Positions 1-64,000 of a DNA stretch of 64,000 bases are shown here, one piece after another. Under the pieces are notes generated by a model. That model worked only from the letters and a program-made list of their open reading frames with translations, did not search any database and had not been told where the DNA came from. Position 1 is the first letter of the stretch, and each line of letters opens with the position of its first letter. A program made the translations under genes and the position numbers. The stretch lies in the NCBI RefSeq assembly GCF_010091945.1, contig NZ_WVIE01000002.1, forward strand, positions 177,270-241,269, given 5' to 3'. The stretch is from Myxacorys almedinensis A. GTDB lineage: Bacteria; Cyanobacteriota; Cyanobacteriia; Leptolyngbyales; Leptolyngbyaceae.

Positions 1-1871
1 GCGGTCGAATCGGCGTCCAACCCATCGCCCAGCAAGTAGATAGCATCCCCTTCGTGCGTCCAGCCTTGCCCAACGATGCGGCTGAGATCAGGAATGTAAC
101 CAACCATTCCGACTACGGGTGTGGGGTAGATGGGCTGCGGCTTGCCGTCGGAATCGAGGGTTTCGTTATAGAGCGAAACGTTGCCTCCGGTTACAGGAGT
201 AGAGAAGGCTGTACAGGCTTCAGAAAGTCCGCGGCAGGCTTCCGAGAGTTGCCAATAGCCGATCGGCTTTTCTGGGCTGCCAAAGTTGAGGTTGTCGGTG
301 ATGGCGATCGGGTCTGCGCCAACACAACTGAGGTTTCGAGCCGCTTCTGCGACTGCCGCTTTGGCTCCTTCGTAGGGGTTGAGGTAGACGTAGCGGGAGT
401 TGCAGTCGGTGGTGGCGGCGACGCCTTTGGTGAGGGATGACGGGGTTGGAGTGATGGATGAAGAGGTGGCATCAGCGAGGGGACGAATGCGAACGATCGC
501 GGCGTCTGCTCCGCCAGGGAGCATGACGGTATTGTTTTGGACTTGGTGATCATATTGGCGGTAGATCCACCGTTTGGAGGCGATCGTTGGAGCGTCAAGC
601 AACTGGTTTAAAACGTCAGTCCAGCTTAAAGGTTGTCCGCCGATGCTGATTCCAGAGAGATCGCAGGGGGGGAGTTGGTCGGGCGTCCAGTTCCAAGCTT
701 CGCGGGCGTAGGTGGGAGGTTCGGCGATGAGGTCGCGATGATAGATGGGGGTATTATCGGCAAGAGCCGTAGCCGGAATTTCAGCCGCGATCGCGCCTTG
801 AAATAAAATTCTCACGATCGGTTCTTCGATCACCGTTCCGGCAACAACGGCATGCAGTTCCCATTTGTGGAAAATATCGATGAGTTCTTGTTCGCGCCCT
901 TTTTCTGCCACAAACAACATGCGCTCTTGCGACTCAGAAAGCAAATATTCGTAAGGAACCATGCCCGTTTCACGAGCCGGAATGAGATCTAGGTCAAGCT
1001 CGATGCCGACTCCACCTTTTGCCGCCATTTCGGACGTAGAGCAGGTAATTCCTGCCGCGCCCATGTCTTGCGCTGCTACAACTGCCCCTGTTTTGAACGC
1101 TTCTAAGCAAGCCTCGACGAGAGACTTTTCCAGGAAGGGATCGCCAACCTGCACGGCGGGGCGATCGTCTATGGATTCTTTAGAGAGTTCGGCACTGGCA
1201 AAACTTGCGCCGCCCATGCCGTCGCGTCCGGTGGTTGATCCGACATAGAGCACGGGGTTGCCGATGCCTCTCGCGCCCGATTTGACGATCTCGGTTGTTT
1301 CCATCAATCCTAGCGCCATGGCATTTACTAAAGGGTTGCCAGAATAGGCAGGATCAAAGTAGACTTCGCCGCCTACGGTAGGAACGCCAATGCAATTGCC
1401 GTAGTGACTGATGCCAGCGACCACGCCTGTAAAGATGCGGCGGGTACGAGCGTCGTCTAACGTGCCAAATCGGAGCGAATTTAAGATGGCGATCGGGCGA
1501 GCACCCATGGTAAAAATGTCGCGCAAGATGCCGCCAACTCCGGTTGCTGCGCCTTGAAACGGTTCGACGGCAGACGGGTGATTGTGCGACTCGATCTTAA
1601 ACGCAAGTCTCATGCCGTCCCCAAGATCGATCACGCCTGCATTCTCGCCAGGGCCCACTAAGATGCGATCGCCCTCGGTGGGAAACTGTTTTAACAACGG
1701 GCGAGAGTTTTTGTAGCAGCAATGTTCTGACCACATCACCCCAAACATGCCAAGCTCGGCTGTATTTGGATGACGCCCCAAGCGCCGCACAATCTCGCTA
1801 TATTCGTCTGGTTTAATGCCCTCAGATGCAATCTCTTGTGCGCTAAACGGTGCAGCGGCAATCTCTGTCAT
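1..1871 (-). CDS. purL: Phosphoribosylformylglycinamidine synthase subunit PurL, 3' end off the window
   Basis: PurL makes formylglycinamidine ribonucleotide from FGAR, glutamine-derived ammonia and ATP, the fourth step of cytosolic purine synthesis. The frame is open from the left edge to an ATG at 1871. The start reads [14 protein letters not shown] and leads into the family signature [13 protein letters not shown]. Further on come [13 protein letters not shown] near 1190-1240 and a conserved [12 protein letters not shown]-type loop near 1540. About 623 codons are present. Cyanobacterial small-type PurL is usually near 750-800 residues, so the C-terminal part lies outside. An in-frame ATG at 1883 (MQGFMTEI) is an alternative start; the AAGGG just before 1871 favours the shorter one. 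Family call is secure. Confidence 0.95.
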
Positions 1872-2053
1872 AAACCCTTGCATGGATGGAACAGGTTCTT
1901 ATTCTATCGGCATGGTGGGACGGATGGAGAAGGAGATTGGAGTGATGAAGCAGGAGAGAGAAAAGCGGATGGGTGACGTAGAGACGATGGCAGACCGGTT
2001 TAGAACCCTTGAGTGTCAGGAGGGAAGACTCTAGTTCAAGGAAGGATCATTGC

Positions 2054-2242
2054 TATCTCAAACTCCATCATTCTTGTTTCAGAGAGCAAGTTTTCTATTT
2101 CAAACCCCATTGTGCCTACTTCAGGTAGCATCGTTCCTGCTTCAGATAGAAAGGTTTCTGTTTCAAACCCCATCGTTCTTGCTTGAAATAGCAATGATCC
2201 CACCTAAACAGGAAAATGTCTGCTCTAAACCCCAATCGGTCA
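2054..2242. repeat. Degenerate 21-nt tandem repeat array (array A), within the 1872-2499 gene-free stretch
   Basis: About nine units start at 2054, 2075, 2096, 2117, 2138, 2159, 2180, 2201 and 2222. The period is exactly 21 nt and the loose consensus is TGTTTCAAACCCCATCGTTCC. Because 21 is a multiple of 3, the array stays open as an ORF rich in FLFQTPSFLLQ-like heptads, but it has no ribosome binding site or family resemblance and I do not call it a gene. The same family recurs at 50.7 kb and 54.7 kb. The rest of 1872-2499 shows no gene or RNA I recognise. Confidence 0.85.
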
Positions 2243-2499
2243 ACCTTTGACGACAAACCCTCCTGTTTCAGCAGAGAACAGTTCATCTGAGCGATGCGAT
2301 CGCGGCTCTTTACGAGATATCAGTCACAGTTGATCTATACCGCACGGCATCAAGAACAGCGATCGCCGAGGTCAAAGCTTGAGATCACCCTTGAACTAGC
2401 CCTCAAATCCTTTAGAGAATACATCGGTTGATAGAAGGAATGGCGCTTGAGTAAGGTTTAGCCTAACGCATGTAGGGCAATTCTAAAGTGTAGGTAACC

Positions 2500-2730
2500 A
2501 TGACTCAGGACTCCCGTCCGCCAATTGAGCTTTCCGTTCACGAATCGGCTGACCCCAACGCCATTAGCGCTAATCCGGAGGCAGAAGCTTCTAGTAAGAC
2601 AAACGATTTGAACAACTCCGTTCATGACGATGAAAATGTTGACGTTCCTATTCCAGGTCTTGATGATGACCATAGAACCAAGACCCTAGGGGATGATCAA
2701 ATCACCACTGTAAACCGCAGTGCCGGATAA
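2500..2730 (+). CDS. Small acidic hypothetical protein (76 aa)
   Basis: The 76-residue product is rich in Asp, Asn, Glu and Ser, with no hydrophobic core, signal peptide or membrane segment. It is probably intrinsically disordered. A strong factor-independent terminator begins about 30 nt after the stop codon, which supports this being a real short transcription unit. The ATG is preceded by a weak purine stretch. Composition resembles the 100-aa disordered protein at 29.8 kb, but no shared motif was seen. Function unknown. Confidence 0.6.
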   Translation: MTQDSRPPIELSVHESADPNAISANPEAEASSKTNDLNNSVHDDENVDVPIPGLDDDHRTKTLGDDQITTVNRSAG

Positions 2731-2757
2731 ACCTACTGTTTACGGGTTGATTAACCC

Positions 2758-2799
2758 AGGCGCTTTAACCCTAAAGGGTTGAGCGCCATTTTTTTGTAG
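2758..2799 (+). terminator. Rho-independent terminator
   Basis: GGCGC-TTTAACCC and GGGTTGA-GCGCC form a near-perfect stem around a TAAA loop, followed by ATTTTTTTG. It ends the transcript of the small acidic gene just upstream and insulates accC from it. Confidence 0.9.
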
Positions 2800-2932
2800 G
2801 AGATGGGTTGCTTTGCTAGCGTAAAAGGCATCTTCCACTCGATCAAGCAACTTAATATGAGATTTCTGAGATTTCTATCGGAAGACCCGCAGAACCGGAT
2901 ATCCTACTTCATACGGAACCTAGTCACCCAAA

Positions 2933-4285
2933 ATGCACTTCTCAAAAATTCTCATTGCAAATCGGGGGGAGATTGCCCTACGCATCATCCGCACCTGCGA
3001 AGAAATGGGCATTGCAACGGTGGCAGTGCATTCCACCATCGATCGCAACTCGCTCCACGTCCAACTTGCCGACGAAGCCGTGTGCATTGGCGAACCTGCC
3101 AGCAGCAAAAGCTATCTCAACATCCCCAACATCATTGCGGCTGCCCTCACCCGCAACGCCACTGCCATTCACCCCGGCTACGGCTTTTTGGCAGAAAACG
3201 CTCGATTTGCCGAAATTTGCGCCGACCACAAAATCTCTTTTATCGGTCCATCTCCCGACTCGATCCGCTCTATGGGAGACAAGTCCACCGCCAAAAAAAC
3301 GATGGAGCGCTTTGGCGTGCCCACGGTTCCGGGCAGTAAAGGCTTGGTGCAAAACGAAGAAGAAGCCCGCGCGATCGCTCAAGAAATTGGCTACCCCGTC
3401 ATCATCAAAGCAACCGCAGGCGGCGGCGGACGCGGAATGCGCCTCGTCACCCTAGACGAAGACTTGGGCAAACTCTTCTCTGCCGCCCAAGGAGAAGCCG
3501 AAGCCGCCTTTGGAAACTCCGGTGTTTATGTCGAAAAGTTTGTGCAAAACCCTCGACACATCGAGCTTCAAATTCTGGCAGACAGTTACGGCAACGTGAT
3601 CCACCTTGGTGAACGAGAATGCTCGATCCAACGGCGGCACCAAAAGCTGCTCGAAGAAGCACCAAGCTCTGCCCTTACCTCAGACCTGCGAGAAAAAATG
3701 GGAAATGCCGCCATCCTCGCCGCAAAATCAATCAACTATATCGGAGCCGGAACCGTTGAGTTTCTCCTCGACAAGTCTGGCGACTTCTACTTTATGGAAA
3801 TGAATACGCGAATCCAGGTCGAACATCCCGTCACCGAAATGATCACCGGCATCGACCTGATCGCTGAGCAAATTCGCATTGCCCAAGGGGAAAAACTGAG
3901 CCTCACCCAAGATCAAGTTCAACTGCGTGGACATGCGATCGAGTGTCGGATCAATGCCGAAGACCCCGATCACAACTTTCGCCCCAGCCCCGGCAAAATT
4001 AGCGGCTACTTGCCTCCCAGTGGTCCTGGCGTCCGCATGGATTCCCATGTTTATACCGACTACGAAATTCCGCCCTACTACGACTCTCTGATCGGAAAAC
4101 TGATCATTTGGAGCCACGATCGCCCCTCTGCCATCCGCCGCATGAAGCGTGCCCTCCGCGAATGCGCCGTCACCGGGCTTCCCACCACGATCAACTTTCA
4201 TCAACGCATTCTCGAAACCGAAGAATTCCAGCGCGGTGAAATTTACACCAATTTCGTGGATACCGTCATGATGCCAAAGCAGTAA
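2933..4285 (+). CDS. accC: Acetyl-CoA carboxylase, biotin carboxylase subunit
   Basis: This is the ATP-dependent carboxylase of biotin on the BCCP carrier, the first half-reaction of acetyl-CoA carboxylase and entry point of fatty acid synthesis. The 450 residues are the normal family length. The N-terminal biotin carboxylase fold starts [15 protein letters not shown]. The glycine-rich ATP-grasp loop GGGGRGM is at residues 163-169, and the catalytic segment [14 protein letters not shown] is present at about residue 288. The C-terminal biotin carboxylase domain has [12 protein letters not shown]. The gene stands alone, without accB next to it, as is usual in cyanobacteria. The call is secure. 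Confidence 0.97.
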
Positions 4286-4458
4286 AGCGGCAGAGCTTTT
4301 CATTAGCTAACGACACCTCCTGCATCGTCTACCGTCCTTTCACCCCAGTAAAGTTATCACTTCGAGTTGAGGGGAGATGGGGGCATGAGTCAATAGGCGG
4401 TAGATTGTCAACCTTGACAGACCACTAGACTCCCCCTCTCCCAACCCTAAACCCGACC

Positions 4459-4746
4459 TTAATGCAGCGCCATCGTAATCAACCCCTGCTGACCTAACAA
4501 CAACTCCCTTACCAGGCTAAAGATCCCAACCCAAAGAATTGGCGTAATATCTACCCCACCCAACGGCGGAATAATTTTTCGCGAGGGTGCTAAAAACGGC
4601 TCCGTCGGAATCGCTACCAAATTAAACGGAAACTTGCTCAACTCCACCTGAGGGTACCAAGTCAGCACAATCCGAAAAATGAAGAGAAAGGTCATTAACC
4701 CAAGTAAAAGACTAAACGACCAAGCGGCAACTGTAGAACCTGTCAT
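4459..4746 (-). CDS. YggT/YlmG family membrane protein
   Basis: A 95-residue integral membrane protein with two hydrophobic helices, at about residues 8-30 and 68-90. They flank the family signature TEPFLAPSRKIIPPLGGVD. YlmG/YggT homologues in plastids and cyanobacteria have been linked to nucleoid distribution and to thylakoid cytochrome assembly (established for some members, not shown here). The gene is transcribed divergently from psbX across about 200 nt that must hold both promoters. Length is typical for the single-repeat form. Confidence 0.9.
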   Translation of the reverse strand: MTGSTVAAWSFSLLLGLMTFLFIFRIVLTWYPQVELSKFPFNLVAIPTEPFLAPSRKIIPPLGGVDITPILWVGIFSLVRELLLGQQGLITMALH

Positions 4747-4950
4747 AACCTGAAGCGCGTAAATGTTTAAGCTTTGTAACTCTTTCTCATTCTATCGAGA
4801 ATCGGTCAACCTCATCAAACTCTCTACCCTTGAGCCTCTTTGCCCATCTTGCCCCGTGCTCGGTCGCCCCTGTCCCGATCTATACAACTTTGTGACAAAC
4901 CATTAAAATTATTAGCACTTGGTTGTTATCTTCAAAGGATAGTAAAGTCC

Positions 4951-5070
4951 ATGACTCCTTCTTTAATGAACTTTTTGCTGAGCCTCCTTGCAGGCGTTCT
5001 GATCGTTGTCGTTCCAGCAACGGTGGGACTGATCATCATCAGCCAAGCCGACAAGGTGCAACGCGGCTAG
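4951..5070 (+). CDS. psbX: Photosystem II protein PsbX (39 aa)
   Basis: PsbX is a single-helix thylakoid subunit at the periphery of photosystem II near cytochrome b559, affecting quinone turnover at QB. The reading MTPSLMNFLLSLLAG through ATVGLIIISQADKV matches the family in length and pattern, with one transmembrane helix at about residues 10-30 and a short charged stromal tail. AAGGA about 12 nt before the ATG serves as a ribosome binding site. An upstream in-frame extension exists but is not part of the family. The next gene is ycf66. Confidence 0.93.
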   Translation: MTPSLMNFLLSLLAGVLIVVVPATVGLIIISQADKVQRG

Positions 5071-5288
5071 AGACTGCCCTCCAGCCCATGATTGTAACTC
5101 ATTAACCTTTCTAACTAAGCTGGAATGACCAGCGATCGCACCGCTGAGCCTCAGTCCCTGTCGAACCCTTGCCCACCGGGTAAGTATGCTCACAGACTGA
5201 GGTTTTTGCTTGCCGTTGCGTGAAGATTTCTAGTGGAGATTTCAATCATTAGCCGCTAACATAGGTCTTATCTAGGAGAAGAGATCGA

Positions 5289-6062
5289 ATGAGTATGTTT
5301 GATATAGGTTTGGCGAGCAGTTCGCACCTTTACCTGGCGCAAGTTGCCTTTCAGTTTAATCTGGCAAGCGTGACGGGAATCGTCCTTGCTGTGGGCGGCG
5401 CGGCTCTCTATGCCGTGCGATCGCTGCGTCCTCATCTCTCACGAGATCATGATATTTTCTTCTCCGCCGTTGGTCTGTTGTGCGGTCTCATCCTGATTTT
5501 TTACGGCTGGCGCTTCGACCCAATCATGCAATTTGGTCAAGTTTTGCTAAGTGGCTCCGCAATTTTCTTCGTCGTTGAAAATTTGCGATTGCGCCAAGTC
5601 TCGACCGAACAAGCCAAACGCGGTGCGCCGATCGTTGATACCGAACGTCCGGTTAGCCGGGTCTACCAAGCCGACTTTGACGATCGCGACATGTTTGATG
5701 ATCGTTCTGGACGGAGTATTCGTAGTGGTCGAGATGGGCGATCGCGCGATGACTACGAAGATCGCCCAGTGCGCCGAACCAACCGCAACGAGCCTCGCCT
5801 CGCCCCTGCCGATCGATCCCGCCCTCGCCGCCCCTCCGATGACCCGCTTGTGGATGATGTCAACGATACATCCGGCGGATGGGGCAGCAGTTCCCGCAGT
5901 CGCACCAGTCCTCGCTCATCCCCAAATCGGTCTTCTAGCCGACCCAAGCGCCGCCCTTCTGAAAACGTTAACCGACCCAGCAGACCTGATGAACCTGCAA
6001 ATTATGTAGATTACCGACCGATCGAACCTGACGACAACGAGCGGGACAACTGGAGCCAATAG
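5289..6062 (+). CDS. ycf66: Ycf66 family protein
   Basis: The 257-residue product has an N-terminal membrane domain with about three hydrophobic segments (residues 22-45, 55-72 and 80-97), including YGWRFDPIMQFGQVLL, as in Ycf66 of plastids and cyanobacteria. From about residue 100 it is a long, low-complexity tail rich in Arg, Asp, Ser and Pro that is likely disordered and carries both charges. AGGAGAAG sits about 8 nt before the ATG. It lies 218 nt downstream of psbX on the same strand. The molecular role of Ycf66 is not established. Confidence 0.9.
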   Translation: MSMFDIGLASSSHLYLAQVAFQFNLASVTGIVLAVGGAALYAVRSLRPHLSRDHDIFFSAVGLLCGLILIFYGWRFDPIMQFGQVLLSGSAIFFVVENLRLRQVSTEQAKRGAPIVDTERPVSRVYQADFDDRDMFDDRSGRSIRSGRDGRSRDDYEDRPVRRTNRNEPRLAPADRSRPRRPSDDPLVDDVNDTSGGWGSSSRSRTSPRSSPNRSSSRPKRRPSENVNRPSRPDEPANYVDYRPIEPDDNERDNWSQ

Positions 6063-6179
6063 CTCACTGAAGTCACGGTCAAGCCGATGTCAAGTCGATT
6101 CAAATCTTGGGCGAGGAGCGTACAGTATTAGTGCGCTCCTAATTTTTTGGGCTAAATCCTGATGTTTTGAGGGAAAGCG

Positions 6180-6731
6180 TTGAACTGGAATGCGATGCGG
6201 CGAGGTTCTTTGGTCATAGTAGGCTGGCTTTTGCTGAGCAGTTTGGCTGCCTGTAGCTCTGGTGAAACGGTGCAAGGCGGGTCGTTTCTCAATAGCCGCT
6301 ACAACGATGAACAACCCGCCTTGAGTGGGGATGGTCGCCTGCTTGCCTTTGTCTCTGATCGCGGCGGCGGACGCAACATTTTGGTGTATAACCTAGAGGA
6401 ACGGCGCTTTATCGACATGCCGCGTCTCAATCGTCGCAATGCGATCGCAGAAAGTCCCAGCCTTAGTTACACCGGGCGATACTTAGTCTACTTATCGAGC
6501 GATCGCGGCATTCCCGAACTTCGCCTCTACGATCGTGCCGTTGGGCAATCTCAATCGCTTCTATCGCTCTATCAAGGCTGGGTACGCCATCCAAGCATCA
6601 GCCCTGACGGGCGCTATGTCACCTTCGAGAGCAGCAGTCGCGGACAGTGGGATATTGAAGTATTCGATCGCGGTGCCGGGATCGAGTTAGATATTCCCGA
6701 TGGGCGTCCTGTTGTGCCACCGGGTCTCTAG
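6180..6731 (+). CDS. TolB-like beta-propeller lipoprotein, copy 1
   Basis: The 183-residue secreted protein has a lipoprotein signal (LLLSSLAAC, lipidated Cys at about residue 25). It is followed by three or so short WD40/TolB-type blades with motifs such as DEQPALSGDGRLLAFVSDRG, SPSLSYTGRYLVYLSS and HPSISPDGRYVTFES. GAGGGA lies about 6 nt upstream of a TTG at 6180, and the next in-frame ATG is at 6195; I take the TTG because of that spacing. It is far shorter than true TolB, which has about 430 residues and an extra domain. Function in the envelope is unknown. A paralogue follows directly. Confidence 0.8.
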   Translation: MNWNAMRRGSLVIVGWLLLSSLAACSSGETVQGGSFLNSRYNDEQPALSGDGRLLAFVSDRGGGRNILVYNLEERRFIDMPRLNRRNAIAESPSLSYTGRYLVYLSSDRGIPELRLYDRAVGQSQSLLSLYQGWVRHPSISPDGRYVTFESSSRGQWDIEVFDRGAGIELDIPDGRPVVPPGL

Positions 6732-6774
6732 GTGAATCTACGTTGAGGTAAACCGCAAACCGACCTTGAGTTGC

Positions 6775-7356
6775 ATGTACCCTAAGGTAAACAGATTTGA
6801 GTTAAATGTATTTGGTGTGAACCCGTTTCATGTGCTTCTGCTGGCACCAATCGCGGTAACCTTGACCACGCTCCTCGGCGGCTGTGGTGGAAATCGCTTG
6901 ATTGGGTTTCCCTTCGATCCGGTTGGCGGACGCAGTTTAAATAGTTCCTTTGCCGATCTAAATCCGCGCATTGCCGGACGCTTTATTGTGTTTGCCTCTG
7001 ATCGGCGTGGCAATCAAGATATTTATCTCTACGACACGATCGCCCAACGGCTGATCGATCTCCCCGGACTCAATGCCTTTGACACGGTTGAATCGAACCC
7101 ATCCATCACCCAAGACGGGCGCTACATTGTGTTTGAAGGCAGCCGCCAAGGACGCTCTGGAATCTACCTCTACGATCGCGAGTTTCGCCAATTGAGAAAC
7201 CTGACTGAGCCGATTCGAGCGCAAGTCCGAAATCCGGTGATTAGTGCTGATGGGCGCGCGATCGCATTTGAGACAAACGCCAGAGGTCAGTGGGATGTGC
7301 TGGTGTACAACCGCACTGGGCAACCTTTGCCGGGAATTCAAACTGACCCTCGATGA
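6775..7356 (+). CDS. TolB-like beta-propeller lipoprotein, copy 2
   Basis: This is a paralogue of the preceding gene, 44 nt downstream. It has a lipobox (LLGGC) after a hydrophobic signal helix, then the same blade series: RIAGRFIVFASDRRGNQDIYL, NPSITQDGRYIVFEGS and NPVISADGRAIAFETNARG. Both copies end with a matching ARGQWDVLVYNR-type or SRGQWDIEVFDR blade, so the pair arose by tandem duplication. I use the ATG at 6775 rather than the upstream TTG at 6766. It converges on the hli gene with only 12 nt between stop codons. Role unknown. Confidence 0.8.
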   Translation: MYPKVNRFELNVFGVNPFHVLLLAPIAVTLTTLLGGCGGNRLIGFPFDPVGGRSLNSSFADLNPRIAGRFIVFASDRRGNQDIYLYDTIAQRLIDLPGLNAFDTVESNPSITQDGRYIVFEGSRQGRSGIYLYDREFRQLRNLTEPIRAQVRNPVISADGRAIAFETNARGQWDVLVYNRTGQPLPGIQTDPR

Positions 7357-7368
7357 GATCGGCACCCG

Positions 7369-7545
7369 CTAAAAGCCCAGCCATGTAAAGAAATCTTGAC
7401 GGGTGAAAAACTCGCGGATCAGCAGCGCCACAAAGCCAATCATGGCAAATCGCCCATTGATTTGTTCGGCATAAGCTGTCCAACCAAACCCAGGCTGGGG
7501 CTGGTTATCTGCCGTCCGGTTTGGATCTCGATCTTCAGTAGTCAT
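7369..7545 (-). CDS. hli: High-light-inducible protein (single-helix CAB/ELIP/HLIP family, 58 aa)
   Basis: Hli proteins bind chlorophyll and carotenoid in thylakoids and quench excess energy during photosystem II assembly and stress. The product has an N-terminal charged stretch, then [20 protein letters not shown]. This contains the chlorophyll-binding signature ExxNGRxAMxGF in one transmembrane helix, followed by a short tail ending FFTWLGF. The start ATG overlaps the sdhB stop codon (ATGA at 7542-7545), so the gene is the last member of an sdhB-hli transcript and is probably translated by coupling. Length is normal for the family. Confidence 0.93.
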
Positions 7546-8528
7546 GATGATGTCGCCTCAAATGCTTGAATAGAGTCGATCAGCGATCGTACCTGTTTTT
7601 GACCCTGCGATGGCTCAAACTTGCCCGGAAACTTGCCGCGACCGATCATCCGCAACCCCAACGGTGCAAGGCTGACCAAGCCTGCCAGATCCCTGAAACT
7701 GTTGCCTACCACTCGAAGCCCAAACTGGCGCTCATCGATCCAGCCGCCTTGCTTCACAAGATCGATCAGCGTCTTGCGATGACGAATCGAGCGGCTCTCA
7801 TGCCCATCTTTACGCACCAAGATTTCCTGCTTAATTTTGCCGATTTGATCCATCGGTGCAACCTCCATCGGGCAGACCGAATTGCAATTATAGCAGCGAG
7901 TACAGCCCCACACGCCGTCGGTAGAATAGTTATAGTTCTCTAGCCGCGCTTCCGTTTCCCCGTCGCGGTTATCAGCCACCAGGCGGTATGCCTTCGCCAA
8001 AGCATGAGGTCCAACAAACCTGGGATTGACCTCACGAGCATTACAGTCTGAATAGCATGCCCCGCACATGATGCAGTTGCCCGTTTGGTTGAGCTTGGCG
8101 CGATCGTCGGGCGATTGCAAAAATTCCCGCTCTGGAACCTGCCGAGATGCCGTGCTGACGTAAGGATCAATGGCTTTCAGGTTGCCCCAAAAGTCTTTCA
8201 TATCCACAACAAGATCTTTGATCACAGGCATGTTGCCAAGGGGCGCTAAGGTAATTTCTGGAATTGCGGCAGATGCAGCAAATCGCGCCACCTCGCTACC
8301 AACATTTTCTTTGCAGGCTAAAGCAGAACGCCCATTAATCCGAACGGCACAACTTCCACAAATTGTATTGCGACAATTTTTACGATAAGCAAGCGTTCCG
8401 TCTTGCTCCCATTTAATCTGATTTAGACAATCAAGTATTGTATTTCCCGGCTCAACATCAAGCGCAAAGGACTGAATCTGTGGTGCGCGGGTCTCATCCT
8501 GCCGAACAATCTTAAAGACAACTTGCAT
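7542..8528 (-). CDS. sdhB: Succinate dehydrogenase/fumarate reductase iron-sulfur subunit
   Basis: SdhB carries electrons from the flavoprotein SdhA to quinone; in cyanobacteria it feeds the thylakoid plastoquinone pool. The N-terminal plant-type ferredoxin domain has the [2Fe-2S] cysteines C52, C57, C60 and C72. The C-terminal domain has [11 protein letters not shown] (152-162) and [12 protein letters not shown] (209-220) for the other clusters. At 328 residues it has the cyanobacterial length, with a C-terminal tail longer than in proteobacteria. No sdhA lies next to it, which is common in cyanobacteria. It overlaps hli by 4 nt. Confidence 0.95.
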
Positions 8529-9274
8529 TCTAATGACCGCAATTCTGAACTCTAGAGGGTTAAGTTAGACAAACTTATGAGCAACAACTGTGTGTGAATC
8601 GAATCATTCTTTAATGAAAATTAAATTTGACAGGAATTTGTCTTTACCAAAAAAGACATAACTCAACACGATTGTTTTAGCTCCATTGTTTTGCAAATTT
8701 TTACCCAGGTTTAGTGTAACATCACCCCCTAGGATGAAACGCGCTTTTGACGGATTTGAAGGTCGAAAAATCTAATATCTAAGGCTCTGAAATCCGTAGT
8801 TTGGGTGGTCTACCCTCCGGATGCAACTCTACCAAGCAAGCTAAATTGCGCCGCTGCTCCCAAACCCAAGGAACCTCTGCTTCTACTAAAGCCACTAAAT
8901 CTAAAGTTTCAAGTCTTCCAAAGGTCTGTTTTTTGCTCGTCATGCACCTTTCTAGAGAAAAGGTTTTTAGAGAAAACGATTTCTGCGAAGTGCATAATTT
9001 TCTCTATTTTTTCGCAGCAAGTTGGCTGGTTTTTTGTCGTTAACCTTGCAGGCAATCGCCACTAATTTATAAATTGGGTTTGAAAACTTGAATCAGATTT
9101 TTAGAGCAATTAAGCGTTTCTCTAAGGTTGCAAACCCAATTTGAAATTAATAGTAAAGGAATTTATTCAAAAGCCCTATTCAAATAGAATCGTTTAGAGA
9201 TATATTCTATAAAGTCAAACGTTTGAGTTGACGCTAATCACCATTTCGGAAATCGTAGGGATATTCTGTAGCAG
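8529..9274. other. Long gene-free region between divergent sdhB and cyabrB1
   Basis: The 746 nt hold no ORF I can support. Two overlapping 80-86 codon frames at about 8801-9065 have no family resemblance, ribosome binding site or coding periodicity. The stretch is AT-richer than its surroundings. It should contain the sdhB-hli promoter at the left end and the cyabrB1 promoter and leader at the right end. A long inverted repeat sits at 9071-9142. A smaller hairpin (TGTCTTT and AAAGACA) lies near 8640-8660. A small RNA is possible but not shown. Confidence 0.5.
9071..9142. repeat. Inverted repeat in the cyabrB1 leader
   Basis: AAATTGGGTTTG at 9071-9082 and CAAACCCAATTT at 9131-9142 are perfect 12-nt complements. 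Pairing extends inward to 19 nt per arm with two mismatches, leaving a loop of about 34 nt. It ends 132 nt before the cyabrB1 start codon, so it may be a folded mRNA leader or a paired operator. No T-run follows, so it is not a standard terminator. Confidence 0.75.
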
Positions 9275-9679
9275 ATGACTGAACCTGCAAACACTCCTTT
9301 AACGGGGAAGGCATTACTTCAAAAAGTCAAAGAACTGTCGCACTTGCCGCGTCGGGAAACAGCAAAGCGTTGCGGTTATTACACCGTTACCAAAAATGAT
9401 CAGACTCGCGTTAATTTGACCGATTTCTATGATGCGTTGCTGGTCGCGAGGGGTGTTCCTCTCGGTTCGGAAGGGTCAAAAGATGGGCGGGGACGGGAAC
9501 CGACCTATCGGGTGAGTGTGCATCAAAATGGTCAGATTGTCATTGGAGCCGCCTATACCAAAGCCATGGGCTTGAAGCCAGGAGATGAGTTTGAAATTAA
9601 GCTGGGCTACAAGCACATTCATCTCATTCAGCTTGATGCAGATAAGAGTGATAAAAATGGCGATAATGACGAGGGATGA
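9275..9679 (+). CDS. cyabrB1: cyAbrB1-type AbrB-like transcriptional regulator
   Basis: cyAbrB proteins are cyanobacterial chromatin-associated regulators of carbon and nitrogen metabolism genes, and cyAbrB1 is generally essential. The 134 residues have the N-terminal PLTGKALLQKVKELSHLPRR region and the C-terminal AbrB-like DNA-binding part with TYRVSVHQNGQIVIG, KAMGLKPGDEFEIKLGYKHI. GRGREPTYRVSVHQNGQIVI and GYYTVTKNDQTRVNLTDFYD fit the cyAbrB1 group rather than cyAbrB2. The acidic tail DKSDKNGDNDEG is divergent. A 746-nt untranslated region with a hairpin lies upstream. Confidence 0.92.
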   Translation: MTEPANTPLTGKALLQKVKELSHLPRRETAKRCGYYTVTKNDQTRVNLTDFYDALLVARGVPLGSEGSKDGRGREPTYRVSVHQNGQIVIGAAYTKAMGLKPGDEFEIKLGYKHIHLIQLDADKSDKNGDNDEG

Positions 9680-9704
9680 GGAGTAGAAATGCTTCTCTAG
9701 CCGA

Positions 9705-10583
9705 TTGGCGTTAGCAGGTCATCAGTTGTCCTTGAATTTTTTATTGCTACCCTTTTTTAATTCCGTTGGTTTTTTTATCACCGAAGCGCCAACGTGGTTA
9801 GAAATAGGGTTCTTTTTTTTGATTTGGAGTTTACTTTGGTTGCCGATCGCAGTTCCATTGGCGATCGCGCTCCGGTGGCGACCCCCCAAACCGCCAGAAA
9901 TCAGCCAAAAACTTCCCCTGCTTGCCTCCCTGTATCTTCTCGCTCCCGTTGTGCTGTGGGGCGTCGCACGGCTTCAGAACCTTCCGTTTGCCACCTTTGG
10001 CTGGCACTGGGATAGGAGCGTTTTAACGTCGCTTGGTGTGGGAGTTGGCATCGGCGCGATCGGGCTGATCCTGTTGTTTGGGCTGCAAACTCTATTTGGC
10101 TTGATCCGGTGGGCAGCACAAGATTGGCGATCGCTAGCAGGTGCGATCGCCTCTGGCTTGCTGATCGGACTGGCGATTGCTGGCATTGAAGAACTGGTGT
10201 TTCGCGGCTTTGTGTTTGGTCAACTGCTGCAAGACGTTGATTTTTGGACGAGCGCGATCGCGTCTAGCATCCTTTTCGCCCTCCTCCATCTGATTTGGGA
10301 AGGTGTAGAAAATATCCCTCAACTTCCAGGACTCTCGCTAATGGGCGTTGTGTTGTGCCTTGCCGTATCGTTTAAGGCGGGACAACCCGACTTGGGGCTA
10401 GCTTGGGGGTTACATGCAGGCTGGATCTGGGCAATGACAAGCCTAGACGCTGCCAAATTCAGCTACACGGGGCGCGCCCCAGATTGGCTGACCGGACTTG
10501 ATGGCAAACCCCTTGCCGGGTTTGCAGCCCTAGGGTTTTTGCTGGCAACGGCAGGCATCGTTTTGGCGATGCTGCCCAGTTGA
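9705..10583 (+). CDS. CPBP family intramembrane glutamic endopeptidase
   Basis: This is a 292-residue polytopic membrane protein with about eight hydrophobic segments. The ABI/CPBP protease motifs are all present: IEELVFRGF with E162, E163 and R167, FALLHLIW with H195, and GLAWGLHAGW with H237. Family members process prenylated proteins or act as maturation proteases; cyanobacterial substrates are mostly unknown. The TTG at 9705 is the only plausible early start, since the frame has no Met codon near the N-terminus. It follows cyabrB1 by 25 nt, so the two may be co-transcribed. Confidence 0.88.
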   Translation: MALAGHQLSLNFLLLPFFNSVGFFITEAPTWLEIGFFFLIWSLLWLPIAVPLAIALRWRPPKPPEISQKLPLLASLYLLAPVVLWGVARLQNLPFATFGWHWDRSVLTSLGVGVGIGAIGLILLFGLQTLFGLIRWAAQDWRSLAGAIASGLLIGLAIAGIEELVFRGFVFGQLLQDVDFWTSAIASSILFALLHLIWEGVENIPQLPGLSLMGVVLCLAVSFKAGQPDLGLAWGLHAGWIWAMTSLDAAKFSYTGRAPDWLTGLDGKPLAGFAALGFLLATAGIVLAMLPS

Positions 10584-10642
10584 TGTCTCTCTTGCCTCAC
10601 AGATGACCAGCGTCAGAGCCAAACGCAACCTTCAACGGGTGC

Positions 10643-11461
10643 TCAAAACTCGAACGTTGCCCAATCAGGTTCGCGAAAGTAGGTTGCCATGTCATCAAAT
10701 TTGCGAACCTCAGCCGTGTAGACCCAAAAATCAAAACTACTGCCAATCCACTGCTGGTTTAGGGCATCCAAAGATTGGACGAGTGCTGCTTTGTCTAGAT
10801 TAGGCTCGAGTTCGCCAAAATAGCCCAGCGTAATGTGCGGCGTGAAATAGTACTGCTGCTCGATTCCCAACTCGATCACATCTGGGTTTTGGTAAATGGC
10901 TCGGCGAAGGCGAATCACCCGATCGTAGGCATCTTCATCGGTCGGTGCAAGGCACAGTGCGATCGCGCGCGTCATGACCATCAGCCCCAACACCTGAAAC
11001 CGAAGCGGCGCATTGTTCGCCATCGGCTCACACTGACGGAAACTACTCGCCACGCGATCGCGCAGTCGCTGATCAAATCCGGGGGTTTCGCAAGCATGGC
11101 GGTAAGCGCTATCCCAAATCAAATCTGCCAGCGTCAGGTGAAAGCTGTCTGGCGGCACAAGCGCCAAAATATCGGCTCCTATCTGCTGCTGAAGTTGCCG
11201 CTGATAGGCGTGAAGATAGTCATATAGCGCGACATTTTTCTGATCGTCTTTGCCTGCGGGCGTCACCACAGCAAACCCTGGAAACGGCGTCGCCTGCCAG
11301 CCCTCTGCTGAGCGCTGGAATTTGGGGGATTCCTGGAGATGCTGCGCCTGAGACCTATGGGTTTCGGGCAGCGTTAGCCGCATGACTCGGTTGAGGTAAG
11401 TCTGATAATTTTCGTCCAACTCGATCGCCTCGTCGCTTAACTCGATAAAGTAGAAATCCAC
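10643..11461 (-). CDS. DUF1868 protein, 2H phosphoesterase-like
   Basis: The 272-residue protein has the two HxT motifs of the 2H phosphoesterase superfamily: FHLT with H108 and T110, and PHITLGYFG with H209 and T211. They lie about 100 residues apart, as expected for the bilobal fold. Superfamily members act on 2',3'-cyclic phosphates or 2'-5' linkages in RNA and nucleotides; the DUF1868 branch has no agreed substrate. It is a single gene converging on the CPBP gene and divergent from holA. The family call is good; the reaction is inference. Confidence 0.85.
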   Translation of the reverse strand: MDFYFIELSDEAIELDENYQTYLNRVMRLTLPETHRSQAQHLQESPKFQRSAEGWQATPFPGFAVVTPAGKDDQKNVALYDYLHAYQRQLQQQIGADILALVPPDSFHLTLADLIWDSAYRHACETPGFDQRLRDRVASSFRQCEPMANNAPLRFQVLGLMVMTRAIALCLAPTDEDAYDRVIRLRRAIYQNPDVIELGIEQQYYFTPHITLGYFGELEPNLDKAALVQSLDALNQQWIGSSFDFWVYTAEVRKFDDMATYFREPDWATFEF

Positions 11462-11587
11462 TCTTAATCTAACGGCAAATGAGCAATCTACTCTGCGTAA
11501 ATGGCGACAACAATTTGTGAAAACTCGTGAAACGGGGATCGCGCTTCAACAAACGTAAAGAAGATTGGGGAGTCGAAACAGAGGAAT

Positions 11588-12577
11588 ATGCCGATTTATC
11601 TGTATTGGGGCGAAGATGGGTTTGCGCTTTCAAACGCCGTGAAAACCTTGCAGCAAAAAACCCTCGACCCGACTTGGGAAAGTTTTAATTTCGACAAAAT
11701 TTCTTCTGAGCACTCTGATGCGGTGATGCAAGCCCTCAATCAGGCAATGACTCCCCCATTTGGCGCGGGCGATCGCTTTGTCTGGCTGGTCGATACGACC
11801 CTGACCCAGCGCTGCTCAGAGGAGCTATTGAGAGACCTCGATCGCACCTTGCCCGTGCTGCCTGAGACAACGACGCTGCTGCTCACCAGTGCTACAAAAC
11901 CCGATGGACGCCTAAAATCGACCAAGCTGTTGCAGAAACATGCTCAGATTCAAGAATTCTCTCCGATTCCGCCCTGGAAAACGGAGCTTCTCACACGGCA
12001 GGTTGAGCGCGTTGCTCAAGAAACCGGCGTCAAACTTACCGCTAGCGCTGTGGGCTATATAGTTGAAGCCGTGGGGAACAACACCCGGCAACTCTACAGC
12101 GAACTTGAGAAAATCCGTGTGTTTGCAGGCGATACAAATACGGCATTAGCGGTCGATGCGATCGCACCCCTGATCACCGCTAGTGCCCAAAATAGCCTTA
12201 AACTCGTGGCTGCCATTCGTCAGGGCAACACCGCTTCTGCGTTGGAACTCGTGGCTGATCTAGTTCGTCAAAACGAACCTGCCCTTAAAATCGTCAGTAC
12301 CTTGGTTGGGCAGTTTCGCCTGCGGCTCTGGATCAAGCTGATGCAGGAGACAGGCGAACGAGATGAACTGGTGATTGCCAAAGCTGCCGAACTCAATAAC
12401 CCCAAACAACTCTATTTTCTCCAAAGGGAGCTTTCTGGGATTTCGGTGAGGCAATTGCAGCGATCGCTGCCCATTTTGCTCGACCTAGAGTTTGCTCTCA
12501 AGCGGAGCGCCGATGAAACTCTGGTGCTGCAAACCAAAGTGATTGAACTGTGCCACGTCTTTCGCCGACCCAAATAA
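11588..12577 (+). CDS. holA: DNA polymerase III subunit delta
   Basis: HolA is the clamp-loader subunit that opens the beta sliding clamp during replication. The 329 residues show the N-terminal Rossmann-like domain (MPIYLYWGEDGFALSNAV) without a functional P-loop. A central segment has NNTRQLYSELEKI, and the C-terminal helical collar has KIVSTLVGQFRLRLWIKL. Length matches the family. AGAGGAAT lies 3-8 nt upstream of the ATG. It is divergent from the DUF1868 gene and has no obvious operon partner. Confidence 0.93.
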   Translation: MPIYLYWGEDGFALSNAVKTLQQKTLDPTWESFNFDKISSEHSDAVMQALNQAMTPPFGAGDRFVWLVDTTLTQRCSEELLRDLDRTLPVLPETTTLLLTSATKPDGRLKSTKLLQKHAQIQEFSPIPPWKTELLTRQVERVAQETGVKLTASAVGYIVEAVGNNTRQLYSELEKIRVFAGDTNTALAVDAIAPLITASAQNSLKLVAAIRQGNTASALELVADLVRQNEPALKIVSTLVGQFRLRLWIKLMQETGERDELVIAKAAELNNPKQLYFLQRELSGISVRQLQRSLPILLDLEFALKRSADETLVLQTKVIELCHVFRRPK

Positions 12578-12739
12578 ACGCTATGTTGTTGTCAATTAGA
12601 CTAAATCTAGGGAGAATTGCCTCAAATTTTTGGGAAACCTTTTAGGATTTTGCCCGTTTTCTGGAACTTATTGCCAATAAAATAATTCATGACATATGAA
12701 CCTCAACCGTGTGCTAGTTTGCGGAACGTCACACCCTCT

Positions 12740-13216
12740 ATGATGAAACGTGCTTTCTCTCTCTCTGCTCGAATGCAGCAACTTTTGGCTCACTCTCTCC
12801 TAGTGGGAAGTCTCTCTTCGATCGCGCTGCTGTGTGGGTGGACTCCCACATTCTCTGGTCACTCTGCTTCGTTTGATTCTGCTGCCTTTGCTCAAGAGCC
12901 TCCGTTTACGCGGTACGTTCGGGCGGCGGTAGAAATTGAAAAAACGCGACAACGCCTGCTAGATCAGGTCAAGCAGCTAACAGGTGGCAGCGTTCCCAGC
13001 AATGTTTGTCATTCTGACAATATCGAAAAAATTAATTCGGGTATCCGAGATCAGGTGAAAGGCATCTGCGATACGTTTGCGGCGCAAGCTGGGCAAATTG
13101 TGGCGCGCAACGGGCTGAAGCGAGAAGAGTTTAACCAGTTTCAGATGAAAGCTCAGCAAGATTCAGGGGTGCGATCGCAAATCAAAACTGAAATCCAACG
13201 ATTGGGGCTTCGCTAG
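12740..13216 (+). CDS. DUF4168 secreted protein
   Basis: The product has a signal peptide (hydrophobic LLAHSLLVGSLSSIALLCGW, cleavage after AFA), then a helical domain of about 110 residues. That domain starts TRYVRAAVEIEKTRQRLLDQV and ends FNQFQMKAQQDSGVRSQI, matching the DUF4168 pattern of periplasmic helical proteins in cyanobacteria. Two cysteines (SNVCHS and KGICDT) could form a disulfide. The frame is open from an ATG at 12689, but the signal peptide is better placed from MMKRAFSLS at 12740. Function unknown. Confidence 0.82.
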   Translation: MMKRAFSLSARMQQLLAHSLLVGSLSSIALLCGWTPTFSGHSASFDSAAFAQEPPFTRYVRAAVEIEKTRQRLLDQVKQLTGGSVPSNVCHSDNIEKINSGIRDQVKGICDTFAAQAGQIVARNGLKREEFNQFQMKAQQDSGVRSQIKTEIQRLGLR

Positions 13217-13242
13217 CTCCCCCGTTTCACCTTGCCCTAACC

Positions 13243-13283
13243 TGTCTGTAGTCAGCATAAAGTTCCAGCACTGACTACAGACA
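13243..13283. terminator. Perfect 13-bp hairpin between convergent genes
   Basis: TGTCTGTAGTCAG (13243-13255) pairs perfectly with CTGACTACAGACA (13271-13283) around a 15-nt loop. It sits between the DUF4168 gene and aroQ, which converge. No clear T-run follows on either strand, so it may be a weak bidirectional terminator or an RNA-stabilising stem. Confidence 0.6.
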
Positions 13284-13369
13284 TCTGCATTTCTGACGTT
13301 AAGCGCGGCACACTATCGTAAATGCTTATGCTAGTCGCTCTTTAAAGGGAAGCAGAAAAATCTTAAAAA

Positions 13370-13813
13370 TCACGAGTTTTGCTGCAAATAATTCACCAGC
13401 GCGTGTAACCCCAGCCGATAGCTATCCGCGCCAAATCCGCAAATCTGCCCGATCGCAACTGGTGCAATGTAGGAATGGTGACGGAATTCTTCTCTACGGT
13501 GAATATTGCTTAAATGAACTTCTACGGTAGGCAGGTTTACGCCTGCGATCGCATCTCGAAGCGCCACGCTCGTATGGGTATAGGCTCCTGGATTAATCAA
13601 AATGCCGTTGTGGCAATCCACAGCATCGTGAATGGCATCAATCAAAATCCCTTCGTGATTAGATTGCAGACAGGTCAAGCTTACATTCAAGCTTTGAGCC
13701 TCTCGCTCCAACTGCTTGGTAATTTCGCCTAGCGTAACCGCTCCGTAAACTCCAGGCTCTCGTTTACCCAGAAGATTAAGGTTTGGTCCGTGGAGAACCA
13801 AAATATTGTACAC
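13370..13813 (-). CDS. aroQ: Type II 3-dehydroquinate dehydratase
   Basis: AroQ removes water from 3-dehydroquinate in the shikimate pathway to aromatic amino acids, quinones and tocopherol. The protein shows [18 protein letters not shown] with the flexible lid and catalytic Tyr, [16 protein letters not shown], and [19 protein letters not shown] with the active-site His. About 147 residues is normal. The frame reaches a TTG at 13828, but the GAGGAG ribosome site abuts that codon, so a CTG at 13819 or the GTG at 13813 (reading [10 protein letters not shown] next) is likelier. It follows the 45-aa gene by a few nt and forms one operon with it. Confidence 0.93.
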
Positions 13814-13833
13814 AGTCAGAACTTGCAACTCCT

Positions 13834-13971
13834 CTAGCGACGATAACGGCGATCGTCTACCGGAACGGGAATGGGTTCAGCTTCGGGCTGAGATTCGGGA
13901 CCCAAAAGCGCCTCAATGAGTCTTCGCCCCCACTCTTTTAGCTTTTCTATAACCTTATCGATGTAATCCAT
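13834..13971 (-). CDS. Small cyanobacterial protein upstream of aroQ (45 aa)
   Basis: The reading is [20 protein letters not shown], then [20 protein letters not shown] and an Arg-rich end. The N-terminal half is an amphipathic helix, the middle a Pro/Glu linker, and the tail basic. I recall similar short proteins in cyanobacteria, but no function is known to me. The stop codon lies about 6-20 nt before aroQ, and the aroQ ribosome binding site overlaps the end of this gene. It is too short for most gene callers. Confidence 0.72.
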
Positions 13972-14137
13972 TGAGCAGACAACTCCTGCGATATGTCTGA
14001 ACTTTTGCCAAAGCTGCGATGCAACTTACATATTAACAAAAGTCTAATTTGATATTAACAGGGAGTCACATTAATTCCAATGCTTCCCTTGAGGTATTCG
14101 TGATGACTTTTTGATTCTAACGAAAGATAGGGAAAGA

Positions 14138-15403
14138 TCAAGATCCCCGCAAATTGGATAGGGAAGAGACTATCTGCCGCCGGAGTTGATCCAGCGCACT
14201 GCACGCGCTAACGTGCCGCACCCAGTCTCGCCCGCGATCGCCAAAGCGAAACTCAAAACTAGTTACGTTGTCGGCAGCCGCTAAGCCGATATAGACTAAA
14301 CCCACGGGTTTGGCGGTGGTGCCGCCGTCAGGTCCGGCAATGCCAGTGATGCTGAGTCCCCAGGTGGTGTTGAGGCGCGATCGCACTCCCGATGCCATTT
14401 GCTCAGCCACGATCGCGCTCACCGCTCCGACCTGCTCTAGCGTCTGCGATTCAACACCCAAAAGCTGTTCCTTCACGGCATTATCATAAGAAATGATACC
14501 CCCCATAAAGAAAGCTGAACTGCCGGAGACAGCCGTTAGCATCTGCCCCAATCCGCCCCCGGTGCACGATTCTGCGATGCTCAGTGTCGATTGAGTCGCC
14601 GTCAGCAGTTCACCAACCACCGATGCCAGCGAGTCTTCATCCGCCCCGTAGCAATCGATGCCTGCCAGCCGACGTAGCTCCTTTTCAACCGGAGCGATGA
14701 GCGCATAGGCTGCCTCTCTAGACGCCGCTTTGGCAGAAACACGCAGTTTAACTTCTCCAAAATTGGCGTAAGGCGCAACCGTTGGATTTTGTAGATCAAA
14801 AAAAGATGAAACAGTTTCTGCCAGCATCGACTCCGAGATTCCCCAAAATCTCAAGGTTCGGCTGGCGATCGTGGCTTGCCCCCATCCGCGAGTTTTAAGA
14901 TAGGGCACCGCGATGTGCTGCCACATGATCCTCATCTCGCTGGGGACGCCCGGAAACGTTAGAATCGTCAGATTTGGGCGCGGCTGCCAGATCATCCCCG
15001 GAGCGCTGCCGACTGGGTTGTAGAGCATCTCTGCCCCTTCGGGCAAAAGTGCCTGCTTGCGGTTGTTATCCGTCATCTGGCGACCCCGCTCGGCAAATTT
15101 TTGAGCGATGTCTTCAATAATTTCTGGCTTTTCGACCAATGGGGTGGCGAAAAAGGCTGCGATCGTTTCAGTTGTCAAATCGTCAGGCGTCGGTCCTAAT
15201 CCACCGGTGAAGATGAGTAGATTAGAGCGATCGCTTGCCCCTGCGATCGCACGTTTTAGGCGGTCTGGGTTGTCTCCAACCACCGTTTGAAAATAATGAG
15301 GAATGCCCAGTTCAGCTAACTGCTGCGCCAAAAACTGAGCATTAGAATTCAAAATATTACCGAGGAGTAACTCAGTGCCGACGCTAATAATTTCTGCACT
15401 CAT
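14138..15403 (-). CDS. cinA: CinA family protein (competence/damage-inducible, NMN amidase type)
   Basis: The 421 residues comprise an N-terminal MoCF-like domain (EIISVGTELLLGNILNSN, TGGLGPTPDDLT, with PGVPSEM further on) that hydrolyses ADP-ribose-type substrates in studied members. A C-terminal PncC domain follows (STLSIAESCTGGGLGQML, FFMGGIISYDN, GITGIAGPDGGT) that deamidates nicotinamide mononucleotide in the pyridine nucleotide salvage cycle. Both domains look intact. It lies upstream of glyA/transferase genes on the same strand but is separated by a hairpin at 15499-15559. Confidence 0.94.
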   Translation of the reverse strand: MSAEIISVGTELLLGNILNSNAQFLAQQLAELGIPHYFQTVVGDNPDRLKRAIAGASDRSNLLIFTGGLGPTPDDLTTETIAAFFATPLVEKPEIIEDIAQKFAERGRQMTDNNRKQALLPEGAEMLYNPVGSAPGMIWQPRPNLTILTFPGVPSEMRIMWQHIAVPYLKTRGWGQATIASRTLRFWGISESMLAETVSSFFDLQNPTVAPYANFGEVKLRVSAKAASREAAYALIAPVEKELRRLAGIDCYGADEDSLASVVGELLTATQSTLSIAESCTGGGLGQMLTAVSGSSAFFMGGIISYDNAVKEQLLGVESQTLEQVGAVSAIVAEQMASGVRSRLNTTWGLSITGIAGPDGGTTAKPVGLVYIGLAAADNVTSFEFRFGDRGRDWVRHVSACSALDQLRRQIVSSLSNLRGS

Positions 15404-15498
15404 AAAATAAATTCACCAGCCGGATCTGGACTGAATTCAGAATACTGCCTAGGGGTCTGTCAAGATTGAAATGGGGGACTGGGAATCGATAGGTGGAT

Positions 15499-15559
15499 GA
15501 GTGGATGGGTAACATCTCCATCTGCCCCTCTGCCCTCTCACCCCTCCACCCATCCACTC
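15499..15559. repeat. Perfect 12-bp inverted repeat
   Basis: GAGTGGATGGGT (15499-15510) and ACCCATCCACTC (15548-15559) are perfect complements around a 37-nt C-rich loop. It lies in the 195-nt gap between cinA and the downstream phosphotransferase gene, both minus strand. No T-run follows, so termination is uncertain. Confidence 0.65.
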
Positions 15560-15598
15560 AAAGCTAACAATCTACTAGCGCCGAAAATGGTTTGGAAC

Positions 15599-16630
15599 TT
15601 AACGAGCCGTGCGCCAAACTTGCCAACTGGTCAAACTCAGGATCACCGTTGCCCCGATCGCATAGCCCAATCCGCTCGGCATCCCTGCCACTGCCATTGC
15701 CAAGCTTCCTGCCCATAGCGTCAGCGAATAGATAAACAAAACCGCCAATCGATGGGACAATCCTGCATTCAATAGGCGGTGATGGAGATGACCTTTATCG
15801 GCAACGAAGGGCGACTTCCCCCGCCGCAGCCGATCCAAAATAACCGCAGACATATCGAGAATCGGCACCGCTAAAATCACGTAGGGCAACAGCACTGCAA
15901 CCGTTGTCACGCTCTTTACCAACCCAATCACCCCGACCCCTGCCAAGGTAAAGCCGATGAAATATGCGCCGCCGTCTCCCATAAAGATTTGGGCTGGATT
16001 GAAGTTATAGCGCAAAAATCCCAGCGTTCCTCCGGCTAAAGCGGCAGCGATGATTGCCGCCGCAGGCTGCCCCATAAACAGGCACGTCCAAAACATCACC
16101 ACTGCTGCAATGCCCGATACGCCCGCCGCCAAGCCGTCTAGACCATCGATCCAGTTGATCGCATTTGCCATGCCAACGAGCCAAATCACTGTAATTGGCA
16201 AACTAAACCAGTCGGGTAGTTGGATCAAGCCGCTTGCCGGATTGGTCAGAAAGTCAATCTGAACGCCCGATTGCCACGCTAAGCTTGCGATCGCAATTTG
16301 CAAAATCAGACGAGTTTTTGGCGAAAGGTTGAACACATCGTCGGCAAGCCCGATCAGGAAAAAAGCAATGCCACCCAAAGCAACCGCCCACACTCCGGAC
16401 TCATCTTTCGGGTTAAGAACGCCAAAGCCGCCTGCCCACCAGACGACCAAGAGCGCGACCAAAACGCCTGTAAAGATCGCCACGCCGCCCAACCGTACCA
16501 TCGGGCGTTGGTGAACTTTGCGACTGTTGGGCGCATCGACCAATCCCGATCGAAGACCAATCTTTCTAATCACAGGCGTACTCAGAAAGACCACGAAGGC
16601 TGATAGTAGGAATGCAGCTAGAAAGGGCAT
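15599..16630 (-). CDS. WecA/MraY-type UDP-HexNAc polyprenyl-phosphate phosphotransferase
   Basis: This family moves a HexNAc-1-phosphate from UDP to undecaprenyl phosphate, starting a surface polysaccharide or lipid-linked glycan. The 343-residue protein has about ten membrane helices and the cytosolic loop motifs LADDVFNL, NAINWIDGLDGLAAG, FMGDGGAYF and HLHHRLLNAGLSHR. The HxHH motif points to WecA/TagO-like rather than peptidoglycan MraY. The start MPFLAAFLLSAF is inside the first helix. Context gives no sugar specificity; the exopolysaccharide cluster lies 40 kb away. Confidence 0.9.
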   Translation of the reverse strand: MPFLAAFLLSAFVVFLSTPVIRKIGLRSGLVDAPNSRKVHQRPMVRLGGVAIFTGVLVALLVVWWAGGFGVLNPKDESGVWAVALGGIAFFLIGLADDVFNLSPKTRLILQIAIASLAWQSGVQIDFLTNPASGLIQLPDWFSLPITVIWLVGMANAINWIDGLDGLAAGVSGIAAVVMFWTCLFMGQPAAAIIAAALAGGTLGFLRYNFNPAQIFMGDGGAYFIGFTLAGVGVIGLVKSVTTVAVLLPYVILAVPILDMSAVILDRLRRGKSPFVADKGHLHHRLLNAGLSHRLAVLFIYSLTLWAGSLAMAVAGMPSGLGYAIGATVILSLTSWQVWRTAR

Positions 16631-16777
16631 CAGAAATTGTAGGTTGGGGACTAGGAATCGTCAGGCAGAGTGTACTACAGATTTGATGATACTCAGCAAA
16701 GAATTATTAAGCGCAACAAAATTCTAAGGTCTAAGCTTGAATATTTCTATCTCTCGAAAGTAGATGGGTGCCTGCCT

Positions 16778-16808
16778 ACAAAAAGAGCACCCCGAAAAGG
16801 TGCCCTTG
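16778..16808 (-). terminator. Rho-independent terminator after glyA
   Basis: Read on the minus strand, GGGCACC and GGTGCTC form a stem around a TTTTCGG loop, followed at once by TTTTT. It is about 75 nt beyond the glyA stop codon and separates glyA from the downstream transferase gene. Confidence 0.88.
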
Positions 16809-16882
16809 TAACGGTTATTCACGAAATCAAGCTAGAAACTGGACAGATCTGCCCGTTCAGCCCACCATCTTAGCCCAACATT

Positions 16883-18166
16883 TTAGACCAGCGTTGGAAC
16901 CTGAGTGCCCAAGTGAGGGTAGAGCGGGAAGCGATCGCACAGGGCTGCCACCCGCTTTAAGCAAGCTTCTGTGGTGGTTTCATCGTCCGGGTTGAGCAAG
17001 CGATCGGCAATAATATTGGCGATTTCAGTAAATTCGGCGGTGCCCATGCCGCGCGTGGTCATGGCTGCCGATCCCAGCCTCAAACCACTGGTGACAAACG
17101 GCGACTCAGGATCAAACGGAACCGTATTTTTGTTGGCAGTAATATTAACGGTGCTGACTAACCCGTCTGCAATTTTTCCGGTCATGCCGATCGATCGCAA
17201 ATCAACCAGCATCAGGTGATTATCCGTCCCATCAGAGACAATTTTAAAGCCCCGCGCTTGGAGTTGGGCTGCCATCGCCTGAGCGTTGGCGATCACGTTT
17301 TTGCAGTAAGTCTTGAAGTCTGGCTTGAGCGCTTCGCCAAAGGCAACGGCTTTTCCGGCGATCGCATGCTCTAAGGGGCCACCTTGGGAACCAGGGAAGA
17401 CGGCTTTATCTAACTGCTTACCGAGGTCAGCATCGCGGGTGAGAATCAGCCCGCCCCTTGGACCGCGTAGGGTTTTGTGGGTCGTGGTGGTAACCACATC
17501 ACAGAACGGAATCGGGTTCGGGTGATGCCCAGTAGCAACGAGACCCGCAATGTGGGCGATATCTGCCAATAGATACGCGCCGACTTCATCTGCGATCGCA
17601 CGGAAGGCGGCAAAATCAATGATGCGCGGATATGCCGAATAGCCGCAAATCAGCAGTTTAGGACGATGCTTGAGCGCCAAGTCGCGAATATGATCAAAAT
17701 CTAGCTGCTCGGTGGCTTGACTGACGCCATAGTGATGCACGTTGAACCATTTGCCCGACACGTTGACGGGTGAGCCATGGGTGAGGTGTCCTCCGTGAGA
17801 CAAATCCATCCCCATGATGGTGTCGCCCGGTTTTAGCAGCGCCAAAAACACGGCAAAGTTTGCCTGTGCGCCAGAGTGAGGCTGCACATTTGCGTGGGCT
17901 GCACTGAATAAAGCTTTTGCTCGATCGATAGCAATTTCTTCGATGCGATCGACAAACTCGCAGCCGCCGTAATAGCGCTTGCTAGGCAGCCCTTCAGCAT
18001 ATTTATTGGTCAACACTGAGCCTTGAGCCGCCAGCACTGCCGGAGAGGTAAAATTCTCGCTAGCAATCAATTCCAAGTGGTCTCGCTGACGTTGCAACTC
18101 TTGGTAAATAAGGTCGGCAACAGCAGAGTCAGTCTGGGCAAGAAAGTCTGAATTGGTTTGAGTCAC
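16883..18166 (-). CDS. glyA: Serine hydroxymethyltransferase
   Basis: GlyA interconverts serine and glycine with tetrahydrofolate and feeds one-carbon metabolism; in cyanobacteria it also serves photorespiration. The 427-residue PLP enzyme shows [46 protein letters not shown], and the PLP-lysine segment [14 protein letters not shown]. Length is normal. A clear terminator follows. It is divergent from glmU across 364 nt. Confidence 0.97.
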
Positions 18167-18530
18167 AACACAAGTCCTTGATTTCGGAATTTGGAATTCG
18201 CGATCGCCCCTGAACAGCAGTTCGACAGAGCCGAAACAGTCTTCCCCCGAGTCTCTCCCCTAAAGGCTTCAAACCCTACTGTCGTTGCTCTTGCTGGGGA
18301 AAAGCAGTCGAGAGAATGAAGGCTGCCAAACTCACGTCCATAGACGACACGAACTACCAGATTGGAGTTTCGATCATAACGTTGATCACGGCTTCAGCAA
18401 CGGAGTTAATGTTGAAGTTTGCAAAAAATTGTTTGGATATTGTTTGGATAAGGTGGGGACATGGAAAAGGGCGTGTAGGGATGCCGATGGCACGGTATAC
18501 TCCGTTGGAGTTTAGACACAGAAGGACGTT
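18167..18530. other. Divergent glyA/glmU regulatory region
   Basis: The 364 nt contain only short overlapping frames that look like chance ORFs. A possible -10 box TATACT lies at 18496-18501 for glmU, and AAGGA at 18522-18526 is its ribosome binding site. No good -35 or riboswitch was seen. A phrase GCTTCAAACCCTACTGTCGTT near 18266 resembles a single unit of the 21-nt repeat family, which may be chance. Confidence 0.4.
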
Positions 18531-19889
18531 ATGGTAGCGGTCGCAATTCTGGCAGCAGGGCGGGGCACGCGGATGAAATCGGATTTGCCTAAAGTACTGC
18601 ATCCTTTGGGTCAACGATCGCTAGTGCAACGGGTTTTAGACAGTGTGGCAGGGCTAAAGCCATCCCGTCGTCTGGTGATTGTGGGCTATCGGAGTGATCG
18701 GGTGCGCGAAGCTCTGGCAGAATATCCGGCAGCCCTTGAATTTGTGGAGCAAACCGAGCAACTCGGCACAGGTCACGCGATTCAACAACTGCTCCCCCAT
18801 TTAGAAGGGCTGGATGACGATCTGCTAATTCTCAACGGCGATGTTCCGCTCTTGCGTCCTGAAACCTTAGAATTATTTCTCAATACCCATCGAGAAAAAG
18901 GCAATCCAGCCTCTATTTTGGCAGCGCATCTTCCCACTCCTAAAGGCTATGGGCGGGTGTTTTGCGACAGTCAGCAAAATTTGCAGGCAATCATTGAAGA
19001 CCGCGACTGCACCCCACAGCAACGGCAAAATCACCGGGTAAATGCAGGGGTGTATTGCTTTCGCTGGAAAGATTTGGCGGAGGTGTTGCCAAAGTTAAGC
19101 ACTAATAATGATCAAAAAGAATATTATCTAACCGAGGCTGTGAATCTTCTTAGCCCGGTCACAGTGTTTGACGCAGACGATTATCAGGAAATTTTGGGGA
19201 TCAACGATCGCAAGCAACTTGCTGAGTCGTACACGGTTCTTCAAACGCGAATTAAAGATGATTGGATGGCGCAAGGTGTGACGATCGTTGATCCGCAAAG
19301 TGTCACGATCGATGATTCTGTCCTGCTTCATGCCAACGTGGTGATCGAACCGCAAACCCATCTGCGCGGGAAAACGACGATTCAGGCTGGGAGCCGCATT
19401 GGGCCTGGAAGTTTGGTGGAAAATAGCACCATTGGGGAAAATGTGACGGTGCTGTTTTCGGTGGTTTCTGACAGTGTGGTGCGCCCTGAAACGCGGGTGG
19501 GACCTTACGCCCACATTCGGGGTCAAGCCGAGGTGGGAGCCGGATGCCGCATCGGCAACTTTGTGGAATTGAAAAATGCTCAGCTTGGCGAAAAGACGAA
19601 CGTGGCGCACCTGTCTTATGTGGGGGATGCCACGCTGGGCGATCGCGTCAATATCGGCGCGGGAACGATCACGGTTAATTATGATGGCGTCAACAAGCAC
19701 CGAACCACGATCGGCGATCGCAGCAAAATCGGGTCTAATAATACCCTGGTTGCGCCGCTCACCATCGGTGAAGATGTCACCACAGCAGCGGGTTCCACCA
19801 TTACCGAAGATGTGCCAAATGATTGTCTGGCGATCGCGCGATCGCGGCAAACTGTCAAACCTGGATGGCGACCAAAAGAGAAGTTGTGA
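18531..19889 (+). CDS. glmU: Bifunctional UDP-GlcNAc pyrophosphorylase / GlcN-1-P acetyltransferase
   Basis: GlmU makes UDP-GlcNAc for peptidoglycan and outer-envelope glycans. The N-terminal uridyltransferase domain has [19 protein letters not shown] and [10 protein letters not shown]. The C-terminal left-handed beta-helix acetyltransferase has many hexapeptide turns ([16 protein letters not shown]) and the active-site run [20 protein letters not shown]. At 452 residues it is full length. AAGGA sits 4-9 nt before the ATG at 18531. It converges on the isoaspartyl peptidase gene. Confidence 0.96.
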
Positions 19890-19942
19890 TCTGCTACCCG
19901 CAAGTCTGTTTGCTGCTGGCGCTTCTGGTAGGTTAGGCAAGG

Positions 19943-20893
19943 CTAGGCGGTGCCCACCTGAACACCCATCGCCATATCGAGCGTATCGCCCATACCCTCG
20001 CCATTGTGATAGGCAGCAAGCAAGACTTCACTGGTTTTTCCCCAAGCGATCGCGCCGGTGGCATCCAGCGCGATCGCGCCCAAATCTCGATGGTGCTGTC
20101 CCGCTTCAGAAAACGACTTTTGCATGGCAGCCTGGAGCGATTGCCCATCCGTCACCCGAATTACGATGCGCGGGGCAAGGCATTCATCAATGATGTCTTC
20201 CCCAATCCCGGTGCAACTCACTCCCGCCTGAGCCGTTGCATAATTTCCCGCAGGCATCGCCGAATCACTGACGCGTCCGATCCGCTCAAAACCCTTGCCG
20301 CCCGTAGACGTACCGGCAGCAATCTGCCCGTGGGCATCGAGTGCCACTACCCCGATCGTGCCCCGTCTTGCGTCTGACACAAGTTCTCGCTCAGCCACCA
20401 CCCCTGCCATGGCTTTATCAAAATTGCCTGCCCGCTCTTGAATCCATTCTTGCAGGCGAACTTCAGTTAGAGGGTCATAAAGCGGCAAGTTGAGTTCTCG
20501 CAGAAGCTCTGCCGCTCCACACTCGGAAAGCACGCGATCGCTAGAATCTTGCAGAAATGCCGCTAGGTCAATTGGATTTTTCATCCGAGACGTGTTGATC
20601 ACGCCGCTAAAGCTTTGTTTCGCCCCATCCATCAGGGAAGCGCTCATGCGAATCTGACCGTCGGATTGCAGCACAGAACCCGTTCCAGCATTAAAGCGCG
20701 GATCGTTTTCTAAAAGCTGACACCCTAAAACCACGGCTTCGGTTGCTGCCACGCCCAACCCTAGCTGCGCGTGAACTTCCTCAACCACCGCAAACAGCGA
20801 TCGCCGCACGGCTTCTGCGCCGCCTTTGCCTTTAAGCGAGCTTCCGGCTCCTCCATGAATGATCAGTTTTGGCTGAACACGATTCGCTGACAT
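19943..20893 (-). CDS. Isoaspartyl peptidase / L-asparaginase (Ntn hydrolase, plant type)
   Basis: The precursor of about 316 residues splits itself into two chains and removes N-terminal isoaspartyl residues from peptides, with some asparaginase activity. It has LIIHGGAGS, NDPRFNAGTGSVLQ and the autocleavage site ARRGTIGVVALD, where the Thr becomes the nucleophile. Downstream are GKGFERIGRVSDSA and GTSTGGKG. The frame extends to 20923, but ATG at 20893 (MSANRVQPKLIIHGG) fits the family better. A second, unrelated asparaginase lies at 49.0 kb. Confidence 0.93.
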   Translation of the reverse strand: MSANRVQPKLIIHGGAGSSLKGKGGAEAVRRSLFAVVEEVHAQLGLGVAATEAVVLGCQLLENDPRFNAGTGSVLQSDGQIRMSASLMDGAKQSFSGVINTSRMKNPIDLAAFLQDSSDRVLSECGAAELLRELNLPLYDPLTEVRLQEWIQERAGNFDKAMAGVVAERELVSDARRGTIGVVALDAHGQIAAGTSTGGKGFERIGRVSDSAMPAGNYATAQAGVSCTGIGEDIIDECLAPRIVIRVTDGQSLQAAMQKSFSEAGQHHRDLGAIALDATGAIAWGKTSEVLLAAYHNGEGMGDTLDMAMGVQVGTA

Positions 20894-20969
20894 GGCAATC
20901 CTCTTTAAGCAAAATTTAAGCAAAATCTTCGGTCAAGAGCTTACCATGCTGACCGATCCGTTCGCCCGA

Positions 20970-21620
20970 TCAAGTCACCGACTCACCCATTTGCACCAGT
21001 TGAGCGACAGTGATATTTAGCTCTGGAAACGCTGGAGATGCGATCGCATCCTGCCCTTTAAACAGCGTGACAGAGTACTCATCGTCGGACAGGACATACA
21101 CTGAAACCGTCGGTTCTTTAGGAGATCCGATCAGCCGTTTTGCGCCCAACCCTCGATAATCGACGACCCAATATTCAGGAATTCCTAACAACTCGTACTC
21201 AGCTAGCTTTTTAGAATAATCAGCCCGCCAGTTGGTGCTGACTACCTCGATCGCAAGTTTGGCAGACGCCCCAGTTGAAATCGTGGACGCTTTTTTCCAA
21301 TAGGGATCAGCCCCGATCGTTTCGCGGTTGAGAACAATAATGTCAGGCAGGTACGCTTCAAACTCTTCTACGGGTCTAACCAAGCAGCTTCGAGGAATGA
21401 AGTAGGGTAGCCCTAATCGATAAATTTCGAGCGTTAACTGATCTGAAATAAATCCTCCAACTTGCTCATGAGGACCGATTGGGCGCATCTCTACTACTGC
21501 TCCGTAATGAAGTTCATATCGTCCTCCGTCTTCGGGATATTGCACGAGAAACTCGTCGAAAGTGAGTTTCTGAGGCTGGTCTTGCGGCTGGTCTTGTGAC
21601 TGAGATAGAGATTGCATCAT
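20970..21620 (-). CDS. Uma2 (DUF820) family endonuclease-like protein
   Basis: Uma2 proteins have a PD-(D/E)xK nuclease fold and are greatly expanded in cyanobacteria; their cellular role is not established. The 216-residue protein shows the elements [21 protein letters not shown] and [12 protein letters not shown] followed by [20 protein letters not shown], so the D, E and K residues are intact. The N-terminus is a Gln/Ser-rich run. Its start codon overlaps the stop of the DUF2256 gene (ATGA), so the two are coupled. Confidence 0.9.
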
Positions 21621-21784
21621 GGCATTTCCCCTGGGGTAGCTTGTGATTTATGACGGCGGCAGCGATCGGAGCAATATTTCACGTCGTCCCAGCAATCTGC
21701 CCATTTTTTGCGCCAGGTGAAGGGCAGATTGCAGACAGGGCAGATTTTGGTCGGTAGGGCAGATTTTGCGCGATGGCGAGGCAT
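21617..21784 (-). CDS. DUF2256 zinc-ribbon-like protein (55 aa)
   Basis: The small basic protein starts [20 protein letters not shown], then [20 protein letters not shown] and RCRRHKS. The pattern CPVC...F.WRKKW...W..VKYCS.RCR with two CxxC-like cysteine pairs is the DUF2256 signature and likely binds one zinc. No function is assigned. It overlaps Uma2 by 4 nt (ATGA at 21617-21620), an arrangement that suggests translational coupling. Too short for most gene callers but the family match is clear. Confidence 0.88.
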
Positions 21785-21891
21785 AGAAAGTAAGTGGAGT
21801 AGGCGTTGGTCATCGTTAAGCGGTAGCTTAGAACTCAGGCTAGATAATCCTAATTCTAAGTTTTCTTCAAAATTGAATCTGATCTAATCCT

Positions 21892-22641
21892 ATGTCCGAC
21901 ACTGCCTTATCGAGAGTTCGTATTGTTTTGGTTGAGCCTGCGGGAGCACTAAACCTTGGCTCGATCGCGCGCATTATGAAAAATATGGGATTGCGTCACC
22001 TCGTGTTGGTGAACCCTCAGTGCGATCGCACCTCTGAAGAGGCACGGCGAATGGCAGTCCACGCGGCGGATGTCTTGGAAGGGGCAACGATCGCAGCGAG
22101 TTTACCGGAAGCGCTGAGCGGGTGTCATCGGGCGATCGCAACCACCACCCGGACGCGGGCGATCGCAACTGCTCTCGAACCGCCGAAAGCTGCCCTGCCC
22201 TGGCTGCTCAACACCCCTTCGACCGAACACTCAGCCTTGATCTTTGGCTCAGAAGAACACGGGCTAAGCAACGAAGCCTTGAACTACGCTCAGCGATTTG
22301 TCTGCATTCCCTCTAGCTCGGAGTATGCCTCTCTCAATTTGGCGCAAGCCGTTGCTGTGTGCTGCTATGAGCTTTACCAGTTGACGCAAGCCCCGGTTCA
22401 ATCTGCCGTCTCATCTCCCCCTGCCGAGGACGCGATCGCCGCGATCGATACCTTGGAAGACTACTATCAGCATTTAGAAACAGTGTTGCTAAAAATTGGC
22501 TATCTTTACCCCCACACGGCAACGAGTCGGATGGAAAAGTTTCGTCGCTTGTTTAACCGTGCCGCTCTGTCTGACCCAGAGGTTGCCATGCTGCGCGGCA
22601 TTTTGCGACAGATCGATTGGGCAATAGAGAACAAAAGCTAG
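21892..22641 (+). CDS. SPOUT-class RNA methyltransferase, TrmJ-like
   Basis: SPOUT enzymes methylate the 2'-O of ribose in tRNA or rRNA. The 249 residues have the knotted-fold motifs: NLGSIARIMKNMGLRHLVLVNP, LIFGSEEHGLSNEAL, and IPSSSEYASLNLAQAVAVCCYEL. They fit the TrmJ (tRNA Cm32/Um32) subgroup, followed by a C-terminal extension of about 70 residues. Target position is inference. It converges on the methyltransferase gene with 5 nt between stop codons. Confidence 0.9.
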   Translation: MSDTALSRVRIVLVEPAGALNLGSIARIMKNMGLRHLVLVNPQCDRTSEEARRMAVHAADVLEGATIAASLPEALSGCHRAIATTTRTRAIATALEPPKAALPWLLNTPSTEHSALIFGSEEHGLSNEALNYAQRFVCIPSSSEYASLNLAQAVAVCCYELYQLTQAPVQSAVSSPPAEDAIAAIDTLEDYYQHLETVLLKIGYLYPHTATSRMEKFRRLFNRAALSDPEVAMLRGILRQIDWAIENKS

Positions 22642-22646
22642 ACCTC

Positions 22647-23141
22647 TCAGGTTTTTGGTAGAGTCTCTGGAACCCGCCAATAATAAAGGGTTGATTCTTC
22701 GTCAGGCGTATCGAGCTTGATCACCCGATCGGGCAGCCAATCGCCCATGTCAAAATCTAGAGAAAGCAGTTGAGTTCCGGGTTTCAACTGATCCAAGAGG
22801 CGGGGGCGAAGCTTAAGGTTGAGGTGAGGTAGTAAGTACAAAACGACGATCGTCGCGGTCTGAAACTCGCTTTCAAATAAATCAGCTTGGTGAAACGACA
22901 CGCGATCGCAGACCCCCGCTGTTTCACCGTGCGATCGCGCTTCTGCAACCCTCACCGGATCGATATCAATGCCAACCCCGCGCGTTCCATAGCGTTGCGC
23001 TGCTGTAATCAAAATCCGACCATCGCCGCTCCCCAAATCGTAAAGGATATCGGAGGCGGTAACGTCAGCCAAACTCAGCATGGCTTCGATCGCCGCATCG
23101 GGCGTCGGAATAAACCCAACATCAGGTCTACGGAGCAGCAT
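22647..23141 (-). CDS. Class I SAM-dependent methyltransferase (164 aa)
   Basis: This small Rossmann methyltransferase shows motif I YDLGSGDGRILITAA and the acidic binding loop GVGIDIDP. Later comes TATIVVLYLLPHLNLKLRP, typical of a motif IV strand and loop. The N-terminus VGFIPTPDAAIEAMLSLADV is shared with a group of small cyanobacterial and proteobacterial methyltransferases of unknown substrate. Substrate cannot be named. It is a single gene on the minus strand between trmJ-like and hppD. Confidence 0.85.
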   Translation of the reverse strand: MLLRRPDVGFIPTPDAAIEAMLSLADVTASDILYDLGSGDGRILITAAQRYGTRGVGIDIDPVRVAEARSHGETAGVCDRVSFHQADLFESEFQTATIVVLYLLPHLNLKLRPRLLDQLKPGTQLLSLDFDMGDWLPDRVIKLDTPDEESTLYYWRVPETLPKT

Positions 23142-23187
23142 ATTTTATAAGGTTTAGACTGAGCAGATGCAGAACCAGGGTTCAATC

Positions 23188-24327
23188 TTAGCGTTTCTGG
23201 CTACCCCGCTTGAATTGTTCTCGCTCGATCGCCTCAAACAATGCCCGAAAGTTTCCTTCGCCAAATCCCTGAGCGTACTGCATTTGCTGATCGATGCAGT
23301 ATTGCCGTCGCTCAATCAGTTCAAAAAAGAAGGTAGGCTGCTGGAAAATGGGTTGGGTAAACGTTTGCAACAAAATGGCTTCGGGCATGTCGGCTTGCCA
23401 ATCGACTAAAACTTGCTGATCTGCGATCGCATCTAACTCATCCGGCGTCAACAAAAAGCCGTCCCGTTGCCGAAGCTGATCGTAATAACACGGCGGAACC
23501 TGTAGAAACGAGACACTAGCTTGGCGCAGGGCAGTGGCTCCATCAGCGTTACGCAGGGCGCTCACCACACTGACCAAATTCTCGGTTTGCAGAGCAATGT
23601 GCTGCACCCCTGCACCCCGGTTCAAGTCTAAAAATTCCTGAATCTGAGAGCTTTCTGAACTCGGCTCATTAATCGGAAATCGAACTCCTGTTTTGGGATG
23701 CTGCATCACTCGGCTACACAAGCCAGAATAATTTGTTTGAATCTCAAACCTTTGCTGAGCTTCAAAGCCTAAAACATCTCGATACCAGCGAACAGCAGCA
23801 TTAAGATCACCGATCGCAACGTTAAGAACAATATGATCAATTTCACTAAAGTAACCAGAGTTAAAATAGTCAAAGCTAAATGAGTAACACTCCGCATTAG
23901 AAATTAGTAAATCGCCTTGAGGAAATACAGAGGTCATTCCCGTGCGTTCGGTCAACGTGTGCTGTAACGTTCCCCAAGCTGCAATGGTTGCCTGCTTACC
24001 GCGACCCTGGCTCTGATTAAACTGGCAAATGGGCTGCAAAACTAGTGCGCCCTGAGTCACAGCGCGGTGCATCACTTGCTCTAGATCAGAAACCCGAAAA
24101 GCAACGTCTACAACGCCCGGAGGGTGAGCCTGTAAAAACTGATGAACTGGACTATGGGTTGTTCTAGGAGACGACAGCACAAAATGAATAGAACCACTTC
24201 TAATCACCTCGTGTTGCGTATTTGTGTCACCTCCTGAGCTAACTGCCCAAAAACCCATGGCTTGAGTGAACCAATCTCGTAATGATCGCGCATCGTCTAC
24301 ATAAAACTGAACGTAGTCAATCTGCAT
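23188..24327 (-). CDS. hppD: 4-Hydroxyphenylpyruvate dioxygenase
   Basis: HPPD turns 4-hydroxyphenylpyruvate into homogentisate, which cyanobacteria use for tocopherol; cyanobacterial plastoquinone does not need it. Two vicinal-oxygen-chelate halves are present. The iron ligands sit in HIVLNVAIGDL, GAGVQHIALQTENL and FFFELIER. The C-terminal gate segment GFGEGNFRALFEAIEREQ is intact. The frame extends to 24393, but ATG at 24327 (MQIDYVQFYVDDA) begins the first domain. About 379 residues matches the family. Confidence 0.93.
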   Translation of the reverse strand: MQIDYVQFYVDDARSLRDWFTQAMGFWAVSSGGDTNTQHEVIRSGSIHFVLSSPRTTHSPVHQFLQAHPPGVVDVAFRVSDLEQVMHRAVTQGALVLQPICQFNQSQGRGKQATIAAWGTLQHTLTERTGMTSVFPQGDLLISNAECYSFSFDYFNSGYFSEIDHIVLNVAIGDLNAAVRWYRDVLGFEAQQRFEIQTNYSGLCSRVMQHPKTGVRFPINEPSSESSQIQEFLDLNRGAGVQHIALQTENLVSVVSALRNADGATALRQASVSFLQVPPCYYDQLRQRDGFLLTPDELDAIADQQVLVDWQADMPEAILLQTFTQPIFQQPTFFFELIERRQYCIDQQMQYAQGFGEGNFRALFEAIEREQFKRGSQKR

Positions 24328-24853
24328 AAAATCTGGTATCGCACAAACACTCTGCCTGTAGATTTTGCCGCGATCGCATCCGTTCGAGGTCAACCCAAAG
24401 AAAGAATTCGCAATTCAACTCATGTCAACTCATGTTAGGCTAATGCATCATTTTCCTAAAGCATTGCGCTAACGCTTTGTCCTAAGCGATTCATCGCTAT
24501 TTAGAAGTTCAGTAATTTCCGATAAAACCATAGAGCCAGAATGTATCGATCTCAATCTGATGATCTGGATCTAACTATCGGTAGATCTTAGCGTTTCCTG
24601 CCCTTAGATTTACTGCAAACTCTAATTGAAAAAGGGAGATTTTTGCCTAAAATGCCGCACCATTGCCAGATATATTTGCTGGTCTGTCTTCCTAATCTAG
24701 CAGCCAACTTGTGTCTTTTTACACTCTTTCAACCATACTGAACCTGTCACAAAATTAAGGCACATCAGATTAATGTCTGACTACTCTTGACTGGTATAGT
24801 GAGGGCTACCTTAGAGTACTCTTGTCGTGATGTGAAGCCGTAGGGGGAATACT
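24328..24853. other. Divergent hppD/rodZ intergenic region
   Basis: The 526 nt show no supported gene. TTGACT at about 24788 lies upstream of rodZ and could be part of a promoter. The palindromic GTGTCTTTTTACAC near 24712 could be a regulator site but fits no consensus I can name. AGGGGGAAT before the GTG start at 24854 is the rodZ ribosome binding site. Confidence 0.4.
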
Positions 24854-25771
24854 GTGGAGTTTCTAGAAACGTCGGCGCAGGCAGAGCATTTGAAAGAGAT
24901 TGGCAATCGATTGAGCGAAGAACGGCAACATCGATCAGTCTCCTTACAAGAAGTGGCTGCCAAAACCTATATTCCATTGCGCCTACTAAATGCGATCGAG
25001 GCAGGACGGATGGACTTGCTACCCGAACCTGTATTTGTCCAAGGATTCATTCGTCGCTATGCCGATCTTTTAGGACTTGATGGCACCTCGATTTCTAAAG
25101 AGTTTCCGCTCAACGCTTCGCCCGTCCCGCCGGATGTTCTAAAGACGGTTGCCCCGCCCCCCGTGCCCGAAACCCTCGTCCCAAAGCTGCCCCAGCCAGA
25201 TGAGACGATCCCAGCATCCTCCCTCAAAGTCGAGCGACCCGATCCGGTCGAGCGCCCCACTTCACCCAAACCTCCAGGGTTTGAATCTGAAGGGTTATCA
25301 TCTAAGCTGCCGTGGATTGTAGGGGGCATCGCGGGCATCGGTGCGATCGCGCTTTTAGCCTCATTGCTCACCTCCCCCCCAGACGCCAACCAAAATCCTG
25401 CGACAAGCATAAAGCCTGTCTCTGGCACAACGGCTCAACCCTCTCCGATATCCCCGCCAGGGTCTGCAAGCGCGCTACAGGAGCAACCGACGGCGGCAAG
25501 TCCAACGGCGGCTCCTGCGGCAACGGCTCCGGTATCCGTCAAGCTGAGCCTCACCGATGATAGCTGGGTCGAGATTCAGACAGATGGGGAAATTGTGTTT
25601 GAGGGGACGCTGCCAAAAGGCACTCAAAAAACCTGGTCAGGCAACAATCAAGTGGTGGTTAGCGCCGGAAATGCGGGCGCGGTATCGGCGTCTTACAACA
25701 ATGGTGCTGCCAAAGTATTGGGAACGCTTGGTGATGTTGTAACAACCAATTTTCCGCCAACGGCACCATAA
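24854..25771 (+). CDS. rodZ: RodZ-like cell-shape protein
   Basis: RodZ links MreB filaments to the peptidoglycan elongation complex. The 305-residue protein has a cytoplasmic helix-turn-helix domain at residues 14-75 (RSVSLQEVAAKTYIPLRLL, LPEPVFVQGFIRRYADLLGL). A Pro-rich linker follows, then one transmembrane helix at about 153-173, and a Ser/Pro/Ala-rich periplasmic linker. The C-terminal DUF4115-like domain reads VKLSLTDDSWVEIQTDGEIV. The GTG start has a good AGGGGG site. It is a single gene with no mreB nearby. Confidence 0.9.
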   Translation: MEFLETSAQAEHLKEIGNRLSEERQHRSVSLQEVAAKTYIPLRLLNAIEAGRMDLLPEPVFVQGFIRRYADLLGLDGTSISKEFPLNASPVPPDVLKTVAPPPVPETLVPKLPQPDETIPASSLKVERPDPVERPTSPKPPGFESEGLSSKLPWIVGGIAGIGAIALLASLLTSPPDANQNPATSIKPVSGTTAQPSPISPPGSASALQEQPTAASPTAAPAATAPVSVKLSLTDDSWVEIQTDGEIVFEGTLPKGTQKTWSGNNQVVVSAGNAGAVSASYNNGAAKVLGTLGDVVTTNFPPTAP

Positions 25772-25831
25772 GCTAATTTACGCAGACCCCGTAAGGCTAA
25801 TCCATAGACTGTCCGTTCCCACGCTTTGCCC

Positions 25832-26626
25832 TCAGGTCGCTTGCCTTGCGATCGCAACGCTACGATCTAAACTTTTCGCCCTGTAGGTTTCGGCACCATA
25901 GTGATCGACGTGCTGAAATACAGCGATCGGAGCGATCACCCGGCAGGTGAAAAACTCGATCGCAACTTTACCATCGGGAAATACCTGCACCTTGGGCGAT
26001 AAATCTTGAGGTGCTTCGCTGCGCCACTGCCAGGGCACTTGCGGTGGCAGCCCATCAATCAAGCGATGATGCGTCCACTGAGCCGATTTTCCTAACCGAC
26101 CAAGCTCAGAGAATTCTCGGCGTACCAGCGAGGCAATCACAAACGACATCGGAGAGCCGTCTCCTGCGATCGCATCCATAACATCGGTCAGCGCGCCTTC
26201 GGGTTGGGGTGGGTTGTCCCGTCCACCGCAGGTCGAAAGAGCGTTCTGTAAATCAGCCGTCCTACTCAACGCGGTTGGAACTGCCCACATGATGCTCGTT
26301 CCGTCGTTGCCCATCCGATACAGATAGATTACCAAGCGCCAATCAGGTTTAAGCCCCAATCCGGGCAGTTTCATCAACACTGTACCAGGATTGCTAGCGC
26401 TGATAAACCACTGCCCCTGCTCGTTAGGGATCTGGAGCGTTTCTTCTGGAATACTGCCAAAATGAAACAAATCTCCCAAGCCATCTAGCGATTCGGGTTT
26501 GGGCGGTTCTTCTACAGTCTTAGACCACGGCTTCGGATGGTTTTCAGACTCTGACAGGACGATCGCACGTTTGATGTGCTGCCGAATTTTCTGAAGGGCT
26601 TCGAGGGAAATTCTTTGAGTAGCCAT
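25832..26626 (-). CDS. Conserved hypothetical cyanobacterial protein (about 264 aa)
   Basis: The protein is soluble and mixed alpha/beta by composition, without signal peptide or membrane helices. Recognisable stretches are NPGTVLMKLPGLGLKPDWRLV and GGRDNPPQPEGALTDVMDAI, but I cannot place them in a family. I use the ATG at 26626 (MATQRISLEAL) instead of the TTG at 26632. It is divergent from ubiD across about 150 nt, so it may share a control region with quinone synthesis, which is only inference from position. Confidence 0.75.
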   Translation of the reverse strand: MATQRISLEALQKIRQHIKRAIVLSESENHPKPWSKTVEEPPKPESLDGLGDLFHFGSIPEETLQIPNEQGQWFISASNPGTVLMKLPGLGLKPDWRLVIYLYRMGNDGTSIMWAVPTALSRTADLQNALSTCGGRDNPPQPEGALTDVMDAIAGDGSPMSFVIASLVRREFSELGRLGKSAQWTHHRLIDGLPPQVPWQWRSEAPQDLSPKVQVFPDGKVAIEFFTCRVIAPIAVFQHVDHYGAETYRAKSLDRSVAIARQAT

Positions 26627-26782
26627 GGGCAAGGGGCAAGGGACGCTGCACTAGGTTAACGTTCCCCAGATTTTGGGACGGGCTACCTTGAGAACTTCTA
26701 GACCCTTCTTCCGGTCTGTCGAGCGGTGCAGGAGGCATCCTCCCCTTCATAATGGAAAGAGAGATCATTACATTGCTTCATC

Positions 26783-28294
26783 ATGCCGAGAGACCTGCGA
26801 GGATTTATTAAACAGCTAGAAGAACGGGGACAACTGCGTCGCATCAGTGCCTTGGTCGATCCCGATCTAGAGATCGCTGAAATTGCAAACCGCATGCTGC
26901 GGCGGGGTGGTCCGGGCTTGCTGTTTGAAAACGTCAAGGGGTCGCCCTATCCGGTCGCTGTTAATTTGATGGGCACCGTGCAGCGAGTGTGTTTGGCGAT
27001 GAATATGGAAGCCCCAGACGAACTTGAGGGGTTGGGGAAGAAGTTGGCACTGTTGTATCAGCCGCGCCCGCCGAAAAAGATTTCTCAAGCCATCGAGTTA
27101 GGCAAAGTTTTGTTCGATGTGCTGAAAGCGAAACCAAGTAACGATTTCTTTCCTCCTTGCCATCAGATTGTTCTCAAAGATGACGAGATCGATTTAACCA
27201 CCTTGCCTTTCCTGCGGGTTTATCCTGGCGATGCTGACAAAGTGGTGACGTTGGGGTTGATGATCACCAAAGACCCTGAAACGAAAGTTCCCAATGTTGG
27301 CGTCTATCGCTTGCAGTTGCAGTCTAAAAATACGATGACGGTGCAATGGCTGTCGGTGCGGGGGGCAACGCGGCATTTACGAAAAGCCGCAGAGCGAGGA
27401 GAAAAACTAGACGTTGCGATCGCGCTGGGTGTCGATCCCCTAGTCATTATGGCAGCAGCAACTCCGCTCCCCATCGACCTTTCAGAATGGCTTTTTGCTG
27501 GCATCTACGGCGGTACGGGTGTGCATTTAACCCAGTGCAAAACGTTGGATCTCGAAGTGCCTGCCGATTCGGAAATGGTGTTTGAAGGCACGATTACCCC
27601 TGGCGAAACGGGAGTCGATGGTCCGGCAGGCGATCACATGGGCTACTACGGCGGCGCAAACCAGAACGCGCCGTTGATTCGGTTCCATTGCCTCACCCAT
27701 CGCAAGCATCCGATCTATCTCACCACGTTTAGCGGTCGTCCGCCCAAAGAAGATGCCATGATGGCGATCGCGCTCAACCGGATCTACACCCCCATTCTCA
27801 GGCAGCAAGTTCCAGAGATCATCGACTTTTTCTTGCCGATGGAAGCGTTGAGCTACAAAGCCGCCGTAATTTCCATCGACAAAGCCTATCCCGGACAAGC
27901 ACGCCGCGCTGCTCTCGCGTTTTGGAGCGCTTTGCCGCAGTTTACCTACACCAAATTTGTCATCGTGGTTGACCAAGATATTAATATCCGCGATCCGCGA
28001 TCCGTGGTGTGGGCGATTACGTCAAAAGTCGATCCTGCACGGGATGTGTTTATTCTGCCAGACAACCCCTTCGATTCCCTAGACTTTGCGACCGAGAAAC
28101 CCGGTCTGGGCAGCCGCATGGGAATCGATGCGACCACAAAGGTTTATCCAGAAACCGATCGGGTGTGGGGAGAGCCGTTGCGCTCTGATCCTGATATGGC
28201 AAGCCTTGTGGATCGCCGGTGGGCAGAATATGGACTTGCAGATCTCAAACTCGGCGAAGTTGATCCTAATTTGTTTGGCTACGACATGAAGTAA
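26783..28294 (+). CDS. ubiD: UbiD family decarboxylase
   Basis: UbiD enzymes use prenylated FMN to decarboxylate aromatic acids; the cyanobacterial member is thought to act on the polyprenyl-4-hydroxybenzoate step toward plastoquinone. The 503-residue protein is full length, begins MPRDLRGFIKQLEERGQL, and has LLFENVKGSPYPVAVNLMGT, MGYYGGANQNAPLIRF and GSRMGIDATTK. The ubiX partner that makes the cofactor is not in the window. The start ATG is the first Met of the frame and fits the family. Confidence 0.93.
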   Translation: MPRDLRGFIKQLEERGQLRRISALVDPDLEIAEIANRMLRRGGPGLLFENVKGSPYPVAVNLMGTVQRVCLAMNMEAPDELEGLGKKLALLYQPRPPKKISQAIELGKVLFDVLKAKPSNDFFPPCHQIVLKDDEIDLTTLPFLRVYPGDADKVVTLGLMITKDPETKVPNVGVYRLQLQSKNTMTVQWLSVRGATRHLRKAAERGEKLDVAIALGVDPLVIMAAATPLPIDLSEWLFAGIYGGTGVHLTQCKTLDLEVPADSEMVFEGTITPGETGVDGPAGDHMGYYGGANQNAPLIRFHCLTHRKHPIYLTTFSGRPPKEDAMMAIALNRIYTPILRQQVPEIIDFFLPMEALSYKAAVISIDKAYPGQARRAALAFWSALPQFTYTKFVIVVDQDINIRDPRSVVWAITSKVDPARDVFILPDNPFDSLDFATEKPGLGSRMGIDATTKVYPETDRVWGEPLRSDPDMASLVDRRWAEYGLADLKLGEVDPNLFGYDMK

Positions 28295-28340
28295 GCCCCA
28301 CCATGCTTCGGCAACGATCGCGCTTTGTAACCCCGCAAAC

Positions 28341-29657
28341 CTATAAAACCCGTAGAACGCTGGCTACCGTCGCAATCGTTGGTAGTGCCTGAATTTCCTC
28401 TAGCGCCGTGCGGAAGTTGCCTTCGCGGACATCGTGGGTGACCACCACAATTTCTGCGAAACCATCTCTCATGCCTGCTTGCACCACTGATTCGAGGCTC
28501 ACATCATGATCCCCAAAGCAAGTGCCCAACTTGCCAATCACGCCCGGATAATCCTTCGTGAGAAAGCGGGCGTAAAAGCGAGTGACCAAATCTGCCATCG
28601 GCGCGATCGCGCAGTAGTGCTGATGAGAACACGCCAGCAACGGATCGAGCAACGGTTTGCCGTCTACCTGCTTTGCCTCTCCATGCCCGATCGTCAGCAG
28701 CGCTGCAATGTTGAGAATATCTGACACCACAGCACTCGCGGTGGGTCCTGCCCCTGCTCCCCGCCCAAAAAACATCACCTGCCCGATCGGATCGCCTTCG
28801 ATCAAAATTGCGTTGTAAACATCGTTCACACTGGCAAGGGGATGCGATTTTGGTACCAAGGTTGGATGCACTCTGACTTCAAGCTGGTCGGTTGTCTCAG
28901 AGGCTCGTCGGGCGATCGCGAGGAGCTTAATCACAAACCCCAGTTTCTCAGCGTAGGCAATTTCCACAGCGCTAACGTGCCGAATTCCTTCACAGTGCAC
29001 ATCAGGCAGCTTAATCCGCCCCCCAAACGACAAAGCCGCCAAAATTGCGATCTTGTCGGCAGCATCTAAACCATCAATATCTGCGGTTGGATCAGCTTCG
29101 GCATATCCCAACGTCTGGGCATCTGCCAAAATGTCAGCAAAATCGCCGCCTTCAAGCTGCATCCGCGTCAAAATATAGTTCGTTGTGCCATTGATGATGC
29201 CGATAACCGTATTAAGACGGTTGGCACAAAGAGACTGTTTCAACGGCTCAATCACCGGAATTCCGCCCCCTACCGCCGCTTCGAGTAAAACATAGACGCC
29301 CGCTTCGGCGGCTGCGGTGAAAATTTCATCACCAAATCGTGCGATCGCGGCTTTGTTTGCCGTCACGACATGTTTACCATGCTCAATTGCCTTGAGCATC
29401 AGCGATCGCGCAGGCTCCAACCCGCCGATCACTTCCACCACAATATCAATGTCTGGATCCGTAACAATCGACTCTAAATCAGTGGTGAGGCTGTCGGTTG
29501 GAACCGTGATGCTGCGGGATTTATCTAGCGATCTCACTCCAACTTTGTGAATCACCACATCTTGCAGCAACGGATGACGCTGCGCCGGGTTCTGCAAAAT
29601 CTCGACCGTTCCGACGCCAACCGTCCCCAATCCCAGTAAACCGACCTTAAACGCCAC
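28341..29657 (-). CDS. hom: Homoserine dehydrogenase
   Basis: Hom reduces aspartate semialdehyde to homoserine in the path to threonine, methionine and isoleucine. The 438 residues have the N-terminal NAD(P) site VGLLGLGTVGVGTVEIL, the catalytic core with NKAAIARFGDEIF, GGGIPVIEPLK and GINGTTNYILT-like IINGTTNYIL, and a C-terminal ACT domain (GVIGKLGTCFGDHDVSLESVVQ) that usually senses threonine. Full length and intact. Confidence 0.95.
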   Translation of the reverse strand: MAFKVGLLGLGTVGVGTVEILQNPAQRHPLLQDVVIHKVGVRSLDKSRSITVPTDSLTTDLESIVTDPDIDIVVEVIGGLEPARSLMLKAIEHGKHVVTANKAAIARFGDEIFTAAAEAGVYVLLEAAVGGGIPVIEPLKQSLCANRLNTVIGIINGTTNYILTRMQLEGGDFADILADAQTLGYAEADPTADIDGLDAADKIAILAALSFGGRIKLPDVHCEGIRHVSAVEIAYAEKLGFVIKLLAIARRASETTDQLEVRVHPTLVPKSHPLASVNDVYNAILIEGDPIGQVMFFGRGAGAGPTASAVVSDILNIAALLTIGHGEAKQVDGKPLLDPLLACSHQHYCAIAPMADLVTRFYARFLTKDYPGVIGKLGTCFGDHDVSLESVVQAGMRDGFAEIVVVTHDVREGNFRTALEEIQALPTIATVASVLRVL

Positions 29658-29804
29658 GGCTTTTCCCCATCACGACTGCTCTTCAATTCTATGGGACTTT
29701 CCGCCCCCTCAACGAATCCTCTAGAGCCTGATCGGGAAACCCCGTCAATAAAAAAGCGACTTGCCTTCGCAACCCGCTCAAACCAAACTTACAGAACTTA
29801 CCAC

Positions 29805-30107
29805 TTAATCTTGAAGATCAGCACGATCGCCGCCCTTATCTTCGTAATACATGGGCGGCTCAACTGCAAAATTATTGATCTGCCCTGATTCCGTGATGAC
29901 GTAACCATCTGTTGTTTTTAGATCAGTACCTTCCTCCTGCTGAGCAGCGGCTTTAAGCTGCTCTTTGTTGCGCTCAACGTTTACGCCAGAAGGGATGCGC
30001 TCATCGGGCGGATTGACGTCAGTAGGTTGGGCAGTCTGCACAGCCCATTGGTCGCCTGCGGCTCCTTTTCCAGGCTGCGCGGCTCTGGGATCAGATGACT
30101 CACTCAT
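29805..30107 (-). CDS. Hypothetical hydrophilic protein (100 aa)
   Basis: The product is Gln, Asp, Glu and Pro-rich, with no membrane segment, and looks disordered over its first 60 residues. The C-terminal part (DGYVITESGQINNFAVEPPM) is more ordered and looks conserved among cyanobacterial hypotheticals, to my recollection. It is divergent from the ChaN gene. No function can be proposed. Confidence 0.68.
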   Translation of the reverse strand: MSESSDPRAAQPGKGAAGDQWAVQTAQPTDVNPPDERIPSGVNVERNKEQLKAAAQQEEGTDLKTTDGYVITESGQINNFAVEPPMYYEDKGGDRADLQD

Positions 30108-30243
30108 GGTATTTTTTTGACAAGGATAGCGATTTCATGTCCATAACACTAGCGTGGCATCCCTACTCTACGATTCCTTCATCGGGTATAGGATCACTTA
30201 TCAAAAGGCAGAATCAGCAGGCAAAAAATCGTTGAATACCGCA

Positions 30244-30288
30244 AAACCCACGGTCTCAAACCCTACCGTCTCAAACCCTACCGTGCCG
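30244..30288 (+). repeat. 15-nt direct repeat in the ChaN leader
   Basis: GTCTCAAACCCTACC occurs twice back to back, preceded by a shorter related unit (AAAACCCACG). It lies just before the preferred start codon. If translated from the upstream GTG it would code for PTVSN repeats; as DNA it recalls the TTCAAACCC core of the 21-nt family. Confidence 0.6.
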
Positions 30289-31215
30289 ATGTCGCGATCG
30301 CACCTTTTTCTCTGTGCATGGTCGATCAGCTTTTTGGCAATTGGCTTTTTGTCGCTGTGGGTTCCTCCCGTAGCCGCCCAGCCTGAACCGGCTCAAGTTT
30401 CGGTCAGTGCTCCTAATGCAACAACGCTCAACCCACAAACGGTGCTCCAAGAGTTAGCGCAACGCAACGTTGTGTATTTAGGTGAAACCCATGATAGCGA
30501 AGTAGATCATCGCGCTCAGCTAGCCATCATTCAAGCGCTGTACAACCTGAGATCCAACTTTCCGACCTCTGTAAAAAAACCAACTGCGATCGCGCTAGAA
30601 ATGTTTCAACGTCCCTATCAGTCAGTTCTCGATCGCTACCTTGCTGGAACCATCAGCGAATCAACGCTTCAGCAATTGAGCGAGTATGAGAAACGATGGG
30701 GCTACCCTTGGGAGTATTACGCCCCAATTTTGCGATTTTCCAAACAAAATTTTCTGCTTCTGATTGCGCTCAATACACCCTCAGAAGTGACTCGAAAAGT
30801 AGCCCGATCGGGGCTTCAAAGTCTGACCTTCTCCGATCGACGATTCATCCCGCCGCTCTCTGCAATTCGGACAGAACCGGACTCCTACCGTGAGCGAATC
30901 CGGCAAATTTATGCAGAAATTCATCAGGGCAAAAGTAACAGCCGTCAGTTTGAGACATTTTTTCAAGCGCAGGTGCTGTGGGACGAAACCATGGCAGAGC
31001 GCATCAGCCAGTTTCTAAGCGCAAATCCTAACACCCAAGTGATCGTTCTGGTTGGGCAGGGGCATCTCCTCTATGGGGATGGCATTCCCAATCGAGTAGC
31101 GCGGCGGCAGAACAAGAAGGTGACCCAATCCGTCGTTCTGATCAATCCGCCAAAAGAGATTCAAGCTGAAACCGATCGACCTGCTGCTGATTATTTCTGG
31201 AATCAATCATCCTGA
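30289..31215 (+). CDS. ChaN/DUF399 family lipoprotein-like protein
   Basis: ChaN-fold proteins bind heme or iron in studied bacteria. The protein has a signal helix (SISFLAIGFLSLWVPP), then the family core with VVYLGETHDSEVDHRAQ, IALEMFQRPYQSVLDRYLAG and VIVLVGQGHLLYGDGIP. No lipobox Cys is obvious after the signal, so it may be soluble periplasmic. The frame extends to a GTG at 30154 through the repeat-coded PTVSNPTVSNPTV segment; I use ATG 30289 because the signal peptide begins there. It converges on pgsA with a 9-nt overlap. Confidence 0.86.
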   Translation: MSRSHLFLCAWSISFLAIGFLSLWVPPVAAQPEPAQVSVSAPNATTLNPQTVLQELAQRNVVYLGETHDSEVDHRAQLAIIQALYNLRSNFPTSVKKPTAIALEMFQRPYQSVLDRYLAGTISESTLQQLSEYEKRWGYPWEYYAPILRFSKQNFLLLIALNTPSEVTRKVARSGLQSLTFSDRRFIPPLSAIRTEPDSYRERIRQIYAEIHQGKSNSRQFETFFQAQVLWDETMAERISQFLSANPNTQVIVLVGQGHLLYGDGIPNRVARRQNKKVTQSVVLINPPKEIQAETDRPAADYFWNQSS

Positions 31216-31725
31216 CTTTTGAGGAAGCAAGTAAATTGCTCCTGAAACCCAAGTGAGCGCAACAGAAATCCAAAAGGCGACCAGGCTAAAGAACTGCCAA
31301 GACTGAGAGAGCGGAGCAATCAGTAGGGCGATCGCAACAATTTGACTCACAGTCTTGAGCTTGCCCCACCCATTTGCCCCTTGCACCGATCGCTGGAGGT
31401 TGGAATCAACTCGCCAGCCTGCGATCGTTAATTCTCGCGCCAAAATCAAAAACGCCCCCCACGCCGGGATCTGTCCTAGCTCTACCAAAGCCACAAGTGG
31501 CGCTAACACCAACAGTTTGTCCACCAACGGATCAAGGAACTTCCCTAAATCGGTCACTTGGTCAAGCGTTCGGGCAAGGTAGCCATCTAGCCAGTCTGTC
31601 CCGGCTGCCAACAAAAACACAGCAACCATACTCCAGCGAGCTTCTACGCTTGGAGCCTGTAGACCGTACAGCAAAATCGGAACACCAAGGAGACGAGATA
31701 CTGTAATCCAAGTGGGCAGGTTCAT
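31207..31725 (-). CDS. pgsA: CDP-diacylglycerol-glycerol-3-phosphate 3-phosphatidyltransferase
   Basis: PgsA makes phosphatidylglycerophosphate, the precursor of phosphatidylglycerol, an essential thylakoid lipid. The CDP-alcohol phosphotransferase motif DWLDGYLARTLDQVTDLGKF and LDPLVDK is complete. Several membrane helices cover the rest. A frame reaches 31818, but the terminator of the upstream gene lies at 31759-31797 inside that extension, so I use the ATG at 31725 (MNLPTWITVSRLL). The resulting 172 residues fit the family. Confidence 0.93.
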   Translation of the reverse strand: MNLPTWITVSRLLGVPILLYGLQAPSVEARWSMVAVFLLAAGTDWLDGYLARTLDQVTDLGKFLDPLVDKLLVLAPLVALVELGQIPAWGAFLILARELTIAGWRVDSNLQRSVQGANGWGKLKTVSQIVAIALLIAPLSQSWQFFSLVAFWISVALTWVSGAIYLLPQKSG

Positions 31726-31758
31726 GGCATTCGCGCAAACAGCATCCTCCAGCATAAA

Positions 31759-31797
31759 AAAAATTGGGACAATCCACCCGGACGATCCCAATTCTAG
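31759..31797 (-). terminator. Rho-independent terminator after the sugar transferase gene
   Basis: Read on the minus strand, ATTGGGA and TCCCAAT flank an imperfect inner stem and are followed by TTTTTTT. It is about 40 nt beyond the sugar transferase stop and just before the pgsA start. Confidence 0.88.
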
Positions 31798-31836
31798 AAA
31801 GCTCAAGGAGCACCCCAAACATCAGAAAAACTTTAT

Positions 31837-32541
31837 TTAGCAGGCACCATGCTTCTTTAAAACAACCTGAACCGTTTTAAAAATCAACTGCAAGTCATAT
31901 CCAATAGACCATTTGCGCTGATAGTCTAAATCCATCTCAACAATATCTTCAAAATTAGAGATAGTAGAACGCCCGTTCGTTTGCCACTCGCCGGTAATTC
32001 CCGGTTTAACCTTCAAGCGCCGCCAGTGCCGAGCAGTGTATTGATTGACCTCATCCACTGTTGGGGGACGAGTCCCCACTAGGCTCATGTCTCCCTGCAA
32101 AACATTCCAAAATTGCGGTAGCTCATCTAGACTAGTGCGCCGCAAAAACTTGCCAACGCGAGTGATTCGCGGGTCATCTTTGCTCTTGAAAATATTGCCC
32201 TTCGCTTCATTCTTGACGGTATGCTGCAACTGCTCAGCATTGGTAATCATCGAGCGAAACTTCCAGATGCGGAAGGGCTTGCCATCAAAGCCGCAGCGGG
32301 TTTGGCTATAGAACACCGAACCGGGATTATCGAGTTGAATCGCGATCGCAATAGGTACGACTACGATCGCGGTGATCGCTAGCCCAACCAAAGCACCTGT
32401 AACATCCATCAGGCGCTTTAACTTACTATAAACAGCAGGATGAGGGGCTTCATCAACAATAAAAATTTTTGGACGAACTAGGTCTGCGTCCTGGGCACGT
32501 TCGCGCAAGGTAGGAGGATAGAAGGATGGGGTAGTAATCAC
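31837..32541 (-). CDS. Polyprenyl-phosphate sugar-phosphotransferase (bacterial sugar transferase family)
   Basis: Members of this family load the first sugar phosphate onto undecaprenyl phosphate for exopolysaccharide synthesis. The 234 residues have one N-terminal hydrophobic hairpin (ALVGLAITAIVVVPIAIAI) and the catalytic core: KRLMDVTGA, GFDGKPFRIWKFRSM, GDMSLVGTRPP and KPGITGEWQ. It is the short form without the N-terminal multi-helix domain of WbaP. The start is a GTG. It stands alone with its own terminator; the matching export genes are at 55-58 kb. Confidence 0.9.
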   Translation of the reverse strand: MITTPSFYPPTLRERAQDADLVRPKIFIVDEAPHPAVYSKLKRLMDVTGALVGLAITAIVVVPIAIAIQLDNPGSVFYSQTRCGFDGKPFRIWKFRSMITNAEQLQHTVKNEAKGNIFKSKDDPRITRVGKFLRRTSLDELPQFWNVLQGDMSLVGTRPPTVDEVNQYTARHWRRLKVKPGITGEWQTNGRSTISNFEDIVEMDLDYQRKWSIGYDLQLIFKTVQVVLKKHGAC

Positions 32542-32725
32542 AGAATTAGGCTGCTCTATTCAATCTTGATCTCATCCGCTAATATATGCGCCTCCAGCGG
32601 TTCTGCGTTACGAGAACGGGCTTCGTTTGCCTAATCTTCTAAGTGTCTCTGGGTTATATAAAGTTCAGGTATTTTGTTGAGGAGGGTGACGATTTCTGGC
32701 GTGCTTTGTATAGACGGTGTGTTCC

Positions 32726-33955
32726 CTACGGCTTGTCTGACTCAAACAGATCATCGTCTTCAAACAAATCGTTGTCTTCGACAAACAGATCATCGTCTTC
32801 GACAAACAAATCGTCGCCTAACCCTTCCAAAGAGAAGATAGACTGAGCCTCTTTTGGGATAGACGGGGTTGGTGCCGGTAGCGGGGATGCTGCTGGTGAG
32901 AGAGGAGGCGAGGAGGATAAGCGGTCTGTAGATTGAGATGGGCGATGCTCTAGAGGGGTAATGTGGGCTGGAGTTGTGCCCAAAGTTTGCTCTGGTGGGG
33001 TCACAGAATAGACCACCGGTGTATCGTTGGGCTGACGGTGAAAAGAGGCTGGGCTGACAGTCACCTGATCGATTAGCTCGGTCAAAGTGTGAATCGAGTT
33101 TGAAGAACTAGGAGACACGCGCCCGAATGCTGCCTCAGGGGGAAGTTCGGTTCCGGCATAGGGCAAGGCAATGCTGCGTTCTCTAGCAGGCGGTTTTGGT
33201 GAAGCTGGCTCTGGTTCTCTGTGCAATACTGCTGGGGCATCGTTGCCTTCTAGAGAAGAGCTAGCCTCTGCCAGGGAATGCAGATCCTCCGAATCGGGAA
33301 ACTCGCCCGGACGTAAGTATGAGGAGGCATCCCGTCCTAATTGCTCAGCTAGACGCCCTACCAGCCCTGAAAACATAACTTCGCTCTGCCGACCCAGGGT
33401 GTGTAGATTGTCAAGACCCTGAGATAAGGAATCTTGATAAGCTTGCATATCGCGTTGCAGCGCATCGAATACAACGCGCAAGGTGGTGTCTAAACTGGTG
33501 AGCACTTGATCCGCCCGATCGTGAACCAAGCCCAACTGCTCGATTGTCTCTGTCGCCGCAGGCGCGGTTTGCGTCCGGGTTTGTGCTTCGAGAACCTCAT
33601 TTCGCTGCGTTTCAAGCTGCCGAATTTCGCGAAGTAATGCCGTGCGTTGCTGCATTAAAGCAGACACCTCGTTATGCAGGGGTCGCAGCACGCCTAATCG
33701 CATTTCTTGCATTTCCTGTACAACAGACTGCATGACATCTTGGGCGTTTTCGCTGGAGACCAGTGCTGGTGGCAGATTTAGGGTGGGAATCGGTTTGATC
33801 AGCGATTGATGCAGAAAATGGCGTACCCGTTTCAATACTTGCCGCAGTTGTTCGGTATGAGACCCCGTTCCCCACGCAAACTTTGGGCTAGGTTGTTGGA
33901 GGACGCGATCGACATCTCGAATGAGCGCTTGAATTTGGTCTTTCTGAGCAGTCAC
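32726..33955 (-). CDS. Coiled-coil protein with acidic heptad tail
   Basis: The protein of about 409 residues has an N-terminal helical region, then strong coiled-coil (LMQQRTALLREIRQLETQRN). A Ser/Pro-rich linker follows, and a C-terminal acidic tail repeats DDLFVED, DDLFVED, NDLFED, DDLFESD. A GTG at 33955 has AAGGA 8 nt upstream, so I prefer it to the GTG at 34015. The tail is coded by a 21-nt-period repeat at about 32738-32822. Similar cyanobacterial proteins are annotated hypothetical. It may act as a cytoplasmic scaffold, which is inference. Confidence 0.8.
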   Translation of the reverse strand: MTAQKDQIQALIRDVDRVLQQPSPKFAWGTGSHTEQLRQVLKRVRHFLHQSLIKPIPTLNLPPALVSSENAQDVMQSVVQEMQEMRLGVLRPLHNEVSALMQQRTALLREIRQLETQRNEVLEAQTRTQTAPAATETIEQLGLVHDRADQVLTSLDTTLRVVFDALQRDMQAYQDSLSQGLDNLHTLGRQSEVMFSGLVGRLAEQLGRDASSYLRPGEFPDSEDLHSLAEASSSLEGNDAPAVLHREPEPASPKPPARERSIALPYAGTELPPEAAFGRVSPSSSNSIHTLTELIDQVTVSPASFHRQPNDTPVVYSVTPPEQTLGTTPAHITPLEHRPSQSTDRLSSSPPLSPAASPLPAPTPSIPKEAQSIFSLEGLGDDLFVEDDDLFVEDNDLFEDDDLFESDKP

Positions 33956-34413
33956 AACAAAAATCCTTGCTAAAAAAGTTGACAAAACCCGATGGGGTAG
34001 AGGTCTTTGACCCACGAAATCGTTTAGTTATGAACGATTTGTTTATACGTAGAATAGGATGACACTGTTGCCTAACTGAGAAGTCTTTCTCTCTCAACTT
34101 CACCCAGGATCTTAACCCAGGATGATAGGTACCCCGCTCTTGAAAAACGGAGATTAGATTGTTTCTAGGATACAGAGTCTTTCCCCGAACGAGGTCGATC
34201 GCGACTAAATTGCCGACATAGAGAAACGTGTCATTACGTAAACCCTAGCCCTCAAAATCGTACTCGATTCTAAAGACCGTCTAAAATGGCACCAATAGAA
34301 TGCAAGGAAGTTGGTGTCGCGTTGCGGTTTTCCTAGATTCAGGGAATGCTGAGAGTACATCGGTAGTTTTTAGAAAGTCGGTTAACGCCCGATAGAACAC
34401 CTACTCCTTTGAA
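33956..34413. other. Divergent region upstream of the crp-type gene
   Basis: The 458 nt hold no supported gene. They must carry promoters for the coiled-coil gene and for the Crp-type regulator. I found no full CRP consensus or terminator. The crp-type ATG has no clear Shine-Dalgarno sequence. Confidence 0.4.
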
Positions 34414-35145
34414 ATGACTACATCGTTTCAGAACCCCGTCCCAATGGAAGATTGGCATAACCTCCGTGATCCTAGTGTCAGTGCATCGATTCGTACGGCT
34501 CCCTTTTTTGAGGGGTTGCCTGATGCCGTAGTGGAACGCGCGATCGCACATGTTGTGTTGAGATCGCACCCTGCAAACCAGGTCATTTTGCTGGAAAACG
34601 ATTGGGGCACTTCGGTTTATTTCATTCTCAACGGGTGGGTGAAAATTCGGACGTATAACCTAGACGGGAAAGAAGTTACGCTGAATATTTTGGGGAAAGG
34701 AGAATTATTTGGAGAGATGGCCCCCTTAGACGAAGTACCCCGCTCGACCGACGTGATCACGCTGGCTCCTACTGTGATCGGCAATATGCCGGCTCAAGAT
34801 TTTGTGCAACTTCTCAACACAGAACCCCAGTCTGGAATTCGGCTCTCTCAGCTAATGGCGCGACGACTTCGACAGGTTAACCGGCGATTGCGACTGCGGG
34901 AGTCGGATAGTACATCACGAGTGGCTGACATTCTACTGTTTTTAGCCGAGGGTCAAGGCAAGCGCAGCGAAAAGGGCACAGAGATCCCCAATTTGCCCCA
35001 TCGCGAACTGAGTAGCCTCAGCGGACTGGCGCGAGAAACGGTCACTCGGGTGCTCAGCAAACTCGAAAAGAAAGGCTTGATTGTGCGCGATCGCGAGGTG
35101 CTTTGCATTCCCGATGCTCACGCGCTAGAGCGGATGATGATTTAA
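34414..35145 (+). CDS. Crp/Fnr family transcriptional regulator
   Basis: The 243-residue protein has an N-terminal cyclic-nucleotide-binding domain (residues about 30-150, with VYFILNGWVKIRTYNLDGKE and GKGELFGEMAPLDEVPRSTD). A dimer helix with RRLRQVNRRLRLRESD follows, then a winged helix with recognition segment ELSSLSGLARETVTRVLSKL. The GELFGEMAPLDEVPRSTD loop has the Glu and Arg-Ser expected for cAMP binding. It could be the cyanobacterial cAMP receptor type, but ligand is inference. It stands alone. Confidence 0.9.
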   Translation: MTTSFQNPVPMEDWHNLRDPSVSASIRTAPFFEGLPDAVVERAIAHVVLRSHPANQVILLENDWGTSVYFILNGWVKIRTYNLDGKEVTLNILGKGELFGEMAPLDEVPRSTDVITLAPTVIGNMPAQDFVQLLNTEPQSGIRLSQLMARRLRQVNRRLRLRESDSTSRVADILLFLAEGQGKRSEKGTEIPNLPHRELSSLSGLARETVTRVLSKLEKKGLIVRDREVLCIPDAHALERMMI

Positions 35146-35196
35146 CCGATGATTTTAACCATGGTGCGATCGCGCCAACCCTTGCCCTGGCCGGTT

Positions 35197-36063
35197 TTAG
35201 AGCAATGGCTGCGTCGAAAGGCATGTCTCTAGATCAAGCTGAGCCAGCTTTTCATAGGCATTGTCGATCTTAGATTGTCCTCTCAAAAAGCCAATGCTTG
35301 CGCCTGGGCAGATGAAACGCAGTGTGTCTGGGGTAAATTGGTCGAGCAGCGATCGCACCTGGCGAATTTGCCGTTTCCAGTGAAACGTTTTTGCCGTTCT
35401 GAGCGCTACAGGCTTGCCTTGGCGATCGGGCAACAGATGCCGCCCAGAAAACAGCACACCGCCGCATGTGCCCAGATACAAACAAGACGAGCCGGGAGAG
35501 TGCCCCGCAGTCCAGATGGCACGAGTATGAGAGTTTAGCGAAAACTCGTGCTGGAAGGAGGTTAGCGATCGCCCTGGCAGCAGGTAAGCTTCTTGTTCTT
35601 GAATCAAAATGTCGCACTTGAAGGCGTCTTGAATCTTGCCGACTTTGCCGATCCCACCCCGATGGGTCAGAAAGAGCGATCGCACTCCGCCTTGGGTCTG
35701 CAAAAACTGCTGATTTGGCTCATCCCACGCCGGACAATCGATCAGAATATTTCCTGCTTTTTCTACAATGAGATAAGCGGTTCCTCCTAGCGTGTCCCGA
35801 TTGGGAGGAAACGCAAAAATAGGGTGAGAGCACGATTCGCCTCGCGAAGTTCCAAAGGATTGCTCGAATTCATCTAAAACAAGACGGGGTTGCTTGGGCA
35901 GTGGAGGGGAAGAGGACACAGCAGGAACAGGTAAAGGATTGCAGAACGGTCTTCTCAAGGAGCCGATCAAGCCTTGATTGTGCCAGATTATTTCCCGTAG
36001 TAGCAGATTGGCTAGCAGATGAAATGGATAAAAGGTGGGTGACAACAGTGCTTCTAGGATCAT
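35197..36063 (-). CDS. MBL-fold protein lacking the metal site
   Basis: The protein of about 288 residues has the metallo-beta-lactamase fold order, including GGTAYLIVEKAGNILIDCPA, a strand-loop SLFLTHRGGIGK, and WTAGHSPGSSCLYLG. The HxHxDH motif is reduced to H134-R-G-G-I-G, the bridging GD is GR (LFSGRHLLPD), and the last PGH is PGA. So only two of the metal-binding residues remain and zinc-dependent hydrolysis is unlikely. I use the ATG at 36063 (MILEALLSPTFYPF). A binding or structural role is inference. Confidence 0.8.
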   Translation of the reverse strand: MILEALLSPTFYPFHLLANLLLREIIWHNQGLIGSLRRPFCNPLPVPAVSSSPPLPKQPRLVLDEFEQSFGTSRGESCSHPIFAFPPNRDTLGGTAYLIVEKAGNILIDCPAWDEPNQQFLQTQGGVRSLFLTHRGGIGKVGKIQDAFKCDILIQEQEAYLLPGRSLTSFQHEFSLNSHTRAIWTAGHSPGSSCLYLGTCGGVLFSGRHLLPDRQGKPVALRTAKTFHWKRQIRQVRSLLDQFTPDTLRFICPGASIGFLRGQSKIDNAYEKLAQLDLETCLSTQPLL

Positions 36064-36290
36064 CGTAGCGAATTGCCTGACGCAGGAGAAGGAGTGGCGA
36101 CGTCTTCGATCTGGTTTGCGATCGCGGCAAAAAAGATTTGTCAATCAAGTAAAATAATTGGTTTTGATCTGCAAACCTTGCAGCGTCAACGGGTAGCCAA
36201 CCTGTTGAATGCTATGGTTTAGGATCTTTGCAGGGGTTGCAACGTTTCTTCAAAGCCTCATGTTGAGCCAATCCATTGCATCATAAGGGC

Positions 36291-37808
36291 ATGATCTGGT
36301 TACTTCTCCTTGGGTTGATTACCTACTTTATTGTGAAACGGGCAAGTGGCGTGACTCGCACCCCCGTTTGGCTACTGTGGCTTGTAGCAATGATGCCTGC
36401 GTTCGTTTTGTCGGGGTGGGCGATCGCGTTTCGGGGTCAACGGGCGCTCCCTCCAACCCTCGTCATTCTATTATTTGTCGGATGCTTGATGGTGTACTTG
36501 CTGCTGATTGAGCGAGGACGAATCGCGCCAAAACCCGCGAAGACACCGCAAAATAACGCTGCCCTCGATCCGGCAAGCCCCCCGCCCCCCAGCATTCCTG
36601 AAGCTATCCCAGAACTTCATGATGAGCAACCGCTGCGACCCATCACCCAAGAAGAAGAAAACCGCTTACAAACGTGTTTTTTGTGGTCGGTGTATTATTT
36701 GCAGCACATTGAGTATCGTCCTCAAGCGGTGATCTGCCGAGGGAAACTCCGGACAACGCCAGAAATTGCTTACCAAACCGTTCGAGATAATATTGAGGTT
36801 CAGTTTCGCGATCGCTTCTACGTAGTGTTTCAAGAAGGTCATCGCACCGATCCGTTTTTTGCTTTAGTTCCCAATCCCTATGCTAAAGAGCAAGACCCCC
36901 TGCTGAGGCAACCTTCGTCTCGCAAAGACAGAAAGCTGGTGCGTCCGGGGGTGGCTTCTGCCTTGGCAGGGATCACGCTGATCACGACGACATTAGCAGG
37001 ACTACAAATGGCGGGTCGAGTCATCTCTAACCCACTGGTTCTGATTGACGGGCTGCCCTATGCCTTGCTTGTCATGACGTTTTTTGCCCTGAGAGGAATC
37101 GGGCATTTCCTGACCACGCGAAAGTATCAGATTGCAGCAACCCTGCCCTATTTTATTCCTGTAATTCCCCTGTCATTTTTTCCGTTGGGCACGGTTGGGG
37201 CGTTTATTCAGATCCGGTCGCCGATTCCCGATCGCAAGGCACTGTTTGACGTTGGGGCGGTGGGCGCAATGCTGGGGCTATGTATCAGCATTCCGCTTTT
37301 AGCCTGGGGGCTGACGCTATCGGAAGTTGTAGGACTCTCGCAGCGCGCCGGAATTTTTGATTTTTATGCCCTAAATCCTCGATTCTCGATCGTGTTTGCG
37401 CTCTTTAGTAAGCTTGTGTTTGGCAGCGACTTTGTCGCGCAGACGGCAATCAAGCCTCATGCGTTTGCGATCGCGGGCTGGATCGGGCTTTTGTTTACCG
37501 CGTTCAATTTGATGCCCGTCGGGCAGCTAGACGGAGGGCGGATGATTCATGCCATGTTTGGGCAGCGTCGAGGAGCGTTGATTGGTCAGATTTCCCGATT
37601 TTTGCTGCTCGCATTCTCAGTGGTGCAGCCTCATCTGTTGGTGTGGGCGATTTTGCTGCTGTTGTTGCCCGCAATGGATGAACCTGCATTAAATGATGTG
37701 ACTGAAATTGATAATTTTCGCGATGGTGTTGGGCTAGCCTTGTTGACGCTGCTGGTGTTGATTATTCTACCTGCACCCAAGTTTTTGATGAGTTGGTTGC
37801 ATATTTAG
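36291..37808 (+). CDS. Site-2 protease-like membrane protein, EGY3-like (degenerate HExxH)
   Basis: This is a polytopic membrane protein of about 506 residues, with several N-terminal helices, a Pro-rich linker, a soluble segment, and then the M50 core. At the zinc site, HExxH reads RGIGH (268-272), so the first His and the catalytic Glu are gone. The downstream FNLMPVGQLDGGRM with D414 is intact. This matches the plant EGY3 pattern of an inactive relative. The frame extends to a TTG at 36276; ATG 36291 is used. The next gene, a DUF815 ATPase, begins 15 nt later, so they are likely one operon. Confidence 0.86.
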   Translation: MIWLLLLGLITYFIVKRASGVTRTPVWLLWLVAMMPAFVLSGWAIAFRGQRALPPTLVILLFVGCLMVYLLLIERGRIAPKPAKTPQNNAALDPASPPPPSIPEAIPELHDEQPLRPITQEEENRLQTCFLWSVYYLQHIEYRPQAVICRGKLRTTPEIAYQTVRDNIEVQFRDRFYVVFQEGHRTDPFFALVPNPYAKEQDPLLRQPSSRKDRKLVRPGVASALAGITLITTTLAGLQMAGRVISNPLVLIDGLPYALLVMTFFALRGIGHFLTTRKYQIAATLPYFIPVIPLSFFPLGTVGAFIQIRSPIPDRKALFDVGAVGAMLGLCISIPLLAWGLTLSEVVGLSQRAGIFDFYALNPRFSIVFALFSKLVFGSDFVAQTAIKPHAFAIAGWIGLLFTAFNLMPVGQLDGGRMIHAMFGQRRGALIGQISRFLLLAFSVVQPHLLVWAILLLLLPAMDEPALNDVTEIDNFRDGVGLALLTLLVLIILPAPKFLMSWLHI

Positions 37809-37823
37809 CTGAGATGATGGGGC

Positions 37824-39107
37824 ATGACTGAAAAAACGGACTTAGCGCCAGATCTTTACACCCGTTGTTTATCACTGTTGGTGTATCGAGAGGTGCTGCA
37901 CGATGAGGTGGGGCAGGCGTTTTTAGCGCTACTGCAAGCGGCGTCAGGGCACGACCTTCACGACCAACTGCAAGCCTATGGCAGGTGGTTTAGCGCGATC
38001 GCACAGACGCATCAAGGCTGGCAAGACTATGTGCTGGAGCGCCTCTTGACAGTGGAAAACAGCATCACTCGCAGCCTTCAGACGATCACCCCCGACGGGT
38101 TACCCCCTGCCCTGGTAGATGCGATCGCCCATGATTTGCAGATTTTGCAACAGATTTATCGCTGCACCTCTCAACAGATGGGTCAATGGATCAGCCCTCC
38201 GATGCCGATTTGGGCGGATCAGTTACCAACCCCTCCTACCACTCCTAGACAAGCGGAAATGTTGCGACTGGGCGCTTATTTAGCGACGCTCCCTGACTGG
38301 GCGACTGCTATTCCAAAATTGGCAGCGTTTTATCAAACCTTTGGAACTGGCATGATTGCACAGTACTTAGCGTTCCGGTGGCAAACGGGTCACTTAGTTG
38401 CGATCGCGCATCCCGATCCGATTCGGGTTGATGCGCTCGTGGGGTATGAAACTCAGCGAGATACCCTGATCAAGAACACAGAATTTTTACTAGCAGGATT
38501 GCCAGCACTGCATATTTTGTTGTATGGCAGCCGTGGATCAGGAAAATCATCATTGGTAAAATCGTTGCTGCGGCTGCATCCTAACCTCCGTCTCATTGAA
38601 GTTGGAAAATCTGAACTGACGGATCTCTCTACGATCGTCGAACAGCTACGGGATCTGCCTCAAAAGTTTATTATTTTTGTTGACGACTTATCATTTGAAG
38701 AAGACAACGACGCCTACAAAGCGCTTAAAGTTGTGCTAGAAGGCAATCTCACCGCTCGCCCTGACAATGTTGTGGTCTACGCCACCTCAAATCGCCGTCA
38801 CCTGATTCGAGAATTTTTTGATGAGCGTCCCCGTCCGAGCGACGCCGATGAAATTCATCATTGGGATACCGTTCAAGAGAAATTGTCGTTTAGCGATCGC
38901 TTCGGCTTGACCCTCACGTTTGAACCCGCCGACCAACAAACCTATCTCACCATCGTTCATCATCTTGCCCAGCAGGCTAACCTTTCCCTTAAAGCAGAAG
39001 AGTTAGAATTTCAAGCGTTGCAGTGGGCAACTCGGCACAACGGGCGCTCTGGAAGAACGGCACGGCAGTTTATTGATTTTCTCAAAGCAGACCTAGCGCT
39101 CTCTTAA
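37824..39107 (+). CDS. DUF815 family ATP-binding protein
   Basis: The 427-residue protein has a helical N-terminal region of about 190 residues, then a P-loop ATPase core. The core has Walker A GSRGSGKSS (235-243), Walker B FIIFVDDLSFEE and a C-terminal AAA-like segment (NRRHLIREFFDERP, SDRFGLTLTF). DUF815 ATPases are widespread and of unknown role. It follows the EGY3-like gene by 15 nt and precedes menI by 4 nt, all on the same strand, so the three are probably one transcript. Whether it works on the membrane protein is unknown. Confidence 0.9.
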   Translation: MTEKTDLAPDLYTRCLSLLVYREVLHDEVGQAFLALLQAASGHDLHDQLQAYGRWFSAIAQTHQGWQDYVLERLLTVENSITRSLQTITPDGLPPALVDAIAHDLQILQQIYRCTSQQMGQWISPPMPIWADQLPTPPTTPRQAEMLRLGAYLATLPDWATAIPKLAAFYQTFGTGMIAQYLAFRWQTGHLVAIAHPDPIRVDALVGYETQRDTLIKNTEFLLAGLPALHILLYGSRGSGKSSLVKSLLRLHPNLRLIEVGKSELTDLSTIVEQLRDLPQKFIIFVDDLSFEEDNDAYKALKVVLEGNLTARPDNVVVYATSNRRHLIREFFDERPRPSDADEIHHWDTVQEKLSFSDRFGLTLTFEPADQQTYLTIVHHLAQQANLSLKAEELEFQALQWATRHNGRSGRTARQFIDFLKADLALS

Positions 39108-39111
39108 CCCA

Positions 39112-39564
39112 ATGCCTTTTACCTACGATCGCACGATCCGATTTCACGAGACCGATGCTGCGGGTGTCGTTTACTTTACCAACGTTCTGGTGATTTGCCA
39201 CGAAGCCTATGAAGCGTCTTTAATCGCGTCTGGAGTCAACGCTGGAACGTTTTTTAGGAGCGGCGATGCGGCGATGCCCATTGTTCATGCCAGTGTCGAG
39301 TTTTTCAAGCCGATGTATTGCGGCGATCGCGTCTCTATCCAACTTCTATCTAAACAAGTCAACGACAGCACTTTTGAGATTTGCTATGAAATTTTGGGCA
39401 ACGCTTCAGACCGGGCACCGCAAACTCTTGAGTCTGATAACACTGCCCGTTTGGTTGGCAAAGCGCTCACACGGCATGTCTGCATCGCTCCTCAAACCCA
39501 AACGCGAACCATGCTTTCATCACAGTTGATCAACTGGTTGCGGCAAACAGGGTCTACTCTCTAG
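39112..39564 (+). CDS. menI: 1,4-Dihydroxy-2-naphthoyl-CoA thioesterase-type hot-dog protein
   Basis: This enzyme releases 1,4-dihydroxy-2-naphthoate from CoA in phylloquinone synthesis. The 150-residue 4-HBT hot-dog protein has the catalytic run FHETDAAGVVYFTNV with Asp at residue 15, and VHASVEFFKPMYCGDRVSIQL. Both length and motif match the cyanobacterial enzyme. It starts 4 nt after the DUF815 stop codon. It could be a more general acyl-CoA thioesterase, but the pattern favours the DHNA type. Confidence 0.88.
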   Translation: MPFTYDRTIRFHETDAAGVVYFTNVLVICHEAYEASLIASGVNAGTFFRSGDAAMPIVHASVEFFKPMYCGDRVSIQLLSKQVNDSTFEICYEILGNASDRAPQTLESDNTARLVGKALTRHVCIAPQTQTRTMLSSQLINWLRQTGSTL

Positions 39565-39611
39565 CCTTGCTGATGAGGGTGATGCATTATCCGCCATTTT
39601 TGATGCCATGA

Positions 39612-40559
39612 CTATTCAGCCAATCGGTGATCCAACAGTTCGCCGTGGGTTGATAGAAATGTGGCGACTTCTTGGCGAGTTGGCAACGATGGTTGTGCCC
39701 CTGCTTTAGTGACGGATAAGGCGGCTACTGCCGAAGCGAAGGTGATGGCTTTTTGCAGCGACAAATTGGCGGTCAATCCTGCGGCTAACCCCCCGTTAAA
39801 GGCATCTCCAGCGGCAACAGTATCAATTGCTTTAACTGGAAAACTAGGAATTGAAAGCGCTCCGTTTTCTGTTGAATATAGCACTCCTAATCTACCTAAT
39901 TTTATAATCACTGTTGCGATGCCGTTTTGATGAATGAGTGTTGCCGCTCGTGCTGCACTTTTATGATCTTCTACTGAAAATCCGGCGAGTTGGCTTGCCT
40001 CCACTTGGTTGGGAGTAATGATATCAATCCATGAATAAAGTTCTGTTGGCAAACTCAACTGGGCTGGAGCCGGATCGAGAATTACCGTTACCCCCGCTTG
40101 CTTTGCTGCTTGTGCTGCGCGGATCACCGCTTCTATCGGAACTTCAAGTTGCAACAGCAAAACCTTGGCGTGTGGCAACACTGCCTGCAATCGTTCGAGA
40201 TCTGCCGCTCCGACTTGCCCATTTGCACCGGGAATCACAATAATGTGATTTTCCCCTGCGTCATCCACTACGATCGCAGCAACTCCAGAATGAATCGATT
40301 GATCCACCCAGACGCGATCGCACGTCACTCGATTTGCCCTCAACTCAGCCAACAAATCTTGTCCAAACCGATCGTTTCCCACTCGCCCGACCAGTTCAGT
40401 CGCGATGCCTAACCGAGCCATAGCGACAGCTTGATTTGCCCCCTTTCCTCCGGGTATCATCTCAAACGATTGCCCTGTCAAGGTTTCGCCAAGAGCAGGC
40501 AGGCGAGGAACCCGGGTGACAAGATCCATATTGATACTGCCAAACACGATCGCACTCAT
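39612..40559 (-). CDS. rbsK: Ribokinase
   Basis: RbsK phosphorylates ribose at C5. The 315-residue PfkB-family protein has GSINMDLVTRVPRLPALGET at the N-terminus, GGKGANQAVAMARLG, and the catalytic AAGDAFNGGLAAGL with the active Asp. Full length. It is divergent from the nucleoside hydrolase gene, so ribose released from nucleosides could be recaptured here. Confidence 0.93.
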   Translation of the reverse strand: MSAIVFGSINMDLVTRVPRLPALGETLTGQSFEMIPGGKGANQAVAMARLGIATELVGRVGNDRFGQDLLAELRANRVTCDRVWVDQSIHSGVAAIVVDDAGENHIIVIPGANGQVGAADLERLQAVLPHAKVLLLQLEVPIEAVIRAAQAAKQAGVTVILDPAPAQLSLPTELYSWIDIITPNQVEASQLAGFSVEDHKSAARAATLIHQNGIATVIIKLGRLGVLYSTENGALSIPSFPVKAIDTVAAGDAFNGGLAAGLTANLSLQKAITFASAVAALSVTKAGAQPSLPTRQEVATFLSTHGELLDHRLAE

Positions 40560-40826
40560 TATCAGCCAACCTTACTTAGCAACATCTCAAGGTTGTAAGC
40601 AACATTGACAAAACCGTTGCTTACACAATGATTACTAAAAACGTACCATTATTCATGAATTTGTTAATGAATTTATTCAAGACTCACGCAATGATTTCTT
40701 GTTAGCACCAGATTTGCTGCCAACAGTTAAGCTCTGTAGACGTTCGTAACATATTAATAGGGTATCAATAGAAATGGTATCTCTTTGTTGTAGTTGCGAT
40801 CGCAAACTTATTACTATAACCAACTT

Positions 40827-41840
40827 ATGAATAGTCAGCTAAACGTTCCTAAAATTATTGTTGATACCGACCCCGGAGGCGATGATTCTTTTGCGCTTTT
40901 GTGGTTGCAAAGTTTAGCTAAACAAGGATTAGCTGATATTGTCGCCGTGACGGCTGCTGCTGGTAACGTTAGCGCTAAACGCACCTTTCAAGGGGCAAGT
41001 CGGCTTTTACAATTAGGTGGCTTTGATGCTGTAGAAGTTGGACGAGGAGTGTGCCGAGAACTGGAAGGCATCGGCGATGCCGCCTATATTCATGGCTTAG
41101 ATGGCATGGGAAATCTGTGTCAAACGCTGCCCGCTTCGCCCCGATCGTTTGACACAGCGCGATCGTCAGACGATATATTGATCGAAAAGCTGCAAGCGAT
41201 GCCCGGAGAAATTACCCTAGTTGCGATCGCGCCCCTCACCAATCTTGCATCGGCTGAGAAAAAGTCGCCCGGAATTCTCAAACGTGCGAAAGAAATCGTG
41301 ATCATGGGCGGTGCGTTTCATACCCCTGGCAACGTAACCTCAGAATCAGAATTCAATATCGCTTTCGATCCAGAAGCCGCCCAGACCGTATTTGCTAGCC
41401 GAAATGATCTGATCATCATTCCGCTTGATGTGACTCATCAATTAATTTTTACCCCAACCATGGCAGCGCAACTTCATCGCCCACAAACCAAACGACCTTT
41501 CACTCCCCGTCAATCCCAACTCGCGCAATTTATCACGACGCTGTGCGATTTTATGACGCAAACTGCCTTGGCTTACCGAGAAACACAAGGACTCCCAGGC
41601 TTTTTAGTGCATGATGCTGCAACCCTCGCCTATGTGTTCTATCCAGAAACACTCGCGTTTTGCCGTGCCCGCGTCAACGTTGAGACTCAAGGAATATGGA
41701 CACGCGGCAAGACCCTGATCGATTCTCGTCATCGTGCCAAATCTTCAGCCAATGCTTGGGTTGCTTCCACCGTAGAGTGCGCTTCTGTTTTGGCTATCAT
41801 GCTTGAAGACTTGAAACATTTGGTGCAAACGATTGAGTGA
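40827..41840 (+). CDS. Inosine-uridine-type nucleoside hydrolase
   Basis: These calcium-dependent hydrolases split nucleosides to base and ribose. The 337-residue form has the aspartate cluster VDTDPGGDDSFALL, then GLDGMGNL, ITLVAIAPLTNLA and EFNIAFDPEAAQTVF. All signature acids are present. I use the ATG at 40827 rather than an upstream TTG. It is divergent from rbsK across 267 nt, which hold no other gene. Substrate range is not readable from sequence. Confidence 0.93.
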   Translation: MNSQLNVPKIIVDTDPGGDDSFALLWLQSLAKQGLADIVAVTAAAGNVSAKRTFQGASRLLQLGGFDAVEVGRGVCRELEGIGDAAYIHGLDGMGNLCQTLPASPRSFDTARSSDDILIEKLQAMPGEITLVAIAPLTNLASAEKKSPGILKRAKEIVIMGGAFHTPGNVTSESEFNIAFDPEAAQTVFASRNDLIIIPLDVTHQLIFTPTMAAQLHRPQTKRPFTPRQSQLAQFITTLCDFMTQTALAYRETQGLPGFLVHDAATLAYVFYPETLAFCRARVNVETQGIWTRGKTLIDSRHRAKSSANAWVASTVECASVLAIMLEDLKHLVQTIE

Positions 41841-42228
41841 AAATGTGAGTAACAACAATCGAATGAAAGCTATAACAGGTAAGCCCTGTTAGCAGCAGAT
41901 TTGAGAACTGATAGGACAAATTAAACGCAAATTAAACACATTAACAGGTGATGTTGAACACTAGCGATTCCTCCCAAAGCCTTATCGAAGGCGTTTGATA
42001 AATCTGCTGCCAACGAGAAACCGTTGTGTAAGCCCTGCTCAGCTTTCCTACCTTGCAAAAGCACTGCTACGCAAATCTCTCTTACTATCTCCCTTATATC
42101 TAGAGTCTGATTATTCTTCATTTTCGCCCGCGCCAAGGTCAACCATCAGAAAGATGAATTGTAGATGCCCGTACGCGAACCTTGTGTAGGATGCAACCTT
42201 ATATATTCTGCATTTGGAGAACACGAAA
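41841..42228. other. Gene-free leader of the hemerythrin gene
   Basis: The 388 nt contain no supported gene. GCAGCAGATTT (41892-41902) and AAATCTGCTGC (42000-42010) are perfect 11-nt complements about 100 nt apart. GGAGA about 10 nt before 42229 is the hemerythrin ribosome binding site. No riboswitch was seen. Confidence 0.45.
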
Positions 42229-43272
42229 ATGGTAATGACACTTGACGATACAAAACGGATGGCGATCGCAACCAAGCTCGCCGATATGAAAGCAATCCAG
42301 GAACTCATTATTGCCAACGAGCAAAAATTTATTTCGGCAACCACAGATTCGGAAATCGCAAAGCGGTTCCAAGAAATGCTCAAGGATGACCAAAAAAATC
42401 TGGGCGTCTTGGACACAGTGATGGTGCAATATGGTGTGAAATCGGAACCGAAAGACACCGTTACTGCCATGGCAGAGAAGGTTGAAGAACTGATGTCGGG
42501 TTCTAAGCTGTCGCTCTACGAGAAAGTGTTTCAGCATGAATTGCTCAAGCATCAACAAGTAATGTCGGGTATCGTGGTGCATAAGGCAGCCCAGAAAGTA
42601 GGGGCAGACATTGAAGCTGCGATTACGCCGCTCAATACGGTGAACTTTGAGAATCGCGCTCATCAAGAGCAACTCAAGGGTGTGCTAGAAAATCTGGGCG
42701 TCCGCGAACTTACGGGCATGGATGCGGATCAAGGTCTGTGGGCACGGGTGCAAGATGCAGTTGCGGCGCTTACCGGAGTGGCAGGTAGCGTTGTTACTCA
42801 GGGCAGCAACAAGTCTGACATGAATTTGCAAGACATTATCCGGATGGATCACCAGAAGGTTAACATTCTGTTTGGTGAAGTTGAGCAAACCAACGATCCT
42901 CAAAAGCGCCAAGAATACTTTGGTCAAATTTACAAAGATCTGACGGCTCATGCTCTTGCAGAAGAGGAAGTAGCCTATCCTGCGGTTCGGGGTCGTTATT
43001 CGGAAGGTGATCTACAAGAACTGTACGACGAGCAAGCTGACATGAAGGTGATCATGGATGAGATTCGCAGTATGAATCCAGCCTCTGAAGAATTCATGAA
43101 TGCTGTACGCCGTTTGCGCGACATCGTGATGGATCACGTTCGTCAAGAGGAAAGCACTTACTTTGCCGCCATTCGCGATAACTTTAGCAGTGCTGAAAGC
43201 GAGCAGCTAGCATCTCAGTTCAAATCAGCTAAGAGCCGGATTCAGGACGAGCTTGCGGCATCGGCAAAGTAG
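42229..43272 (+). CDS. Two-domain hemerythrin (HHE) protein
   Basis: The 347-residue protein has an N-terminal helical bundle rich in Glu/Gln (residues about 1-180) of the ferritin-like type. A C-terminal hemerythrin HHE domain has RMDHQKVNILF, LTAHALAEEEVAYPAV and VMDHVRQEESTYFAAI, giving His and Glu ligands for a di-iron site. Family members bind oxygen, nitric oxide or iron and protect against stress. It is a single gene with a strong terminator about 110 nt after the stop codon. The start at 42229 has a Shine-Dalgarno, unlike the TTG at 42214. Confidence 0.88.
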   Translation: MVMTLDDTKRMAIATKLADMKAIQELIIANEQKFISATTDSEIAKRFQEMLKDDQKNLGVLDTVMVQYGVKSEPKDTVTAMAEKVEELMSGSKLSLYEKVFQHELLKHQQVMSGIVVHKAAQKVGADIEAAITPLNTVNFENRAHQEQLKGVLENLGVRELTGMDADQGLWARVQDAVAALTGVAGSVVTQGSNKSDMNLQDIIRMDHQKVNILFGEVEQTNDPQKRQEYFGQIYKDLTAHALAEEEVAYPAVRGRYSEGDLQELYDEQADMKVIMDEIRSMNPASEEFMNAVRRLRDIVMDHVRQEESTYFAAIRDNFSSAESEQLASQFKSAKSRIQDELAASAK

Positions 43273-43382
43273 CAGTTTAACTTGGGGCATAACAGGTCTC
43301 AACAAGCAGTGAAGTTTGAGTCTCCTCTAATGTCTTTAGAAAAATCGGAGACCTAACCATCTACATAAGTTTGAGTTACTTA

Positions 43383-43411
43383 GGGGCGTATGCATTACGC
43401 CCCTTTCTTTT
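43383..43411 (+). terminator. Rho-independent terminator after the hemerythrin gene
   Basis: GGGGCGTA and TACGCCCC pair around TGCAT-like bases, followed by TTTCTTTT. It lies about 110 nt after the stop codon. Confidence 0.92.
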
Positions 43412-43458
43412 GTTTAATCATGTGTTTTGTTTAATCATGTGTTTTGTTTGATCATGTA
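43408..43458. repeat. Triple 17-nt direct repeat
   Basis: TTTTGTTTAATCATGTG occurs three times in a row at 43408, 43425 and 43442; the third copy differs at two bases. It begins within the terminator tail and ends about 15 nt before the glycerate kinase frame. It could bind a regulator or be a replication slip. Confidence 0.9.
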
Positions 43459-43523
43459 TAGAGTAAGGTATAGTGCTAGCATCATCTACATTCACAAGCA
43501 CACTAACTTACCTCATCAATCGA

Positions 43524-44600
43524 ATGGATATTTCGCTACTGTTCCAGCGATTCACCGAGAGTAAAGAAATTGAAGCTGCGATCGCTGATTTACACGATCC
43601 TAAACTACTCTCATCGCTGATCGATTTAGAATTGCAAGATCCTCAGCGCGCCAATGTTTTCGGTATTAACCATGACAATGCAGAAAGTGTAATTCTAAGA
43701 CGGCTAGAACTATTGAAAACTGTTTGTTCTGACTTTGTTCAATGCTGTTACACTCTTAATCTATTGCCCTTGCCTCTACCGTCGTTGTGGAGGGCATGGC
43801 TGCCTCTAGCACTTCAGATTGCCGATTGGCGATCGCAGCAAAATTGTCCTCTGATAGTCGGCTTTTTGGGAGGTCAGGGAACAGGCAAAACAACGCTCAC
43901 TCAAGTACTGACCCTGGTTTTGAGTCATCTCAATTATCAAGCCATCAGTATGTCGTTAGATGATTTATATTTACCTTACTGCGATCGCCTCACGATCCAG
44001 CAGGATGATCCGCGCCTTGCTCGCCGAGGTCCGCCCGGAACCCATGATGTTCAGTTGGGTCAACAAGTGCTCCAGCAATTTCGGCGGCAGCAGTTTCCGG
44101 TCGCCATTCCTCAGTTTGATAAGTCAGCTTGGAACGGTAGCGGCGATCGCACCGACCCAATTCTAGTGCCTCAGGCAGATATTGTCTTATTCGAGGGTTG
44201 GTTTGTGGGCGCGCAACCTATTCCTAAAATGCTGTTTGAGACCGCGCCTGCTCCCATCGTGACAGAGTACGATCGGCAATTTGCTCGTGATATGAATGAA
44301 CGCTTAAGAGACTATTTGCCGCTATGGCAACTTTTAGATCGGCTGATTGTTTTATACGTTTCAGACTATGAGTTAAGTAAGCGGTGGCGAAAGCAAGCCG
44401 AACATAAAATGATTGCTAAAGGCAATGCTGGAATGATCGATTCTGTAATCGATGATTTTGTGGAATATTTTTGCAAAGCACTACACCCAGCGCTCTTTAT
44501 CCACCCCTTGATAAGGGATGCCAATCGAGCTAACATCGTGCTCGAAATCGATCGCAATCATCAACCTGGCGCAATTTATGCCCCTCCGAAAACCGAGTAG
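43524..44600 (+). CDS. glyk: D-glycerate 3-kinase, plant/cyanobacterial type
   Basis: This kinase phosphorylates glycerate to 3-phosphoglycerate and closes the photorespiratory cycle. The 358-residue protein has the P-loop GFLGGQGTGKTTLTQVL, MSLDDLYLPYCDRL, RRGPPGTHDVQLGQQVL and FDKSAWNGSGDRT, followed by VLFEGWFVGAQP. A frame extends to a GTG at 43473 through the triple-repeat edge; MDISLLFQRF at 43524 is the better start. glyA at 17 kb provides another photorespiratory enzyme. The call is good. Confidence 0.92.
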   Translation: MDISLLFQRFTESKEIEAAIADLHDPKLLSSLIDLELQDPQRANVFGINHDNAESVILRRLELLKTVCSDFVQCCYTLNLLPLPLPSLWRAWLPLALQIADWRSQQNCPLIVGFLGGQGTGKTTLTQVLTLVLSHLNYQAISMSLDDLYLPYCDRLTIQQDDPRLARRGPPGTHDVQLGQQVLQQFRRQQFPVAIPQFDKSAWNGSGDRTDPILVPQADIVLFEGWFVGAQPIPKMLFETAPAPIVTEYDRQFARDMNERLRDYLPLWQLLDRLIVLYVSDYELSKRWRKQAEHKMIAKGNAGMIDSVIDDFVEYFCKALHPALFIHPLIRDANRANIVLEIDRNHQPGAIYAPPKTE

Positions 44601-44955
44601 ACTCTTAAACTATTTAACTAGCAATAGCCAATAGATAAAGGCAACGCTTCATCAATGGGGGCAATCGAGAAGCGCTGCCTATTTCACAATTTCTTGAGGA
44701 ACGTTTCAACGATGTAAAACGTTATAGCTGTATTATTCATGAGCCGTTGATTTGCTTAATCCGTACGATTTCGGAACTCTGCTCACTCCGTCCCCCGATG
44801 CAGGTGATTTTGCGTATGGTTTTGTAGTTGTTTTAACAGAGGCTACGCTCTATCTTAGGGCGCGTTTTAGATAACATTACTGGGAGTTCCGTTAACGCCG
44901 CACCATAAAGCCTGCTAATCTTAACTGGAGAAGCGCAGTCTACCTAGCAGCAGCG
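44601..44955. other. Gene-free gap with a hairpin
   Basis: The 355 nt hold no supported gene. GGCAACGCTTC and GAAGCGCTGCC (44639-44679) pair with one wobble around a loop of about 18 nt; weak T content after it makes termination of the glycerate kinase transcript possible only. Confidence 0.45.
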
Positions 44956-45471
44956 ATGAATTATCTTGTAGCCGTGTTAAGCGATCGCATCCAAGCCGAA
45001 GCAGCCTACTCAGCTTTAGAGCGCGAAGGATTGCCTATGAATAAAGTCGCTATTTTAGGTAGAGGCTACAAGAGCGCCGATGAGTTTGGTCTGATTGATC
45101 CCAACGAACAAGCGCTAAAGCAAGTCAAACTGATGGCGAGTTGGCTGATTCCCTTCGGGTTTGTCGGAGGAGTCGGGTTCAATGCCATTACAGGGCTGGA
45201 TACCTTTGCTTGGGCAGGAGAAACAGGGAGTCTTGCGATCGCGGGGCTAGCAGGAGCCATATCCGGCGGGTTGGGTAGCGTGCTAGTCGGCGGCGGCGTT
45301 GGGCTGATCATTGGGGGAGGCGACGCCCTGCCCTACCGAAACCGACTGAATGCCGGAAAATATTTAGTAGTGGTTACAGGCTCAGAATCGCTGACGCGCA
45401 AAGCGAACAACATTTTGCAGCAGTATGATCTTGAGAACATCCAAGGCTATGCCGATTCGAGCACCGAGTAA
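44956..45471 (+). CDS. General-stress-type conserved membrane protein (171 aa)
   Basis: The protein has a short N-terminal alpha/beta lobe (MNYLVAVLSDRIQAEAAYSA), two Gly-rich hydrophobic helices (residues about 62-80 and 92-120, with GLAGAISGGLGSVLVGGGVG), and a C-terminal lobe with KYLVVVTGSESLTRKANNIL. This matches a group of small cyanobacterial stress-associated membrane proteins (GsiB/YflT-like in the lobes, to my judgement). Function is not known. It converges on the anti-sigma gene with 16 nt between stops. Confidence 0.8.
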   Translation: MNYLVAVLSDRIQAEAAYSALEREGLPMNKVAILGRGYKSADEFGLIDPNEQALKQVKLMASWLIPFGFVGGVGFNAITGLDTFAWAGETGSLAIAGLAGAISGGLGSVLVGGGVGLIIGGGDALPYRNRLNAGKYLVVVTGSESLTRKANNILQQYDLENIQGYADSSTE

Positions 45472-45487
45472 GGGAAACCAGCGCCAT

Positions 45488-46243
45488 TTATAACCCTGAA
45501 ATCAAGATAGGTTGATTCTCGTGCTCTTGAGGAGCGGCGGCATTTTCGGCTGTCACGGCAACGGCGGCGATCCACTCTCTAGAGCGGAAAACGCTAGGTG
45601 GGGTGATGGTTTGTGTGGTTGTTCTTCCAGCCTCAACCTCAAATGAACCCATTAAGATGGCGCTTTTAGGGTCGGTTGTGAAAGGGGCATTGGGCTTTAA
45701 GACCACCCACAAGGCGTAGACCTGTCCGGGGGGCAAGGGTGGCAGATTCTGAGCAGTGATCCTGCCTTCAAGGCGGTTGGGATCGACCACAACCGTAGCA
45801 GATGCTGAAACCTCTGCGATCGCAGGTTTCAACCCATAGGTTAGCGCCTCGTCGGGCTGGGTTGGAGGCTGTAACGCCTGTCGCAATTGATAGTTGTTGA
45901 TTCCCAAAGCCAGGATCACTCCTGCTGCTGCAAGTCCGGCAAGGTTTCCCCAAGTGGCTCTTCTCCGATGCGGACGCTCTTTTGACCGATCAGGAGCCAA
46001 ATTGGGAGCCGCCAGAGCGCGATGTTTCTCTAAGATAGCAGCCCGCAAATGAGTGGGCGGCGTCACCTCAGCCGGGGCAAAAGATTGCTCTAGCACGTTC
46101 TGCATCCGCACAACCTCCTGCGCGATCGCCGGATCAGTTGCCAAAAGACGCTGAAATTCTTCTGCTTCTTCTGCACTCAGGTCGCCTAAAACATACCCGG
46201 AAACTAATAGCTCTATGTGTTCTGACAGCATCGACCCAGCCAT
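45488..46243 (-). CDS. Anti-sigma factor, RskA-like
   Basis: The 251-residue protein has an N-terminal zinc-free anti-sigma domain (SGYVLGDLSAEEAEEFQRLL) and one transmembrane helix at about residues 96-112. The C-terminal extracytoplasmic RskA domain reads LPPLPPGQVYALWVVLKPN. Such proteins hold an ECF sigma factor at the membrane until a signal triggers cleavage. The start lies 9 nt after the sigma gene, so the pair is one operon. Confidence 0.92.
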   Translation of the reverse strand: MAGSMLSEHIELLVSGYVLGDLSAEEAEEFQRLLATDPAIAQEVVRMQNVLEQSFAPAEVTPPTHLRAAILEKHRALAAPNLAPDRSKERPHRRRATWGNLAGLAAAGVILALGINNYQLRQALQPPTQPDEALTYGLKPAIAEVSASATVVVDPNRLEGRITAQNLPPLPPGQVYALWVVLKPNAPFTTDPKSAILMGSFEVEAGRTTTQTITPPSVFRSREWIAAVAVTAENAAAPQEHENQPILISGL

Positions 46244-46252
46244 AGTAAGTGC

Positions 46253-46843
46253 TTACCTCGCATCATTGGTGAGCGTTTGGCGTAGTTTCATCAATCCCCG
46301 CCGCGCTCTGGTTTTTACTGTGCCCAAGGGTAGCTCTAGCCGCTCAGCAATTTCAGACTGGCTCAGCCCATCGTAGTAAGCCATCCGCAAAATTTGCTGC
46401 TGATCAGCAGAAAGTTGGGCAAGCGCGGCGCTCACCTCCTGAGACTGTTCGGTTTGAAAAGCATGTTCTAACGTTGAGTCGGTTTGTAGATCGGGGGGGT
46501 GATTGGTCTGCCATTTTCTTAAGGACTCGCGCGAGGTCTGCCGCGATCGCACTCGGTCAATTGAGCGCGATCGCGTCAAGATCCCAAGAAATGTTCTCAA
46601 GGAACCGCGAGCCGGGTCAAACGAGCATTTATTAGCAAGGGTCAAGAAAATGTCTTGGGTTAAGTCCTCTGCTTCTTGAGGATTCGTTAAGATTTTGAGC
46701 GCAATGCCGTAAACCAGCCCTGCGTGACGATCATAAAGCATACCAAGTGCCTCTGTCTGTCCAGACTTTAGCGCCCGGTAAAGAGTAGCATCTGTCTCAC
46801 TGGGGGATGAGAGTTCAGATGGCTGAGATTGCTCAAAATCCAT
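46253..46843 (-). CDS. ECF-type RNA polymerase sigma factor
   Basis: The 196 residues have region 2 (YDRHAGLVYGIALKIL, EDLTQDIFLTLANK), which opens promoter DNA, and region 4 (LSADQQQILRMAYYDGLSQS, GTVKTRARRGLMKLRQ). A short linker lies between. It resembles the SigK-RskA group. The anti-sigma partner follows 9 nt later. Autoregulation is likely by analogy but no promoter was recognised. Confidence 0.93.
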   Translation of the reverse strand: MDFEQSQPSELSSPSETDATLYRALKSGQTEALGMLYDRHAGLVYGIALKILTNPQEAEDLTQDIFLTLANKCSFDPARGSLRTFLGILTRSRSIDRVRSRQTSRESLRKWQTNHPPDLQTDSTLEHAFQTEQSQEVSAALAQLSADQQQILRMAYYDGLSQSEIAERLELPLGTVKTRARRGLMKLRQTLTNDAR

Positions 46844-46935
46844 AGTGCCTTAGACACTCTTAGTACGGCAACAAACAAGAATCGGATGCATCGATTCTCT
46901 CATGTCTTGTCGTTGTCTCAGTAGATGGAAGGTGA

Positions 46936-48846
46936 TTAGGCAGAAAGTCCGCGCTGAAGTTGCCGTTCACGAATGCGATCGAGGGTTCCGAGAGGAATAG
47001 CTGAAATCAGTTGCTGCGTATAGGCTTGCTGGGGATGGGAGTAGATGCTGTCAGCCGTGCCGACTTCTTCGATCTTGCCGCGATTCATCACAATGATGCG
47101 ATCGCTCATAAATTTCACAACGCTCAAGTCGTGAGAAATAAAAATATAGGTTAGCCCAAACTCGGATTGCAGTTCTTTCAGGAGGTTGAGCACTTGAGCC
47201 TGCACGGAGACATCTAAAGCAGACACCGACTCATCGCAAATGATGAATTTAGGATTGAGGGCAAGCGACCGGGCAATGCAAACCCGCTGACGCTGACCTC
47301 CAGAAAACTCGTGAGGATAGCGATTGATCCAGTTCGGGTTGAGCCCCACCCGCTCTAACAAGTACGCCACGCGATCGCGGTGTTGCTTTTTGCCGCCGCG
47401 CCCATAAATCTGCAACGGCTCCATTACCGCATCCCCAATATTCATGCGGGGATCAAGCGAACTGTAGGGATTTTGGAAAATAATTTGGATCTCTCGCCGC
47501 AGTTGCCGCACCGCTTTGCTAGAGAGCGCCAAAATATCACGCCCTTCAAACATCACCTGCCCGCTCCGTGGCTCGATCAGGCGCATCAACGTTCTCGCCA
47601 GGGTTGATTTGCCGCACCCCGATTCTCCCACCAGCCCCAAGGTTTCGCCCGGATACACCTCAAACGAAACATCGTTCACTGCCATCAGGTAGCGCTTGGT
47701 TCGCCCCAACACGCCCCGCACTGGAAACGCCACCTGCAAGTTGTGTACCGAAACGAGTGGCGCTTGCTGCTGCAACCCTTTCAACCGCCGATCAAATTCG
47801 GCTTCGCTGATGTCTTGGTGGTCTGCCAACACTGCGTTCACGTCCTGTTTTTTGGCTTGGATCAGCTTTTCGCCCGTGGGCAGCAGTGATACGTCCATAA
47901 AGTCTGAAACGGTAGGCAAAAATCGTAAGCGACGGGTTGGCTGAGGGCGGCAGGTTAGCAGCCCTCTGGTGTAGGGATGTTGCGGATTTGAGAAGATATC
48001 CAACACCGATCCATATTCCACAATGCTGCCTTCGTACATCACTGCAACTTCGTCGGCAATTTCAGCGATCAAGCCCAAGTCGTGGGTGATGAACATCATC
48101 GACATGCCCCGGCGATCGCGCAGTTCTCGCAGCAAGTCTAAAATGGTTGCCTGCACGGTGACATCTAGGGCGGTGGTGGGTTCGTCTGCGATCAGCAGCG
48201 TTGGGTTGCAGGAAATTGCCATGGCGATCATGATCCGCTGAAGCTGCCCCCCCGACAACTCGTGGGGATAGCGATCGAGCATGGCAGACTTTTGGCGGTT
48301 AATCTCTCGATCGAGGTCGGCTTCACTGGGCACAACCCCTCGGCTTTGATGCATCTCTTCTACCTGCCGCCGCTTTAACTCGGCATCTGGCGGCAAAACC
48401 CGCACTTCTTGCAATAGTGAAATGGCTCGCCGTCGCGCTTCTGGCTCTGAAAGCCGGGTGTGCTGACGAATGGCTTCTACCAACTGATAGCCGCAGGTAT
48501 ACACCGGGTTGAGCGAACTCATGGGTTCCTGGAAAATCATGGCGATGCGATCGCCGCGATAACTCCGCAGTTTCTCCTGCGAAACCGTTCGCAGATCAAC
48601 CGCTGCCCCGTCGGTTTGATCGGGGTCAAACCAAATTTCACCGTTCGTAATTCGCCCTGGGGGATTGGGAATCAGCCCCATCACCGCCAACGATGTCACC
48701 GACTTGCCCGATCCCGACTCTCCCACAATGCCCAGGGTGCGCCCCCGTTTGACCTGAAACGAAATCCCGTCTACCGCTCTAACGATTCGGGTATCCGTCT
48801 TAAATTCAACTTGAAGGTTCCGAACGTCAAGAATGGTGTCACTCAT
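46936..48846 (-). CDS. Fused double-ATPase of an oligopeptide/dipeptide ABC transporter
   Basis: The protein of about 636 residues joins two full nucleotide-binding domains, as in DppD-DppF fusions. The first has Walker A GESGSGKS (42-49) and signature ELSGGQLQRIMIAMA. The second has GESGCGKS near residue 405 and signature FSGGQRQRVCIARS, with the peptide-family C-terminal element. The permease and binding protein genes are not adjacent, as is common in cyanobacteria. The frame reaches 48936; I use ATG 48846 (MSDTILDVRNLQ). Confidence 0.93.
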   Translation of the reverse strand: MSDTILDVRNLQVEFKTDTRIVRAVDGISFQVKRGRTLGIVGESGSGKSVTSLAVMGLIPNPPGRITNGEIWFDPDQTDGAAVDLRTVSQEKLRSYRGDRIAMIFQEPMSSLNPVYTCGYQLVEAIRQHTRLSEPEARRRAISLLQEVRVLPPDAELKRRQVEEMHQSRGVVPSEADLDREINRQKSAMLDRYPHELSGGQLQRIMIAMAISCNPTLLIADEPTTALDVTVQATILDLLRELRDRRGMSMMFITHDLGLIAEIADEVAVMYEGSIVEYGSVLDIFSNPQHPYTRGLLTCRPQPTRRLRFLPTVSDFMDVSLLPTGEKLIQAKKQDVNAVLADHQDISEAEFDRRLKGLQQQAPLVSVHNLQVAFPVRGVLGRTKRYLMAVNDVSFEVYPGETLGLVGESGCGKSTLARTLMRLIEPRSGQVMFEGRDILALSSKAVRQLRREIQIIFQNPYSSLDPRMNIGDAVMEPLQIYGRGGKKQHRDRVAYLLERVGLNPNWINRYPHEFSGGQRQRVCIARSLALNPKFIICDESVSALDVSVQAQVLNLLKELQSEFGLTYIFISHDLSVVKFMSDRIIVMNRGKIEEVGTADSIYSHPQQAYTQQLISAIPLGTLDRIRERQLQRGLSA

Positions 48847-49036
48847 AGGAGGCGCAACAAATAGCGAGAGTTGATAATAGTGTGAACGGAGTTCTGTGGA
48901 TTGTAACAACGAATTTGGGGTGCCAAATGTTCCCAATGCAACGATCGAGAGAACGGAGTGTAGTGATATTGCGTTAGTGATTCATGTTAGGGATTCGTAG
49001 CATTGTTCAGAGCGTAGAGGTTCAGAGCGTAGAAGT

Positions 49037-49993
49037 TCAGAGCATAGAGAGTTCGCCGGTGACATCGAGCCGTTTGTAGCGTCCGAGGGTGATGTAGGTT
49101 TCAGACAGGGTTTCAGCCACCGATGGCGTAATCCACCCCATTTGTTGAAGAATGTGGATTGCGATCGCATATTTTGCTCGTTTTGCCCCGTCTGTCACCT
49201 TAATCGCCAGTCCAACCCCTTCTCCGACCCGCCCCATACACTGCACACCTTCTGCCCCCGATTTGCTGATAATCTCGCCTTCGGTGAGGCGCATCAGTTC
49301 GGTATCAAATTCTCCATCGCCTGCCACCATGGTGGGATGGTGGGTCATGGCTCTAGACACGCGTTCCATGTCTAGGCTGTTGCCCGACGCAAGCTGGGCA
49401 TAGAGCCATGCCAACTGCCGCAGGGGCATGTAGTAGGTTGGTGCCCCACAATCATCCCGCGCTGGAATAAATTCTTCGGCTGGAATTTGCAGCAGTTCGG
49501 CGATCTTGCCCAAAATCAACTGCTGAATCGGGTGATTGTACTGAAGATAGCTGGTGAGGGGAAACCCGCGCTGCTGGCAAACGGCTAGCATGCCGGCATG
49601 TTTTCCAGAGCAGTTATACTGAAGCGGACTTTTTTTCCCTTCTGGCGTCGGGCATTGGAGGGCGGTGGGTTCGATGTCTGCGCGCCACAAAATATTAAAA
49701 ACCTGCCGAACCTGCTCGATCGTGCCTTTGTGGGAACTGCACACGATCGCTAAGTCTCGATCGGTTAAGCTAAATCGCTCTAGGGTGCCGGTGGTAGTCA
49801 CGGCTAGTGCCTGAAACGGCTTGAGCACCGATCGCGCGAACGTAGCCGCCTCAGCATTGCCAGCGCAGAGAAGAATGCGACCGCGATCGTCACAAATCAT
49901 CGCCTGAGCAGAATGAACTGATTCAGTAATGCCTTCCCGCAAAAGCCTCACCTCTAGCTGTGCGGTGCTTTGAATTCGTTTACCCCTTGTCAT
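49037..49993 (-). CDS. ansA: L-asparaginase, Rhizobium etli type
   Basis: This 318-residue enzyme belongs to the asparaginase family typified by the R. etli thermolabile enzyme. It has SVLKPFQALA, CSSHKGTIEQVR, YNCSGKHAGMLAV, DDCGAPTYYMPLRQLA and KSGAEGVQCMGR. The conserved Cys and Ser-Lys elements of the family are present. It hydrolyses asparagine to aspartate and ammonia. It is unrelated to the Ntn-hydrolase isoaspartyl peptidase at 20 kb. Gene symbol use is tentative. Confidence 0.88.
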   Translation of the reverse strand: MTRGKRIQSTAQLEVRLLREGITESVHSAQAMICDDRGRILLCAGNAEAATFARSVLKPFQALAVTTTGTLERFSLTDRDLAIVCSSHKGTIEQVRQVFNILWRADIEPTALQCPTPEGKKSPLQYNCSGKHAGMLAVCQQRGFPLTSYLQYNHPIQQLILGKIAELLQIPAEEFIPARDDCGAPTYYMPLRQLAWLYAQLASGNSLDMERVSRAMTHHPTMVAGDGEFDTELMRLTEGEIISKSGAEGVQCMGRVGEGVGLAIKVTDGAKRAKYAIAIHILQQMGWITPSVAETLSETYITLGRYKRLDVTGELSML

Positions 49994-50059
49994 GGGAAAG
50001 ACTTTAGCATTAGGTGGAAACCGGCGTGAAAAAATGTTACGAGTTGTTAGAATCGGTCG

Positions 50060-50557
50060 TCACAAAAGCCACCATACTACCCCGCAGAGCAGAAAGGCGG
50101 CAGCGATCGCAGCAAACGATTTTTGCAATCGTTGCAATATCGGCTGGATCTGATACGACACAATTAGCTGATCTTGAGCCAGCACTTCTGGCGGTTTTTG
50201 CCAAATCTGCCCATCATACCAGCCCGATTCTTCATAAAATACGCTGGTGTTCAGGAGGCGAGTTCTCACGTAGACCCAGCCCAAATATAGCCGCACGAGT
50301 GCCAAAATCGGAATCAAGCTAGCGCCGATCGATGCCAGCAACAAAAACTGGGGCAGGTGCTTGGAAGGCGCAAAACTCACAGAGGCGATCGGGCCTGCAA
50401 CGAGCCAATTAATCACCCATAAAATTGCGATCGGCTTGAGGTAACCCCACCGATCGAGGGTTGCCCAGCGAAAGAACCAGGATGTTTTGAGGTCTTGATA
50501 CTCGTTGAGGGGTCGCTGTTCCACAGGAACGGGGCAGGTGACAGAATTCATAGCCAA
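50060..50557 (-). CDS. CGLD27/DUF1230 family membrane protein
   Basis: CGLD27 is conserved from cyanobacteria to chloroplasts; a plant member affects survival under iron limitation. The 165 residues begin with RPLNEYQDLKTSWFFRW, then have two membrane helices (ILWVINWLVAGPIASVSF and FLLLASIGASLIPILALV) and LYLGWVYVRTRLLNTSVF. A third helix closes the C-terminus. Length and motif are typical. Confidence 0.9.
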   Translation of the reverse strand: MAMNSVTCPVPVEQRPLNEYQDLKTSWFFRWATLDRWGYLKPIAILWVINWLVAGPIASVSFAPSKHLPQFLLLASIGASLIPILALVRLYLGWVYVRTRLLNTSVFYEESGWYDGQIWQKPPEVLAQDQLIVSYQIQPILQRLQKSFAAIAAAFLLCGVVWWLL

Positions 50558-50708
50558 GCCAAATGAAGTGGAATTCTATTCGTCAGTATAGAAGAGTTTT
50601 GAAGGGGGCAGCGCACGGAATTCTCTGAGTAACCCAAGGTGGGGCAGACGGTTGAGGAAACGACGCGATCGCTAGGAGCATCAGTGTATTAAAACCCCTG
50701 ACGATTTA

Positions 50709-50939
50709 CCTTCAGAAGCTCATCGTTGAAGCTCAGAGCTTGGTGGTTGAAGCAAATTGCTCGACGTTCCGAGTTCTGAGCTTCGTTTTTAGAGCAAAAA
50801 GCTTAATGTTCCGGGTTCGGAGGTCGAACCTTTAGGCTGGGAAGTCGGAATTTGGAGTAAAAAGGTCGAATCTTCGAGTAAAAAGGTTGAAGGTTGGAGT
50901 TCAAAGCTCAAAACGTCGAGGTTTGAACTCAAGCGATCG
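50709..50939. repeat. Degenerate 21-nt tandem repeat array (array B), in the gap before the restriction gene
   Basis: About eleven units start at 50709 and follow every 21 nt, with loose consensus AGTTCAAAGCTCGAAGGTTCG. The best conserved piece is TTCAAAGCTC / GGTCGAA. It belongs to the same family as array A (shared TTCAAA-C-C core) and, reversed, array C. The rest of 50558-51060 has no gene. Confidence 0.85.
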
Positions 50940-51060
50940 CTCTATCCTCTCGGCAGTCCGAGTTGAGAGTCTGTAACTTGGAGAGTGAGGAGGGCACACT
51001 GAACGCTCAGTTTATGCCCATCGATTGCCGCTTCTGTTAGCCCCATACTGAAATTGTTCC

Positions 51061-53784
51061 ATGCCATCCACGCCCGAAAGCCTCCAGAAATTTGTCCGCT
51101 ACTGTCAGCAGCATCTCAAAGGTGATGAGAAAGGGGAGTCCCAGAACTTCCTCGATCGCTTTTTTCAGGCATTTGGGCATGAAGGCGTAAAAGAAGCGGG
51201 GGCAACGCTGGAAGAACGAGTAAAAAAGGGCAGCAAAAAAGGCAATACGGGCTTTGCGGATCTTGCCTGGAAGCCCCATTTATTAATTGAGATGAAGAAG
51301 CGGGGCGAAGACCTCAACAAGCATTACGCCCAAGCGGTGACGTACTGGATGCAGTTGCAGTGCCCTAGCTATGTGATGCTGTGCAACTTTGATGAGTTCT
51401 GGATCTATGACTTTCGCAAGCAGTCGGAAGAGCCGATCGAGAAGATTGCGTTAGAACGTCTGCCCGAACGAGCGGGGGCGTTCGCGTTTATGAATCCAGA
51501 GGTGGATCGTGCGCCTGTTTTTAACAACAATTTGGTATCGGTGACCGAGAAGGCAGCGAGACGCATGGGCGAATTGCTGACGATGCTGATTGAGCGAAAG
51601 CAGGATGCCATCGATCCAAAAACGGCTCAGCGATTTGTGCTGCAATGTGTGCTAGCAATGTTTGCGGAAGATCGAAACCTATTGCCGGATGATCTATTTA
51701 TTAGCGTGGTGCGCGAGTGCCTAGAGCGATCGCGCCAGGGTAAACCCTCGAACACCTACGATATTTTAGGGAACTTGTTTCAGGAGATGAATCGACCGGG
51801 GACGGCGACCGCAGGACGCTATCAGGGAGTGGAATACTTTAACGGCGGATTGTTTCGGGAGGTGCATCCCCTGGAACTGACCGAGAAAGAATTGGAACTG
51901 TTGGAGTTGGCTGCCTCGCAAGACTGGAAAGCGGTGCGTCCGTCGATTTTTGGCAACATCTTTGAGTCGGCGATCGGCAAAAGCAACAGCACTGAACGTC
52001 ATGCCCACGGCATTCATTTCACCTCTGAAGAAGATATTCTCAAGATTGTTCGTCCGACGATCACGCGCTATTGGGAAGAGAAGATCAAGCAGGCGACGAC
52101 GTTGGCGGAACTTTCTACGTTGCAGACGGAGTTGCGAGACTATAAGGTGCTTGATCCGGCGTGTGGGTCGGGGAATTTCCTCTACATGGCGTATCTAGAG
52201 CTAAAACGGCTGGAGCGGGTGCTGCAAGACAAGATTGATGCGCGACGGCGGTCGGAGAGTGGGCAGGGGCAGATGAGCATTGGGTTTGTTACCCCGCAGC
52301 AGTTTTATGGGATGGATACGAATGAGTTTGCGGTGGAGTTGGCGCGAGTGACGCTGATGATTGCCCGCAAAGTGGCGATCGACCTTTGCGATATTCATGA
52401 CCAGCCTGCTCTACCGTTGGATACGCTGGATGAAAATATTGTCTGCCAGGATGCGCTGTTTACGGAGTGGGTGAAGGCAGACGCGATTATTGGCAATCCT
52501 CCTTTCTTGGGTGGTTATCGTCTGCGGCAAGAGCTAGGTGATGAACAAGTTAACCGGGTATTTGAAAGATTTCCTGGCGTTGTGGATCAGGTGGATATTA
52601 GTAGTTACTGGTTCAGGTTATCTCACGAAAACTTAAGCGGAAAAGGTCGAGCAGGCTTAGTTGCGACAAATACGATTAGTCAGGGGAAAACTCGAAAGGC
52701 TGGGTTAGATTACGTCACTCATAGCGGAGGAATTATTCATGATGCTGTCTCAACACAGCCTTGGTCAGGAGAAGCCAAAGTACATGTCAGTATCGTTAAC
52801 TGGTGCTATGAGAAAACCCAAGAGCGTTATTTGGATGGTCAGATTGTTGCGTCTATAAGTTCTTCGCTTAAGTCAACTACCGATGTATCAACAGCTTCTC
52901 GACTCACAGCCAACCTAAGTTATTGCCTGCAAGGTGTTATGCCAGGTGGTAAAGGCTTCTTAATTACTGAACAAGAAGCCCAATTCTGGATTCAAAATGA
53001 TCGAAGTAATAAACGGGTATTGAAACTCTTCCTAGATGGCTCCAATTTGGCTAAGGTTCCAGATGGAAAGCCAGATAGATGGATTATTGATTTTGATGAC
53101 ATGACTGTTGAAGACGCAAGTGACTATCAACTGCCCTTCAACCATATAAAGACAACGGTTAAACCTGAGAGAGATCAAAACCGACGAGATACAAGAAGAT
53201 TAAACTGGTGGAAGCTTGGGGAGAACGCGCCGAAAATGCGTAGGGCTATTGCTCCTCTAAAACATTACTTTGCTGTGCCAGAAACATCTAAATGGTTTAT
53301 TTTTTTGCTTTGTCCAGCTAATGCTTTGCCAGGAAAAGCTACTAAGCCTGTTGCTTCAGAAGATTTCTACATTCTTGGAATTCTCACCTCAAATGTGCAT
53401 CGAACCTGGGTAAAAGCACAAAGTTCTACGCTTGAAGATCGAACTCGCTACACTCACAACACCTGCTTTGAAACCTTCCCCTTCCCCCAAACCTCAACTC
53501 CTAACCTCATCACCGCCATCCGCTCCACCGCCCAAGATCTCCACGACTACCGCAGCACCCAAATGGAGAAAAAACAGTGGGGCATCACCAAACTCTACAA
53601 CGAATACTTCCACGAACCCACCAGCCAACTCTTCAAGCTCCACGCCAAACTCGATCAACTCGTGATGCAAGCTTACGGCTTCAACCCAGACGATGATCTG
53701 CTCGAAAAACTGCTGACGTTAAACTTAGAGTTAGCAGAAAAAGAAAAACGCGGCGTGGCGATCGTTGGTGCTTGGGCACCATAA
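51061..53784 (+). CDS. Single-chain restriction-modification enzyme, MmeI-like (Type IIL/IIG)
   Basis: The 907-residue protein combines nuclease, methyltransferase and target recognition in one chain. The N-terminal nuclease has D67 in FADLAWKP and E77-M-K79, the same D-x9-ExK spacing as recalled for MmeI. A helical linker follows to about residue 350. The methyltransferase has motif I DPACGSG (365-371), DTNEFAVELARVTLMIA, and motif IV NPPF (479-482), typical of N6-adenine methylation. Residues about 500-800 should be the target recognition domain; then comes FETFPFPQ and a C-terminal helical tail. Recognition sequence cannot be read. A toxin-antitoxin pair follows. Confidence 0.9.
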   Translation: MPSTPESLQKFVRYCQQHLKGDEKGESQNFLDRFFQAFGHEGVKEAGATLEERVKKGSKKGNTGFADLAWKPHLLIEMKKRGEDLNKHYAQAVTYWMQLQCPSYVMLCNFDEFWIYDFRKQSEEPIEKIALERLPERAGAFAFMNPEVDRAPVFNNNLVSVTEKAARRMGELLTMLIERKQDAIDPKTAQRFVLQCVLAMFAEDRNLLPDDLFISVVRECLERSRQGKPSNTYDILGNLFQEMNRPGTATAGRYQGVEYFNGGLFREVHPLELTEKELELLELAASQDWKAVRPSIFGNIFESAIGKSNSTERHAHGIHFTSEEDILKIVRPTITRYWEEKIKQATTLAELSTLQTELRDYKVLDPACGSGNFLYMAYLELKRLERVLQDKIDARRRSESGQGQMSIGFVTPQQFYGMDTNEFAVELARVTLMIARKVAIDLCDIHDQPALPLDTLDENIVCQDALFTEWVKADAIIGNPPFLGGYRLRQELGDEQVNRVFERFPGVVDQVDISSYWFRLSHENLSGKGRAGLVATNTISQGKTRKAGLDYVTHSGGIIHDAVSTQPWSGEAKVHVSIVNWCYEKTQERYLDGQIVASISSSLKSTTDVSTASRLTANLSYCLQGVMPGGKGFLITEQEAQFWIQNDRSNKRVLKLFLDGSNLAKVPDGKPDRWIIDFDDMTVEDASDYQLPFNHIKTTVKPERDQNRRDTRRLNWWKLGENAPKMRRAIAPLKHYFAVPETSKWFIFLLCPANALPGKATKPVASEDFYILGILTSNVHRTWVKAQSSTLEDRTRYTHNTCFETFPFPQTSTPNLITAIRSTAQDLHDYRSTQMEKKQWGITKLYNEYFHEPTSQLFKLHAKLDQLVMQAYGFNPDDDLLEKLLTLNLELAEKEKRGVAIVGAWAP

Positions 53785-53838
53785 GCCACTGGCTCTACTT
53801 GCAACCTGTCAAACTCAAATCAACCTCATGAATGCACT

Positions 53839-54048
53839 ATGGCTGACATCACCCTCGACCCCGACCAACTCAAAACAGCACTCAAAAGCGCCATCATGGA
53901 ACTTTTGCAAGATAACAAAGCCGAATTTTCTGAGCTAATTGCAGAAGTCATCGAAGATATCGCAATGGAGCGAGCGATCGCTGAAGGCACAACCACCGAA
54001 CTTGTTAGCCGCGACACCATCTTTCAACTTCTGGAGCCAAAAGCGTGA
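53839..54048 (+). CDS. Antitoxin of a RelE-type toxin-antitoxin pair (69 aa)
   Basis: The 69-residue acidic protein is helical (LKTALKSAIMELLQDNKAEF, SELIAEVIEDIAMERAIAEG) and ends SRDTIFQLLEPKA, as in small antitoxins paired with RelE toxins. Its stop overlaps the toxin start codon (GTGA at 54045-54048). It probably binds and blocks the toxin and may repress its own promoter. No DNA-binding domain is obvious. Confidence 0.82.
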   Translation: MADITLDPDQLKTALKSAIMELLQDNKAEFSELIAEVIEDIAMERAIAEGTTTELVSRDTIFQLLEPKA

Positions 54049-54311
54049 TCGTCACGTTTAGAAAAAGCTTCGAGAAAGACCTTGGCAAACTCCGCGATGC
54101 CGACTTGCTACGAAAAATCCAAGCCGTCATTGAAGAAGCAGAAGCAGCGGTCAACCTAATAGATATCAACAACATTAAAAAACTCAAAGCCGATGGCAAC
54201 TGCTATCGCATTCGCGTAGGCAACTACCGCATCGGCTTGGTCTTAGATGAAACTGGAATCGTTTTTGTGAGAGTCCTTCATCGCAAAGAAATGTACCGCT
54301 ACTTTCCCTAA
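54045..54311 (+). CDS. RelE/ParE superfamily toxin (88 aa)
   Basis: The basic 88-residue protein starts from GTG with VTFRKSFEKDLGKLRD, then has LKADGNCYRIRVGNYRIGLV and VFVRVLHRKEMYRYFP. The pattern KxLxxxxxxYRIRxGxYRxxy and the C-terminal HRKEMYRYFP match RelE-type ribosome-dependent mRNA endonucleases; the RIR and HRKE..Y residues fit the active surface. It overlaps the antitoxin by 4 nt, so the two are coupled. Confidence 0.9.
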   Translation: MIVTFRKSFEKDLGKLRDADLLRKIQAVIEEAEAAVNLIDINNIKKLKADGNCYRIRVGNYRIGLVLDETGIVFVRVLHRKEMYRYFP

Positions 54312-54410
54312 ACCAAAAAACAGTGGGGGCATCACCAAGCTTTACAACGAATACTTTTCCACAAACCCACCAGCCAACTCTACAAGCTCTAAGCCAAACT
54401 CGATAATGCC
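54312..54410 (+). pseudogene. Broken duplicate of the restriction gene 3' region
   Basis: The stretch repeats the sequence at about 53568-53660 of the restriction gene with roughly 90% identity by eye. It would code for KKQWGITKLYNEYFHEP and TSQLFKLHAKLD, but two single-base insertions shift the frame and a stop codon appears. Similarity stops near 54406. The toxin-antitoxin pair lies between the intact copy and this fragment. Confidence 0.82.
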
Positions 54411-54460
54411 TTTTTTGACCGTAACTTCTACAAGCGACAGCAGCGAGGTGAAGAACCCCA

Positions 54461-54667
54461 ATGAAAATTCAGTATTTTCCTGAAACAGATACTCTAGCGA
54501 TCGAGCTAACCACAAAACCAGTCGCGGCAACAGATGCCATCACCGATGACTTGATTCTGGACTATGACAGCGATGGCAAAGTTGTTGCGATTACCTTAGA
54601 TAACTATTCTCGAAATGTAGGAACCATTGATTTACAAGCACTAGGAGTGCCTCTTTTAGCGGCGTAA
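54461..54667 (+). CDS. DUF2283 family protein (68 aa)
   Basis: The reading MKIQYFPETDTLAIELTTKP then VVAITLDNYSRNV matches DUF2283, often coded next to a DUF4258-type partner in putative toxin-antitoxin pairs. Upstream, an open frame ending YKRQQRGEEPQ stops at an ATGA overlapping this start, as a partner's end would, but no complete partner is present. Array C begins about 64 nt after the stop codon. Confidence 0.84.
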   Translation: MKIQYFPETDTLAIELTTKPVAATDAITDDLILDYDSDGKVVAITLDNYSRNVGTIDLQALGVPLLAA

Positions 54668-54730
54668 TTTCCTTAGCAGTGGTCAAAAAGCTGCAATGTC
54701 CAAAGGGATTCGCAAAGCAAAGTTCAAAGG

Positions 54731-54882
54731 ATGGCTCTCCAACCCCCATTCTTTCATCCTCCGAACTCGGCACTCCGCCCTCCAAACTCGAAACTCCAAC
54801 TTCAGAGCTTGAAACATTGACCCCGGAACTGCACCCTTGAGCCTCAACCCTTGAAACTTGAGCTTCGGATCTCAAAACTTCG
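54731..54882. repeat. Degenerate 21-nt tandem repeat array (array C), inverted relative to array B
   Basis: About seven units from 54731, every 21 nt, with loose consensus CTCCAACCTCCAAACTCGAAA on the plus strand. Its reverse complement (TTTCAAGCTCTGAAGTTGGAG is one unit) matches array B. The array runs up to the stop codon of the next gene at 54883. Confidence 0.82.
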
Positions 54883-57063
54883 TTAGTTTAGATGAGCCGT
54901 AGGAACCCCCGGCTGACTGGCAGCAGCCCCATTCATAGACAGTGCCGCCTGCGCTTCTGCTAGCATCGTCTCTTCCACCGATCGCGGAAGTTGCACCTCG
55001 GCTCCGTTGGTGACGGCTCCCAGCAGCCGGAGATTGTCTGACTCGTTGAGTTGATCGATCGCCGTTTCTAGCAAACTTTGCTGAGTCACCCCCGGACGGG
55101 TCACCAAAATCATGCCATCGGTGAACGGTTCGAGCAAGAGCGCATCGTTGCACTTGCTCAACGCTGGCGAATCTAAAATCACAAGGTCAAAGCGCCCCCG
55201 TGCATCTTCAAGCAATCGCCGCATTTCGCTCGATTCTAAAATAGAAGCCGACTGCTGTTGCGGTCCTGGGCTGGCGACCACGTAAAGATTTTCAACCTCT
55301 GGAGCTAGCCGGATGCAGTCGCTCATTTGTCCTAAAAAGCGCAGCGGTTCGATCTGGCTGTCGGGATCGGCCGAGAGATTGACATAGTGAGCCGAGGAGG
55401 GCGATCGCAAGTCAGCTTCCATCAATAACGTCCGTTTTCCGGCTCTGGCAGATGCGATCGCTAGGTTATACGCCGTCACCGTTTTCCCTTCTCCATCGAC
55501 CGTACTGATCAGCATCACCACTCGCGGCGCTTTCACATCCGTCAACCGCAAATTGCTGCGAAACCGCTCATAATATTCAAAATACGGCGAATTGGGCTGA
55601 ATCAGCACCGGCGAACTGCCAGGAATAAAGGATTTCACTCGCGGCAACACGCCCAAAATTGCCACATCTCGCTGTCGAATCGCCTCGCGCAGATCTTCTT
55701 CGGTGTAAAACGTGCCCTCTAAGGTATCCAGCAAAAACACCAACCCCGCCCCCAGCACCAGCCCAACAATCCCGCCAATGCCCAGCGTCACCGGAATACT
55801 TTTAGGAGCCTTGAGGCTAGCCGGGGCAACCGACGGATTTCTTGCCAAACTCAAGCTACTCACGGTTTCAGCCTCTGCCGCACGGGCATCCACCAACTTT
55901 TGCTGCATCTGATCGTAGAGACTCTTCTTGAGCTTTACCTGATCTTGCAGGCGACCTTGCTCCATTTGCTTATTGGGAATGTTGGAGAATTCTTGGCGCA
56001 ATTCTTGCTCCGATCGCGCGGTCGAAATCAACTGTTGCTGAAGGGTTTCTTGTTGAGTCTGAAGATTGACCAGCGTATTTGCCAATTGCTGTCTCGCTGG
56101 ATCAAGGCTGCTATCTTGCCGCACATTGCCAATCAGCGGTGCCGCCGACCCGCCACCGCCGACCACTTCTGCTGCCCGTTTTTGCAGTTCTTCTTCAAAG
56201 GCTTCTTGCTGTTTTCTCAGCGTCTCCATTTGGGGATGTTCGACCCGCAAATCTTTGCCCAACACCGCCAGTTGCGCTTCAACTTGCTGAATCTGAGCGC
56301 GCAGACTGGCAATGATCGGATCGGCACTGAGGGCAGAAGCGACGTAGGCTTGGTCGGGGTTGAGTCCGAGTTTGGTTTGCAAACTGCGAATTTGGGTGTT
56401 TACCCCGTCTAGCTGTAGCTGAAGCAATCGCGCCTGCTGCTGGCTGCCCGTAATCGATTTGATAATGCTGCCATCTTGAGCCGCCAAAATTTGCGTCCCC
56501 TGGGAGCGATCAAAGGTTTCTAGAGCGTTTTCTGCCGTTGTCAATTCGCTTTTAACTTTGGGTAACCGTTGCTCGATCGAGTCGATTACCGATCGCAGGC
56601 GCGCTGAGTTGTTAGATTGGCTCTGCTCCACAATGCGCTGCGGCAGCTGCTGAATCACCCTCGCGGCTCGCTGCTGATCGTCATCTTTGTAGGTGAGGTC
56701 TATTTGTGCCTTGCCGCCTTCGTCTTTGCCGCTTTTGCCGCCTGCTCCGATTTTGACAGCAATCCGATTGTTGAGATCTTTGGGGGCAAGCCCAACCTCT
56801 TTTGCGATCGCTTCAATCAACTCTTTGGGCAACAGCGCATCTGCTGTAAAGGTCTCTACCGGCTGCCGCACTTCTGTGCCAATGGTGGAAAAAGCAATAG
56901 GCGGAGCGTTGGACACCAGGGAAGCCTCAGCAAGATAGATGGGCGGGGCTTCGGGCTGAATGGCGATCACTCCGGCAGCCCCCAACCCTACTGCCACCCC
57001 GGCAGGAATGACCCACTTATATCGGTTAACGGCGAGAAGATAACGTTTGACAATTGGAGACAT
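54883..57063 (-). CDS. Wzc/GumC-like polysaccharide chain-length and ATPase protein
   Basis: Such proteins sit in the inner membrane and control polymer length and export. The 726 residues have an N-terminal Wzz domain with a membrane helix at about 17-33, a long coiled-coil region (residues about 150-390), and a second helix at about 425-450. The cytoplasmic BY-kinase-type ATPase has Walker A DGEGKTVTAYNLA near residue 525 and EADLRSPSSAHYVNL. The C-terminus (AALSMNGAAASQPG) lacks the usual Tyr cluster, so self-phosphorylation is doubtful. It leads the export operon with the next gene. Confidence 0.92.
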   Translation of the reverse strand: MSPIVKRYLLAVNRYKWVIPAGVAVGLGAAGVIAIQPEAPPIYLAEASLVSNAPPIAFSTIGTEVRQPVETFTADALLPKELIEAIAKEVGLAPKDLNNRIAVKIGAGGKSGKDEGGKAQIDLTYKDDDQQRAARVIQQLPQRIVEQSQSNNSARLRSVIDSIEQRLPKVKSELTTAENALETFDRSQGTQILAAQDGSIIKSITGSQQQARLLQLQLDGVNTQIRSLQTKLGLNPDQAYVASALSADPIIASLRAQIQQVEAQLAVLGKDLRVEHPQMETLRKQQEAFEEELQKRAAEVVGGGGSAAPLIGNVRQDSSLDPARQQLANTLVNLQTQQETLQQQLISTARSEQELRQEFSNIPNKQMEQGRLQDQVKLKKSLYDQMQQKLVDARAAEAETVSSLSLARNPSVAPASLKAPKSIPVTLGIGGIVGLVLGAGLVFLLDTLEGTFYTEEDLREAIRQRDVAILGVLPRVKSFIPGSSPVLIQPNSPYFEYYERFRSNLRLTDVKAPRVVMLISTVDGEGKTVTAYNLAIASARAGKRTLLMEADLRSPSSAHYVNLSADPDSQIEPLRFLGQMSDCIRLAPEVENLYVVASPGPQQQSASILESSEMRRLLEDARGRFDLVILDSPALSKCNDALLLEPFTDGMILVTRPGVTQQSLLETAIDQLNESDNLRLLGAVTNGAEVQLPRSVEETMLAEAQAALSMNGAAASQPGVPTAHLN

Positions 57064-57100
57064 AGGTAGAAGCCCATCGAGTTAAAGCAGGGGAGAAGCT

Positions 57101-58480
57101 CTAGCGATCGTCATCGCTATTATTCGGACCAAACAGATTAGCCGCGCCGCCGCGCAACTCTCTAAAAAACAACAGAAATCCCAGCACGTCCCGAAACGGT
57201 TGGGTGAACGTATTGAGCGCGTAAGTGATTTTGCCCACTAAATTCCGACCGATGACAATCACATCGTTGTCTTCTAGGGCAACATTTTGCGATAGATCGC
57301 CCATGAGCACGTTTCTAGCGTTGATTTCGCGCGAGACGGCTTTTTTTTGCACCGGGTCAAATCGGATCAGCGCAACGCGGCGAAAATCGATGCGATCGGG
57401 GTTGGGTCGAGCCGCCGACAAAGCATCTAGAAAGGTACTGCCGTTGGCAAGTGTGACGTTGCCCAAGCCGCCACTGGCATAGCTGAGAATCCGCACCGTA
57501 ATTTGCGGCTTAACCAGCGTAGAACGAGCGACCAACTCGCGATCGTAGTCTTGACTGGTTCCCGGCTCGATCTTGGGAATCACCACCACATCCCCGTCTT
57601 GCAGCCGCAGATCGGGCAAAGCAGACCCATCCTTCAACGGCGTGACCAAATCGAGTTTTTCTTCTAGGGTAGACCCATCCCGCAAACTGCGCTTGACTCG
57701 CACCGATCGCAAGTCTGCGGTTGCGGTTGCTCCGCCTGCGGTCAGCAAAGCAGCGCTCACCCGTGGCAACGGCAGTGGATACAACCCTGGGCGCGTGATT
57801 TCGCCGGTGAGGGTGACTAAAACCGGGCGAGGATTGGTCAGTGCCAGATACACGATCGGGTCAATTACATAGCGATTGAGTCCTTGCCGGACTTTTTCTT
57901 GGGCTTGTTCAATCGTCAGTCCTGCCAGCGAAAGACGACCCAAAAGCGGAGCCGTAATGTTGCCTTCTTGATCGATCGCGGCTTGAAAATTTAAGTCTGG
58001 AAAGCGCTGGACGACTACCGCAATGCTGTCGCCACCGCCCAAACGGTAAGGCTCAAACGAGGGCGGCGGCGACACCAGGGCAGGAGAAATCGGCAACAGC
58101 GGCGTGACTGGAACGACGGGCACCACCAAATTTCCTGGGGTCGTGGCGGGAAGCTCCCCTTTCTCTCGAAGCCGCTGCCGTGCTTGCTCGATCAAGTCTA
58201 GGGAGGTGGGGCGCTGGGGAGCCATGGGGTCTTCGGAGTTGCGCTCTGCACTAGCTGGATCTGCCGGATTGAGTACAGGCGGCATCGGGGTTTGACCGGG
58301 TACCTGGCTTAGGAGCGGTTGATCTAGGTGATCTAATCGCGGATCGAAGGCAGGTTGACTTGATGCCAAATCAGCCTTCACCGTTCCGGCAGCCCAGGTG
58401 AGCGCCACCAAAGGCAAGGTTGTGACGACGGAATGAGTACTCACTAAATAGAACGCAGTTAATCGAGAAGCTAAAGACAT
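57101..58480 (-). CDS. Wza-like polysaccharide export lipoprotein (SLBB)
   Basis: The outer-membrane export channel protein of about 459 residues has a signal helix and a Pro-rich linker. The export domain reads YRLGGGDSIAVVVQRFPDL with IDQEGNITAPLLGRLSLAGL. SLBB repeats follow (VTLTGEITRPGLYPL, and a later QITVRILSYASGGLGNV). No lipobox Cys is evident, so anchoring may differ from Wza. It is upstream of the Wzc-like gene by 37 nt in the same operon. Confidence 0.92.
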   Translation of the reverse strand: MSLASRLTAFYLVSTHSVVTTLPLVALTWAAGTVKADLASSQPAFDPRLDHLDQPLLSQVPGQTPMPPVLNPADPASAERNSEDPMAPQRPTSLDLIEQARQRLREKGELPATTPGNLVVPVVPVTPLLPISPALVSPPPSFEPYRLGGGDSIAVVVQRFPDLNFQAAIDQEGNITAPLLGRLSLAGLTIEQAQEKVRQGLNRYVIDPIVYLALTNPRPVLVTLTGEITRPGLYPLPLPRVSAALLTAGGATATADLRSVRVKRSLRDGSTLEEKLDLVTPLKDGSALPDLRLQDGDVVVIPKIEPGTSQDYDRELVARSTLVKPQITVRILSYASGGLGNVTLANGSTFLDALSAARPNPDRIDFRRVALIRFDPVQKKAVSREINARNVLMGDLSQNVALEDNDVIVIGRNLVGKITYALNTFTQPFRDVLGFLLFFRELRGGAANLFGPNNSDDDR

Positions 58481-58753
58481 AGCGGGAACATAGACGGGCT
58501 AACAGCACGATGGATTTCACCAATACTCGGTAGAACTCGACCCCTTCTGTGCAAATAATCTGTGCAAATAAATGGGTGAAGGCAACACCGCCTTGCAGCC
58601 AGGAATGAAGGGAGCGGAGGAGGACGGGGGCAGGGCGTCCAATCATTTCTCTTTATTCACTGCGATCGCACAAATTTCAGGCATCTCCGGATTAGATTTG
58701 TGTGCTTTTTTATGAAGATTGCTTTCCATTCTACGGGTGGATCGTCAATTGGC

Positions 58754-59482
58754 TCACCCAGCATTGTCATTGAGCACGCCCTCCATCAGGTTGACCTGAA
58801 CAGTTTGCGCCAACGACTCCAGCTTTAACCAAGATTTCTCAATGTCACCCAACGGTTCGATGGGCAACAACACACTCACCGCCACCCAAGCCGCCCGGCG
58901 ATCGCGCCATTGAGCCAACCGATCCACCACAAACCAATGGCTCGGCATCGCATGCCCCCCCCCTGACCAGGCATACCATTGCAGCACTGCGTAAGTCTGC
59001 TTCTCTGTCCACGCACGAAAAAAGCGGGCACTCACGAGGGCAGGCAATGGGGAGGTGACAAATTCTGCGGTTCGAGCCGAATCTGTTTTCCAGCCTTGAG
59101 CGCCATCTAGATCTGTCCATTCCACCGCCGGCTGATCCATCGGTCCGTTTTGCGGAAACAAAAACAGCGTTGCCTCCGTGGGAGAACCATCCACCCTTTG
59201 TTCAGCGCTGAGGTTTGCCCGAATCGTTTGCTGTACCCATTGACGATCGCCAATGATCGGGGTTTGCCGATCGAGGGTTTGCCACTCGGTGAGCGCCAGC
59301 CCATCTTGTTTCAGTTGCTTGAGTTGCTTGAGAACCACGATTCTGGGTGGCGATGCCCAGCGCCATTTGCCGCCTGCTAGATAGCCCGGAATTGCCCCCC
59401 AGCAGACGAGGGCAACCAGCAAAACTAAAACCACCAATTTGGTCAGGGAACGCCGCTTAAGCTTGGGGAGAGACAGTTGCAT
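58754..59482 (-). CDS. Cyanoexosortase A system-associated protein
   Basis: The 242-residue protein has an N-terminal membrane helix (KLVVLVLLVALVCWGAIPG) and an extracytoplasmic domain containing LQWYAWSGGGHAMPSHWFVVD. Related proteins accompany exosortases as EpsI-like partners. I use ATG at 59482 (MQLSLPKLKRRS). The gene follows cyanoexosortase A by 10 nt. Role is inferred from position and family resemblance. Confidence 0.84.
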   Translation of the reverse strand: MQLSLPKLKRRSLTKLVVLVLLVALVCWGAIPGYLAGGKWRWASPPRIVVLKQLKQLKQDGLALTEWQTLDRQTPIIGDRQWVQQTIRANLSAEQRVDGSPTEATLFLFPQNGPMDQPAVEWTDLDGAQGWKTDSARTAEFVTSPLPALVSARFFRAWTEKQTYAVLQWYAWSGGGHAMPSHWFVVDRLAQWRDRRAAWVAVSVLLPIEPLGDIEKSWLKLESLAQTVQVNLMEGVLNDNAG

Positions 59483-59492
59483 GGGGCAAAAT

Positions 59493-60419
59493 TCAGAGGG
59501 AGTCTTGAGGAACAGTTGGAGCGAAAAAAGATTCGATTTGGTGGAGCAGCAGTACCAGCAAGCCCAGCATGGCGGCTGAGTAAGCATCGCCGCCCCAGCC
59601 ATCGTGCAGCCAGCGAAAAGCAGCGTCTCGACTCGTGCCGTGAAAGTAGGCCAGCAAGGTATTTCGGACGATGTTGCTGAGAATGCTGAGCGCGATCGTG
59701 GCGGCTAGAAAGGCAGTCACAATTTGGCGCGATCGCAGGTTATCTGTCCAATACAGCAACATCAGCGCCACATACAAACTGGTGAACAACATCTTCAGCC
59801 CTGCACAGTAGGGCGCAACTTCTACCAATTTTCCGCCCACCAGTAAATAGATGTTTTGCACCGTCACATCCATGCCCAGTTGGGTGAGAATAAATCCGGC
59901 ACTTCCGGCAATAAACGCCTGAAGCGGTAGTGTGTAGGGCGTAATCAGGTAAGGAATCTCGTTAGGCGTCGCCAGAAAAACGAGTAGGAGGGGAAACGCT
60001 TGCAGTTTCAGCCCAGGCAAGCCTTTGAGCCATAAACAGAGTCCGGTGAGCAGCAATGGAAAAGAGAGATTCACTGGATCAGGTAATCCACTGAGATAAA
60101 AAACGCCAGCGATCAGGAGAAACCCTGCACCGAGCAGATTTGCCCCTCCCCATTCTGCTTGAGGCATTGAACGTGAAGGTAGGTTTTGTGCCGAGGGGGT
60201 GAGCCGCTGCCATCGTTTGCGGTGCATCCAGGCGATGTAAGCGGCAAACGGCAACCCGATCAACCCATGACTAAAATACTCGTGCTCGATGCTAATGGAT
60301 TTTCGCAGCCAGCCGTCTCCCCAATGCAAGAGTAGGGGGGCATACATCAGCGTGAGCAAGCCGAGCAGGGCAGCATCGCTCCAGTAGCGTTCTAGAAGAG
60401 AGATCCGGGCAGTTTGCAT
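59493..60419 (-). CDS. crtA: Cyanoexosortase A
   Basis: Exosortases are membrane cysteine transpeptidases that process PEP-CTERM-type sorting tails and link proteins to surface glycans. The 308-residue protein has about eight helices, with the catalytic triad in PYCAGLKMLFTSLYVALMLL (Cys), SNIVRNTLLAYFHG (Arg) and WLHDGWGGDAYSAAMLGL (His). This fits the cyanobacterial A subtype. It is followed by its companion protein and preceded by the aminotransferase gene. No PEP-CTERM substrate gene was recognised in the window. Confidence 0.93.
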   Translation of the reverse strand: MQTARISLLERYWSDAALLGLLTLMYAPLLLHWGDGWLRKSISIEHEYFSHGLIGLPFAAYIAWMHRKRWQRLTPSAQNLPSRSMPQAEWGGANLLGAGFLLIAGVFYLSGLPDPVNLSFPLLLTGLCLWLKGLPGLKLQAFPLLLVFLATPNEIPYLITPYTLPLQAFIAGSAGFILTQLGMDVTVQNIYLLVGGKLVEVAPYCAGLKMLFTSLYVALMLLYWTDNLRSRQIVTAFLAATIALSILSNIVRNTLLAYFHGTSRDAAFRWLHDGWGGDAYSAAMLGLLVLLLHQIESFFAPTVPQDSL

Positions 60420-60424
60420 AGCGG

Positions 60425-61612
60425 TTAGGCTGAAAGTTGAATTGCAGAGGGTGTGGCGAGCGCTTCCTCAATCGTGCCCATCACTTGTATCACATGTTCC
60501 TCAGTAAGTCCCGGATACATGGGTAAAGAAATAATTTCTTGACACAATAATTCGGCGATCGGGAAGTCCCCGGCACGATACCCCAAGTTTTTAAACGCAG
60601 GCTGAAGGTGACAGGGCAACGGATAGTGAATTCCTGTTTGAATGCCTTGGGCGTTGAGACGGTCGTGCAGGAGATCGCGATCGATCGGGCAGATCAGGTC
60701 GCCGGTTGGTGTATTTTGAAACGCTCGAATCACATACAAATGATAGACATGCCCTTTGCCGCTCTGGTTTTGGATGGGTAAAAGCCCTTTCGAGTTGAGG
60801 GGTTTGAGCAGGGCGTTGTACTGCTCGGCAATCCGCAAGCGATCGCGGTTCCATTCTTCTAAATAGGGCAGCTTGACGCTCAGCACTGCTGCCTGCATCG
60901 AATCTAACCGGCTATTGGTTCCATAATCGACATGAAAATATTTGCGAGGTGCGCCATAGTTGCGTAACGATCGCAGTTTTGCCGCGATCGCGTCGTCTTG
61001 AGTCACAACAATACCGCCATCGCCCAATGCCCCTAGATTTTTGCTGGGGTAGAAACTAAACGCAGCAGCAACCCCAATAGACCCTGCTCGGAATCCTTCT
61101 CGCTGCGCTAAATGCGCTTGGGCTGCATCTTCAAAAATGATCAGATCGTAGGTGTTGGCTAAATCCCGTAACAGCGTTGGTGACACCATTTGCCCGTAGA
61201 GATGCACCGGCACAATGGCGCGGGTTCTAGGAGTCACTGCCTTTTCTGCCGCCCCTAGATCCAACAGTGCCGTTTTAGGATCGCAATCGACTAAAACCGG
61301 GGTAGCGCCTGCTCTCAAAACGCCGATTAGGGTTGCGACAAAGGTGTTTGCTGGCAAGATCACTTCATCGCCGCTGCCAATTCCGCAGGCTTGCAGACCC
61401 AGCGCGATCGCATCAGTTCCGCAGGCGACGCCCACCCCAAACGCGGTGCCGCACGCTTTGGCAAATGCTTGCTCAAACTCGACGACGGCTTGCCCCAACA
61501 CATAGTCACCCCGCTCGATGACGGTGCGGATGGCTTGGTCAATGTGAGGTTGAATCGGCTGGTGTTGTAACGTGAGATCGACAAAGGGTATGGCGGTAGA
61601 GACGCTCTGCAT
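60425..61612 (-). CDS. DegT/DnrJ/EryC1 family aminotransferase
   Basis: These PLP enzymes make amino sugars for surface glycans. The protein of about 395 residues has AIPFVDLTLQHQPIQPH, GVACGTDAIALGLQACGIG, FEDAAQAHLAQREG, and the PLP-lysine segment SFYPSKNLGALGDGG. It begins from ATG at 61612 (MQSVSTAIPFVDL). It precedes cyanoexosortase A by 5 nt, so both are one transcript. The exact sugar is unknown. Confidence 0.92.
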   Translation of the reverse strand: MQSVSTAIPFVDLTLQHQPIQPHIDQAIRTVIERGDYVLGQAVVEFEQAFAKACGTAFGVGVACGTDAIALGLQACGIGSGDEVILPANTFVATLIGVLRAGATPVLVDCDPKTALLDLGAAEKAVTPRTRAIVPVHLYGQMVSPTLLRDLANTYDLIIFEDAAQAHLAQREGFRAGSIGVAAAFSFYPSKNLGALGDGGIVVTQDDAIAAKLRSLRNYGAPRKYFHVDYGTNSRLDSMQAAVLSVKLPYLEEWNRDRLRIAEQYNALLKPLNSKGLLPIQNQSGKGHVYHLYVIRAFQNTPTGDLICPIDRDLLHDRLNAQGIQTGIHYPLPCHLQPAFKNLGYRAGDFPIAELLCQEIISLPMYPGLTEEHVIQVMGTIEEALATPSAIQLSA

Positions 61613-61827
61613 AGTCATGCCAGTAAGGAAGCTAGTCAGGGTTAGAGTACCCACAGGAGGGCGGTCAATTTAGATTGGCACGATTTTGGCAGGGCGTCTG
61701 TAGCCGCGTTCAAGATTGCCGTCGGTGCACAATTTCCCAAGGCAGCACCAGCAGTAAAGCCATCCAATACTACCGCCAACAGCTTTCTAGCAAGCTCTGT
61801 CTTGGCGCGGGCAGCATTGAAAATAAT

Positions 61828-62256
61828 TTAAAGCGTCTCGATGTTAGGACAAATCAGGGTCTCCGCCAGATGCGCCGATGGCTCTTCTTGCCAGTCATTC
61901 AGCAGGTCTTGCAGTTCGGCTCGCAACGCCTGCAACTGCCTGATCTGCTGATCAATAGTCTGAACTTTTCCGTGGATTTGCTGTTTAACGCGATCGCAGG
62001 GCAACTGCCCCTGATCATGTACCTCTAAAATATCTTTGACTTCGGTCAGGCTCAGCCCTAGGGATTGCGCGCGTTTGATGAAACCCAAGCGCTCTATCAC
62101 AAGCGGTCTAAACAGGCGATAGCCCGCCTGCGATCGCTCAACGGCAGGAGAAAGCAGCCCAATTTCATCGTAGTAACGGATAGTTTTGATCGGTAGACTG
62201 CTCTGAGCCGACACTTCGCCAATTCTCAGGAGCAACGGTGTCTTAACGGCATTCAT
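61828..62256 (-). CDS. MerR family transcriptional regulator
   Basis: The 142-residue protein begins MNAVKTPLLLRIGEVSAQSS with a MerR winged helix (LPIKTIRYYDEIGLLSPAVE), then a dimerisation coil (KVQTIDQQIRQLQALRAELQ). The C-terminus has Cys in LPCDRVKQQI and in LICPNIE, which could bind a metal as in ZntR-like members. The start overlaps the stop of the small membrane protein gene (ATGA at 62253-62256). Confidence 0.88.
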   Translation of the reverse strand: MNAVKTPLLLRIGEVSAQSSLPIKTIRYYDEIGLLSPAVERSQAGYRLFRPLVIERLGFIKRAQSLGLSLTEVKDILEVHDQGQLPCDRVKQQIHGKVQTIDQQIRQLQALRAELQDLLNDWQEEPSAHLAETLICPNIETL

Positions 62257-62561
62257 CGCTTCTTGGGGACACTCAACGTTGGTAAAGAGGGGCGAGACGA
62301 CTGCGGCGGCAAAGCGCTCAGGGCAACCCGCTCGTCTCGCATCTCGCCTCGATTGGTAGTAGGACGCCGATAAAACTGCCACAAACGTAGCCCAAGAGCG
62401 GCTGAAACAACGCACAACCCAAAGAAAACAAGGGATGAGCTTTGATCTAGACTACCGATCGCGACATCTACCGCGCCTGCAATTAGCACAAAGCCCGTAA
62501 TAGGCTCTTTCCCATACACTAACTTCAATCCCCGACTCCATAGAGCATTCAGAGCATTCAT
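62253..62561 (-). CDS. Small membrane protein coupled to merR (102 aa)
   Basis: The product begins MNALNALWSRGLKLVYGKEP, has two hydrophobic helices (ITGFVLIAGAVDVAIGSL and SSSLVFFGLCVVSAALGLRL), and a basic C-terminal tail (PKKR). I know no function. Its stop overlaps the merR start codon by 4 nt, so the two are made together, perhaps as a sensor-related membrane partner, which is inference. Confidence 0.75.
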   Translation of the reverse strand: MNALNALWSRGLKLVYGKEPITGFVLIAGAVDVAIGSLDQSSSLVFFGLCVVSAALGLRLWQFYRRPTTNRGEMRDERVALSALPPQSSRPSLPTLSVPKKR

Positions 62562-62836
62562 GGTAGGTTGCTCGATTACAGCGATTTATTCTATAAAACT
62601 GACGCAAAAGCTGTCAAAAACATTGCGCCCGTCTTCCTACCAGTTTAAAGCGTCCGACCGTGCAAAATAGAATCTTTTGAGTAGAGATTTCCAACCCAGT
62701 CTAGAAAAGCTGTTGGCGCAGGTCTCTTTTAGCCAAAACCTGCCATCTGGCGACGGATGAGCTACTCAGAGAAGGCTCGACTTACTCATCCGCTCCCTCG
62801 GTTGCAACTGCCGCCCCTCAAAACCCTAGCGGGCAT

Positions 62837-63664
62837 TCACGACGCTGCCGCTTTATCCTTATTCTTAAAAGTTTTTTGCATCACTCGCTGAAGCAAGCCC
62901 GGAAACAGCCGATTTGAGAACAGCGACAGCTTAGCTGACCCCACCAGCACCTCCGTACGCTTGTGTTGAACGGCGTCCCAAATCGCTTCGGCAACATCCG
63001 TTGGCTTCTCAATCACAGGCATTGCCAACACTTGCTCAAGCTGTTGACGCCGCGCTTGTTTGTCCTCCTCATCTGTGCCCTGAAACAGCGCCCGCTCCAT
63101 GAAATTGCTCTTAATCAAACTGGGATAGATGCCGCAAACGGTAATTCCTTTTGGGGCAAGCTCTGACTCTAGAGATTTGGTCAAACCAGTGACCGCAAAT
63201 TTGCTCGTTGCATAGGGAACCAGATATGGAGTTGGAACCCGCCCACCGATCGAGCTAAGATTCACAATCATTCCCGATCCTTGGCGGATAAAGTGAGGCA
63301 GCAAGGCGTGAATCGTGTGAATATAGCCCCACAAATTGGTATCTAAAATCAAGTGCCAATCGTCTAACGAATACTGCTCTGTGGGCCCAGAGGTATAAAT
63401 GCCAGCATTATTCACCAGCACGTCAACCGAACCGTATGCCGCGATCGCACGCTCAACTAACTGGTTCACCTGCTCTGGGTCGCGAACATCGGTTGGCACT
63501 GCGATCGCGGCATGCTCAAACGTTGCCAACTCTTGAGCCAGTGCCTCTAGCCGCTCGGCATTGCGAGCCGCCAAAACCACGTTATATCCATGGCGCGCAA
63601 ACAGAAGGGCAGTCTCGCGACCAATGCCCTGAGACGCGCCTGTTATTAAAACGGTAGAAGCCAT
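62837..63664 (-). CDS. SDR family oxidoreductase
   Basis: The 275-residue classical short-chain dehydrogenase has NAD(P) motif TGASQGIGRETALLFARHG, NNAGIYTSGP, and the catalytic Ser-Tyr-Lys set in LSSIGG and YATSKFAVTG. A C-terminal extension (LFPGLLQRVMQKTFKNKDKA) follows. Substrate is unknown. It stands alone between the small membrane protein and the universal stress gene. Confidence 0.92.
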   Translation of the reverse strand: MASTVLITGASQGIGRETALLFARHGYNVVLAARNAERLEALAQELATFEHAAIAVPTDVRDPEQVNQLVERAIAAYGSVDVLVNNAGIYTSGPTEQYSLDDWHLILDTNLWGYIHTIHALLPHFIRQGSGMIVNLSSIGGRVPTPYLVPYATSKFAVTGLTKSLESELAPKGITVCGIYPSLIKSNFMERALFQGTDEEDKQARRQQLEQVLAMPVIEKPTDVAEAIWDAVQHKRTEVLVGSAKLSLFSNRLFPGLLQRVMQKTFKNKDKAAAS

Positions 63665-63768
63665 AGGTTTGGTAAATCGCGATAAACAATCATGCTTCTA
63701 ACCTCGCTGAGATGCCCAAAAAGAACTTCTGTCCAGATGGGTAAACTCAAGCCTGAATGTCTCTATCA

Positions 63769-64000
63769 TCATGCCGTGGCACCTCGCACTAAAATCACGG
63801 TGCAGTCTGTATTCCGAGCGATCGCTTCTGGAATATTGCCCTGCACCACTTGGCGCAACAATCGCTCTCGGCTTGCGCCCAGCATAATCACATCGCTGTG
63901 ATGTTTTTGCGAATACTGAATCACCGCCGCTGTCACCGACCCCGCAGACACAGGCGCGATCGTCACGCTGCCCTTGACGCGGCGCTTGAGAAAATGAGAG
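63769..64000 (-). CDS. Universal-stress-domain protein, C-terminal end, 5' part off the window
   Basis: The frame runs to the right edge without a start. The visible tail, VIMLGASRERLLRQVV and GNIPEAIARNTDCTVILVRG, is the C-terminal half of a UspA-like domain. Similar tails end ClC-type chloride channels and permeases in cyanobacteria, so the gene may be larger than a stand-alone universal stress protein. The GTG at 63966 lies inside the domain and is unlikely to be the start. Confidence 0.82.
   Translation of the reverse strand, partial: SHFLKRRVKGSVTIAPVSAGSVTAAVIQYSQKHHSDVIMLGASRERLLRQVVQGNIPEAIARNTDCTVILVRGATA

Follow-up and report, generated by a model that had tools for sequence, protein, structure and literature searches.

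Synechocystis carries an EGY-like pair of site-2 proteases (S2Ps), presumably Slr0643 and Sll0862. Four S2Ps have been reported in this organism, with Slr0643 described as being needed for acid acclimation (PMC4284730), and Sll0862 is placed among thylakoid-membrane proteins with plant homologues (PMC6878006). In S2Ps, two histidines and an aspartate hold one zinc ion (PMC6131628, PMC10978774), and the tetrapeptide GNLR is given as a signature of the plant EGY proteins (PMC6131628). Plant EGY3 figures in the literature as an inactive counterpart of EGY1/2 (PMC9355673, PMC10978774, PMC12389704); one account terms it a pseudoprotease exclusive to plants (PMC9355673), and another reports that it contributes to the stability of other chloroplast proteins (PMC10978774). 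No earlier report of the cyanobacterial pseudoproteases discussed here was found among the titles and abstract openings returned by searches of open-licence papers, which for DUF815 led to work on Acinetobacter.

The 4.96-Mb assembly of Myxacorys almedinensis A encodes four M50 proteins. L001 is the genome's best match to the M50 family and is taken as RseP-like; L002 is an EGY-like M50 protein with HELGH and GNLR; L003 is, we assume, an M50 protein of the CBS-domain type; and the fourth, the focal protein, is encoded within the window, the 64,000-nucleotide stretch of DNA analysed here. EGY-like proteins are divided into two types, A (the focal type) and B (the L002-like paralogues). The focal orthogroup is represented only once in the genome, where the other match is the EGY-like paralogue at 31% identity. 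At E<=1e-60, 41 of the 42 genomes of the family have a single match each, none with an internal stop, and most of the matching genomes drawn from the phylum give two matches each, fitting one protein of either type. GNLR is present in 30 of 32 B-type proteins versus 24 of 262 A-type proteins. A comparison of the published Slr0643 and Sll0862 primers with the A and B types gave no decisive match.

The focal gene, its protein and its neighbours

The focal gene (36291..37808, + strand; ATG start, alternative TTG start at 36276) encodes a predicted pseudoprotease of 505 residues with the M50/site-2-protease fold. Residues 270-433 match the Pfam profile PF02163 (Peptidase_M50) at 45.3 bits, above its cut-off of 27.2. 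A profile built from 97 A-type proteins, that of the window among them, aligns with the S2P of M. jannaschii (MjS2P, 3b4r) at E 7e-5, such that HELGH (54-58) and MDGG (D148) of the latter coincide with RGIGH and LDGG of the focal protein. The original observation of an RGIGH sequence in place of HExxH at residues 268-272 (37092..37106, +) is confirmed both in the open reading frame and in this profile alignment. The third zinc-ligand motif, LDGG (residues 413-416; 37527..37538, +), was likewise rightly called intact, its aspartate being residue 414. The protein thus displays the profile, the core fold, and the LDG aspartate of peptidase M50/site-2 proteases but not HExxH, and from this motif loss zinc-dependent intramembrane proteolysis is predicted to be absent. 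At the position of the EGY signature (residues 151-154; 36741..36752, +), the sequence reads GKLR instead of GNLR. The congener Myxacorys californica, whose protein is 83% identical, carries the same RGIGH, which is therefore no sequencing slip.

With the 97-row alignment, AlphaFold2 returns a model of mean pLDDT 91.6 and pTM 0.83, compared to a pLDDT of 44 from the single sequence. The best structural match of the model is MjS2P (3b4r; Z 10.7, rmsd 5.2, 190 residues), followed by SpoIVFB (8vjm; Z 10.2), both zinc proteases; such Z values alone lie within the chance range for helical proteins, and it is the Pfam profile match that decides the M50 assignment. A Foldseek search gave no match below E 0.001. 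Residues ~114-198 (36630-36884) form a possible ferredoxin-like domain, which aligns with the ferredoxin-like domains of secretion proteins such as XcpY and EpsL at a Z of ~7, a value also attained by chance.

Downstream, a DUF815 AAA-type ATPase gene (37824..39107, +; 314.7 bits versus a cut-off of 23.8) follows after a 15-nt gap and, 4 nt further on, a 4HBT thioesterase gene (39112..39564, +; Pfam 4HBT). The clustering originally reported, with its spacings of 15 and 4 nt, is thus real. The thioesterase had been named menI; its 4HBT membership holds, and its identity as MenI is putative, the sole MenI model matched, that of Staphylococcus, scoring 22.5 bits against a cut-off of 225. On the other side lies a divergent gene of the metallo-beta-lactamase fold (35197..36144, -; Pfam and neighbourhood comparison), which is also present upstream of 69 of the 80 active orthologues with enough flank. 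Scans of 35900-39700 for promoters (4 sites versus 3.5 in shuffled sequence) and terminators (5 versus 4.9) revealed no excess.

Motif loss across the orthogroup

When 386 genomes were drawn evenly across the phylum, 128 gave a match at E<=1e-10, and the A-type protein could be read from 109 of these; HExxH is absent in 13 of the 109, the window protein counted. Additional family and order searches were made around the losses, and the window's order consists of this one family only. Together, 240 distinct A-type proteins besides that of the window were collected, of which 172 have HExxH and the aspartate and 68 do not, a proportion that over-samples the losing lineages. With 172 intact proteins and the same loss in relatives, the absence of the motif is not universal, and it is no slip of a single genome either.

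The number and position of the losses were read from a tree of 174 rows and 490 columns, built by maximum likelihood ("quick" search) with SH-aLRT support values and with the motif columns excluded. Fourteen rows of the window's family with arginine at the first histidine form one clade (support 100), referred to here as the R clade. Its sister clade (support 98) also comprises 14 rows from this family, of which 13 are active; the fourteenth, L109 (HELGR), represents a separate loss, and L019 (HKFSQ) is another. Within the R clade (RELGH, RELGY, REGGH, RAAGH, RGIGH, RSLGS/C, RSxGQ/H/Y), the arginine is constant, and the glutamate and second histidine have been lost piecemeal. At a minimum, the A-type rows require 14 changes between active and lost states, and inclusion of the B-type paralogues raises this to 17; there are 17 pure lost clades (15 A-type and 2 B-type). 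The count is approximate because several deep nodes are weakly supported; by these sequences, the A-type orthogroup lost its active site about 14-15 times.

Other lineages show further variants. One A-type protein (L264:1501-3054) has an intact HELGH but LGGG, such that the aspartate ligand is lost and the histidine pair kept. L323, a 398-residue open frame, has lost all three ligand positions (YEGSY and LPGG) and gained no cation. The B-type paralogue L336, from a 2.4-Mb genome (f18/g27), reads REVGH, the same His-to-Arg change. In the A type of family f17 (L273, L274-L283), genus g194 keeps HELGH and genus g25 has RE[V/I]GQ in 5 of 5 proteins; the B type is intact in both. In family f26 (L198, L200, L234-L263, L334, L338, L346, L347), both EGY-like types are without HExxH; the distinct proteins examined, 16 A-type and 17 B-type, represent part of the f26 matches, and all lack the motif. 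This family looked basal in a preliminary tree and, with both types inactive, was considered as a group of thylakoid-less Gloeobacter relatives. To our knowledge, PsaK is missing in Gloeobacter violaceus; all 10 f26 genomes tested have it, and the idea was rejected.

The DUF815 gene is found in 41 of the 42 genomes of the window's family, yet it stands beside the S2P gene in only part of them. Of the 240 loci, 108 have <900 nt downstream and were excluded from the adjacency count. Among the remainder, all 19 R-clade loci, like that of the window, have DUF815 immediately downstream, compared to 0 of 84 active loci and 0 of 29 other lost loci; the latter come from 7 of the 14 A-type lost clades outside the R clade, and the linkage is absent in those 7. 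Where measured, the gap between the two genes is 9-343 nt. Since the adjacency was seen in none of these loci outside the R clade, gene linkage and loss of the active site fall on one and the same branch, and the ATPase is a candidate partner. The chance of linkage and loss coinciding on one branch is ~4% (~15 losses, 346 branches). The linkage is a single event on one branch, and a partnership between DUF815 and the pseudoprotease is best regarded as a lead.

Replacement residues

Excluding the window protein, 63 of the 68 lost proteins have arginine or lysine in place of the first histidine, the glutamate, or the second histidine, and all 63 keep an aspartate or glutamate in the LDGG motif. 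The aspartate is missing only in L264 and L323, neither of which has such a cation. At the level of clades, 4 of the 17 lost clades lack arginine or lysine at these sites, and 3 of the 4 keep the aspartate.

By parsimony, the first histidine has changed 13 times (Arg 8, Tyr 2, Lys 1, Gly 1, Gln 1), with two of the eight His-to-Arg changes falling in B-type paralogues, and one reversal from arginine to histidine (L260). Four other conserved histidine columns show 60 changes, of which 9 are to arginine, and 7 of those 9 occur in column 417. The excess of arginine at the first histidine (8/13 versus 9/60) has a Fisher p of 0.001, in a post hoc test on parsimony-inferred change counts; relative to a plain mutation model, p is 0.001 (kappa 2) or 0.013 (kappa 4).

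F264, F265, R268, F402, and R417 are present in 14 of 14 R-clade rows versus 0-4 of 117 active rows. A tryptophan at position 397, considered as a "plug" and a mark of inactivation, is shared by all 14 R-clade rows and by 1 of the 117 active A-type rows, but 11 of 11 B-type rows, active ones included, have it as well. Thus, it was rejected as such a mark, and Trp397 probably reflects an old state rather than inactivation.

Interpretation and relation to known systems

The dN/dS between the window gene and that of Myxacorys californica is 0.075. Values within R-clade genera range from 0.06 to 0.14 (medians 0.07-0.095 in four genera), compared to 0.04-0.09 for active pairs in four genera of the same family; the medians in other losing genera are 0.10-0.11 and, in f26/g57, 0.19. 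Such strong selection on a protein that has lost its zinc-binding site suggests a job that does not need cutting. The values within the R clade already disfavour a decaying gene, i.e., a protease that has become dispensable in this lineage and drifts, its frame open only for lack of time. Such decay would fit the piecemeal loss of the glutamate and second histidine, as well as the approximately twofold faster evolution of the R clade than of its active sisters (mean 1.06 versus 0.56 from the common node), a rate that partly relaxed constraint would also give and that, like the higher dN/dS of f26/g57, counts against the reading preferred below. Of the 141 columns with at least 90% conservation among the 117 active rows, 39 are not kept in 80% of the R-clade rows, again as decay would have it, but 102 are, several clade-specific residues occur in 14 of 14 rows, and no R-clade match is reported to contain an internal stop. 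Decay is thus quite improbable, and we read the focal protein as a remodelled, folded, and selected protein and not as a relic. The original description of an EGY-like S2P that lacks the metal-binding HE pair and is retained as a gene is supported.

The protein might still be a hydrolase if its altered site (R..GH with Asp414, or REGGH) bound a metal in another manner and cut some substrates. E269 and H272 persist in some R-clade members (REGGH in 5 proteins, RELGH in 1), and LDGG is retained in every R-clade protein examined. However, the glutamate is gone in the window's own genus, the second histidine is lost in 7 of 8 g153 and 2 of 2 g156 proteins, and arginine is a poor zinc ligand, so this possibility is considered unlikely. 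The motif loss could also be ancestral, the focal protein being an orthologue of EGY3 on one inactive EGY branch common to cyanobacteria and plants and older than plastids, as originally proposed. Both proteins belong to the S2P family and lack HExxH, and the published accounts of EGY3 as inactive fit this scheme. Yet the orthologues mostly keep HExxH (172 of 240), which the proposal itself had named as evidence against it, and the inactive clade falls within a single order, where its nearest relatives are active. The window protein has GKLR, not GNLR, and the losses recur, such that a shared absence of HExxH is weak evidence and a poor marker of common ancestry with EGY3. On these cyanobacterial sequences, orthology to EGY3 was therefore rejected as the explanation of the motif loss, and a pre-plastid branch is given very little credence.

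We lean towards the reading of the focal protein as a catalytically dead but functional S2P-fold protein, a non-cutting scaffold with Arg268 as a staple. It starts from the observed motif loss, the ancestry, the purifying selection, the predicted fold, and the DUF815 linkage and adds to them a presumed absence of activity, an Arg-Asp staple, client binding, and a DUF815 partnership. The ancestor, in the same order, was a zinc protease of the usual kind, carrying both HExxH and LDGG. H268R arose in the ancestor shared by a single clade of the order, with the catalytic glutamate and the second histidine then lost in sub-lineages (RELGH, REGGH, RGIGH, RAAGH, RSxG[Q/S/C/Y]). As no active copy of the orthogroup is left in the genome, the ancestral gene itself was converted. 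Arg268 is hypothesized to replace the zinc ion and to pair with Asp414 through a salt bridge, thereby holding the core helices together. Such a staple would explain both the retention of the aspartate after the loss of the histidines and the frequent replacement by arginine or lysine; against it stand the four lost clades without either residue and the commonness of arginine for histidine at column 417 as well. The fold may still bind transmembrane clients without cutting them, as a membrane scaffold or holdase, and possibly hand them to the ATPase encoded 15 nt downstream. This non-cutting, client-binding function is proposed by analogy with EGY3 and the iRhoms.

A broader scheme is offered only tentatively. 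EGY-type S2Ps may have become metal-free scaffolds repeatedly and independently, each time with a cation, mostly arginine at the first histidine, in place of zinc paired with the aspartate, and in Myxacorys and Phormidesmis the S2P and DUF815 genes may form a two-gene, non-proteolytic membrane-protein module. The bacterial orthogroup offers a natural series in which some fifteen independent inactivations can be set against orthologues that are still active, and RELGH, REGGH, RGIGH, and RSFGQ provide intermediates. It renders non-cutting roles of S2P proteins testable in cyanobacteria and leads to the specific prediction of a zinc-to-arginine replacement.

Among the known systems, MjS2P and SpoIVFB share the core fold with the focal protein, and the ligand positions of MjS2P align with it; the focal protein differs from both in a longer N-terminal part. 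The iRhoms, inactive relatives of rhomboids, also reuse an intramembrane protease fold without cutting (PMC3149277), albeit with an unrelated fold and chemistry. Conserved inactive members are likewise described for the cyanobacterial pseudo-orthocaspases (PMC6426788), which belong to an unrelated cysteine-protease family. The EGY-like pair of Synechocystis, probably the two proteins named at the outset, would fit the two types found here; the focal protein differs in being without HExxH. Plant EGY3 resembles the focal protein as an S2P relative without HExxH; by a comparison of descriptions only, the focal case differs in that the loss does not extend beyond a single clade within one order and that the sole copy of the orthogroup has been converted.
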